DNA of 36,360 nucleotides from a virus: positions 1 through 36,360 of the IMG/VR virus record IMGVR_UViG_3300025592_000032, one strand, 5' to 3'. The notes under the pieces are model-generated. The model saw only the letters and a list, made by a program, of their open reading frames with translations, ran no database searches and was not told where the DNA came from. The translations under genes and the position numbers were made by a program. This document shows, piece by piece, positions 1-36,360 of the stretch. The stretch's first letter is position 1. Every line of letters starts with the position of its first letter.

Positions 1-644
1 CAGGTGGGGCAGTTGTTTGTTTGGGAGTAAACGTTGCGGTTCGGATGGTTCGGCATCCAAGGACGTATCTTGTAATAAACTTTCATCAACAAGTCAACAT
101 CTTGACGCGCATACTTGATCATCCTTCGCCACGATTTCTCATCGCCACGCATACAACCAGCCCACGTTTTGAACCCACCCGTTTCTTCCTTCACCCCCAA
201 GTCAAGGTGCTTACCCAAGTCCCCCAACTTGTTGGAGTTAAACATGAAGTGACGGCGAGCAACCTTCAACGTGTCCACAGATTTCGGTACCGCTATCGGC
301 CCCAACCCGTGTTTCACGAAACGAGCGTTCGCTTTACGCATATCGAACTTATCGCCGTTGTGGGCTACCACAATGTCAGCTTCGTTCAACAACTCCCATA
401 GTTGCTTCACAACATGGTAATCGTTTTCAGGGTCCTTCTTGTACGCAGCCGCGTAATCCGTCATCGCACAAACATGAGTTTTCTTTTCGTGTTCCCAACG
501 ATATGACACACACAGGATGTACCATTCCCGGTCGTGGGCGATCACGTTTTGCTCATAATGCCCCCACACATATGCCAAGTTCGGGGCTGTTTCAAGGTCG
601 TAGAAAAGAACCTTTACGGGATTGTCAACAATCGTACGAGGCAT
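1..644 (-). CDS. DnaQ-like DEDDy 3'-5' exonuclease, N-terminal 214 residues (runs off the left edge)
   Basis: RNase H-fold exonuclease expected to remove nucleotides from DNA 3' ends. Visible motifs are FYDLET (D16, E18), AHNGDKFD (D98, D101), D124, and YARQD near the end (Y178, D182), which fits the DEDDy subclass. The ATG at 644 was chosen because GGGAGG lies 5 nt upstream. It overlaps the end of the upstream tail gene by 31 bp. The reading stops at the window edge inside a CPT(C) motif. The matching C-terminus, CGSTDL...YQRWQCMGC, lies at 36218..36356 and joins in frame once the shared CAGG is merged, giving a 260-residue protein with a four-Cys zinc ribbon (C212, C215, C238, C241). The family is seen directly. 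The exact role (replication, repair or degradation of host DNA) is not shown by context. Confidence 0.9.
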   Translation of the reverse strand, partial: MPRTIVDNPVKVLFYDLETAPNLAYVWGHYEQNVIAHDREWYILCVSYRWEHEKKTHVCAMTDYAAAYKKDPENDYHVVKQLWELLNEADIVVAHNGDKFDMRKANARFVKHGLGPIAVPKSVDTLKVARRHFMFNSNKLGDLGKHLDLGVKEETGGFKTWAGCMRGDEKSWRRMIKYARQDVDLLMKVYYKIRPWMPNHPNRNVYSQTNNCPT

Positions 645-2464
645 GTGCCCTCCCACCAGTTCCCATCGTCGGAAAAGCGAACAGGTTGAAGTTCCAAATC
701 TTCAACCGAAACATCCGATGAACGTTCGCCTTCTTCATATGTAACTACTTTAGCAGACGTGACTAGCGAAAGTAACGCATTGTACGCATCGTGGGTGTCG
801 TAACCCACCGGTGCGCCTGCCCCAGAGGAAGTCATCACGCGGCCTTGTAGCACCAGGGGGGCGATTATTTCTTCTATTCGTTCCGGTTGGGGGCGCGCAT
901 CCAACGACCAGCGATGCAGGATCGGGCCTGAAGTGGTGGTTGTGGTGTCGCGTGTTAACACGATTTTCGCTTCAAATACTTCGCCGGATACATCGCCGCC
1001 TGCCGGGGCGTAAGTTGTTTCCCCTGTCGCCGGTAACGTCATTGTGGTTTCGACATTGGTGGGGCTAGTTAACGTTACGGTGGCGGTGCCGGTTACTTCG
1101 GAGATGCCTCCGCGGAAACCAAGCCCTGAACTGTAGTCAGCGGTGGCACGGTAATCGGTTGGGGTGCCTGCCCCTGATTGTTCTGTCGCGAACCTGCCTG
1201 ATACTGCTCGTATGAGTTTGTTGGCGACCGTCGAATAAGTTATTGTTCCGACGTTTAGTTCACCGTCTGTGGATAAGTCACCGGTGTAGTCTTCGCCGTA
1301 CAGTTCACCGCTGCTATCAGTGAAAAACAGTTTGTTATTGACGATCTCTAATGAGTCAACAACACCATACGAGGAAGAATCGAAGGCAAGGAACCGGCTG
1401 TACGCGGGCACCAAAGTGTCTACGAATACGGTTAAGTCTGCTTTGTATGTGTCGCCGTTGGCGCAACCCCAGTATGCGTATTGTCCTGATATGCGTACAC
1501 CGGATGCCGCTCCGCCTGTATCTATAACGGGGCCGAATGTTACGGATCGTGTATCGTTTTGGTTGATGACACCGAAACGGACACCTTTGGAGGTGGCGAC
1601 GATGATGATTTCACCGAACGTATCCATGCTGAACGGCCCCGAAAAGGTTTCACCTACCGGCAGTACACCGGCAGTAACAGGGTACGATAACGAACCGTCG
1701 GCGGTAGATAGCGTGGTCGCGCACAACACGCCTTGACCGGCCATGTTCGTAGCGACATAAATCGCTTGAGGCCCGCCTTTGATAGCGACACAAGTACCGG
1801 GCAGCGTCTCATCCAATGCTGAACCGGAGATACCGCCCGCCGAACCCAACTCAACGAGGCGCGTACCGTCGGCAGCCAGCAACCGTCCGTTAGCGAACTC
1901 AATAATGTCAGCAGCAAACGCCCCGATAGTCGCACCAGCGGTAGTGGACGACACTGTTGCCTTAACCACCGCAGAACCGGTCGCAGAGTAAAGGCTAGTG
2001 CCGTCCGAGGTCCAATCCGTTATCGCCGCCCCCTGGTCGGAGGAAGAGAAAGTAGGGGAAGCCGCATCGGGGCTACCGTACTTCAGGTATTGGCCGTCAG
2101 AGAAATAGAACACAGTGCCATTAACTGTACGAGCGTACAGGTTGCTGTTTGTGCCAGTGGATTTCGTTTCGATTGCTTTACATAAACTGATTTGCCCTTT
2201 AGTAAACACATCAATGTTTTTACTAGACGAAAACCTTGCACGATCCGAATCGGCAGCGTCGTAAACGGTTTGCCCAGCACCGTGCGACCAGTCGGTTTCC
2301 GAACGAACCCATTGACCGGCGGTAGATAACGTGTGTTCGCCAACGTCGGTAGACATGTCGCGTTGCTCTCGTTGAGCAGGGACAGTGCGCCGACGATACT
2401 GGCCGTAATCAACTAGATATTCAGCACCGTTTATGGCTACGTCAAAGCGATGGCCGTGAGACAT
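614..2464 (-). CDS. Large minor tail protein, probable beta-propeller
   Basis: A 616-residue protein with no catalytic motif that I recognise. Residues ~60-450 carry many short beta-strand blocks of the type 'GRLLAADGTRLVEL', 'YFSDGQYLKYG', 'KLFFTDSSGELYGEDY'. They recur about every 40-50 residues, as in beta-propeller or WD-like structural proteins. The N-terminus (GAEYLVDYGQY) and C-terminal region (SARVV/EDLELQPVRFSDDGNWW) look like assembly domains. It starts with TAATG overlap to the connector-like gene upstream, so it belongs to the same late structural operon. Likely a tail-tip or appendage protein exposed on the virion. A receptor-binding role is possible but only inferred. Confidence 0.6.
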   Translation of the reverse strand: MSHGHRFDVAINGAEYLVDYGQYRRRTVPAQREQRDMSTDVGEHTLSTAGQWVRSETDWSHGAGQTVYDAADSDRARFSSSKNIDVFTKGQISLCKAIETKSTGTNSNLYARTVNGTVFYFSDGQYLKYGSPDAASPTFSSSDQGAAITDWTSDGTSLYSATGSAVVKATVSSTTAGATIGAFAADIIEFANGRLLAADGTRLVELGSAGGISGSALDETLPGTCVAIKGGPQAIYVATNMAGQGVLCATTLSTADGSLSYPVTAGVLPVGETFSGPFSMDTFGEIIIVATSKGVRFGVINQNDTRSVTFGPVIDTGGAASGVRISGQYAYWGCANGDTYKADLTVFVDTLVPAYSRFLAFDSSSYGVVDSLEIVNNKLFFTDSSGELYGEDYTGDLSTDGELNVGTITYSTVANKLIRAVSGRFATEQSGAGTPTDYRATADYSSGLGFRGGISEVTGTATVTLTSPTNVETTMTLPATGETTYAPAGGDVSGEVFEAKIVLTRDTTTTTSGPILHRWSLDARPQPERIEEIIAPLVLQGRVMTSSGAGAPVGYDTHDAYNALLSLVTSAKVVTYEEGERSSDVSVEDLELQPVRFSDDGNWWEGTCLVRLLTIP

Positions 2465-3348
2465 TAACGCCCGCTTCTATGCCACTGACGCGGATACAAC
2501 TGTTGCAAACGTGCCGCTTCAGCGTTGATCCGTTCCTGCCTACGGAACCGAAGGTCACGCATAGACGCAGAAATCGCACCCGAAGGTACTTCTTCGCCGC
2601 GACGCATCGGAGCTTGATGAGTAATGGTTTCGCGAGCAATCGGTTTGAAAGACATGATCGCCAACGCTGCCCCCATTGCTGGCAAATCGTATGCTTCGCT
2701 GTGTAAACCAGTGGAAGCCAAAGTGCTGGCCGTGGTAGTTAGCGAAGTAAATCCTTTAGTGTATTCGACTCGCACGGTTTGGCCGGGGGTGGGGGTATCG
2801 AATAAGATGAGGCCGACTCCTGAAGCGAAGTCGCCGGTGTCGCGGTTGCGTCGCAAAGTGAATCGGCGTACTTGTGGTTCGGAAAGAGAGGAGGCTTTAT
2901 CAGTGAATGTTACTTGGTGTACACCGAGTACGTCTGCCGCTAAATCGTATCCGTCTAGTGTTGCGTCGGCAGTAAACGTTTTGGTGGCGACCTGGTATAG
3001 GCCGTTGCGTGGCGACGATAAGTCTGCGAGGTCGTCGTTTAACGCGTCTAACACCATGTGGGCAGGGTATTGAGGGTTGGAGCGTACAATGTCACCAGAC
3101 GCGTGTGTAGCCCCTGTGGAGCCTCCGTAGCCTCTCATCACCCCGATAGTCGTACCAGCGACGGAAGTAACGTACATGAGTTCTGTGCCTATCTCCATGA
3201 GGCTGCCTACAACTACTGGTCCCGCGTCAAACTCTAGGCTGACACTGGATTCTGTTGCGTCTAAATCGACGTTGATGCGGTTTAGGGCTTCGACGGTTCC
3301 GCCTAGAAGGAGGTCGCGTGTTTTATCTATCCATATTTGTGCGGTCAT
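2464..3348 (-). CDS. Virion structural protein, connector or tail-adaptor-like
   Basis: 294 residues. Residues ~45-95 hold the block 'GTELMYVTSV..GVMRGYGGSTGATHASGDIVRSNP'. This block (membrane-free beta domain with RG.GGS...H..G) is common in phage head-tail connector or baseplate-neighbour proteins. A second beta-rich domain follows at ~105-200 (FTADATLDGYDL...RRFTLRRNR). The C-terminus is basic and helical (SMRDLRFRRQERINAEAARLQQLYPRQW). It is coupled by ATGA overlap to the upstream zinc-ribbon gene and by TAATG to the large tail protein downstream, so the products are probably made together. A structural role is well supported by context; the exact position in the virion is not. Confidence 0.55.
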   Translation of the reverse strand: MTAQIWIDKTRDLLLGGTVEALNRINVDLDATESSVSLEFDAGPVVVGSLMEIGTELMYVTSVAGTTIGVMRGYGGSTGATHASGDIVRSNPQYPAHMVLDALNDDLADLSSPRNGLYQVATKTFTADATLDGYDLAADVLGVHQVTFTDKASSLSEPQVRRFTLRRNRDTGDFASGVGLILFDTPTPGQTVRVEYTKGFTSLTTTASTLASTGLHSEAYDLPAMGAALAIMSFKPIARETITHQAPMRRGEEVPSGAISASMRDLRFRRQERINAEAARLQQLYPRQWHRSGR

Positions 3349-3737
3349 GTTTTGCTCTTTAAGTATTCGCCTACGGCTTTGCGGGTTTTATCGTTTTTGA
3401 TTGCTTGTCCTGAGTCTATCTCAAATCCGGTGGATGCTTTTTTTTCTAGCTCAGACGCACCCTGGATCATTGGTGGTTGGTGGCCTTCTTTGCGTAGGCG
3501 TTTGTATGCGTCCATGTCTTTGGTTTGTTGTTTTTCTGCTCCGGCGAGTCCGGCGGTGGTGCCGTGGTCTGTGCTGTAGAATCCTTCGCCTTTGAGTATG
3601 ACGTTGGCTGCGTTGAATACGCGGTTGACTGTGCCGTCGCATACACCGGCGCAGTGGGTTAGTGGGTCTTCGTGGAATGTTTGGTGTGTTTCGTATTCTT
3701 CGCCGCAGGTTTGGCAGCGGTATTGGTAGGTGGGCAT
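3345..3737 (-). CDS. FmdB-like zinc ribbon protein
   Basis: 130 residues. The N-terminus MPTYQYRCQTCGEEYE with C8, C11, C29 and C33 is the FmdB/CxxC-CxxC regulatory-protein zinc ribbon. The rest is charged and probably helical (DMDAYKRLRKEGHQPP, EKKASTGFEID). Members occur widely in bacteria and tailed phages, usually without a proven function. Its start overlaps the stop of the oxygenase gene upstream (TAATG) and its stop overlaps the next start (ATGA), so it is made with virion genes. It could be a minor virion component, a chaperone or a regulator. The + strand here is T/G rich, unlike the C/A-rich neighbours, so its codon choice differs from the oxygenase gene beside it. Confidence 0.7.
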   Translation of the reverse strand: MPTYQYRCQTCGEEYETHQTFHEDPLTHCAGVCDGTVNRVFNAANVILKGEGFYSTDHGTTAGLAGAEKQQTKDMDAYKRLRKEGHQPPMIQGASELEKKASTGFEIDSGQAIKNDKTRKAVGEYLKSKT

Positions 3738-4366
3738 TATGCTGTCTCCGATTGTTCAATAAAGGTAGTGATAATCGTTTTATGTCCGCTCAAAGGAATC
3801 TCACCACGATGCGGATACAACCAATGCGACGGGAAAAGAAGAACCTTCCCTGCCTCAGGTTTGATCTTTAACCCTGACTTCGTGAACGTAGTTTCGCCGC
3901 CCTCTTCAACATCGTTCAAATAAATCAAAGCAGCAAGGAACCTACTTTTCGTTTCACCGAAAGGCCCGCCATCAATATGCTCCGTATAAAAACCATGACC
4001 CTCTTCGTAGCGTTGCACCTGAAAACCTGTGTCACCCAAAGGCCAACAGTAGCCCGCTAGTCCGTCGTACTGGGAAACGTAATGGTTGATGCACTTACTT
4101 AAAGAGGTTTGTATTTCGTCTTCAAACCACCCGTTTTCTTTTTCGTACAGTTCCCCCATTTTAGGGGAGAGTTCAAAGTCGGAGGAGTTTTTGACAGCAG
4201 GATTGACCCCCAGCATCGATTTGCCTTCCGCTAAAACACCTGCTTCCCACAGCGCATCCCAATGCTGGGCCAGTAAACCATCTACCTGTTTGCACGTTTC
4301 AGGGTTCACAGCGTTCTTGTAAACAGCGATACCGCCCCATAGCCCCGCAGGGAAATCTACGTTCAT
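3737..4366 (-). CDS. 2-oxoglutarate/Fe(II)-dependent oxygenase (prolyl 4-hydroxylase-like)
   Basis: 209 residues with a jelly-roll dioxygenase signature. The iron triad is H130 and D132 (YTEHIDGG) plus H186 (YPHRGEI), and K196 (SGHKTIITTF) is placed to bind 2-oxoglutarate. Supporting blocks are FLAALIYLND and GETTF followed by PEAGKVLLFPS, typical of P4Hc-type enzymes. These hydroxylate proteins or small substrates using O2 and 2-oxoglutarate. Related genes are common in aquatic phages, where substrates are mostly unknown. It sits inside the tail operon, joined by ATGA and TAATG overlaps, which makes hydroxylation of a virion or tail protein an attractive inference. All catalytic residues look intact. 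Confidence 0.88.
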   Translation of the reverse strand: MNVDFPAGLWGGIAVYKNAVNPETCKQVDGLLAQHWDALWEAGVLAEGKSMLGVNPAVKNSSDFELSPKMGELYEKENGWFEDEIQTSLSKCINHYVSQYDGLAGYCWPLGDTGFQVQRYEEGHGFYTEHIDGGPFGETKSRFLAALIYLNDVEEGGETTFTKSGLKIKPEAGKVLLFPSHWLYPHRGEIPLSGHKTIITTFIEQSETA

Positions 4367-5100
4367 GCGCCTGTTGGCATAAAACCGATACCAGCGGATC
4401 GTTGAATCAGATCAAGTAGCCACGGTTCGACAATAGTGCCTGTAATGTCAGGCGGCTCAGTTGGTTCCTGAGCATCCGTGTTGCCTTCCAAAAAGAGTTG
4501 AACCTTATTTGGAGGCACGTTATCCCATATCCATGTTTTGATTTCTTCGGTCATCCCCAAACCGATAATCATCTGTTTGGCGACATCCACCATCGGCTCC
4601 GTCGAACCAAACAACTCTCCAGCGGTTTCCCACTCCAAAAGAAGTCTCAAAACTTCTTGCAGGGTGCGGGCAGTAACCGAATGTCGGCCTTTGACAACAG
4701 CAAGTTCAGCACCCTCGTCAGATGACTCCATGTAAACGATAGTACCACCACAATCAGGGTTCCCCATTACAACATCTAGGTACTCCAAGGAACTGAAAAG
4801 CAAATCATGGTTCCCTGTGAGCGCATACGGTTGAGTCAAAGACTCGCAGTTGCATACCTGCAACGCTTCGTCCCATTCGTGGAACCCCATAGGGCCAAAG
4901 TTGTTTATTCCCCCGTCGCAACGAACATGGCCGTCTTCATCGACAAGTTCAATGTTGGGTATCAGCCGTGTGAAAGAAAATATCCCCTTAGAGTTATTAA
5001 CCGACCATGTGCTTCCGTCTTCGGTATATGTGCGGGCAGGGAGTTTATTGTAGTAGCCGACCCCACCACGATGCTGTGGCTGGTCAATAAAGTCTGCCAT
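4363..5100 (-). CDS. Conserved-looking hypothetical protein in the tail operon
   Basis: I do not recognise this 245-residue protein. It begins MADFIDQPQHRGGVGYYNK. The N-terminal part (residues ~10-125) is beta-rich with CDGG and CNCES motifs. The C-terminal half is helical (TLQEVLRLLLEWE, MVDVAKQMIIGLG) and ends with a Pro/Thr-rich stretch. An in-frame ATG four codons earlier (5112) overlaps the stop of the fibre gene, but GGAGG sits 5-6 nt before the ATG at 5100, so I prefer the shorter form. Its stop overlaps the start of the oxygenase gene (ATGA), so it is tightly coupled to that enzyme. It could be its substrate, partner or a tail component. Confidence 0.55.
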   Translation of the reverse strand: MADFIDQPQHRGGVGYYNKLPARTYTEDGSTWSVNNSKGIFSFTRLIPNIELVDEDGHVRCDGGINNFGPMGFHEWDEALQVCNCESLTQPYALTGNHDLLFSSLEYLDVVMGNPDCGGTIVYMESSDEGAELAVVKGRHSVTARTLQEVLRLLLEWETAGELFGSTEPMVDVAKQMIIGLGMTEEIKTWIWDNVPPNKVQLFLEGNTDAQEPTEPPDITGTIVEPWLLDLIQRSAGIGFMPTGA

Positions 5101-5111
5101 TATTTCCTCCA

Positions 5112-6146
5112 TCAGGTTTTAATGATGAACACAAAGGGTTCAACATTAACTGTAGTGGACACGGTAGAAGAGGAAAGGGCGTGGTTGTGGTTTGCAGAGT
5201 TTGTAGTGACCGTAGCCGACATTGAGTGCGAGTGGGATGCTCCACCGTTCGCTGTCGTGAACCCATGAGTGTGGTTACCTGAGTTTCCCCCAGTAGTCAC
5301 GTTGTGAGTATGCGAGGCCCCAGAAGCGTTCGTGCCATGTGTATGGGAAGCACCAGATGCGTTCGTATTGTGAGTGTGCCATGAAGACACATTCCCTGTG
5401 TTGGTATTGCCGTTGGTGCCTTTTGTGTAGACATGGCTATGGTTAGAAGAAGGGTTCCCCGTACTATGCGTATGGTTCGCAGAAGCATTCCCCGTATTAT
5501 GAGTATGGTTAGCGGAACCATTACCCGAAGTACCATTATGCGTATGGTTAGCAGACTGATTACCCGTGTTCCCAGTATGCGTATGAGTAGCAGTAGCCGC
5601 ACCAGTATTAGCCGAAAAGTTGTGCGTATGGCCGACAGACTCATTGCCCAACCCCAACGCATCCAAAGACGAAGCCCCAGCCAAAGTAGTAGCAGTAGGG
5701 GACGTACCCGAAGCGATACCCATCGCCAACTTGTCAATAGGGTTCGGCAGGTTAAACGTCGTAGACCCATCGCCTACGCCGTAACGAGTTCCGACCGCAG
5801 CAAACAAATCAGAATAGGTGGTTCGCGATACTGCCGCACCGTCGCATTCAAGCCAACCGCTAGGGGCAGTAGAACCCGCCCACATCGAAACAGCCCCCGA
5901 GGGAGAACCCCCAGCAGCAGCCCAAGAAGAACCACCCGAACCATTAGCCGTCAACACATCGCCAGAAGAAGCACCAGTAGCATCAGCCGAACCAATACCT
6001 AACTTAGTTTCAACCGCAATCAAAGCAGTCGAATGATTCGCATGAACAACATCATGCTCAAAACCCGTAGCATCCAAATCCGTCGTAGAAGACGGAGAAG
6101 GCTGTTCCGAAGAAGTATCCAAAGACGTAGGAAAGTTACTTGCCAT
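5112..6146 (-). CDS. Tail fibre with collar domain and His-x-His repeats
   Basis: 344 residues. Residues 1-55 form an attachment module (DLDATGFEHDVVHAN...VETKLGIGS) shared with the fibre at 8745..9440. Residues ~84-142 match the phage tail collar domain (GAVSMWAGSTAPSGWLECDG, TFNLPNPIDKL). Residues ~172-322 contain twelve HTH/HSH/HNH motifs in Gly/Asn/Ser/Ala-rich spacers. In known phage needles and fibres, HxH motifs in trimers coordinate metal ions along the shaft; that role here is inferred. The protein ends VEPFVFIIKT, a usual end for collar proteins. It lies between two other tail genes and probably forms part of the adhesion device. Confidence 0.85.
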   Translation of the reverse strand: MASNFPTSLDTSSEQPSPSSTTDLDATGFEHDVVHANHSTALIAVETKLGIGSADATGASSGDVLTANGSGGSSWAAAGGSPSGAVSMWAGSTAPSGWLECDGAAVSRTTYSDLFAAVGTRYGVGDGSTTFNLPNPIDKLAMGIASGTSPTATTLAGASSLDALGLGNESVGHTHNFSANTGAATATHTHTGNTGNQSANHTHNGTSGNGSANHTHNTGNASANHTHSTGNPSSNHSHVYTKGTNGNTNTGNVSSWHTHNTNASGASHTHGTNASGASHTHNVTTGGNSGNHTHGFTTANGGASHSHSMSATVTTNSANHNHALSSSTVSTTVNVEPFVFIIKT

Positions 6147-6151
6147 CTAAA

Positions 6152-6985
6152 TCACGCAGCCAATCGTTCATCAACACTCACAGAATACCCAGCATCAGCC
6201 AACAACCCAGCCTCAACCACAGTCAAATCGGGACCAACATGGCCCCCATAAATCACACGAGTAACATTAGCAGACGGAACAGGCTGCCTCTCCGTAACAG
6301 TCGCATTATCAACAATCCACACATTCACACCACGACGACGAGGCGTATAAAAACGAGCCAAACGATTCTCAACATCCAAAGCATTAAAGAACCGTTCACC
6401 CTCCTTCATCCGCGAACCAGAACCAGTAGAACCAGTATCCACACGGCGAGCCAACAAAGTCTCATCCGAAACCACACGGCCACGGATCACCGACGAAACA
6501 ACCTCCGCCGACATACCTGCCTGATGTGCAGGAACAGTACCCACACAAGACACAGCGGCAGCAACAACATTGACAACAGAAGAGGCCGAAGCATCTCCCA
6601 ATAATACTGTTCCGCCGACTTCGGCTGGCGCAACGACCGCGGTAACAGAAACATCGGCAACACCGACAGAACCCGCGCCCTCAACCGCAACCGGCGACGA
6701 CTCAACAACACTCGCAACCGAAACAACCGCAACCGCAGAAACCGCAGCAACACTCGCAGGGGCGACAGAAGCCTCAACAACGACAGACGCAGAGGGGATC
6801 GAAACAGAACCAACAACTGCCCCGACCGCGTTAGCGTCACCCGAAACATTCGCAGCAGAAACAACCGCCGCCCCAGAAACAACCACACCCACCGAAACAG
6901 ACGCAAACAAAACACCCTGGTAAGTAGCGTTAGGTTCGCGATACTCAATGTCCGCATGACGGTAATCAAGAGCTGTCACGTTCAT
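6152..6985 (-). CDS. Val/Ala/Ser-rich probable tail protein
   Basis: 277 residues from the ATG at 6985. A TTG three codons upstream is possible but lacks a ribosome site. Residues ~1-22 are ordinary (VTALDYRHADIEYREPNATYQG). Residues ~22-155 are a striking low-complexity run dominated by V, A, S and G with alternating VxVx patterns, interrupted by acidic residues. The C-terminal ~120 residues are a normal globular domain (RMKEGERFFNALDVENRLARFYTPRR, VIYGGHVGPDLTVVEAG). The alternating pattern suggests a beta-solenoid or shaft rather than membrane helices. It lies between the endolysin group and the collar fibre, so a fibre shaft or tail-tip role is inferred. No family is recognised. Confidence 0.5.
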   Translation of the reverse strand: MNVTALDYRHADIEYREPNATYQGVLFASVSVGVVVSGAAVVSAANVSGDANAVGAVVGSVSIPSASVVVEASVAPASVAAVSAVAVVSVASVVESSPVAVEGAGSVGVADVSVTAVVAPAEVGGTVLLGDASASSVVNVVAAAVSCVGTVPAHQAGMSAEVVSSVIRGRVVSDETLLARRVDTGSTGSGSRMKEGERFFNALDVENRLARFYTPRRRGVNVWIVDNATVTERQPVPSANVTRVIYGGHVGPDLTVVEAGLLADAGYSVSVDERLAA

Positions 6986-7214
6986 GCTCCTCAATCAAAC
7001 GGTGACGTTCCTCATGGACTTTCGTCCAAACCGTCAACCCAATAATATCCGAAGAAACATCTTCCAACCTGTCTTCCAACCTGCCCAACAACGAACCCGT
7101 CGTATGATGACCAGACATTGTTTCCTTCCGCATACGAGCAAGAACCAGCCCGAAAACACCAGTCACCAAAGCGGCACCAATAATCCCGAACGAAGCAACC
7201 CACTCAGCGGACAT
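6966..7214 (-). CDS. Small single-pass membrane protein next to the endolysin
   Basis: 82 residues. Residues ~5-26 (WVASFGIIGAALVTGVFGLVLA) form one clear transmembrane helix, followed by RMRK. Residues ~40-80 are charged and probably a cytoplasmic amphipathic helix or coiled coil (GRLEDRLEDVSSDI, HEERHRLIEEHERDSS). It starts 5 bp after the endolysin stop and overlaps the next gene by 20 bp. Placement beside the endolysin suggests a lysis role (holin, antiholin or spanin-like). However, a better holin candidate is encoded at 35987..36199, so this may be a second lysis component. Function is inferred only from topology and position. Confidence 0.5.
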   Translation of the reverse strand: MSAEWVASFGIIGAALVTGVFGLVLARMRKETMSGHHTTGSLLGRLEDRLEDVSSDIIGLTVWTKVHEERHRLIEEHERDSS

Positions 7215-7219
7215 ACCAT

Positions 7220-7942
7220 TTACCCAATCAACGCTTTATACGTTTTACGGCCAACAATACCATCAGCGATCAAACCATGCGAAAACTGCCACTGCTGAAC
7301 CGCAGCCCGAGACAACGGCCCAAACACGCCATCCGCCTTAGCCCCGACTTTGCCTTGAACCCAACGCACAAACGCTCCACGCATCCGAGGGCGACGCAAA
7401 CGCAATACCTTAACATAAGGAGGAACAGTAGAAGGATGCGGACGAACCACAGCATTAGGTGACATCTCAGCCAAATGAGCATACGCCGTGTCACCAGGAC
7501 ACGCAGTGGCTTTCACATCGCGATGCCCCTTGATCGTAGGATCAGCAGTAATGCGACCTATTTTTTGACCCAACTCGATGAGTTCGCGAACAGCATCTAC
7601 TGCTGCTTGGCTAATCGGTTGCTTCGTAGTATCGCCGATGATAACTATTGCGTAAGAGTTTTTGTTGTGGCCGCGGGTTGCTCCGGGCCGGTTACCCCAA
7701 CCTCGTAGTTCGTAGACGCGCCCTGAGGCTACGCCAACAGCGAAAGAATACGCAATGTCAGCCCATCCTTTGCCGCGGTGAAAGTTTTGGTATCCGCGTA
7801 GGGTTGCGGCTTCGGCGGGGTAGGTGTCGTTGGCGAGCGTCGTGCCGCCATGATGTATAAAGATTTCACTTATAGGTTTCTTATGTTTCGTTGTCCAGCG
7901 GGGGGCTTTTGCTCCCCATCCGGCTCTATTCGTCGGTGTCAT
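7220..7942 (-). CDS. Endolysin: N-acetylmuramoyl-L-alanine amidase with C-terminal peptidoglycan-binding domain
   Basis: 240 residues. Residues ~5-155 are an Amidase_2/PGRP zinc amidase: the zinc ligands are H30 (FIHHGG), H140 (GHRDV) and C148 (ACPGD), with the conserved tyrosine at Y65 (GWADIAYSF). This enzyme cleaves the bond between the glycan and the stem peptide. Residues ~187-238 are a PG_binding_1 repeat (VRWVQGKVGAKADGVFGPLSRAAVQQWQ) that anchors the enzyme to the wall. There is no signal peptide, so export should need a holin. The ATG at 7942 lies inside a tiny upstream reading frame (7926..8000) and has no strong ribosome site, so translation may be coupled. The first half has + strand T/G-rich composition, the second half C/A-rich. 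Confidence 0.92.
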   Translation of the reverse strand: MTPTNRAGWGAKAPRWTTKHKKPISEIFIHHGGTTLANDTYPAEAATLRGYQNFHRGKGWADIAYSFAVGVASGRVYELRGWGNRPGATRGHNKNSYAIVIIGDTTKQPISQAAVDAVRELIELGQKIGRITADPTIKGHRDVKATACPGDTAYAHLAEMSPNAVVRPHPSTVPPYVKVLRLRRPRMRGAFVRWVQGKVGAKADGVFGPLSRAAVQQWQFSHGLIADGIVGRKTYKALIG

Positions 7943-8000
7943 CGGAGGCTTCTTGCTTTAGTTGTTCGATTTCTTTTGCTTGGAGGTTGATGTTTGTCAT
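7926..8000 (-). CDS. Possible 24-residue leader peptide overlapping the endolysin start
   Basis: A short frame from ATG at 8000 to TAG at 7926 encodes a charged peptide (MTNINLQAKEIEQ...DDTDE). It begins 16 bp after the preceding fibre stop and overlaps the first 17 bp of the endolysin gene. There is no clear Shine-Dalgarno before it. It could serve as a coupling leader for the endolysin, whose own ribosome site is weak, or it may be chance. Confidence 0.25.
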   Translation of the reverse strand: MTNINLQAKEIEQLKQEASDDTDE

Positions 8001-8016
8001 GGTTGTAGTCTACCCG

Positions 8017-8745
8017 CTAGTAGTCCAGCGTTACGGTTATTAACGCTTTGTATATGCTGGAATGGTTCGCTAGATCAGAGTAGGAAGCATCGTTGCCGCC
8101 GGTAGAAGAAAAACTTGACGTACGGTTAGCGATCCACAGTTCTTTCGTGGACAACGCCGACGCAAGGCTAGTGTTTAGTGTGAAATCTTTAGCGGTACCC
8201 CACAACCAAGAATCTTGAGTCGTCGCATCCGTTGTCATGTTCGTGAGATTAATGTCAGCACTGGCGGTACCCGAGTTGATGGTCCCGTCGTACTGACCAA
8301 GATACCAAGTATCAGCGGTACCAGTAGTGCTGACCCCGGAACCAGTGTTGCGGAATAAAGAAACTTTCAACGCTGTGCAAGACGGGCGAGCAGCGATAGC
8401 GGTAGCAAAGTTGATGCCTGCCGTAGCATCCGTATCGGAAGTGAAATCCATGACAGTAATACCATCACCGAAACCATACGAACCGACCTTACATAACCCG
8501 TCGGTACGCCAACCAGAAGGCCGCCAACCCAAAGAGTTCGTCGCATAAAACGCGTAAGTAACAGGATCAGACTTAGACCAAGCCTTCACCCAGTTGCCAG
8601 TACCCGAACCCGACGAATACCAAACATGCTTCGGATTAGACCAGTTGCCGGTACCCGAACCAGTAGACCTGTTAACTTTCGTGCCGTTAGGAACCGTCGT
8701 CCAGTTACCTGTCCCCGACCCCGTTGAACGCTTCAACGTAGCCAT
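8017..8745 (-). CDS. Tail fibre or adhesin protein with three GSGTGNW repeats
   Basis: 242 residues. The N-terminal 55 residues contain the heptapeptide GSGTGNW three times (about residues 9-15, 29-35, 46-52), separated by short variable linkers. The remainder (residues ~60-242) is beta-rich, with Ser/Thr/Gly and few charged residues (TYAFYATNSLGWRPSGW, LFRNTGSGVSTTGT, ITVTLDY), typical of phage surface proteins. The start overlaps the stop of the preceding fibre gene (TGATG). No family is recognised. A host-binding or decoration role is inferred from composition and position between a fibre and the endolysin. Confidence 0.55.
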   Translation of the reverse strand: MATLKRSTGSGTGNWTTVPNGTKVNRSTGSGTGNWSNPKHVWYSSGSGTGNWVKAWSKSDPVTYAFYATNSLGWRPSGWRTDGLCKVGSYGFGDGITVMDFTSDTDATAGINFATAIAARPSCTALKVSLFRNTGSGVSTTGTADTWYLGQYDGTINSGTASADINLTNMTTDATTQDSWLWGTAKDFTLNTSLASALSTKELWIANRTSSFSSTGGNDASYSDLANHSSIYKALITVTLDY

Positions 8746-9440
8746 CAGGAACTCGTATCAATCCAGATTTCCCCAGCAGCACCAGCAGACGGAGCGGTGG
8801 AAGCAATCGTTACCTTAGCGAAACCCAACCCGTTAATATCAGCGTAAGATTGGTCAGCGGTAGCAGCAGCCTCGATGCCATCAAGTTTCGTACCATCAGC
8901 AGCAACATCACGGCCATCAACGTTACCAGTAACAGTAATCGCACCAGAAACAGTCAACGCAGTCAAAGACCCAACAGACGTAATCGCAGGTTGAGCAGCA
9001 GTCGTCACCGTACCAGCAGTAGTAGCCGAAGTAGCCGACGTAGCAGTAGTAGCGTTACCCGAAGTGTCCTGCGTACCCGCAGCATCCACACCCGGTAAAG
9101 AAATGTTCCCCGTGCCATCAAACGACACACCCCCAATAGTGCGGGCAGTAGCCAAAGCGGTTGCCGTAGCCGCATTACCAGACGTATCGTTCGTAATCGC
9201 AGTAACAGCCCAAGTAGAAGTACCAGAACCGTTCGCTACTAAAATAGCGTTCGCGGCAGCAGCAGAAGCAGCCGAAGAACCTATACCAAGTTTAGTTTCC
9301 AACGCAAGAACCGCGCCATGCACATTTACATGGAGAAGGTCGTGTTCAAACCCTGTATCATCCATGTCTGTAGTAGACAAAATGTCTGTACGGAGAGTCC
9401 CCCCGCCCGTATCTAAAGCGTTCGGATAAGCAGTAGTCAT
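8745..9440 (-). CDS. Tail fibre protein sharing its N-terminal module with the collar fibre
   Basis: 231 residues. Residues ~20-56 (DMDDTGFEHDLLHVN...LETKLGIGSS) closely match residues ~22-53 of the collar fibre at 5112..6146, suggesting that both dock on the same virion site. Residues ~60-160 are Ala/Thr/Gly-rich shaft sequence (NDTSGNAATATALATA, GNATTATSATSATTAG). Near residues ~165-195 is the motif GNVDGRDVAADGTKLDGIEA, common in fibres of aquatic phages. The C-terminal end (GAAGEIWIDTSS) is typical of a fibre. GGAGG lies 7 nt before the ATG. Confidence 0.7.
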   Translation of the reverse strand: MTTAYPNALDTGGGTLRTDILSTTDMDDTGFEHDLLHVNVHGAVLALETKLGIGSSAASAAAANAILVANGSGTSTWAVTAITNDTSGNAATATALATARTIGGVSFDGTGNISLPGVDAAGTQDTSGNATTATSATSATTAGTVTTAAQPAITSVGSLTALTVSGAITVTGNVDGRDVAADGTKLDGIEAAATADQSYADINGLGFAKVTIASTAPSAGAAGEIWIDTSS

Positions 9441-9451
9441 TTATCCGCCTC

Positions 9452-9895
9452 CTACGGGGTCAAGTCCAGCGTCCAAATACCGCTGGCATTCCAAGTAATA
9501 GTAAACGTCCCATTCGCCGAAGAATAATCAGCACCAAAATCAACTAAACAAACCAACGGATCAGAAGCCAAAGTATCGTCGTAAAGAACAGCAGCGCGAG
9601 CAGACGAAATCGTAGACGAAGCCCACGCCACATCATCCGCATCAAACACTAAAGAACCAGAAGCACCAGTCAACGAAACAGTCGTCAACGCCGCACCACC
9701 AGCAGTATAAGCAGTACCCGAAACCTCATTCGCTGACAAGTCAGCCCAATAATCGTGGGTATCGAAATCAGGGGTAGCAGAGTTCGTTATCATCGCACAC
9801 TTAAACGTGTCCGAACCAGTGTTCACAGCTAACTGGGTAGCGTCAAACACATCCCGAAAAGTCGGAACAAACAAGCCAGAAGCAGAAACAGCCAT
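9452..9895 (-). CDS. Small virion structural protein, beta-rich
   Basis: 147 residues beginning MAVSASGLFVPTFRDVFDATQLAVN. The sequence is beta-rich and Ser/Thr/Ala-rich with few charges. The pattern 'FKCAMITNSATPDFDTHDYWADLSANEVSGTAYTAGG...L..VSLTGASGSLVFDADDVAWASSTISSARAAVLYDD' resembles a small protein found next to capsid and fibre genes in actinophages and marine phages. It starts with TAATG overlap to the preceding gene. Likely a head decoration or tail protein. No biochemical function can be named. Confidence 0.55.
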   Translation of the reverse strand: MAVSASGLFVPTFRDVFDATQLAVNTGSDTFKCAMITNSATPDFDTHDYWADLSANEVSGTAYTAGGAALTTVSLTGASGSLVFDADDVAWASSTISSARAAVLYDDTLASDPLVCLVDFGADYSSANGTFTITWNASGIWTLDLTP

Positions 9896-10083
9896 TAGTT
9901 TTTATCATCCTTCTGCACGACCTTCAAGTCCACAGATTGAGGAACAACCGTCGCATCAACGCGGCCATCCCAATGCTCAGTACGCACACCACCAACAGAA
10001 CCATCAGAATCCCGTTTAACCAGGGAAGAGTTCTTAGAACCACGGCGAGTCATAAACCCAACCGAAGCATATTTACCAGTCAC
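9895..10083 (-). CDS. Small basic hypothetical protein
   Basis: 62 residues from a GTG start at 10083, with GGAGGT 8 nt upstream. The sequence (TGKYASVGFMTRRGSKNSSLVKRD...VQKDDKN) is hydrophilic with no recognised domain. Its start overlaps the stop of the 21-residue basic peptide upstream (GTGA), and its stop overlaps the next start (TAATG), so it is in a tight operon just after the capsid gene. A structural or assembly role is inferred from place only. Confidence 0.5.
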   Translation of the reverse strand: MTGKYASVGFMTRRGSKNSSLVKRDSDGSVGGVRTEHWDGRVDATVVPQSVDLKVVQKDDKN

Positions 10084-10145
10084 TTCTTAGACCTCCGAGG
10101 CGTACGAACCTTTTTTTTCTTCTGCTTTTGTTTCTTATATTTCAC
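10080..10145 (-). CDS. 21-residue Lys/Arg-rich peptide
   Basis: A GTG-started frame encoding VKYKKQKQKKKKVRTPRRSK plus a final K, then TGA. About two thirds of its residues are Lys, Arg or Gln. Support: AAGGTG lies about 5 nt before the start, and the TGA overlaps the GTG of the next gene in a GTGA junction like others in this genome. It could bind DNA in the capsid or simply couple translation. It is below normal gene-calling length. Confidence 0.4.
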   Translation of the reverse strand: MKYKKQKQKKKKVRTPRRSKK

Positions 10146-10169
10146 AAAAGCACCTTAATAGAGATGGAA

Positions 10170-10216
10170 ACCGACCCTGATGATTTGCCGCAAGAAAACT
10201 TGCCACCAGGGTCGGT
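10170..10216 (-). terminator. Inverted repeat after the capsid gene (possible attenuator or partial terminator)
   Basis: ACCGACCCTG at 10170..10179 pairs perfectly with CAGGGTCGGT at 10207..10216. Inside it, GCAAG-AAAA-CTTGC at 10190..10203 forms a second hairpin. It lies in the only sizeable gap between the capsid gene and downstream tail genes. There is no long T-run after it on the minus strand, so a strong intrinsic terminator is not shown. It may reduce read-through or protect the abundant capsid mRNA 3' end. Confidence 0.5.
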
Positions 10217-10236
10217 AAACATCATAAACTCAACTC

Positions 10237-11163
10237 CTAGTTGGAGCCAATACTTGAAGCCGACTCAATGCGGTACAGTGATTCCTCGCGGAAACGACCG
10301 AAACCACACATCGCGTACCAACCAACAGGTTGGAAACGACGAAGCTTGTCGGTAACAGGACCGAAGACGACCTGCGGATCAGCACCGTACATAGTGCTGT
10401 ACGCGTGAGCCAAGCCTTCTTGCCCAACAATCAGGGTTCCGTAAGCATCAACGGTAGAAGCACCACCGTCAGTTACCTTCAAAGCCCGAGGGGTTTGAAT
10501 GAAGGTGACACCATCGAAGGTACCGATTTCGCCTTTTTTGACGTTATCGGAATCCGAACGAATCTGGAACGAACGCAAATCGGCAGTACCAGTCTGCTCA
10601 ATCATGTCGTAAGCCACATCCGGGTGGATGAACCCCATGTAACAAGGACCCCAAGTAGGAGCCGAAGCTGCCCGCAAGTTAGCCACTGCTTCACGAATGG
10701 AAGAAGAGGTTAAGGTGTCCGAAGCGGTCAAAGCCCCGCGAGAGGTTTGACCAATGTATTTAACGTTAGAACCGGCGTATGCTACGTCGGCTACGATTTG
10801 GTCGATACTGTCAGCGGCGTTATAACCGATGACGTTAGCAGCGTCCTCATCAACGTTGAGAAACGACTGTCCGCGCAAAGCAGCAGTAGTTTCAATAGTG
10901 TTACCGTACTCAGCAAGAGTAACAGTTACTTGGGTATCAGCCATAGCCACCGAAGTGGTATCGCTAGTTTCAGTGAGTGCAGAAGTTGCTTGCGACAGAT
11001 CGCTGTACTTTGTGAACGTGACACCGCTACCACGATGAGACTGGTTCGTAGCACGAACAGTCGCATAATCAGCATGAAGCGGGTTGGCACGGAACGCAAA
11101 GTAAGCCAACTGTTGAAAAGCAACCTGATCTGAACTCAGGCTGGATTTCTGGGTGTAAGCCAT
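10237..11163 (-). CDS. Major capsid protein, N4-gp56 family
   Basis: 308 residues. The run 'TFTKYSDLSQATSALTETSD...VTVTLAEYGNTIETTAALRGQSF..VDEDAANVIGYNAADSID' is characteristic of the N4-gp56 family of HK97-fold capsid proteins. It is followed by 'GFIHPDVAYDMIEQ', 'GEIGTFDGVTFIQTPRAL' and 'VVFGPVTDKLRRFQPVGWYAMCGFG'. It builds the icosahedral shell. It lies downstream of a scaffold-like gene and is followed by an inverted repeat. AGGAAAG lies upstream of the ATG. The length is normal for the compact members of the family. Confidence 0.9.
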   Translation of the reverse strand: MAYTQKSSLSSDQVAFQQLAYFAFRANPLHADYATVRATNQSHRGSGVTFTKYSDLSQATSALTETSDTTSVAMADTQVTVTLAEYGNTIETTAALRGQSFLNVDEDAANVIGYNAADSIDQIVADVAYAGSNVKYIGQTSRGALTASDTLTSSSIREAVANLRAASAPTWGPCYMGFIHPDVAYDMIEQTGTADLRSFQIRSDSDNVKKGEIGTFDGVTFIQTPRALKVTDGGASTVDAYGTLIVGQEGLAHAYSTMYGADPQVVFGPVTDKLRRFQPVGWYAMCGFGRFREESLYRIESASSIGSN

Positions 11164-11207
11164 TAGATATTACTTTCCTGTTTAGTAGTTTGAAACAGTG
11201 AAAATAA

Positions 11208-11702
11208 CTATCCTTGGACGTTGATCGAACCACCTTCAGATTGCCACAAAGCTTTTAACTCTGCGACACTCGACGCTGACCTCAAACGATCATTAAGATC
11301 GCCGGGGACAACAGGCTGTCCTTGTAAACTGGCGGCAGCAACACGCTGCGAAGCATCTAGTTCCCCACGAAGAGTCTGAGTTTGCTCAGGTTCCGTCGGA
11401 TACCATTGTTGTTCCATTGAAGATTCCGGGTTACCGGCATCAATGAAACCTGCTTCTAACGCGGCAGTGCGTATCGCTTCCGGATCGTAATCGCCTTCAT
11501 ATCCCTTAACGAAATATGCTTGCCGACTGTCACCAGGGTTGATGCCTGCCTTGCGAAATGCTTCTGTTCGTTCAAGGTTGAGGAGTTTGTTTTCCGCTGC
11601 TTCTGCTCTCGCTTCAGCATCGGTTGCTCTGTCCTCTAACACTCTACGAAAGTTGCGTTTCTCGCCGCCTTCTTCAACATTAGGGTCGTTAGTTTCACTC
11701 AT
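11208..11702 (-). CDS. Capsid scaffolding protein
   Basis: 164 residues. Residues ~15-45 form a charged coiled coil (RNFRRVLEDRATDAEARAEAAENKLLNLER). Next comes a segment common to phage scaffolds, 'TEAFRKAGINPGDSRQAYFVKGYEGDYDPEAIRTAALEAGFI', and an acidic Gln-rich tail. The protein lies immediately upstream of the capsid gene, as scaffolds usually do. I chose the ATG at 11702 over an upstream in-frame start at 11732 because the 10 extra residues lack support and GGAG precedes 11702. The scaffold would guide procapsid assembly and then leave. Confidence 0.75.
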   Translation of the reverse strand: MSETNDPNVEEGGEKRNFRRVLEDRATDAEARAEAAENKLLNLERTEAFRKAGINPGDSRQAYFVKGYEGDYDPEAIRTAALEAGFIDAGNPESSMEQQWYPTEPEQTQTLRGELDASQRVAAASLQGQPVVPGDLNDRLRSASSVAELKALWQSEGGSINVQG

Positions 11703-11717
11703 TATGTTTCGCTCCAT

Positions 11718-11788
11718 GTCCGCTAGTCGCACCCAACCGTGGAGGACGGAGGGTGGTGGGTGTTACACAAACAGCTCTCGTAGCGGAC
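11718..11788 (-). repeat. Inverted repeat in the leader of the scaffold-capsid transcript
   Basis: GTCCGCTA (11718..11725) and TAGCGGAC (11781..11788) are perfect inverted copies separated by 55 nt. They lie between the candidate promoter at 11822..11830 and the scaffold start. In the RNA they could form a long-range stem around a G/T-rich loop, close to the ribosome site. Confidence 0.4.
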
Positions 11789-11821
11789 AAATGAAACTAC
11801 GGCCAAAGGTGTCTTGGTTAA

Positions 11822-11830
11822 ACTATAGCA
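11822..11830 (-). promoter_or_regulatory. Extended -10 promoter before scaffold and capsid genes
   Basis: The minus strand reads TGC-TATAGT, an extended -10 box (TGn plus TATAGT). The same TGCTATAGT occurs at the promoter of the holin gene (36206..36214) and on the plus strand at 26667..26675. It would start a transcript near 11815 with a leader of about 110 nt. No good -35 is present, as expected of an extended -10 promoter. This would give extra transcription of capsid genes within the long late operon. Confidence 0.5.
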
Positions 11831-11854
11831 GCGGGAAACAGTGTTGAAGTGAAC

Positions 11855-12688
11855 TTACTGTGCGGAACCTAAACCAGTGAACCCGGCGGCGGTCATAGCG
11901 GGGCCACCGGTTTGAGCGAACGCTGCTTGGCGGCGTTGGCGACGTTCCTCTGTTTTGCGTCGAGCCTCAATATCCAGCCCGAACTCGCCGGAGATTATCT
12001 CCCCGGTCGTAATATCCTCCTCCTCTGACGCTGTTTCTTCAGCGAGAGTGGAGGCCGCTACTGCTTGGAAACCTTGTCGAGCAGTTGTCTCAGTAACCCC
12101 GGCGGCTTGTAAGCGTTCGGCGGTTTGCAGGTCGATGGCACCAGCCCCGGTTTCGACGGCTATGCCGCCTATCCGTGCTGTACCAAAACGTTCCCGTTCT
12201 TCAAAGATATTTGTGGCCCTCTCCGGGTCCAAATAGTAAGCGGTCAAATCTTCAGTTGTAATACCATAGTAGCGTTCCAGTTGCTCCTTGACTTCAGGTG
12301 TCGTCGCTACAGCAACTTCTGCTGCTAAACCTACGCGTTGCGAAAACTCTTGGGGGGAAACATCTCCGGCGATCAACGCACCGAAATCGTCGGGGGCATC
12401 GTAAAACGTGGACGGCATCCCGTACATAGATAACGTACCGGCGTATTGGCGTTCCAAAGCGACATACGTTTCTTCGCTAATCGCACGGCCAGCGGAAGCC
12501 AATGCTTCCATCGCCGGGAACCTTGCCTTGTACGAATCAGACAACTGGACTTTCGCCCACACCGCACCAAAATCAGCGGTACGCTGCCACAGCCCGATCA
12601 AATCCAAATCCGTGTCATTCAACAAACCCTCCAACCCGTATTGGGTTAAAGCATTCCGAATAATATCGTCGCTAGTTTCCTCAGCCAT
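11855..12688 (-). CDS. Presumed internal virion protein, hypothetical
   Basis: 277 residues, mostly helical and acidic. Features include 'GLWQRTADFGAVWAKVQLSDSYKARFPAMEAL' in the N-terminal third, 'ERYYGITTEDLTAYYLDPERATNIFEER' at ~140-170, and a basic, Gln-rich end (RRKTEERRQRRQAAFAQTGG) followed by AGFTGLGSAQ. No family name can be given. It overlaps the preceding gene by TAATG and belongs to the block of four consecutive large proteins between portal and scaffold. That place in podoviruses often encodes internal or ejection proteins, so this role is inferred. Confidence 0.5.
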   Translation of the reverse strand: MAEETSDDIIRNALTQYGLEGLLNDTDLDLIGLWQRTADFGAVWAKVQLSDSYKARFPAMEALASAGRAISEETYVALERQYAGTLSMYGMPSTFYDAPDDFGALIAGDVSPQEFSQRVGLAAEVAVATTPEVKEQLERYYGITTEDLTAYYLDPERATNIFEERERFGTARIGGIAVETGAGAIDLQTAERLQAAGVTETTARQGFQAVAASTLAEETASEEEDITTGEIISGEFGLDIEARRKTEERRQRRQAAFAQTGGPAMTAAGFTGLGSAQ

Positions 12689-14634
12689 TACCCTGTCCTC
12701 CCGAACTTCTTACCAATCGCGTCAGCAAGCTGTTGCGCTTCGCCTTTAGCCCCATCGGTGATCTTGTAATCCTCTAAACCGCGAACATACTGGCCGACTT
12801 CCGAAACAGTCATCATGCGTTCCGTCCCATCGTCGTTCAACTGGTGAATAATCGGTTGGAACCTAACATCAGTCATAAAGTCAATAGACGTAGAATCTAT
12901 TTCCAACAACCGTGCTGCTTCCATCCGCATCGGAGCGAGAATCTGTTTCACCGTATACCCCTGAGCGATACGAGCATCCAAAGCAGGGAACGCTGACTGC
13001 GCTATTTGCGCTATATCGTTGCGTAAACCAAGTTCAGTTTCGTCACCCAGGAACAGGGCTTCAGCCCAAGCGTCTTTAGTTTCATCGTCGATCAAATGCC
13101 CAACCATGTAGTCACCGGCGATTTGATCTATCACCGAATACATGTCTCCGACTTGGCCTCCGGCTTGACCGGAATCCCAATCTGCTTCCATCACAACGTA
13201 CTGGTTGACTTCGTAATCTGACCAGCCTTCAACATACGAGTCGCGAGCCAGTTCACGCATCCGTTCATCAGTCATAGTTAACCCGATGCGTCCCGCAGCG
13301 CGAGTCAAACGAACCACCTGGTTGTCTAAATGGTCGGCGGCGGACGCTGGGTCGGATGATTCTAAAAGTTGGAAATCGCGTTCTGCTTTGTCGTGTTCAC
13401 CCCACCAATCGGTTTCTTTGATTTCTGCTTCTAAACGCGCTAACCCGGTGGCACTGTCGTACCAGCCTTCGGAGGCGGCTTGTTGCAGGATCGGGCCGAG
13501 TTCTTCGTGGAGTAGCCAGCGCGCTCCGTATCCGTGGGCTGCGGCGAGTGCTGCTGTTTCTTCGTCTGAGAACACATCCCCTGAAGGCACTGTCCCGCCG
13601 GTTGCTCCGCCTCCGGTGGTTGTGGTGGTTCTCACGCTAGGAGTGTAGGTCGGCACATTCGCGAGGGTTTCCCCGGTGGCTGCTTCATACAAGTCTACCG
13701 CGGCTTGGGTTCGTGGCCCCATGATTCCATCTATCGGCCCCGGCGAGAAGCCCGCTGCTGCGAGTTTTTCTTGCAACGCGAACACATCGCTGTCCCCAAC
13801 GGGTTGAGTTTCATCCAACCCTTCAACAATCGCAACCTCGCCTTGCGCGACAGCAGGCTTGCCACCTCGTTGGCCGGGATCGCCAGTAAACCCGCTAGAA
13901 GGCACATCTCCAACAGGGGTGGAGACAGCAGTAGCAGGAGGAGTTACCCTTCCCGCTTCAGGGGAAAATGTGGGTGGCGCAGCGGCTTCCTCTTCGAAAC
14001 GAGGACGCTCCTCCTTGGGCAGCATCTCCGGAGTAACAACACCTGTTTCCTCCAACACGCGCACAGGGGCAGCATTAAAATCAGTTAAATCAGTTTCAGT
14101 AGCAGCAACCAACTCTTCGGCAGCATCCAACGCAGCCTGAGTCCCGGCACCCATTTCGAACGCTGTCGCATACAACGGGGCAGAAGCATCCGGTTCAACC
14201 GTTACCGTCCCACCCTCAGGAGGCCAAACCTCTTCACGGCCTTCTCCGAGAATATCGGAACGCACCTTAGAGATGTCCCAATCTTGCGGGGTCTGCCCCC
14301 TCGTACCTAAGTTGCGAAGCCAACTACTGTGCGAACGATGGTTAGAGAACTCAATATCGTCAAGAAGCCCAGCGAGTTCGTTGCGATCATCTTCGTCAAC
14401 ATCCTGCAAAGACGCGCCAGTGCCGTAATCATCTACGATCCGGTCAAGAACAACAGATAGTTGCTCCCAACCAGCATCCCAACCCTGCTGCGTATCGTAA
14501 TCCTCGCGATCACGTTGCACCGCTTCCTGCGCTTTAGCGAGTTCTTTCGCGGCTTTCTCCACCGCCTCCTCGCGGTCTTTACGACCAGCGTCTATAAAAG
14601 AATCAAGAGCGTTCGTAGGTTCATCATCAGCCAT
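12688..14634 (-). CDS. Virion protein with a peptidoglycan-binding domain
   Basis: 648 residues. Residues ~20-50 are a charged coiled coil. Residues ~205-265 are Pro/Glu-rich and likely disordered. Residues ~283-320 (VFALQEKLAAAGFSPGPIDGIMGPRTQAAVDLYEAATG) are a clear PG_binding_1 repeat. A Thr/Gly linker follows, then a long helical C-terminal half (~355-648). No lytic active site is recognised. Because the gene lies between portal and capsid genes, the product is probably a virion component that grips the cell wall during DNA entry. A lytic partner could be its neighbours. The domain is seen; the entry role is inferred. Confidence 0.65.
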   Translation of the reverse strand: MADDEPTNALDSFIDAGRKDREEAVEKAAKELAKAQEAVQRDREDYDTQQGWDAGWEQLSVVLDRIVDDYGTGASLQDVDEDDRNELAGLLDDIEFSNHRSHSSWLRNLGTRGQTPQDWDISKVRSDILGEGREEVWPPEGGTVTVEPDASAPLYATAFEMGAGTQAALDAAEELVAATETDLTDFNAAPVRVLEETGVVTPEMLPKEERPRFEEEAAAPPTFSPEAGRVTPPATAVSTPVGDVPSSGFTGDPGQRGGKPAVAQGEVAIVEGLDETQPVGDSDVFALQEKLAAAGFSPGPIDGIMGPRTQAAVDLYEAATGETLANVPTYTPSVRTTTTTGGGATGGTVPSGDVFSDEETAALAAAHGYGARWLLHEELGPILQQAASEGWYDSATGLARLEAEIKETDWWGEHDKAERDFQLLESSDPASAADHLDNQVVRLTRAAGRIGLTMTDERMRELARDSYVEGWSDYEVNQYVVMEADWDSGQAGGQVGDMYSVIDQIAGDYMVGHLIDDETKDAWAEALFLGDETELGLRNDIAQIAQSAFPALDARIAQGYTVKQILAPMRMEAARLLEIDSTSIDFMTDVRFQPIIHQLNDDGTERMMTVSEVGQYVRGLEDYKITDGAKGEAQQLADAIGKKFGRTG

Positions 14635-15359
14635 CAGGCTCCCCTTACCAAGCGTTCAAACACGCTTAAAGTTTTTTCAGTAGCACGGGCAGAAACCTCA
14701 CCCGGAGCAGACTCAGCAAAAGCCGCTTCAACATCAGCACCAGACGGCGACTGAGACTGCGAAGTCTCCAACGAACGAATCACCGACATCGCCAACTGGC
14801 GTTCCTCAGACGAAGCGTTACGACCCAACAAGTTTTTAGCAGCAGAATCAGCCATCGAATACACTTGCGCTTCGGTAGCGCGACGGATAATCCGTGCCGG
14901 AGCAGCCTGCGGTTCAAACAAAGACGGATCAGCATCCGGCATAGCCGACAACGGGTCAACACCCTGCGTCGCATAATACGAGATAGCCCGGTTTAAGGCC
15001 GCCAACGAATCAGTAGGCCGGTCAATGTCTTCAGGGTTCGTGCCGCGAGTATAAAACCCGGCAGCGTATAAGCGTTCATTTATTTGGCGTTGACCTTCAG
15101 GGGTAGCGTCACCGTATTGGTTCCAAATATCGCGGACAGTAACATCCGTAACTATTACGTCGTCAAAAGACCCCGTAGGGTACCAAGCGGCCTCTACATC
15201 GTCTTCCGGCCTGACCATTGACGGTTCAGTGTGGGTGACCACAGGGGCATCCAACGGCATCGAAGACCACTCGTTCCACGGGTCGTAAACCTCTCCCCCC
15301 GCAGCACCACCCGTAGCGAACCCCTGCTGGGCGGCCATCTCATCAAACTCAACAGTCAT
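14634..15359 (-). CDS. Presumed internal virion protein, hypothetical
   Basis: 241 residues. The N-terminal ~60 residues are low-complexity with DPWNEW. Residues ~75-115 (VTVRDIWNQYGDATPEGQRQINERLYAAGFYTRG) resemble the helix-turn pattern of peptidoglycan-binding modules, but too weakly to assign. The C-terminal half is helical (RATEAQVYSMADSAAKNLLGRNASSEERQLAMSVIRSLET). It joins its neighbours by TAATG and TGATG overlaps and lies between the giant virion gene and the PG-binding protein. A shared role in the ejection apparatus is inferred. Confidence 0.45.
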   Translation of the reverse strand: MTVEFDEMAAQQGFATGGAAGGEVYDPWNEWSSMPLDAPVVTHTEPSMVRPEDDVEAAWYPTGSFDDVIVTDVTVRDIWNQYGDATPEGQRQINERLYAAGFYTRGTNPEDIDRPTDSLAALNRAISYYATQGVDPLSAMPDADPSLFEPQAAPARIIRRATEAQVYSMADSAAKNLLGRNASSEERQLAMSVIRSLETSQSQSPSGADVEAAFAESAPGEVSARATEKTLSVFERLVRGA

Positions 15360-18300
15360 TACGCAGCCTCATTTTTTAACATTTGCTGACTCTCCGGCCA
15401 GGTATCACTAGACATAGGATCAAACTCCAACCAACGCCACAACAAATCACCAAACGTCGGATTCTCCGCCATCCTCATCGTTACTTCCTCCCACGCCGCA
15501 GCCATATCCTGATTACTGGAAGCCCGCAAAGTAGACGCACCACCATTAGCGGCCCGTTCAGCTAGTTCCCCAGTAAATATATCACGCATATCGAGGTACT
15601 CAGATAATAACCGAATATCGTCGCGCCCTATCAAACGCTCATCCTCAACAATCGCCCGCATCCCATCAACCCGGTTCGACCATTTAGTCAAATCAGGGTT
15701 CTTGTACGCTTCAGCCCACAACGGGAACTCCTCAGCAATCCGTTCAATGGCTTGCTTCTTCACCGCAGCCAACTCAGAAGCAGCAGCGACCTGCAAGTTC
15801 GGTAAACCCCGTTCACGCATCTCATTATAAATAATATCATTAATGCGGCCATACTCTTGCCAACCCTCGCGTTCACGCGAAGAAACCAAAATCTCTTCCA
15901 ACGCCAAACGTTCACGCCTCTTCACACCAGACCCAGGGCGGGTATCTTCCTCCAACTGGCGGTCATACACAGCGGCACTAAACTTCGCAGCACCACCACC
16001 CTCGATACCGAGAATCAAACCACCAACCTCAGGGAACTGGTTAACCAAATCAATGTATTCGGCCCGCAACTCTTCGGACTCCAACGTTGCCGGTAACCCC
16101 TCATTGTTTTTAGAGAACCGGGCAGCCAAAGCAAAAAACCCTTCGTTGCCTTCATCGACAAGTAACTCCATGAACTTGTCGTCAGCGGTAGACGGATCAG
16201 CAGATTTGAACCCGCGATACGCATCAATATACGATTGGTACGGGGAATGAAACCCGACGGACGCAGGCGAAAACGCTGATGCGATAGCGCGAACAAACAT
16301 AAATGACTTCGCATCGTTACGCACATCGGCAATAAACTCTGCGCGAGCGTTACCATCGCCGAAATCTATTTGCTCCAAATCACCGTTCGCCATATCCGCT
16401 AAACGAGTAACCATAATCGTTGCCGCTTGCGACTCATACGAACGATCCTCCAGCAAAGAAGAAGTAATACGTTTCATCCACGCCGGTTGCAAAGAATCCA
16501 ACACACCGACAGGGCCGTAAGGCAACATAAACTTTAACGCATCCTCCACTTGAGGTTCTTCCTGCACAAGCTTAGATGCCGGTATTTGAATAATCGGCCC
16601 GAACCCTGGTAAACCCTGTGTGATCATGTTCAGCGACGACGCACGGAACCGGATAACGTTTTGGTCGTCAGCGGCACCACCAGCATATCCGGCACCCATT
16701 ATGTCGGCAGCGAACTCAGGTACCCGAAACTGGAAAAACCTGTTCCCCCGGTCATCTTCAACTGTTTCAAACGTGTCACCCAACTCGACATCGGGATGGA
16801 TTGCCTTAAACATTCTCGCTGTGAACACAGGGTTGTTGGCGGTCAAACCGGCCCAACGACTCAACACTTCTTGCCAAGCATTAAAGAACGGCATAACGTT
16901 TTTCATTATCGCACCAAACTGTGAAGTTTCAGCGAGATCGTAAAGAAGGTAACGGGTTTCTTGTAACGCTTCGCGGCGGGCAGACGACTCTAACTGCCGT
17001 AACGCGTCTTCGGAAAGTTCAAACCCTTCGCCTTTTTTGAAATCTTTCAACCGGCGGCGCATACCCATTTCGTAGATGCGTCGGAAATACGGGTTACGCG
17101 ACAAAGTATCTGTCGGTAATGTCCCCATGCGTTCATACAAACCGTCAACGACTTTTTGGGCGCGATCTAGTATCCCATCGGATTTCATCATTGTTTGTTC
17201 TTGAGCGTGGATTGTCCCCACTAAACCCTGCCACGACTCGCCAACATCATCAGCGACTTTGCGTACATCATCCAACGACACGCGTTGACCCTGAGCGAGC
17301 CTCGCCCGCAACGCAGGATCAGACAACATCCGGTCAGCAGCAGAAACCGCAACCTCAGCCCAACCATCCGCACCCTGATGTTTAATCCGCAACGCAATAT
17401 CTTGAGCAAACTGGCGACCCGACGGAGTTTCGTTCATCCATCTCACCAACGCCTCAGCACGATCCGCAGCGTTACCTAACGAATCATCCCAAATAATAGC
17501 ACCCAACTCGCCGCCCCAATGATCGTTAACGACACGCTCCCAATAGTTAGCGAAATCCCTCACCCCATCAACAGTCACCGCATCATTCGGGTCCAACACC
17601 CGTGTCCACGCACCCAACTCGACAGCGAGCTTATCGTTTTGCATTTTCGTAGCGTTATCCAACAAATATCCTGTTTGCCGGTTCGCACTATTGAGTTTAC
17701 GCCAAGCCAGATTCGGAGACAAAGCATCACCGAACGCTGCTTGCACTTCGTATCCGTTGATTTCTAGATTACCGACACCTAGTTCACGCAACGCTACTTG
17801 GTCGCCAGTTTTTTTCGCTTCCTCTATTTTTGTGCGTTTCTTAATCAACTTACGCAACGCCTTGTTGTTACGAATCAAAGAACCGCCTGCACCGGCAGCC
17901 GCACCGAACGGCCCCGCTATTACTGTTCCGAGCGCACCGGATCGAGCAGCGCGACCAACCTGTATACGGCGAGGAGATTTTGTTTTCAACGCCGACTCCA
18001 ACGCGGCTTCAACATAATCGGCGCGAGAAGAAGTCAACAACTCCCACAACGGGCCGTTCCCCATCGAAGTACCTTCACCCAAAACAGATAAACGAGACAT
18101 CATCCGTAACTGTTCATCGCCGACAACACGAATAGCCCACGCTGGACGCAGCAGCATCGATGGCCGCCAAATACGCATCGCCCCAGTGATCCAGTCGCCA
18201 GCGTTATCGGTTGCTTTATACACACCGGAGAACCGCGACTTGTTGTGGCGAAGAAAACGATCCAAACCTTTAACATCTAAAGTGAAAAACGATTGCTGCA

Positions 18301-21300
18301 ACTGTGCCGGAGTCAACGGCATTTCCATCGTTGTGAGAACCCCGGTTGCGTCGTCTACCCATTCAACTGTTGACACGCCTCGTTCGGCATCGTATTTAGG
18401 GGTTTTACCCAAAGTAAACCGTGCGCCACGCGACGACTGTTCAAAATCTTTGATCAACGCATCAATCTGTGTTTTAGACGCATCCGGGTGGTGACGCAAA
18501 ACAACGCGTTTAATCATCGCTGTCTGCTGCGCCTCCGCTTTGAACACGCGACCAGCGCGACCCGCCGCAGCCCACTCGCCACGGAACCTTGCTATCTCAT
18601 CGGCGGAAGCCCCACCTTCCTGCATCGCACGGGCGATCTGCTCACCACTATTAGGGTCACCAGCCCAAACATGTCGTTGAGGTTTCATATCGCGAAACAA
18701 CTGAACAGAACGACCCAAACGACCAGGACGATCAATGCCGTCGCCACGGTACCAAGTAGAGTGTTCTAGTTTGTCTCTAGTGTTTTTACGCCAAGACGGA
18801 GTTATTACTTCGTCTATGGAAGCCCAACCCGCTACCGCTTGGGCGTGGGACGCGGTTTCGTCGGCTAGTTCTTGCGCTGTTTGGAACGCGGCAGCGTTGG
18901 CTCCTGCGACTCCTTCTGGGATGTGCGGTCCGATGAACGCTGTGTCTGCGAATAGTCCGCGGTAAAATGTTCCGGCGGCAGGCGAGTCGGCCATGATGCG
19001 TTCCACTGCGGAGGTTTCTCCCATGAAGAACCGCATTGGGCCTTCCATTGATTCGCGTCCGCCGGTGAATCCGCCTTCTCCGAGGTATGCGCGGGCTAGT
19101 TCGTATGATACGAGGTCGCCTCTGGCGTGGTCGGGGAAGTATTTTTCGCGGATACGCCCGGTGAGTGTGTTGAGGACTGTTTCGGCTTGTCCATCCACGT
19201 CACCTGCTTCTTTCAGGCGGCCTTTGATGTCGTCGCGGGTTTGGACGAGTGCGTCTATTTCTTCGTCTGTTACTGTTCCGCTGCGGCGTTTCCGTGTCCG
19301 AGCGTTTCTGAGTACACGATTTGCTTCAACAAGGTCGTCTTCTAGTTTCGCTACATTTGCAACAGCAGCACCGGTAGTAGGCGACCGAGGGATACGGGTA
19401 GCGGAAGCCCCCGAATCAACCACCCCTGACACAAACTGCAACAACCCATTATCGGCAATCGTTTTTTCCAGAACTACAGGAGAAGCCAAATCGCTGACGG
19501 GGCGCATCAAGAGTGCCTTAACGGTGTCCAACCCGACCTTCTCTACCGCCCCCTCTAAAGCCTTCTCAATCTCAGGAGACATCACCCCGCGCTTCGCAAA
19601 CTCTTCCGACAAACTGTGCAATCGAAGCGACAGCCTCTCCCAGTCCGGCCCCCTCACCGCATCGTGCGGACCAGCAAAGTATCTAGTGTCCTTGCCTCTG
19701 TAATCCAAATCTTTGAACTCAGGTATCGAGTCAACGATGTTCTCAACATCGTCTAGTTGGGCAATGATTTCATCTTCCAACCCTTTGGGACTAAGTTTCG
19801 CGGCCTCATCGTTAAACCGCACATGGGGTTGCCAACTCTCCGTTGGGGTTACCCTCGACCCCAACACTCTAGGGCTTATGATAAGTTCCGATTCGGGAGT
19901 AATGGGGCCAAGGCGCGCATCTACCGCTCCTGAAACTTCTCTGAGTTCTATCTCGAACCGCTCAATCTGATGACTCCCAGGGCGGGACACTGTTCCTGAT
20001 GCTACTTTTTCTGCCCCCAGGTATTCCGCGTCGAGCGAAACCGACGGTTGGCGATCAAGCGGGTTACCTCGACGATATACCACCACGGTGCCATTCCCGA
20101 AAGCAGGGTTTGTCCTTAAAAGATACTCTTGGCTTATAATCGCTATTTGGCGTTCAACCAAGGCTTTCACCGCCGGAGTGATGTCTCCTGCTTCTATGAC
20201 GAAATCATCCGCCCAGGGTGCGATTGCCTCTTTGCCTGTTAGGGCGATTCCAGCCGGATCGTTAACGGGGCTACCCCGATAAGATAAGGCGACCTCTTCA
20301 AAGGTGCCTCCCACCCCAGAAACGGGGGCTGTGTCCTCTAGCCCCGTTAAGGCGCGCTGCCCAATCGTGTAGTTCGCTTCACGCCTATCTGTAAAATGTC
20401 GGCGCACGATCTCATCGGCGAGGTTTTTTTCCGCAGCGGTGGCCGCAGGAAGTTCTGCGAAAGAACCGCCAAACCCTTTGAACACCCCATCCGCATCGCC
20501 TCCAACGCCGACAAGGGATTGGGTATCCCCTGTTTGCACTGCTTCTATTATGCCAAGTTTTTCTTCGTTGCCAACAGCATTCACCCGTTGCGTCGCAGAG
20601 AGGTCTGGGGCTTCCCCCCAAGAGGCTTCTCGAACTGGTGGGGCATGCCCAGCGTCGGTGGCTAACTGTTCAACATCATCTGCTAAACGAGAAAACCCGC
20701 CGCCCTCCTCAAAATAGTTAACCCGAGCAGAACGCAAACGCGCACCACGCACACCCATATATGTGTACCCAGCCAAAATATCCACATCACCGAACACGCG
20801 AAACGCAGCGTCAACGGTACCCGACATGATGTTATGAAACTGGGTACCCTCCCAACGAGCCAACTGATCTTCATCCATGATGTCGTCAGTCGCCATAGCA
20901 AACGAAACCGCTTGACCAATAGAACGAGTTTGCGCTATACGATGCGCCAACTTCCAATCATCCTTATCAAACCAAACACCAATATCGTCGCCAAAAAAAC
21001 CGCCCGAACCACGCGACTCAGCGAGCGAAGCCATCGTCATCACCGTAGTCAAAGGCTCACGAATCCACTCGCGGCCAGCGTACTCCAACCCCTCCAACGC
21101 CTTCCCGCCACCCTCACGCACAGGCTCAGGCAAAGCACCAATCAACGTGCCACCAATACCATCAGGACCAATCAGATTATTGAGTTGCTCCGCGCCACGC
21201 TTCATCGCGACCCCAGAAACAGTACCCAACAACCCTTCATACTCGTCGTCAGTAAAAGGAGCCTCAACAATATCTATAACAGCGTTAACGGAAGTACGCC

Positions 21301-21352
21301 CAACCTCGAAACCAGCGTCCCAAAGTTTATCCAAGCGACTTAAAAAACTCAC
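15359..21352 (-). CDS. Giant virion protein (1,997 residues), possible ADP-ribosyltransferase-like segment
   Basis: The largest gene, about one sixth of the genome, starting at GTG with AGGGG nearby. The N-terminus (SFLSRLDKLWDAGFEVGRTSVNAVIDIVEAPF) is amphipathic. Residues ~415-500 carry VVVYRRGN (R427/R428), PSVSL (S437, S439) and PESELII (E487-x-E489). The order and spacing of R, S and ExE recall ADP-ribosyltransferase folds; this is only an inference. Residues ~670-760 are charged helices. Residues ~1060-1090 hold LRPAWAIRVVGDEQLRMMSRL. Further blocks include FNAWQEVLSRWAGL and LPGFGPIIQIP, and the C-terminus is rich in Trp/Leu helices. Size and position between portal and capsid fit an ejected internal or DNA-entry protein, in place of a tape measure. 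Composition flips within the gene at about 18780 and 19340. Confidence 0.6.
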   Translation of the reverse strand: MSFLSRLDKLWDAGFEVGRTSVNAVIDIVEAPFTDDEYEGLLGTVSGVAMKRGAEQLNNLIGPDGIGGTLIGALPEPVREGGGKALEGLEYAGREWIREPLTTVMTMASLAESRGSGGFFGDDIGVWFDKDDWKLAHRIAQTRSIGQAVSFAMATDDIMDEDQLARWEGTQFHNIMSGTVDAAFRVFGDVDILAGYTYMGVRGARLRSARVNYFEEGGGFSRLADDVEQLATDAGHAPPVREASWGEAPDLSATQRVNAVGNEEKLGIIEAVQTGDTQSLVGVGGDADGVFKGFGGSFAELPAATAAEKNLADEIVRRHFTDRREANYTIGQRALTGLEDTAPVSGVGGTFEEVALSYRGSPVNDPAGIALTGKEAIAPWADDFVIEAGDITPAVKALVERQIAIISQEYLLRTNPAFGNGTVVVYRRGNPLDRQPSVSLDAEYLGAEKVASGTVSRPGSHQIERFEIELREVSGAVDARLGPITPESELIISPRVLGSRVTPTESWQPHVRFNDEAAKLSPKGLEDEIIAQLDDVENIVDSIPEFKDLDYRGKDTRYFAGPHDAVRGPDWERLSLRLHSLSEEFAKRGVMSPEIEKALEGAVEKVGLDTVKALLMRPVSDLASPVVLEKTIADNGLLQFVSGVVDSGASATRIPRSPTTGAAVANVAKLEDDLVEANRVLRNARTRKRRSGTVTDEEIDALVQTRDDIKGRLKEAGDVDGQAETVLNTLTGRIREKYFPDHARGDLVSYELARAYLGEGGFTGGRESMEGPMRFFMGETSAVERIMADSPAAGTFYRGLFADTAFIGPHIPEGVAGANAAAFQTAQELADETASHAQAVAGWASIDEVITPSWRKNTRDKLEHSTWYRGDGIDRPGRLGRSVQLFRDMKPQRHVWAGDPNSGEQIARAMQEGGASADEIARFRGEWAAAGRAGRVFKAEAQQTAMIKRVVLRHHPDASKTQIDALIKDFEQSSRGARFTLGKTPKYDAERGVSTVEWVDDATGVLTTMEMPLTPAQLQQSFFTLDVKGLDRFLRHNKSRFSGVYKATDNAGDWITGAMRIWRPSMLLRPAWAIRVVGDEQLRMMSRLSVLGEGTSMGNGPLWELLTSSRADYVEAALESALKTKSPRRIQVGRAARSGALGTVIAGPFGAAAGAGGSLIRNNKALRKLIKKRTKIEEAKKTGDQVALRELGVGNLEINGYEVQAAFGDALSPNLAWRKLNSANRQTGYLLDNATKMQNDKLAVELGAWTRVLDPNDAVTVDGVRDFANYWERVVNDHWGGELGAIIWDDSLGNAADRAEALVRWMNETPSGRQFAQDIALRIKHQGADGWAEVAVSAADRMLSDPALRARLAQGQRVSLDDVRKVADDVGESWQGLVGTIHAQEQTMMKSDGILDRAQKVVDGLYERMGTLPTDTLSRNPYFRRIYEMGMRRRLKDFKKGEGFELSEDALRQLESSARREALQETRYLLYDLAETSQFGAIMKNVMPFFNAWQEVLSRWAGLTANNPVFTARMFKAIHPDVELGDTFETVEDDRGNRFFQFRVPEFAADIMGAGYAGGAADDQNVIRFRASSLNMITQGLPGFGPIIQIPASKLVQEEPQVEDALKFMLPYGPVGVLDSLQPAWMKRITSSLLEDRSYESQAATIMVTRLADMANGDLEQIDFGDGNARAEFIADVRNDAKSFMFVRAIASAFSPASVGFHSPYQSYIDAYRGFKSADPSTADDKFMELLVDEGNEGFFALAARFSKNNEGLPATLESEELRAEYIDLVNQFPEVGGLILGIEGGGAAKFSAAVYDRQLEEDTRPGSGVKRRERLALEEILVSSREREGWQEYGRINDIIYNEMRERGLPNLQVAAASELAAVKKQAIERIAEEFPLWAEAYKNPDLTKWSNRVDGMRAIVEDERLIGRDDIRLLSEYLDMRDIFTGELAERAANGGASTLRASSNQDMAAAWEEVTMRMAENPTFGDLLWRWLEFDPMSSDTWPESQQMLKNEAA

Positions 21353-21360
21353 ACGAACCC

Positions 21361-21741
21361 CTAGTAAACGCCGCGACCATTAACGGCCAAATCGCGGACA
21401 CGACGAACAAACATACGAAAGTTCGCTGTCGCCTCAGGTTGCGCCGCTTTAGTTTCCAACAACGGCAAATACGCAGCCAAACGCTCCGACATTTCCTTAT
21501 CGCCAGCACCCTGAGGAACAGCCAACGCCTCCGCACCCGGACCAGGACCAACCCCAGCACCCGAAGTAACAGGTTGACGAGGCTGCTCAGTAGGACGAGT
21601 CAACGGGCCAGCCGCACCCGGTTGTATCCGCGGTGTCTCCGGCAACGGAATAGCCCGCTGCGCTTCCTCCTGTTTCACCCGCTCACCGTAACCCTGCCCA
21701 CCAGCGGACTGAACTTTTTGCCCCTTACCTTTACGCGGCAT
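21361..21741 (-). CDS. Small Pro/Gly-rich head-region protein, hypothetical
   Basis: 126 residues. The N-terminus is basic (MPRKGKGQKVQSAGGQGYG), and residues ~30-85 are Pro/Gly/Gln-rich and probably disordered. The C-terminal ~45 residues are helical (EMSERLAAYLPLLETK, NFRMFVRRVRDLA). It starts with TGATG overlap to the portal stop and ends 8 bp before the giant gene. A small protein is often found just after the portal in podovirus-like genomes. Function is unknown. Confidence 0.5.
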   Translation of the reverse strand: MPRKGKGQKVQSAGGQGYGERVKQEEAQRAIPLPETPRIQPGAAGPLTRPTEQPRQPVTSGAGVGPGPGAEALAVPQGAGDKEMSERLAAYLPLLETKAAQPEATANFRMFVRRVRDLAVNGRGVY

Positions 21742-23501
21742 CAGCCACCCACCTGAGATAGAAGATCACGCAACGAAGGTGTCCCAGCCGCATTCGGGGT
21801 AGGCCCAGCCTCAGCCCCCGCACCCGGCTGGGCGATACCGGGTTGCGCTTCAGGTGCTTCAGGAGGAACTTGCGTCGCTTGACGTTCCTGCGCCTCCTCA
21901 TGGACCTTCTGCACAGCCCCGGCCAAATCAGCCTTATTGTAACGAACCAACTCAACTATACGAGCAACATCACCCGGAGGTATTTGCCCCTGCGAAGCTT
22001 GCGTTTGCAACGAAGCCAACAATGCTTGCTCCAACGATTCCGCAACCACCTCGTCATGCTCCGACTCAACATCATCAACCATAGGGTCAATCTCCATAAA
22101 CGATTTCTTAGACATGGTACCCATGCCGATGCGTTGCCCAGCCCCAATAATCAAACCATTCAAATCCGTACCAGGGTTAGAAAACACGACACGGTTATGA
22201 TCAGTATCGAAATGCTTATTCGGCGTGTAATCCACACGACCCTTCGCACCCTTAGCAGACACATAAAACGAAACCGCTTTATTCCCGGCGTACGCTTTAG
22301 CCAACGCTACAGCGCGACGGTTCTCCGCCTCCATAGAAGCAGCGAACACGCGTTGCGCTTCCTGAACAGGGAAATCCACAACAGCCGACATGACCGCATC
22401 ACCGCGGCGGCCAGTCCTAATGTTCGAACCAGACTCTCCACCAAACTCAGCGGGAATACCAGCAGTCAAACGTTGCGCCCGTTCCAAACGATCAATAGTC
22501 GGGTTAGTCATAAACCCCGGATTCAAAGTAGAATCCTTCAAATCTCCGCCCTTGACTTGACCAATCTCCCCAGTCAAACCGTTCGCAGTATTAATGATCT
22601 GCGGTTGCTCACCAGCGCGAGCCACCAACCAAGTATCAGGGAAAATCCCTTTCTGCACAGCGATAACTTCCAACGCCATCAAACGCGCCTGCGTCTGATA
22701 CATCCCCAACATCCCATCGAACTGGCCTTGAGCCTGATCTAAACAAACACGCCCCGGCACAACCGCCGGACACAAACCAATACGGTTAGGGAAACGCTCC
22801 AACTCAGCGAGCGGCTCAGTCGTATAAGTAGAACGCGACCAACCAGTGTTGTCTTGCGGGACACGCCCAACAGCGATCAACACAGTTTCCTCATGGTCAA
22901 CGTATTCAACCAACTGGAAAACATCGGATTGTTCCAACGTGTCGTTGCCGCGCAAACGGTCCGCCTGGTCAGGGTAATGAAGTTTCAACCAAGCCCAAGT
23001 ACGTTCGTAAGTAAAAATACAATCAGTGGGTTCCAAATCGTCCGGGCCGATAACCGGCGACGGGTAAGTAGTCAACGGATCACGAACCGTCCACTCAACC
23101 GATTGTTTAACAGGATCGAAACGTAAAGAAACAGGTGAAGAAGCATAACCAATGAACTGACGCGCACGACGCATCATTTTCAAATCCATATGATTCGTTT
23201 CCCACATCCCGAACAAAGCGCGACGGCGAACCCGAGCATTCTTTTCCGACGCTTTAGACTCAGGGTTCGACGGAGGACAAACAATGTCCGGCATCGTCGA
23301 AGAAATACGCATCGCAGTTTGATCCAAACCCTGCGACACCAAGTTCGCTACAGCAGCAGACTCATACTCGTCCAACTCCGGCAACGGAACAACAATCTCA
23401 CCGTCATACGCTGAACGCACACGACGCATCCGATCCATTGCTGGACCCTGACTAGACTCCCGTTCACGGAGCAGTTCTAAAATCTTCTCAGCGGCCTTCA
23501 C
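21741..23501 (-). CDS. Portal protein
   Basis: 586 residues. It follows the terminase directly (TAAGTG junction). The N-terminal half holds 'YDGEIVVPLPELDEYESAAVANLVSQGLDQTAMRISSTMPDIVCPP' and 'RRARQFIGYASSPVSLRFD', and the middle holds 'RLTAGIPAEFGGESGSNIRTGRRGDAVMSAVVDFPVQEAQRV'. These fit portals of N4-gp56-type phages. The C-terminal ~80 residues are Gln/Ala/Pro-rich. Twelve copies should form the vertex ring for DNA packaging and exit. Start is GTG at 23501. Length and neighbours are normal for the family. Confidence 0.85.
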   Translation of the reverse strand: MKAAEKILELLRERESSQGPAMDRMRRVRSAYDGEIVVPLPELDEYESAAVANLVSQGLDQTAMRISSTMPDIVCPPSNPESKASEKNARVRRRALFGMWETNHMDLKMMRRARQFIGYASSPVSLRFDPVKQSVEWTVRDPLTTYPSPVIGPDDLEPTDCIFTYERTWAWLKLHYPDQADRLRGNDTLEQSDVFQLVEYVDHEETVLIAVGRVPQDNTGWSRSTYTTEPLAELERFPNRIGLCPAVVPGRVCLDQAQGQFDGMLGMYQTQARLMALEVIAVQKGIFPDTWLVARAGEQPQIINTANGLTGEIGQVKGGDLKDSTLNPGFMTNPTIDRLERAQRLTAGIPAEFGGESGSNIRTGRRGDAVMSAVVDFPVQEAQRVFAASMEAENRRAVALAKAYAGNKAVSFYVSAKGAKGRVDYTPNKHFDTDHNRVVFSNPGTDLNGLIIGAGQRIGMGTMSKKSFMEIDPMVDDVESEHDEVVAESLEQALLASLQTQASQGQIPPGDVARIVELVRYNKADLAGAVQKVHEEAQERQATQVPPEAPEAQPGIAQPGAGAEAGPTPNAAGTPSLRDLLSQVGG

Positions 23502-25415
23502 TTAACCAACCTTTTTTCTTATCCAAGACGGCCTCCACATCGGAGTCGCATCCCCCTTAGGCAAACTAATGTTCGGAAGATTATGTTCTAAAAACCATTG
23601 CGCCATAACACAGTCGTCCGTACGGGAACCAGTCCCGTCAGGAGTCCACTTAGTTACTTCGTTGATTAATAGTAGCGCATGTGGGCGAGCCTCAGTTCTT
23701 TGCCGCCCCGGAAGACGCACCAAACCATGTTTATACAACCCAGCGAGCATCTGAACACCATAATCAGGGTCACCCTTGTTGCGAGAATGCGTGTAATGAG
23801 GGATCAAATGGACACCCCTCGTAGCAGACCAGCGTTGAAAATGATCGTACTGCATAATAAACTTTTGCGCCGCATTCGCCTCAACAATCCAATACTGGAT
23901 CGGATGCCCCATGTCCATCGACCGACGCTGCCACTCCTCAGCGATGCCAGTAAACGTACCCTCCGAATGGTTCCAATCCAAAAATGTTGGCGCATCCATT
24001 TTCTGACGATACGACTCCAACAAATAACGGAACCCCGACTCCGGCACATACGCCCAAACCTGCAAAGCCCAATACTTAGAAGGCGACGGATCAGCCGTAG
24101 CGCAAATAATCACATCACCCGGCAAGTTCGCAGGCAACTCCCACAAATCACGGTCAGCATCCCAGCACCCCATGTACTCCACCCCATCGGCACCCTTCCC
24201 ACCCGAAATCCACAAAGGGTCCACAAGAACAGAAGCAGGATCAGCATCCTCCTGCTGATACAAAATAGCGTAACGATCAGGAGTAGACTGCTGAATATGC
24301 GTTAACTTACGCCAGTTCAAACGACGCGGATACAACAAGCACCCATCAGGCCACGGATCAGAAGCCATCTTATGATTCTTCTCGCACAAATCTTCGTAAT
24401 GCGCTTTATACAAAATATGGTGATACCGTTTCCCACCGAGCTGCAAAGACTCCGGTATTTCCTCATCGAAGTCATCATCGTCATCCATGATTGCTTCCTT
24501 ATCCAACGCATACCGGTAAATATCGTCCGAAGACATACGTTGCCCCTGCAACACCAGAAGGCCGCCCGGCTCCAACCGAGTCTCCGCCACCTCATCCCAC
24601 CATTGCTTCAACTGTTCGCGAGCATCAGCGGTACGCATCTTACGAGGATCATACAAATCGTCCCAAATCACCAAATCGAAACGGCCACCCAAAAACCCCG
24701 AGTCCACACCAAACGCCGTCCAAGTAGGTTCCTTCTCAGACACAGGCATATCGCCCTCCTGGGCAACAGTAAACTGGTCGCCACGCCACACCTCTTTAAT
24801 CTCAGGCTTAAACCGGCCAAAATCCTCCAACAAAACTGCTTCAGCATCCACTGCTAAACCAAGTTTCATATCCTTAGCCTCAGCCTTAACAGGGATGGTA
24901 CGTTCAAACTCGTTTTTCAGGCGACGCGTATACCATTCACCCAACCGGGCTGTATGCGAACCAACCATTCCACGCAACGTCCGGTCGCGAACCGTAGCCC
25001 ACGCCGGAAGTATCCGAGTAAAAAACGTTGACTTGCCTGAACCAGGGGGAGCGTTGATAACAACGTATTCTTCTTGCGGAGAGTTCATTAACTCCATGAT
25101 GCGTCCCGTGGCTTCAACCTGCCACGGCATGAGTATCAAACCAAAATAGCGGCGAGCAAAAACTTCAATATCGTCGTACGCTTCTTTCGCCTCAGGAATC
25201 AACTCGTCGTACGGAACAACCGCAGGTTTTTTTAGTTCCTCAAAAGCAGCTTTCGCTTGCTTCCCAATAACACTACCGGTACCGTCTTCGAAATCTTTAG
25301 CAGCGCGTTGAGAAACATTCAATCGTTTCGCCGCCGCGTAACGGGTCGCACCGCCGTCGCGGAGTTCCTGAAACTTGATCCACGTTTCCGCCGGTATCGC
25401 TCTACCTGAAACCAC
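23502..25415 (-). CDS. terL: Terminase large subunit
   Basis: 637 residues. Walker A is at ~122-130 (APPGSGKST), Walker B at ~247-253 (DLVIWDD), and the coupling motif at ~287-294 (LVLQGQRM). The nuclease domain begins around 433 with 'DVIICATADPSPSKYWALQVWAYV' (D442 the first metal-binding Asp). It drives ATP-dependent DNA packaging into the procapsid and cuts the concatemer. Residues ~11-45 (TWIKFQELRDGGATRYAAAKRLNVSQRAAKDFEDG) look like an added helix-turn-helix, and no separate small subunit is recognised. GTG start at 25415 overlaps the upstream stop (TAGTG). Confidence 0.93.
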   Translation of the reverse strand: MVSGRAIPAETWIKFQELRDGGATRYAAAKRLNVSQRAAKDFEDGTGSVIGKQAKAAFEELKKPAVVPYDELIPEAKEAYDDIEVFARRYFGLILMPWQVEATGRIMELMNSPQEEYVVINAPPGSGKSTFFTRILPAWATVRDRTLRGMVGSHTARLGEWYTRRLKNEFERTIPVKAEAKDMKLGLAVDAEAVLLEDFGRFKPEIKEVWRGDQFTVAQEGDMPVSEKEPTWTAFGVDSGFLGGRFDLVIWDDLYDPRKMRTADAREQLKQWWDEVAETRLEPGGLLVLQGQRMSSDDIYRYALDKEAIMDDDDDFDEEIPESLQLGGKRYHHILYKAHYEDLCEKNHKMASDPWPDGCLLYPRRLNWRKLTHIQQSTPDRYAILYQQEDADPASVLVDPLWISGGKGADGVEYMGCWDADRDLWELPANLPGDVIICATADPSPSKYWALQVWAYVPESGFRYLLESYRQKMDAPTFLDWNHSEGTFTGIAEEWQRRSMDMGHPIQYWIVEANAAQKFIMQYDHFQRWSATRGVHLIPHYTHSRNKGDPDYGVQMLAGLYKHGLVRLPGRQRTEARPHALLLINEVTKWTPDGTGSRTDDCVMAQWFLEHNLPNISLPKGDATPMWRPSWIRKKVG

Positions 25416-25615
25416 TATTTAGTCTTCCTACGTTTACGACGAGGAACCATGCCCCGATCCAATACCTTAACCGCTGAAGGCTGCCCACCATCAGCGCAAC
25501 CCCCGAAACTCGTAACCTCATGCTCCCAACAAGCACCCGGAGTACCCATTGTCGGAACAATACGTTCACCGCAACGACACACCGCCAGCCGAGGATACCC
25601 CGCCTGCTTAACCAC
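25415..25615 (-). CDS. Small Cys-containing basic protein upstream of the terminase
   Basis: 66 residues from GTG at 25615, chosen because GGAGG lies 6 nt upstream. Four Cys occur as CRC near residue 13 and later single Cys (GACWEH, GGCADG). The C-terminus is strongly basic (VPRRKRRKTK). It overlaps the previous gene by 8 bp and touches the terminase start (TAGTG). It could be a zinc-stabilised DNA-binding partner, including an unusual small terminase, but nothing in the sequence proves that. Confidence 0.5.
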   Translation of the reverse strand: MVKQAGYPRLAVCRCGERIVPTMGTPGACWEHEVTSFGGCADGGQPSAVKVLDRGMVPRRKRRKTK

Positions 25616-25796
25616 CAGACTCCTCCACCAAAGTTTCACACGACCCTAAGGAATGGCTTGTTATCGCTGTCCAGTTTTCTTCAACGGGGCCGGGGTGGAG
25701 GGTTTGTGTTACACCGGGTTTGCCGTTGCCGACGATGATGAGGATGGTTTCTCCGCAGGAGCATTCGTGGCTCATCGTGTTTTGCTTACGAAACAT
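25608..25796 (-). CDS. Small Cys-containing hypothetical protein
   Basis: 62 residues from ATG at 25796. That ATG overlaps the stop of the PP-loop gene (TAATG), with GGGGAG a little further upstream than ideal. The N-terminal SHECSCGETI resembles the CRCGERIV of the next protein, so the two may be diverged relatives. The rest (GNGKPGVTQTLHPGPVEENW) has no known domain. An internal ATG seven codons later is also possible. Its tight coupling to the PP-loop enzyme suggests a shared process. Confidence 0.45.
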   Translation of the reverse strand: MFRKQNTMSHECSCGETILIIVGNGKPGVTQTLHPGPVEENWTAITSHSLGSCETLVEESGG

Positions 25797-26587
25797 TATG
25801 TAAAACAACTCCCCGAATCGCAGCCCTCCGGCCCCTCCAAATCAAGAGCCATCTGGTCATCAACCACCCTGTCCAACGGCGCACCAAACTTCGTCATCCA
25901 CATTTTGTACCCTTTCCCCAGTTCATCGCAACGATCACCCATCGCTTCCTCGATCTCAACGGCTTTCGCAAACAACGCTGGCCTCTCATTTTTCAACTCC
26001 CGCCACGACTCCATCGAATGAAACGGACAAAAAAAGCAAGCCGAACGAGGAGGCTTAGGCAACCCCACCTCCTCTATCACATCGAAACAATCCCTGCGGT
26101 GCATCCCCAAATCCAACAAAGGGTAATCCAACAACTGATCGTCAAACCCGCTGTCTGTTCTCGCCCTCTGAATCTCATCAACACTAATACCCAAACCAAC
26201 TGTCGCCGGGTTCTCGCTCGTCGAACCGAGTTTACGATGCCAACGATGCACAACCTTTATTTTGTAATCGCCCGTGCATTTTCTCCGCCCAGGAGCCGTC
26301 CCCACATACATAGGGATAATGATCGAACGTGTCGGACGCAAAATGTCCTCCACTAAAGTAATCGGTTTCCCGCGCAAAGTGTTGTGAAGCTCATGTAGTT
26401 CAATACCGTGCTTCTTCGCAAACGGTTTATGGTACTCATGGAAATATTCGATAGTCAATGGGTCTTCACTATCGTCGCCAACGTTCGCAAACAGGAACGC
26501 GTCATACGGATCAGGTAACCGGCCCAACGCTTGCAACGCCAAAACAGCCGTCGATTGGACACCTCCACCGAAACTAAAGAACCTCAC
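25796..26587 (-). CDS. PP-loop ATPase, PAPS reductase-like
   Basis: 263 residues from GTG at 26587 (GGGAG 7 nt upstream; a TTG at 26593 is less likely). The PP-loop is FSFGGGVQST at ~3-13, which binds ATP and activates a substrate by adenylation. Other blocks are FANVGDDSEDP, RRKCTGDYKI, SACFFCPFHS and CDSGSCF; these Cys may hold an Fe-S cluster or relay sulfur. Proteins of this type are common in actinophages under the name PAPS reductase-like, but sulfate reduction is unproven for them. Relatives act in tRNA thiolation and DNA phosphorothioation. No dnd-type partner is present here. It heads the minus-strand block next to the origin-like region. Confidence 0.75.
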   Translation of the reverse strand: MRFFSFGGGVQSTAVLALQALGRLPDPYDAFLFANVGDDSEDPLTIEYFHEYHKPFAKKHGIELHELHNTLRGKPITLVEDILRPTRSIIIPMYVGTAPGRRKCTGDYKIKVVHRWHRKLGSTSENPATVGLGISVDEIQRARTDSGFDDQLLDYPLLDLGMHRRDCFDVIEEVGLPKPPRSACFFCPFHSMESWRELKNERPALFAKAVEIEEAMGDRCDELGKGYKMWMTKFGAPLDRVVDDQMALDLEGPEGCDSGSCFT

Positions 26588-26666
26588 AACCAATCTCCCT
26601 TACTCGTAGAACCACAACACTACACCAAAAACCCGCCAAACACAAGAACCTAACGCCGCCACCACC

Positions 26667-26675
26667 TGCTATAGT
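26667..26675 (+). promoter_or_regulatory. Extended -10 promoter on the plus strand
   Basis: TGC-TATAGT, the same sequence as at 11822..11830 and 36206..36214. No -35 is seen. It would start a transcript near 26682 that runs through a highly structured segment and towards the low-complexity frame at 26844. Confidence 0.4.
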
Positions 26676-26681
26676 AAAACC

Positions 26682-26828
26682 AACACCGATTTTCTGGTGT
26701 TTCCCGCCTAACCCGCGAGAGGCTCGCCCGTCAGAGGGGCTTCAACCCCCTGCACCAAAAGACAAGAGTCAGCAGGGGTAGAACAGTCCAGGACAAAGCT
26801 AGTTCAAGGCAGACTGGCCTCAACTAGC
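26682..26828 (+). ncRNA. Structured RNA segment with mutually exclusive hairpins
   Basis: Consecutive stems are AACACC/GGTGTT (26682..26701), GCGAG/CTCGC (26715..26727), and AGGGG/CCCCT with a 7-nt loop (26735..26751). The strand CCCCTGC (26747..26753) can instead pair with GCAGGGG (26772..26778). Last comes GCTAGTT/AACTAGC (26798..26828) enclosing AGGC/GCCT. The last stem ends directly before GGAGGG (26829..26834). The alternative pairing is the hallmark of a switch or attenuator. It could equally be a stable small RNA. No Rfam family could be assigned by eye. Confidence 0.4.
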
Positions 26829-26843
26829 GGAGGGACCCAAGGG

Positions 26844-27146
26844 ATGCCACCGCCCAAACACACCCGCCGCCCCGACACACCCGCCACAAGTGTCACAAGT
26901 GTCATAAGTGTCACCCCCAACCAAAAACCACAAGCCACCCAAACTGCCACAAACCCACAGCCAAACAAACCCACCCCGGCAGACCACACAAACACACCCC
27001 ACAACACACACAACAAACACACACACAACACCCAAACATTCGACCCAACCAGCCACCAAAACAACCACCCCCAGTCGAAACACAACAACCCAAAAACACC
27101 CCACCACCAGCAAAAACACAAAAACACAACACAACCACACCGATAA
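26844..27146 (+). CDS. Low-complexity Thr/Pro/Asn/His/Gln reading frame, doubtful gene
   Basis: 100 codons from ATG to TAA. The product is almost wholly T, P, N, H, Q, K with no hydrophobic core. In favour: GGAGGG lies 9 nt before the ATG, and a structured leader with an extended -10 promoter precedes it. Against: the frame sits in CA-rich DNA that nearly lacks G, so stops are rare by chance in several frames, and the codons show no other selection that I can see. If real, it would be a disordered early protein. Confidence 0.22.
   Translation: MPPPKHTRRPDTPATSVTSVISVTPNQKPQATQTATNPQPNKPTPADHTNTPHNTHNKHTHNTQTFDPTSHQNNHPQSKHNNPKTPHHQQKHKNTTQPHR
26886..26912 (+). repeat. Three tandem 9-bp repeats, iteron-like
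   Basis: ACAAGTGTC, ACAAGTGTC, ATAAGTGTC lie head to tail with no gap. Spacing is a little under one helical turn. They are in the CA-rich half of the divergent region and could bind an initiator or regulator. Confidence 0.55.
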
Positions 27147-27151
27147 TCAGT

Positions 27152-27222
27152 GGTGGCACGCGGGGGGGCTGGGCAAACCCCCGCAGGGAGGGGGTAACCC
27201 TCACCCCGCCCCGCATGCCACC
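27152..27222. repeat. Long inverted repeat at the strand-composition switch
   Basis: GGTGGCA (27152..27158) pairs with TGCCACC (27216..27222). After one C-A mismatch, GCGGGG (27160..27165) pairs with CCCCGC (27209..27214). The loop contains further G-runs and C-runs, so a G-quadruplex is also possible on the + strand. This is a strong candidate for an origin hairpin or a terminator-like structure. Confidence 0.6.
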
Positions 27223-27274
27223 GGTCCGGCGAGACTATGGGCGGGGGTGGTGGTGGTGGTTGGTGGTGCTTTAT

Positions 27275-27324
27275 TGTTGCCTGGGTGGTGGTGGTGTGTG
27301 TGTGTTGCCTGGGTGGTGGTGGTG
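27275..27324 (+). repeat. 22-bp direct repeat, GT-rich
   Basis: Two perfect copies starting TGTTGCCTGGGTGG at 27275..27296 and 27303..27324, 28 bp apart. The second copy ends just before the TTGACA of the first promoter, so a regulator bound here could act on it. It is part of a broader GGT-rich tract. Confidence 0.5.
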
Positions 27325-27325
27325 C

Positions 27326-27355
27326 TTGACAAGTTAGGTCTAGGTGTGGGATACT
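27326..27355 (+). promoter_or_regulatory. Promoter P1 of the plus-strand block
   Basis: TTGACA (27326..27331), an 18-nt spacer ending TAGGTCTAGGTGTGG, and GATACT (27350..27355). A leader hairpin GTAAGC-TATCCG-GCTTAC follows at 27362..27379. The spacer and hairpin are repeated almost exactly at P2. Confidence 0.75.
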
Positions 27356-27401
27356 TTAAGCGTAAGCTATCCGGCTTACCTTTAGAGAAAAGAGTTTAGT
27401 T

Positions 27402-27536
27402 ATGTTAACTAGTGGAGATTACCGCAGGGTGTGTGGTGCTTTAATCGTGACAGGGGTAGTGGTGGTGGTGTGGTTGTTAGGTGGTTGGCAACTGTTTAAT
27501 GATTGCGTAGCGGTAACAGGTGCGGCTTGTTTATAA
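27402..27536 (+). CDS. 44-residue single-pass membrane peptide
   Basis: ATG at 27402 to TAA at 27536. The peptide MLTSGDYRRVCGALIVTG... has one transmembrane helix (about residues 12-32, rich in V, L, W and G) and two Cys in a short C-terminal tail. The leader contains AGAGAAAAGAG, the same purine motif found before the other plus-strand genes. It is the first gene after P1. An early membrane-acting role is possible but unproven. Confidence 0.5.
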   Translation: MLTSGDYRRVCGALIVTGVVVVVWLLGGWQLFNDCVAVTGAACL

Positions 27537-27556
27537 AAGCTTTTCTTCTGTAAAGC

Positions 27557-27610
27557 TTGACAGCTAGGTCTAGGTGTGGAATAATGACGGGGTAAGCTAT
27601 CCGGCTTACC
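27557..27610 (+). promoter_or_regulatory. Promoter P2 and leader hairpin upstream of the sliding clamp
   Basis: TTGACA (27557..27562), a 17-nt spacer containing TAGGTCTAGGTGTGG, and AATAAT (27580..27585). Then comes the perfect stem GGTAAGC (27591..27597)/GCTTACC (27604..27610) with loop TATCCG, identical in core to the P1 leader. The start codon lies 22 nt further on after TAAAGAAAAGAG. Confidence 0.85.
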
Positions 27611-27632
27611 TTAAAGAAAAGAGAAAAGAACA

Positions 27633-28361
27633 GTGACTACAGAAACTACAGAAAAGGCCGAGGGAATAAGCCCCGGTACTTTAGAAACACTGACAGTAGA
27701 GCTTGACGCTATGCGCTTTAAAGCGTGTATCGATGCGGCCCTTATTGCCGCTAGTAAAGACTACACGCGGCCCATACTGACCGGGGTTCTGATCGTTAAC
27801 CGGGGTGAATGGATCGAACTAGTGTCAACCGATAGCTACCGGTTAAGCGTGATTACCATGCCGGTATTGTCTCCGGCGGTATTCGAGCCGGTCAACATTG
27901 CTACCGATAGCTTAAAGCAACTATCTACCATGCTTAAAGGCATGAAAAGAGGGGTGGTTTCGTTGACCGTTACACCTAGCGCGGCAGGGCCGGCGGTAGT
28001 GGTAGCCACGGTAACCGGCGGGGGGCAGGAATACCCGACCCCGTCAGAACTCCACTACCGTTTAGCGGTAATAGAAGGCGAGTTCCCTAACTACCCTAAC
28101 CTTTTACCTAAGGAGGGTACTTTTTGGGGTGGCCTGGACACCGGTTCTAAGGGCGTAGGGTTTAATCCTAAGTACTTAGCCGATAGTGCTAAGTGGGCTA
28201 CCATTATCCATCGAAGTTATGGCGATAAGGATTTACCGGTAATCTTTGGGGCCGTTGATCACTTAAAGCCTGCCACGCTAACGGTAAGCCATGATCCTAA
28301 CGATACCCCGGACGGGATGCCCCGGCCCGTGTACCTTTTAATGCCAGTCCGGATTAGCTAA
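27633..28361 (+). CDS. Short DnaN-like DNA sliding clamp
   Basis: 242 residues from GTG at 27633. Recognisable clamp motifs are RPILTGVLI (46-54), ELVSTDSYRLSV (62-73), IEGEFPNYPNLLP (147-159), GVGFNPKYLADSAKWA (174-189), and the C-terminal VYLLMPVRI (233-241), which matches the end of bacterial beta clamps. Bacterial clamps have about 370 residues in three domains; this one lacks roughly one domain, so it may form a ring with a different subunit number. It would tether a polymerase, presumably the host enzyme since none is encoded here. It has its own promoter and a perfect terminator. Confidence 0.85.
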   Translation: MTTETTEKAEGISPGTLETLTVELDAMRFKACIDAALIAASKDYTRPILTGVLIVNRGEWIELVSTDSYRLSVITMPVLSPAVFEPVNIATDSLKQLSTMLKGMKRGVVSLTVTPSAAGPAVVVATVTGGGQEYPTPSELHYRLAVIEGEFPNYPNLLPKEGTFWGGLDTGSKGVGFNPKYLADSAKWATIIHRSYGDKDLPVIFGAVDHLKPATLTVSHDPNDTPDGMPRPVYLLMPVRIS

Positions 28362-28393
28362 CGCCTTTAATCCTACTTATAAAAGCTTTACTT

Positions 28394-28428
28394 AAAAGCC
28401 TGCCTACCGTTATGGTTGGCAGGCTTTT
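28394..28428 (+). terminator. Terminator after the sliding clamp
   Basis: Perfect 11-bp stem AAAAGCCTGCC (28394..28404)/GGCAGGCTTTT (28418..28428) with a 13-nt loop. The T-run is part of the stem, as in bidirectional intrinsic terminators. Confidence 0.85.
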
Positions 28429-28448
28429 AAGCGTTTAAGGGGTAAAAG

Positions 28449-28527
28449 CGGCCCCGTAGGTCGATCCTAAGCCCCGCCGGGGTAGTGGTTGGTGGTACCT
28501 TTACCCTACGAAAAGCAGCCGGGGCCG
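28449..28527 (+). repeat. Interrupted inverted repeat upstream of the tandem repeats
   Basis: CGGCCCCG (28449..28456) and CGGGGCCG (28520..28527) are inverted copies. Inside are further pairs: GTAGG with CCTAC, and CCCCG-CC-GGGG. The segment lies between the clamp terminator and the 20-bp repeats, with no reading frame, and may be a structured control element. Confidence 0.4.
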
Positions 28528-28534
28528 ATCATCC

Positions 28535-28601
28535 CACTAACTACCATGATCAGACACTAACTACCATGATCAGACACTAACTACCGTGATCAGACACTAA
28601 C
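28535..28601 (+). repeat. 20-bp tandem repeats (3.35 copies)
   Basis: The unit CACTAACTACCATGATCAGA occurs at 28535, 28555 and 28575 (third copy with one A-to-G change), then a partial copy at 28595. Each holds the palindrome TGATCA. The 20-bp period is close to two helical turns, so bound proteins would line up on one face. The array ends 30 bp before promoter P3. Confidence 0.85.
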
Positions 28602-28630
28602 CAGGCGGTGAAAGTTTTTGGGCGTAATAC

Positions 28631-28660
28631 TTGACGGGGTGGGTAAAAGTGTGGAATAAT
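28631..28660 (+). promoter_or_regulatory. Promoter P3 downstream of the tandem repeats
   Basis: TTGACG (28631..28636), an 18-nt spacer, and AATAAT (28655..28660). The stretch GTGTGGAATAATGACGGGG is shared with P2. The leader ends TAAAGAAAAGAG before the ATG at 28708. The repeats just upstream suggest regulated activity. Confidence 0.8.
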
Positions 28661-28707
28661 GACGGGGCGGGGTAAGTAGCCTCGCAGCTCTAAAGAAAAG
28701 AGAAGCT

Positions 28708-28878
28708 ATGCGAATAGTAAAAGTGGCAGCCGATGATCTAGCCGAGGGTGACGAGCTACCCCGTTACGGGGTGGTTGGTGACATCGAACTAACGAAAAGC
28801 GGGGCGGTAGTGGTCCATGCAACATGGCGCACTCTTACCCTGGCGGCAGATACCGCCGTGCCTGTCTACCGGGGTTAG
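28708..28878 (+). CDS. 56-residue hypothetical protein
   Basis: ATG at 28708 to TAG at 28878. The peptide MRIVKVAADDLAEGDELPR...DIELTKSGAVVVHATW...VYRG is probably a small beta-barrel-like or beta-sheet protein with an acidic loop. No family is named. It is the only gene between P3 and a hairpin terminator, so it is a monocistronic unit under the tandem-repeat-linked promoter, which suggests a regulatory or early takeover product. Confidence 0.6.
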   Translation: MRIVKVAADDLAEGDELPRYGVVGDIELTKSGAVVVHATWRTLTLAADTAVPVYRG

Positions 28879-28881
28879 CAG

Positions 28882-28920
28882 CCTTTTAGCCTGCCGCCGT
28901 TTTGGTGGCAGGCTTTTAGG
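28882..28920 (+). terminator. Terminator after the 56-residue gene
   Basis: AGCCTGCC (28888..28895) pairs with GGCAGGCT (28907..28914), extended inward by GCC/GGT and followed by TTT. The stem core is the same AGCCTGCC/GGCAGGCT as in the clamp terminator, so the two may be duplicated elements. Confidence 0.8.
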
Positions 28921-28964
28921 GTGCCAACCTGGTACCGATTGACTAAAGAAAAGAGAAAAGCAAC

Positions 28965-29243
28965 GTGGACAGAATCACAGAAAAGGACCTAAAGCGGCAG
29001 CTAAAAGTGTTAAACGCTTTAACCGGTCATAAAGAAACCCCGTTCGAAGAGGTTAACGGGGCGTATGTATGGAATACCGGGACGTATTGCCTAGGCATGG
29101 CATACGGCGGCTGTCGGATAGAGCAGATAGTAAACAGCGGCGGCGGCTGTTCTGATGTATCGATGCGGGGTACACGTCGCGAGGTTTACGAACAACTCCG
29201 GACAGCTGTCCGCGTGTTATCCGATTACCAGGCGGCGGAGTGA
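28965..29243 (+). CDS. Conserved actinophage protein of unknown function
   Basis: 92 residues from GTG at 28965 (TAAAGAAAAGAG upstream). The sequence 'ITEKDLKRQLKVLNALTGHKETPFEEVNGAYVWNTGTYCLGMAYGGCRIEQIVNSGGGCSDV...RREVYEQLRTAVRVL' matches, from memory, a small protein common in mycobacteriophages and other actinophages, with the pattern N...G.Y....AYGG......N.GGG. The function of that family is unknown to me. This supports the actinobacterial host call. It overlaps the next gene by TGATG. Confidence 0.7.
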   Translation: MDRITEKDLKRQLKVLNALTGHKETPFEEVNGAYVWNTGTYCLGMAYGGCRIEQIVNSGGGCSDVSMRGTRREVYEQLRTAVRVLSDYQAAE

Positions 29244-29368
29244 TGCAGGACAAGCTTGTCCACGCTTTAGGGTGGGCTATCGGGATCGTGTCCCTAGCTT
29301 TAGCGTCCCGCCCGGTCGATGATCCTAACGGGATGTTAGACCCCGACAAGTACAGAGAGGAAAGGTAA
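29243..29368 (+). CDS. 41-residue small protein with a short hydrophobic segment
   Basis: ATG overlaps the stop of the previous gene (TGATG) and the frame ends at TAA 29368. The N-terminal half (LVHALGWAIGIVSLALASR) could be a short membrane helix; the rest is polar (DDPNGMLDPDKYREER). GAGAGGAAAGG at its 3' end serves as the ribosome site of the next gene, supporting the operon. Function unknown. Confidence 0.45.
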   Translation: MQDKLVHALGWAIGIVSLALASRPVDDPNGMLDPDKYREER

Positions 29369-29372
29369 AGAA

Positions 29373-29555
29373 ATGAAAGAAAACCGACTACACCCCGGCG
29401 AAAAGGTTTATACCTGCCGCCATTTTTACGGCGACAAGCTCGCGCTATGCCAGGGGAAGGGTTGCGGGAACTTCATCAGTGATTGCCAAACCTGCCGGGC
29501 GACCTGTCCGGAATGTCACCCGCTGGGCATCCCGGCCGGGTCGCTCGAAGAATAA
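29373..29555 (+). CDS. 60-residue Cys-rich zinc-finger-like protein
   Basis: Seven Cys and several His in 60 residues: YTCRHF, ALCQGKGC, DCQTCRATCPECHP. The spacing suggests one or two small zinc sites (C-x2-C, C-x3-C, C-x2-C). It follows AGGAAAGG. It is the last gene of the plus-strand block, before a strong terminator. A DNA- or protein-binding role is plausible; no family is recognised. Confidence 0.6.
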   Translation: MKENRLHPGEKVYTCRHFYGDKLALCQGKGCGNFISDCQTCRATCPECHPLGIPAGSLEE

Positions 29556-29569
29556 AGCCGGTAAAGGTC

Positions 29570-29606
29570 AAGCCCCGCCCCGCCGTAAAGGTAGGGCGGG
29601 GCTTTT
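29570..29606 (+). terminator. Strong intrinsic terminator ending the plus-strand block
   Basis: AAGCCCCGCCC (29570..29580) pairs perfectly with GGGCGGGGCTT (29594..29604), followed by TTTT. Loop of 13 nt. It sits 15 bp after the last plus-strand stop. Confidence 0.9.
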
Positions 29607-29661
29607 CTATGCCTAAAGCAGGCCAGCAAAAAACCAGGAAAAGTTTCCCCCCAAAAACAAC

Positions 29662-29704
29662 GAAACAGACACCTGACACGAACCAAGAAACAGACACCTG
29701 ACAC
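29662..29704. repeat. 18-bp direct repeat
   Basis: GAAACAGACACCTGACAC occurs perfectly at 29662..29679 and 29687..29704 (offset 25 bp), between the two convergent terminators. No gene is supported here. Confidence 0.7.
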
Positions 29705-29710
29705 AAACAG

Positions 29711-29750
29711 AGAACCCCCCGCCGGAAGGAGATAACCAGCGAGGGGTTCT
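29711..29750. terminator. Bidirectional terminator between convergent blocks
   Basis: AGAACCCC (29711..29718) pairs with GGGGTTCT (29743..29750). After one mismatch, CGC (29720..29722) pairs with GCG (29739..29741). It lies 50 bp past the end of the minus-strand operon and after the plus-strand terminator. Confidence 0.65.
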
Positions 29751-29799
29751 GTAGTTTAGTGGCGGCGAGGAAGAAAGAGTAAGACCTCGCCGCCTTGAA

Positions 29800-30117
29800 T
29801 CACTTTAGCACGGTGTCGCGCAGTTTCGCTATGTCTGCTAATAGTTTTTCTTTCGACACGGGATTCCCTGATGGCGGCAACGCCTTATACATTGGTTCTG
29901 CTGCCCGTTTCAACGCTGCGACCTCAGCTACCACCGTAGACATAGCAGGCCACCATTCTTCCGTCGCGGCTAACCGATCCATTGCTTTACGGGTTAGTTC
30001 GTAATCCATCGCCGACAAGCGTTGATGCCAAGACATTATTGTTGCATCCAAGATTTTGGATTGCGGCCACACACTAGACATGCCGAACAAGATACGGTCT
30101 GCTTCTTCGTTAGTCAT
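29800..30117 (-). CDS. Probable helicase-loader/replisome-organiser-type protein
   Basis: 105 residues. The helical pattern 'MTNEEADRILFGMSSVWPQSKILDATIMSWHQRLSAMDYELTRKAMDRLAATEEWWPAMSTVVAEV' resembles the phage G39P-type helicase loader family, where an N-terminal bundle opens with 'L..l...yP......t...W...L.d.dye....a...l......fpP....i'. Those proteins bring the host or phage replicative helicase to the origin. No helicase is encoded here, so the host DnaB would be the target. It has GGAG upstream and an 8-bp overlap with the previous gene. Last gene of the operon. The family call is from pattern memory. Confidence 0.5.
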   Translation of the reverse strand: MTNEEADRILFGMSSVWPQSKILDATIMSWHQRLSAMDYELTRKAMDRLAATEEWWPAMSTVVAEVAALKRAAEPMYKALPPSGNPVSKEKLLADIAKLRDTVLK

Positions 30118-30376
30118 TGCAGGCTTCTCCTTCTGCTGCTATGTAAAAGGGTTTCGCCATAACGAGTTTAGTTTCTTCGCGCCCCAACCCCCATTGGGTG
30201 CATGCCTGGTTCCATGCGTCGGACCAGTTGTCGGCGTGTTCCAAGTATTCGGAGTACCTTTTCCCTTTGCTTTCTATTACGACTAGGAACGGGGTCATGC
30301 TGGGTCCAAACGAGCGGCGACCGCCATGTCTAACCCGCCGTACCCTGTGCAAAGACTCCCTAGTTTCAACATTCAT
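30110..30376 (-). CDS. 88-residue hypothetical protein
   Basis: Start at ATG 30376 has AAGGA 5 nt upstream and overlaps the previous stop (TAATG). A second ATG 26 codons in has only a weak site. The N-terminus is basic (VRRVRHGGRR). The core 'TPFLVVIESKGKRYSEYLEHADNWSDAWNQACTQWGLGREETKLVMAKPFYI' is a mixed alpha/beta domain of unknown family. Function unknown; it lies in the replication/regulation operon. Confidence 0.5.
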   Translation of the reverse strand: MNVETRESLHRVRRVRHGGRRSFGPSMTPFLVVIESKGKRYSEYLEHADNWSDAWNQACTQWGLGREETKLVMAKPFYIAAEGEACND

Positions 30377-30534
30377 TAGTATCCTTCATCTCGTAGCTCA
30401 GATAACTTTATATCGGCAGCGATCTCAGCCCAATCTTCTTCAGACAAACACTCACAATCATCCCCTCCGAGGCCACATTCGCATTCGTCTTCGTCTGGGG
30501 CATCGTACCAACGGTCAGATAATCCTTCAACCAT
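30376..30534 (-). CDS. 52-residue acidic Cys-containing protein
   Basis: From ATG at 30534 (AAGGAG 8 nt upstream). The longer in-frame extension overlaps the upstream gene and is rejected. The peptide MVEGLSDRWYDAPDEDECEC... contains four Cys in two pairs (CEC, CEC) among many Asp/Glu, then a helix (EEDWAEIAADIKLSELRDEGY). It may bind metal or mimic nucleic acid charge. No family is recognised. Confidence 0.5.
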   Translation of the reverse strand: MVEGLSDRWYDAPDEDECECGLGGDDCECLSEEDWAEIAADIKLSELRDEGY

Positions 30535-30781
30535 TACGTTTCTCCTTCGCCAACCGTTGACTCCGAGCATTCCTACGGGTCTTCCCGCACGACACGCAAC
30601 GGCAACCATCGAGCCACCGCAACTCCGTCCCGTGATCCGCTTTCTTAACAACGGCCTGCTTTGCACGGTTTTTCTTTTCGGCATATTCGCGGTCACCTTC
30701 GGCGCGTAGTTTCTTAAACTCGCCCAACGAAACCGTGTCGTTCAACTCCTTAAAACTCCCGTACTCTTTCCTTATAACCAT
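30527..30781 (-). CDS. Small protein with one HGT/GCRC module
   Basis: 84 residues from ATG at 30781 (GGGAG 5 nt upstream). The C-terminal module HGTELRWLDGCRCVSC..T..NARSQRLAKE repeats the pattern HGT...Y/W..GCRC..C......R found twice in the upstream protein. Two Cys of the CRC, one of the SC and the His probably bind zinc. The N-terminal half is charged and helical (SFKELNDTVSLGEFKKLRAEGDREYAEKKNRAK). The module is common in actinophages; its role is unproven, with nucleic-acid binding likely. Confidence 0.6.
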   Translation of the reverse strand: MVIRKEYGSFKELNDTVSLGEFKKLRAEGDREYAEKKNRAKQAVVKKADHGTELRWLDGCRCVSCGKTRRNARSQRLAKEKRNG

Positions 30782-31296
30782 TGATCTCCCTCTCTCCATT
30801 TCTGGTCTTCTTTGTTGGCTCGCCACCGTTTCCTGTACGACGACGCAGCGTGGCGGCAATCATCGCACCGGCACTTACCGTTACGGTAACACGAATACGT
30901 TCCGTGTGTCAAATGGGTGTCTACTTTATGGGCAGGTTTCCGGTATTCTCCGGTCATCATGCGCCTCTTATACTGGCCCAACGTTAACTCTTTCGACAAC
31001 GGCGACGCTTCGTACTCTTTAATCAACTCCGGAGACTGCTTCAAACGGTAACGTTGCTGATCGTACGCGGCCTGAGCTGCCCGGCATTCGATGCAGCGGC
31101 AGCCGTGAACATACTCCGAACGTGTCCCGTGGTTCGGTGTCCTCGCGCCAACATAACCCCGACTGCCTCTAACTATTACGGTGCGGTCACCTTTACGGTT
31201 TTCCCCGTAGACAGGTTTCCCCGCTTTCATTGCCCGTCGCCCCACCCTGCCTGCCTTTTCTTCGCGACGCAAATACTCTTCCCTAGTGAGTCCCAT
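30772..31296 (-). CDS. Protein with two HGT/GCRC modules
   Basis: 174 residues from ATG at 31296 (GGAGG 8 nt upstream; the longer frame overlaps the WhiB gene). Module 1 is HGTRSEYVHGCRCIECRAAQAAYDQQRYR and module 2 is HGTYSCYRNGKCRCDDCRHAASSYRKRWR (positions about 56-85 and 131-160). Between them are charged helices including LTLGQYKRRMMTGEYRKPAHK. The N-terminus is basic with a G-rich segment (TVIVRGSRGYVGART). The repeated Cys-rich modules with Arg-rich helices suggest DNA binding. It overlaps the WhiB gene by 14 bp and the next gene by 10 bp. Confidence 0.6.
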   Translation of the reverse strand: MGLTREEYLRREEKAGRVGRRAMKAGKPVYGENRKGDRTVIVRGSRGYVGARTPNHGTRSEYVHGCRCIECRAAQAAYDQQRYRLKQSPELIKEYEASPLSKELTLGQYKRRMMTGEYRKPAHKVDTHLTHGTYSCYRNGKCRCDDCRHAASSYRKRWRANKEDQKWREGDQWL

Positions 31297-31627
31297 GAGA
31301 AACCCTCCCGCAAAAAGCATGACACTTCGCCTGCCCCAACATGATCGGAATAAACAAACCAGAACACCGGACACAAACATGAGGAACCCAATCCTCGACC
31401 CGGCTAGTCGCCAGCAAAGTTTTACGACGAGAAGCAGACACGCCACCCCAAAACCCCAACTCCTCGCCAGCGTTCAACGCCCAAGTTAAACACTCCTGCT
31501 GAACAGGGCAACCACCGCACACTTTGCGAGCCACAGGGGAACCCCCCGCTTCAGGGAAAAAAATGTCAGGGTCCATCCCGACACAACTAGCTTCCCTAAA
31601 AAAATCTGTATCCAACGCCTCTTTCAT
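31283..31627 (-). CDS. WhiB-family Fe-S transcriptional regulator with a C-terminal Cys extension
   Basis: 114 residues. The four [4Fe-4S] ligands are C15, C37, C40 and C46 (C...CGGCPVQQEC), followed by GFWGG (58-62) and the ASRR basic segment. WhiB proteins bind sigma factor region 4 and DNA and control transcription in actinobacteria. Beyond the usual domain, residues ~80-110 add C85, C88, C102 and C106 (CVRC...CHAFC), a likely zinc site. AAGGAG precedes the ATG. It may redirect host or phage transcription. Confidence 0.88.
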   Translation of the reverse strand: MKEALDTDFFREASCVGMDPDIFFPEAGGSPVARKVCGGCPVQQECLTWALNAGEELGFWGGVSASRRKTLLATSRVEDWVPHVCVRCSGLFIPIMLGQAKCHAFCGRVSHGTH

Positions 31628-31636
31628 TGTTTCTCC

Positions 31637-31738
31637 TTATTTGATAAAAACCGTAGACCCTCCAACAGGGTCACCCCATAGTAGACCAACCAAGCAAAGC
31701 AATGCAACCCCAACGACTAAAGCCAACCATTGTTTCAT
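31637..31738 (-). CDS. 33-residue single-pass membrane peptide
   Basis: ATG at 31738 overlaps the stop of the upstream gene (ATGA). The peptide MKQWLALVVGVALLCLVGLL... is one hydrophobic helix with a short polar tail (GDPVGGSTVFIK). Its stop lies just before the AAGGAG of the WhiB gene. Tight packing supports it as a gene. A role at the membrane is the only safe inference. Confidence 0.5.
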   Translation of the reverse strand: MKQWLALVVGVALLCLVGLLWGDPVGGSTVFIK

Positions 31739-31914
31739 ACTCTTTGAGCATCCAACGAAGCCCTCATAAGCTGCCGCGCCATGTCGATAGCGACCTCAGG
31801 AGGAAACGACCAAGCAGACTCCAAGCCCTCGTCGTATTCGATGCGAACAGTAACCAGAGGCCCATGTTTCGGATCGCGGGTGGCTTTAACAAAAAAGGCG
31901 CAATCCTCAATCAT
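31735..31914 (-). CDS. 59-residue hypothetical protein
   Basis: Start at ATG 31914 overlaps the second WhiB gene by 8 bp. The sequence MIEDCAFFVKATRDPKHGPLVTVRIEYDEGLESAWSFPPEVAIDMARQLMRASLDAQ is a small beta-sheet followed by one amphipathic helix. It resembles small proteins of the Arc-neighbour type only loosely, so no family is named. It is coupled to the membrane peptide by ATGA. Confidence 0.5.
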   Translation of the reverse strand: MIEDCAFFVKATRDPKHGPLVTVRIEYDEGLESAWSFPPEVAIDMARQLMRASLDAQRV

Positions 31915-32140
31915 CGTCCACCCACACAGACCAAGTCCGGCCACCCCATATCCCGTAAACCAGGTTCCCTCGTTGAATCTGTTGCTGCGCCCAACCGTAA
32001 CAGCGACGCTTCACCGGGCAACCAGTGCAAAACTCTTTCGCCAACTCTTCGTAACGCTCCTCGAAAAAAAACTCTGTAGGTTGCCCCGAACAGGCCGCTT
32101 CGAGTCTCCATTCAGGTAACCCCGTTATTTTCCGTGTCAT
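31907..32140 (-). CDS. Second WhiB-family regulator (short)
   Basis: 77 residues with C17, C38, C41 and C47 (C...CTGCPVKRRC) and GIWGG at 63-67, so the Fe-S and sigma-contact parts are complete. It ends soon after GIWGG (RTWSVWVDDD) and lacks the basic DNA-binding tail of classic WhiB proteins. It might therefore act through sigma factor binding alone. It overlaps its neighbours by 29 and 8 bp. Its ribosome site is weak. Confidence 0.85.
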   Translation of the reverse strand: MTRKITGLPEWRLEAACSGQPTEFFFEERYEELAKEFCTGCPVKRRCYGWAQQQIQRGNLVYGIWGGRTWSVWVDDD

Positions 32141-32498
32141 GTTGCCGTACCCGCTGGATCGCTAGTTGAGTTTCAGTTAACTTCGGAACCAGTTTAGCCT
32201 CTGCCCGTAACTCTTTGGCTAATGCTACCTGCCACGCCGAAGTACCATCAGGCTTCGGTTTGCGAAAGTTCCAAGCCGACTCCAACGCGCGACCAATGAC
32301 CTGATAGGTGTACCCCATTTCTAACGCTTCAACGATACGCGCCTCAACAAGTTTACGCATACGGTCACCGGGCTGTATCGGTTTACAATAAATAGTGGCC
32401 CGCCACGCCTGAAAAATACGGGCAGCCTGACCATCAACAACCGAATAGCGGGCATCTTGGCCGAACAGTTCTACATCAGTCACGGCAGCCACTCTCAT
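32112..32498 (-). CDS. Hypothetical helical protein, possible helix-turn-helix
   Basis: 128 residues. The central part 'RMRKLVEARIVEALEMGYTYQVIGRALESAWNFRKPKPDG' could be a helix-turn-helix, with a basic C-terminus (ELRAEAKLVPKLTETQLAIQRVRQ). No family is recognised. The ATG at 32498 overlaps the previous gene by 23 bp; in-frame GTG codons just downstream are alternatives. It lies directly upstream of the short WhiB gene. Confidence 0.45.
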   Translation of the reverse strand: MRVAAVTDVELFGQDARYSVVDGQAARIFQAWRATIYCKPIQPGDRMRKLVEARIVEALEMGYTYQVIGRALESAWNFRKPKPDGTSAWQVALAKELRAEAKLVPKLTETQLAIQRVRQHDTENNGVT

Positions 32499-32733
32499 GT
32501 TTTGATTCTTCGATCTGCCCTAAAGCTTCCAACATTATTTTTTGGGCTTTAAGTTTTCTACGCATCTTTTTGACTTCCCCCATTAAATCATCCTGGACTG
32601 ATTCGAACTGTTCCCACATCAACGAATACTGGTGGGCTTCGGCCATCAACTCGAAGTTTTGTTTCTCAGTTGTTTTTAGTTCTTGCAGCAACCGGTATTT
32701 TGACCAGAACGCTTGCCTTATAGTTCTAAACAT
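32476..32733 (-). CDS. Small coiled-coil protein
   Basis: 85 residues. Almost the whole protein is a charged helix with heptad-like spacing (LLQELKTTEKQNFELMAEA, SVQDDLMGEVKKMRRKLKAQKIMLEALGQIEESK), ending HESGCRD. It starts right after the stop of the winged-helix gene. It probably oligomerises or serves as an adaptor; its partner is unknown. Confidence 0.5.
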   Translation of the reverse strand: MFRTIRQAFWSKYRLLQELKTTEKQNFELMAEAHQYSLMWEQFESVQDDLMGEVKKMRRKLKAQKIMLEALGQIEESKHESGCRD

Positions 32734-33006
32734 TTACGCCACACCCCATCTAGTTGCCCGCCGACCGTTTGTTTGCTTGACTTTATCCACCTCTTGAATG
32801 AGTCCCGCTTGAAACAACTCTACACGACGGGGGCGTTGCGTAGAGCCTCCCATGTTTAGCCCTTCTTGCATTTGTTTATCTGTGGCGGGGCCGTGAACGA
32901 TTAGCCATTCCATGACTTTCGCTTTAAGGCTTGTGGATGATCCTGCCATCGCTAATGCTGCCTCGTATGAGGTTAACGAATGGGTTTGAAACGGTAACTT
33001 GTTCAC
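32734..33006 (-). CDS. Winged helix-turn-helix DNA-binding protein
   Basis: 90 residues from GTG at 33006, overlapping the resolvase stop (GTGA). Residues ~28-88 (LKAKVMEWLIVHGPATDKQMQEGLNMGGSTQRPRRVELFQAGLIQEV...TNGRRATRWGV) match a phage winged-helix pattern: helix, helix, recognition helix with RPRRVEL, then a wing with GRRAT.W. It is a likely transcription or replication regulator. The short N-terminus (PFQTHSLTSYEAA) is typical of the group. Confidence 0.7.
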   Translation of the reverse strand: MNKLPFQTHSLTSYEAALAMAGSSTSLKAKVMEWLIVHGPATDKQMQEGLNMGGSTQRPRRVELFQAGLIQEVDKVKQTNGRRATRWGVA

Positions 33007-33347
33007 TCTTTCTCTCCTTTATTCAACATTGCAGCGAACTGCCGCAAAGACATTACAACATACGAATCGTCCACAGCCTTACCGCGAGCCGAAACCACAG
33101 CAACACCGTAAGGCACACCAAGATTGCCAGCCTCAACTTCAGCTTCGCGAACAAACTTCGACAACTTAGACGACCACTCTTTAACATTTTTGCACTCCAA
33201 CGCCCAACCAGGGACACCACTAATGTCGCCCTTATCTAACGCCCCATGAAGAGGCATGCGATCCACAGTGTACGGCAATCGTTCATTCAGATAATCAGCG
33301 ACCTGCCGTTCAAAGCGGGTACCCTTCTGCTTCGAGGGGTTAGCCAT
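33003..33347 (-). CDS. Hjc-like Holliday junction resolvase / PD-(D/E)XK nuclease
   Basis: 114 residues from ATG at 33347 (AGGGAT 8 nt upstream). Nuclease residues are E13 (GTRFERQVADYL), D41 (DKGDISGVPG) and E51-C-K53 (WALECKN), the E...D...ExK core. The HGALDKGDISG stretch is typical of phage Holliday junction resolvases. It should cut branched DNA made during recombination or replication, before packaging. It overlaps neighbours by ~8 and 4 bp. A general endonuclease role cannot be excluded. Confidence 0.75.
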   Translation of the reverse strand: MANPSKQKGTRFERQVADYLNERLPYTVDRMPLHGALDKGDISGVPGWALECKNVKEWSSKLSKFVREAEVEAGNLGVPYGVAVVSARGKAVDDSYVVMSLRQFAAMLNKGEKE

Positions 33348-33582
33348 CTGATGCATCCCTAAGGTCGTGGTAAGCGTGGAACGCATCCACCGCCACCCTG
33401 GTGTCATCATCGAAAGACAAAACAACCCGTGTCAAAGCAGTGGTGTAAACCAGCCGCAACAAAAGGTCTTCGGGTAGCACTACCGCTCCGTGCTTTCCAA
33501 GTTCCTCAGAAAGTAGTCCCGCTAAACCAGCCGCCGACTGCAAATGGGCATCAATAGCGTCTGCCCTCTCATCGTTAGCCAC
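33340..33582 (-). CDS. Hypothetical helical protein, paralog of the next upstream gene
   Basis: 80 residues from GTG at 33582, which overlaps the upstream stop by 8 bp. Residues DERADAIDAHL...LPEDLLLRLVYTTALTRVVLSFDDDTRVAVDAFHAYHDLRD line up with DERENAIDTHL...LDQELFDQLMVYVLTQARATLVDSNFDGVAHEVYRRFHHL of the upstream protein. Both look like small helical bundles. Function unknown; a duplication is likely. Confidence 0.5.
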   Translation of the reverse strand: MANDERADAIDAHLQSAAGLAGLLSEELGKHGAVVLPEDLLLRLVYTTALTRVVLSFDDDTRVAVDAFHAYHDLRDASDG

Positions 33583-33889
33583 GGAGGGCAGCCTTTTCGC
33601 GAGCGTCGAGATGGTGGAAGCGACGGTACACCTCATGCGCCACCCCATCAAAGTTCGAATCAACAAGCGTGGCCCTTGCTTGTGTCAAAACGTACACCAT
33701 CAACTGATCAAAGAGTTCTTGATCCAACTCCAAGCCTCCGGTTTCCCCGAAAGTAATCGGGCCTACCGCCTGTAGTTCAAGCAGCCTTTTAGCAGCGATC
33801 CGCGACACCTCGATCACACGGTCAAGGTGAGTGTCGATAGCGTTTTCACGCTCATCTTCCCATATTTGTTGAGTTTCTTCCTCAGTCAT
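33575..33889 (-). CDS. Hypothetical helical protein, paralog of the downstream gene
   Basis: 104 residues from ATG at 33889 with GGAGAG upstream. It shares DER.NAID.HL and a C-terminal FH..L pattern with the 80-residue product that follows it. A ~10-residue insert (GPITFGETGG) and an N-terminal acidic extension distinguish it. It lies just after the SSB gene, so a role in DNA metabolism is possible. No family is recognised. Confidence 0.5.
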   Translation of the reverse strand: MTEEETQQIWEDERENAIDTHLDRVIEVSRIAAKRLLELQAVGPITFGETGGLELDQELFDQLMVYVLTQARATLVDSNFDGVAHEVYRRFHHLDAREKAALRG

Positions 33890-33916
33890 AACTACTCTCC
33901 TTCTATAGTTGGTTGG

Positions 33917-34342
33917 TTAAAACGGGTCTTCTTCAACAGCCTGCGCTGTTTCACGGCGAGAATCTTCACGGCGAGAACGACGAGTATCATCCTCGCCACG
34001 ACGATCAGCTTTAGAAACAGAAGCAGTAGCCCACATCAAAGCAGGGCCGATGTCTTTCAAAGCGATCTTCGACTTTTTGCGAGTCTCGCCTTCCTTGTTT
34101 TGCCACTCGTCTTCCCGCAACGTGCCAGTGAAAGTAACCCGGTCGCCCTTATGTAAAGACTTTTCACAGTTCTCAGCGAGAGTTTCCCACGCTTCCAAGT
34201 CAATGAACAAAGATTTCGCTTCGCCCGCCTGGTCTTTGCCGTTGAACGCAGCGACCCGCAACGTTGCGACCGCCTTGCCTGAACCCGTGTAACGCACCTC
34301 TGGGTCTGCTACTAGGTTCCCGTGTCCACTTATAGTAATCAT
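33917..34342 (-). CDS. ssb: Single-stranded DNA-binding protein
   Basis: 141 residues. OB-fold motifs are ITISGHGNLVADPEVRYTGSGKAVATLRVA, FIDLEAWETLAENCEKSLHKGDRVTFTGTL, and the final strand SKIALKDIGPAL. The C-terminal ~40 residues are charged and disordered and end EEDPF, matching the acidic tip by which bacterial SSBs recruit partners. It coats ssDNA during replication and annealing. It is coupled to the Rad52-like gene by ATGA, so the two are made together. Confidence 0.92.
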   Translation of the reverse strand: MITISGHGNLVADPEVRYTGSGKAVATLRVAAFNGKDQAGEAKSLFIDLEAWETLAENCEKSLHKGDRVTFTGTLREDEWQNKEGETRKKSKIALKDIGPALMWATASVSKADRRGEDDTRRSRREDSRRETAQAVEEDPF

Positions 34343-35052
34343 TTGCTATCAGCCTCCTTGAGGATGTTTTGTAACTCATCTAACCGTGCTTCGACGGCTT
34401 CGGTATCAAAGAAAGTTTCCAAGTCGGATGCTTTCTCTATTGTTTTCCCCAGTACTTCTGAGGCTATTTTCCGCAACTCTTTAGCGTTTATGTCCATGCT
34501 TTTAGCACGGGCCGCTAGTTTTTTGCGGGCTTCCTGAAGCTCATTGTCTTCGGGAGATACGGCAGCAGGGGCGGTAATGTCACCGCCGGAAGGGGCGGCG
34601 GTGTGTCCGTCATCCTTTGCCCCTGCTGCCTTTTCGAATGTGCTGTCTAACGATTCGTCGCGAGCCAAATACAAGGCGACACCGAACGATTGGAACGCCT
34701 TTTTCAAAGCGTCTGAGACCGCACCCTTAAACTCGTCACCCAAATCAACAATCGAACCGGCTTTCGTGTACTTAATCTTTTGGCCGCCGAACCCGTCGCG
34801 AGTAGAAGAATAATGCCCTTCCTCGCTGGTACCCGAAACATGCAACCGGACATGAGCTGTGATCCACTCGCCATCGAGATGGGTATCAACCACCTCAAAT
34901 GACCAGCCGAAACCAAGCACCTCGTTGGCGCGAGCAATCACCTCGCCGACAGGGATGTACGTTAACGAAGCCCCGCCTTTCTTAAGCTTCGACTCAGATT
35001 CTTTAGGGAAATACGCAGCGAGTTCCTGCAACGCTTGTTGATGATCTTTCAT
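34339..35052 (-). CDS. Rad52/DdrA-like single-strand annealing protein
   Basis: 237 residues. Residues ~28-135 carry the Rad52-fold pattern: LTYIPVGEVIARANEVLGFGWSFEVV, V.LHVSG, RDGFGGQKI, and DEFKGAVSDALKKAFQSFGVALYL. The latter (K.A.SDALK.A...FG..LYL) is the family's best-kept helix. It should bind ssDNA and anneal complementary strands. Residues ~140-175 are an Ala/Pro/Gly linker, and the C-terminus is helical. It is coupled by ATGA to both the Cas4-like nuclease before it and SSB after it, forming a recombination cassette like lambda Exo/Beta. Confidence 0.85.
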   Translation of the reverse strand: MKDHQQALQELAAYFPKESESKLKKGGASLTYIPVGEVIARANEVLGFGWSFEVVDTHLDGEWITAHVRLHVSGTSEEGHYSSTRDGFGGQKIKYTKAGSIVDLGDEFKGAVSDALKKAFQSFGVALYLARDESLDSTFEKAAGAKDDGHTAAPSGGDITAPAAVSPEDNELQEARKKLAARAKSMDINAKELRKIASEVLGKTIEKASDLETFFDTEAVEARLDELQNILKEADSK

Positions 35053-35891
35053 TCCGACTCCTTAAGCCAGTTGGATTGTATAAACGGATTAGACATAGAC
35101 ACAGGGGTTTCGCCAGACGGCAACGCAGCACAATGATTACGGAAGTTACAGTAACGACAGTTCCACGGTTGGCCTTTCCCCTCATACGGTGGCGGAGAAT
35201 CCACAACACCAAAACCGGGTTGAAACCTTTCGGGGACAACACCGGCCCTCACCTGGTCGGCGATCTGCTGCTGCCGCCACAGTTCATTAGTGGCAAGTTC
35301 CTCGACCGTACCCAAACCTTCAAAATCGTCGGTCAAACGGTAACGCCACTCAAGTAACTCACCGGGTTTCACACCGTCACGGTACGCACCTTCTTTAGCA
35401 AGATACACAAGATGCACAGCCTGCGCCCCCAAACCAAGAGCGTACATTGCTGCTTGAACAAGTTCCCCTTCGTCGGGATGATCAGCTTTCTTAGCCAACT
35501 TGAAACCAAACGAAGATTTCGTTTTGATCTCCAACACAAGTTTGTCAGACCCAATAGAGTACACACCGTCAGCGTGACCCGACATATCGAAACCCAACGG
35601 AGTCAAATCCACAATCGCTTCAGCTTCAAACTCAGACCACAATGCTGCCATCGCATCCTGCAACAACTCATGCAACGTGTTGCCAAGTTTGAAAGCCAGC
35701 AACGTTTGATCCGTAAACTCATGGGCCTTCGGAACACCGGCTGCACGGAACGCTATCTTCCTAGCACAGTTGTATGATTCCGAACCACGCAGCAACGTAC
35801 CTGTCGCTGTTGGTTTGTCACCGTTTCGTTCCTGCTCTAAACGCAGGTACGCTCCTACTGTCGAGGCAATGATGCCTTCTTGGTCGCTCAC
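35049..35891 (-). CDS. Cas4-like PD-(D/E)XK exonuclease with Fe-S cysteines
   Basis: 280 residues from GTG at 35891 (AAGGAGAT 5 nt upstream). Nuclease residues are H74, D108 (GHADGVY), E121-x-K123 (LEIKTK) and Q146 (QAAMYA). Four Cys fit an Fe-S cluster: C42 (SYNCARK), then C245, C248 and C254 (WNCRYC...C). This is the Cas4/RecB-type layout. It likely resects dsDNA ends to give ssDNA for the Rad52-like protein. No CRISPR array or other Cas gene is present, so a CRISPR role is unlikely. First gene of the operon. Confidence 0.85.
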   Translation of the reverse strand: MSDQEGIIASTVGAYLRLEQERNGDKPTATGTLLRGSESYNCARKIAFRAAGVPKAHEFTDQTLLAFKLGNTLHELLQDAMAALWSEFEAEAIVDLTPLGFDMSGHADGVYSIGSDKLVLEIKTKSSFGFKLAKKADHPDEGELVQAAMYALGLGAQAVHLVYLAKEGAYRDGVKPGELLEWRYRLTDDFEGLGTVEELATNELWRQQQIADQVRAGVVPERFQPGFGVVDSPPPYEGKGQPWNCRYCNFRNHCAALPSGETPVSMSNPFIQSNWLKESE

Positions 35892-35912
35892 AACTATCTC
35901 CTTTTCGGTTAT

Positions 35913-35978
35913 CCAACTATTTGTTGGCTCTACTACTTACTCAGGACGGTACACGACCTGTCAGGGTTTGTCAACCCT
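35913..35978 (-). promoter_or_regulatory. Promoter with overlapping palindrome, and leader hairpin, for the recombination operon
   Basis: On the minus strand: TTGACA (35969..35974), a 17-nt spacer, and TACCGT (35946..35951). The palindrome AGGGTT-TGTC-AACCCT (35963..35978) covers the -35 box and could be an operator. In the leader, CCAAC (35913..35917) and GTTGG (35923..35927) form a small hairpin just before the AAGGAG. The following minus-strand genes overlap or are closely spaced, so this promoter probably drives all of 35891..29800. Confidence 0.75.
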
Positions 35979-35986
35979 TAATATTT

Positions 35987-36199
35987 TTAGCCCCGGATTA
36001 ACGATGCCGAGTTGGGGTCACCGACAGCTTGCGCTGCCCACCCTTTGATGAGTGAGAGAACGGCGGCGGCACCCGCGAGGAGTGCTGAGTCGAAACCGGA
36101 CATCCCAGTATCAACGAGTGAAGCCACTGACAGCGAAGCCAGAAACGCTTGAACAAATGTTGCGAGGGCACGTTCGCCCATATCTTTAGCATGATTCAT
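35987..36199 (-). CDS. Holin-like protein (r1t-type pattern)
   Basis: 70 residues with two predicted membrane helices, about 11-28 (ALATFVQAFLASLSVASL) and 38-54 (SALLAGAAAVLSLIKGW), and a short charged start (MNHAKDMGER). The ending GDPNSASLIRG and overall layout match, from memory, the two-helix holins common in actinophages and r1t. It would form membrane lesions that release the endolysin. The endolysin is about 7.9 kb away on the circular map, on the same strand. The ATG lies 6 nt after a TATAGT box, so the mRNA is probably leaderless. Confidence 0.75.
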   Translation of the reverse strand: MNHAKDMGERALATFVQAFLASLSVASLVDTGMSGFDSALLAGAAAVLSLIKGWAAQAVGDPNSASLIRG

Positions 36200-36214
36200 T
36201 CCACCACTATAGCA
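36197..36214 (-). promoter_or_regulatory. Extended -10 promoter giving a probable leaderless holin mRNA
   Basis: Minus strand reads TGC-TATAGT-GGTGGA-ATG. The distance from -10 box to ATG (6 nt) would place the transcript start on or next to the A of the start codon. Leaderless genes with this spacing are common in actinobacteria. The box lies 3 bp after the exonuclease stop codon at 36218..36220. Confidence 0.6.
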
Positions 36215-36217
36215 CGG

Positions 36218-36360
36218 TTAAGGGACGATACTTGGTTTTTCCACGGGTTCAGCGAGCCGTGAACGCGACCACGCGTTGCACCCCATGCACTGCCAACGCT
36301 GGTACACCGATACCTGGGTGCTTCGTGTGCCTTTGCGGATCAGGTCGGTAGACCCGCAGG
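36218..36360 (-). CDS. DnaQ-like exonuclease, C-terminal zinc-ribbon part (continues the gene at 1..644)
   Basis: Reading minus strand from 36356 to TAA at 36218 gives C-GSTDLIRKGTRSTQVSVYQRWQCMGCNAWSR...IVP. The YQRWQC..CN.W motif is a zinc ribbon end typical of these phage exonucleases. Bases 36357..36360 (CAGG) repeat bases 1..4. With the repeat merged, the frame reads NNCPTCGST without interruption and the total length is 783 nt (261 codons). Without merging, the frame breaks. This is therefore the 3' part of the gene that begins at 644. Confidence 0.85.
   Translation of the reverse strand, partial: CGSTDLIRKGTRSTQVSVYQRWQCMGCNAWSRSRLAEPVEKPSIVP

Follow-up and report, generated by a model that had tools for sequence, protein, structure and literature searches.

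What lies in the intergenic region around positions 26,588 to 27,401 of an uncultured viral genome (IMG/VR record IMGVR_UViG_3300025592_000032, 36,360 bases, all of which were analysed and are called the window here), where the DNA changes abruptly from C/A-rich to G/T-rich, is the question of this report. Our answer, to which we give a probability of roughly 0.6, is an RNA-based origin of phage DNA replication. The locus is probably an RNA-driven origin because it begins with a part that matches the non-coding RNA on which plasmid replication of mycobacterial phages depends, and origin function in this phage is suggested by that homology. A sequence-only reading of the region had also proposed an origin; the idea holds through the RNA head that matches the mycobacteriophage origins, and not on the grounds first offered for it. 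The key part of the locus, a structured RNA element (E5) and its promoter (Table 1), was overlooked in that reading.

C and A dominate the plus strand to an extreme degree between about 26847 and 27141, G and T have taken over by about 27240, and no other stretch of the window is comparable. A count of G in 300-base segments gives 23 from 26847 onward and never fewer than 43 elsewhere in the window; the tract is not uniformly G-free, with 14 G in 26846-26950 and 9 G in 26950-27141. Between adjacent 150-base segments at 27149 the A + C fraction falls from 0.93 to 0.34, and this difference of 0.59 compares with a maximum of 0.28 in 200 shuffles and with 0.34 for the next largest switch in the window, which bears out the abrupt change noted earlier. 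Bases 27239-27330 (92 bases) comprise 49 G, 33 T, 8 C and 2 A, and the longer direct repeats said to flank the switch are present as TTGCCTGGGTGGTGGTG at 27277 and 27305. As plus-strand RNA the tract has a minimum free energy of -19.6 kcal/mol (genome median -75.4 kcal/mol), none of 145 equal-sized segments sampled folding more weakly, and its complement is much more structured (-56.0 kcal/mol). The low G content may thus be a means of keeping the spacer single-stranded, sparing the folded head and the 3' block on either side. An open reading frame of 100 amino acids (26844-27146) was considered as a gene and rejected, because the length and content of the tract vary freely among relatives; its product is of low complexity and has no Pfam or PHROG match, and open frames are expected here because the DNA is T-poor. 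The C/A tract of one relative (L013) holds an open frame (MIHFKIGKQKHTYIPQWHGTHWNLTLHQF...) that is more protein-like than the usual low-complexity frames and is perhaps an inserted small gene.

Relatives were collected from IMG/VR with the terminase as query (135 found, 80 kept). Many carry a one-strand-biased tract upstream of the terminase operon in the same orientation as in the window, and their spacers average 0.88 A + C and 0.06 G on the strand equivalent to the plus strand of the window, the automatic boundaries of single loci being rough. The search for the same layout in related phages, proposed along with the origin idea, thus found it in dozens of uncultured relatives, upstream of terminase genes; since the layout is kept, the lack of conservation that had been named as evidence against an origin is not what the relatives display.

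The head of the predicted RNA, E5, is well supported as a structured RNA; iterative nhmmer matched it in 39 sequences of the set that was searched first. In a 49-sequence alignment, 94.4% of the cells of its four named helices are paired, both partners vary in 11 of 14 pairs (140 compensated cells), and covariation reaches 0.514, against at most 0.12 for slid partners; kinship inflates compensation counts, and the slid controls keep this relatedness and still fail. Column pair 7-17 of helix H1 is GC in 26 sequences and CG in 22, and pair 8-16 is GC in 22, AU in 16 and CG in 10, with none unpaired; helix H2, the part in common with the mycobacteriophage origins, is paired in 100% of cases. G-U pairs (18) outnumber A-C departures (4), which favours the plus strand as the RNA. 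The head possibly closes with a pseudoknot, and in the window itself the energy fold favours GCUAGUU/AACUAGC (26798-26804 with 26822-26828) over H4. Rfam gave no match at gathering score over the element in the window or its relatives, no tRNA or tmRNA was detected in the window, and plain BLAST of the region against annotated phages returned no match. One phage contig with an E5 head (L175) also encodes a Pistol ribozyme (RF02679, 60 bits) at 8917-8979, about 150 bases before a tRNA gene.

In 38 of 57 distinct loci an extended -10 motif (TGnTAnnnT) precedes E5 by no more than 75 nt on the same strand (mean of 0.95 and maximum of 5 after shuffling). It is missing from a subgroup of loci that includes L053, and no clear -35 element accompanies it in the window.

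Table 1. Features of the predicted RNA locus and of the adjoining clamp gene, in window coordinates.
Feature	Position	Strand	Remarks
Extended -10 promoter element TGCTATAGT, predicted	26667..26675	+	hexamer 26670-26675; start expected near 26682
E5, structured 5' (head) domain of the predicted non-coding RNA	26700..26845	+	about 145 nt
Helix H1 of E5	26705..26717	+	26705-26707 with 26715-26717; 49-sequence alignment
Helix H2 of E5, loop GUCAGAG	26724..26740	+	stem 26726-26729 with 26737-26740
Helix H3 of E5	26747-26753 with 26772-26778	+	
Helix H4 of E5	26781-26784 with 26802-26805	+	92% paired, every pair compensated
Possible 3' pseudoknot of E5	GGC 26808-26810 with GCC 26817-26819	+	proposed from the alignment
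G-poor, C/A-rich spacer, predicted largely unstructured	26846..27141	+	126 A, 136 C, 23 G, 11 T
Three 9-base repeats A(C/T)AAGTGTC inside the spacer	26886..26912	+	direct reading
GATAATCA, window form of the conserved 3' block E3	27142..27149	+	
Long hairpin (inverted repeat 27152-27222) directly after GATAATCA	27150..27222	+	-52 kcal/mol, z = -3.8
GGCGAGACTA motif at the border to G/T-rich DNA	27228..27237	+	
G/T-rich segment with direct repeats, predicted start of the replicated (leading-strand) side	27238..27325	+	
Promoter and leader hairpin, copy 1, ahead of the clamp gene	27326..27394	+	TTGACA-18-GATACT, then GTAAGC/GCTTAC
Promoter and leader, copy 2	27557..27623	+	TTGACA-17-AATAAT; 84% identical to copy 1 over 51 nt
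DNA polymerase sliding clamp, beta-clamp-like, first downstream gene	27633..28361	+	242 aa; Pfam PF02767, E = 8.9e-11; PHROG 947, E = 4e-16

RNA-based prophage origins were reported in 2020 for one phage cluster, in a main text without secondary structure or stem-loops (PMC7157519). In the non-RepA parABS mycobacteriophages, a non-coding RNA is expressed upstream of parA in the reverse direction (Wetzel and colleagues, PMC7157519). Deleting this region destabilises the prophage in Alma and LadyBird, and the ori segment alone suffices for plasmid replication (Alma, LadyBird and others); lytic growth stayed normal in the published ori deletions (LadyBird 25900-26299, Alma 26463-26959; PMC7157519). 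Cluster A mycobacteriophages share the core TCGCCCGTCAGARGGGC of the aquatic element; in Steamy it sits next to parA, on the other strand. A covariance model built from aquatic phage loci only (R1) matches LadyBird at 26075-26241 (E 2e-9) and Alma at 26679-26785 (E 5e-6), inside the published ori deletion in both cases. It also matches RedRock and Gladiator, and the matches in these four genomes, which were fetched by the accessions of the paper and not by motif, are all antisense to parA (E 2e-9 to 5e-6). Nine of 10 further phages fetched via similarity to the Steamy region match R1 as well; Et2Brutus, which has a validated origin, Daredevil and KatherineG are missed. The specificity of R1 was gauged on 397 genomes from the phylum of genome G006, where the model, under stricter filters, gave no other match at E <= 1e-4.

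In the mycobacteriophage-type head (14 sequences, 12 distinct) pairing is complete (100%), and compensation is seen at 7 of 9 pairs. A reciprocal model (R2), built from mycobacteriophage-type origins only, was searched against 583 kb of loci that had been collected through protein similarity and gave 38 matches at E <= 1, of which 37 fall on E5 on the same strand (best 7.5e-7) and one, in L020, lies between tract and terminase. L018 and L021 are among the relatives with heads nearest to those of the mycobacteriophage origins. Its best match anywhere in the window is 26724-26740 (E = 0.0047), which covers H2 only. By these reciprocal models, the H1-H2 head is held in common with experimentally defined ori RNAs.

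A 16-mer scan of bacterial genomes returned mostly chance matches, and the scan loci that also scored with R1 came only from Nocardia, Rhodococcus and one member of the Acidimicrobiaceae, with tested neighbour genes that were uninformative; these R1 scores are not independent evidence because the loci had been chosen by motif. E5-like heads are found in Nocardia and Rhodococcus genomes (L238, L241, L287, L303 and L317), and a sequence shared downstream of them (TAAAGGCGGACTCGG ... GAGTAATCCCCG) resembles the mycobacteriophage origins. Gordonia phage Daredevil (L333, 3349-4538) has a long intergenic region upstream of the terminase with an E5-like variant, CCCCGGTCAGAGCGGG, and without annotated parABS nearby.

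The cluster A origins (RedRock, Alma, LadyBird, Gladiator; PMC7157519) and the window thus both have a non-coding RNA, predicted in our case, in an intergenic region, with the same H1-H2 head and a GU(C/U)AGA loop, and an initiator protein was not found nearby, in our case among the ORFs scanned with Pfam and PHROGs. The mycobacteriophage origins have no C/A spacer and only the 5' head in common with the window, the remaining RNA being different; in the window the head extends through H3, H4 and the possible pseudoknot before giving way to a G-poor spacer and a 3' block of another kind. The surroundings differ as well: no parABS was found near the element, which lies upstream of the terminase operon and beside the clamp gene. 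A reversed placement upstream of parA was not found either, ParA and ParB being absent among the scanned window proteins, and the locus is therefore not to be filed as the same prophage-maintenance cassette, a distinction of context and not of mechanism. The restriction of the common part to H1-H2, and in the R2 match of the window to H2, counts against an origin, as do the lack of a C/A spacer in the mycobacteriophage origins, the failure to find parABS near the element, the normal lytic growth of the published deletions and the missed Et2Brutus. In its favour stand the conservation of sequence and structure, the promoter-like element, the consistent strand, and the homology of the head to RNAs that mycobacteriophages require for replication.

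Behind the spacer, relatives carry a 3' block (E3) that is conserved as sequence: AACCAAAACnCCCAAAACACCGATAATCA, about 20 nt, then CGGCACATnCCCC. As a folded RNA domain E3 was rejected, its consensus structure being unconvincing. The window has a divergent form, GATAATCA, with a long hairpin directly behind it; this is the interrupted inverted repeat described earlier, and 13 of its 14 bases are indeed complementary. The exact hairpin is not common to the relatives, many of which have GAGACTA, GCGAGAC or GCAAGAC variants behind E3, followed by 150 bases with an average A + C of 0.33. The iteron-like 9-base repeats are likewise real in the window, but an iteron origin falls away as a common theme, because comparable repeats (TGTCAC or TGTAAC) were seen among the relatives only in L035, L038, L043 and L070; conserved iterons linked to an initiator gene were not found, nor was such a gene among the scanned proteins.

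Other suggestions of the sequence-only reading did not hold. A canonical G-quadruplex motif (four runs of at least three G) is absent from both strands of the region. GC skew does change sign at the locus, but it follows gene direction throughout the window, and a skew minimum was therefore set aside as evidence for an origin. The 36,360-base record, in which a terminal repeat was not found, does not show a circular genome.

The genes do diverge from the locus, with 25796-26593 on the minus strand and the clamp gene on the plus strand. The former, the first gene of the leftward operon, encodes a PAPS-reductase-like protein (PHROG 424) with few relatives among viral contigs. The clamp is short, and Pfam recognises its central beta-clamp domain only; relatives of the clamp were found only in the same phage and among remote proteins. 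Two nearly identical sigma70-type promoters stand in tandem ahead of it; behind each come a leader hairpin (GTAAGC-TATCCG-GCTTAC) and a ribosome site rich in purines. An actinobacterial host is indicated by WhiB-like genes in the window. The scanned proteins include clamp, SSB, Rad52-like, exonuclease and resolvase genes and a weak helicase-loader match at 29800-30117. Polymerase, primase, RepA and ParAB were not found among the window proteins scanned with Pfam and PHROGs, many small ORFs being unassigned and the record perhaps incomplete; this agrees with dependence on the replisome of the host. In 16 of 38 E5-bearing relatives (L009-L073; hand count) the contig breaks off no more than 1 kb past E5, which may reflect either assembly breaks at low-complexity or variable sequence or physical genome ends.

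Under an RNA-based origin, transcription in this phage, DNA priming, the site of the RNA-to-DNA switch, the direction of synthesis and lytic use would be as follows. The dedicated promoter would transcribe a non-coding RNA rightward, away from the structural operon. The first 145 nt of this RNA would fold into a compact and possibly pseudoknotted head, the following 300 nt or so would remain unfolded as the G-poor spacer, and the RNA would end in the conserved 3' block (GATAATCA) and the hairpin. The RNA or its processed 3' end may then serve as initiator or primer for the host replisome, assisted by the phage clamp and SSB and possibly by a helicase loader, and DNA synthesis would proceed rightward into the G/T-rich side. 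There are precedents for such a scheme. The RNA II transcript of ColE1 is a leading-strand primer whose folded 5' part is needed, and no initiator protein is involved. G-rich RNA favours R-loops and stable RNA-DNA hybrids; the C/A-rich RNA predicted here is the opposite of that hybrid-favouring type and differs in this from RNA II. At the transcript-primed origins of phage T4, the transcript is likewise the leading-strand primer, according to a review (PMC3016281). The likeness of the window locus to both systems is one of mechanism only, by analogy.

Because the head alone is common to both groups of phages, the leading rival is a role of the head in antitermination or stability. The head could be a cis-acting leader for processive antitermination that makes RNA polymerase resistant to Rho and other terminators, and so permit a long untranslated C-rich RNA, or an early operon, behind it. 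Rho binds G-poor, C-rich, unstructured and untranslated RNA, and an RNA of the present kind would therefore need protection. The put antitermination RNAs of HK022 are also compact stem-loop RNAs right behind a phage promoter, a functional likeness only. The position of E5 directly behind a promoter-like element agrees with such a leader, as does the A4 mycobacteriophage Kampy, where R1 matches 50672-50750 (E 1.7e-8) in a highly transcribed region ahead of early genes. Kampy carries the head, and the C/A spacer was not seen there. We nevertheless consider this reading unlikely: it explains neither plasmid replication by the mycobacteriophage region alone (PMC7157519) nor the conserved E3, and the clamp operon has tandem promoters of its own. 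Kampy also bears on a second reading, which is more unlikely still, that the element is a stable, abundant trans-acting regulatory RNA that titrates, for example, a host protein or RNA polymerase and has no role in replication. In Kampy, 41% of the phage transcript coverage at 5 minutes and 51% at 15 minutes come from the head-bearing region, which has no matching peptides (PMC4626039), as such an RNA would lead one to expect; the authors of that study, however, locate a start site near 50,400 and explain the coverage by a pile-up of reads at the promoter (PMC4626039), so that the element can be linked to the Kampy RNA only tentatively. The prophage instability of the Alma and LadyBird deletions and the sufficiency of the region for plasmid replication (PMC7157519) argue against a purely regulatory RNA.

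An origin fired by a protein, with the 9-base repeats or E3 as binding sites of a putative initiator and the RNA merely regulatory, appears improbable. It would account for the conservation of E3 as sequence rather than structure and could draw on the three 9-base repeats and the weak helicase-loader match, but comparable repeats are missing from most relatives and the scanned proteins, which leave many small ORFs of no assigned function, did not include an initiator. Least credible is a packaging region (cos or pac), whether or not it includes an RNA. Such a region would suit the position of the element at the start of the terminase operon and the contig ends beyond E5; these ends, however, are scattered over that kilobase instead of marking one site, low complexity or hypervariability would also break assemblies, the heads of the mycobacteriophage origins lie far from cos, and the base-pair compensation speaks for an RNA.

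RNA-based phage origins as such were already known from one cluster (PMC7157519). What is new, as far as the literature searched shows (few subscription papers and preprints were covered), is the head structure, for which Rfam gave no match, together with its occurrence in aquatic actinophages and the combination of G-poor spacer and 3' block. A lytic role of the RNA-based origin would be new too, because the published ori deletions left lytic growth unaffected. At somewhat less than even odds, a large and for the most part uncultured family of apparently non-plasmid tailed phages of actinobacteria may replicate lytically by a structured initiator RNA without an initiator protein, in which an enforced G-poor spacer links the folded head to a 3' priming block, and the same head may unite prophage plasmid origins, the dominant A4 early RNA and aquatic phages as one undescribed RNA family. 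Through the compensated head domain, the cluster A origins are tied to widespread aquatic actinophages and also to the early RNA region that is the most abundant in A4 phages and whose role was previously unexplained. A covariance model is now available for finding such origins, H2 and its GUCAGA loop offer a concrete target for mutation, and together they open a route to asking whether RNA is enough for lytic phages to initiate replication.
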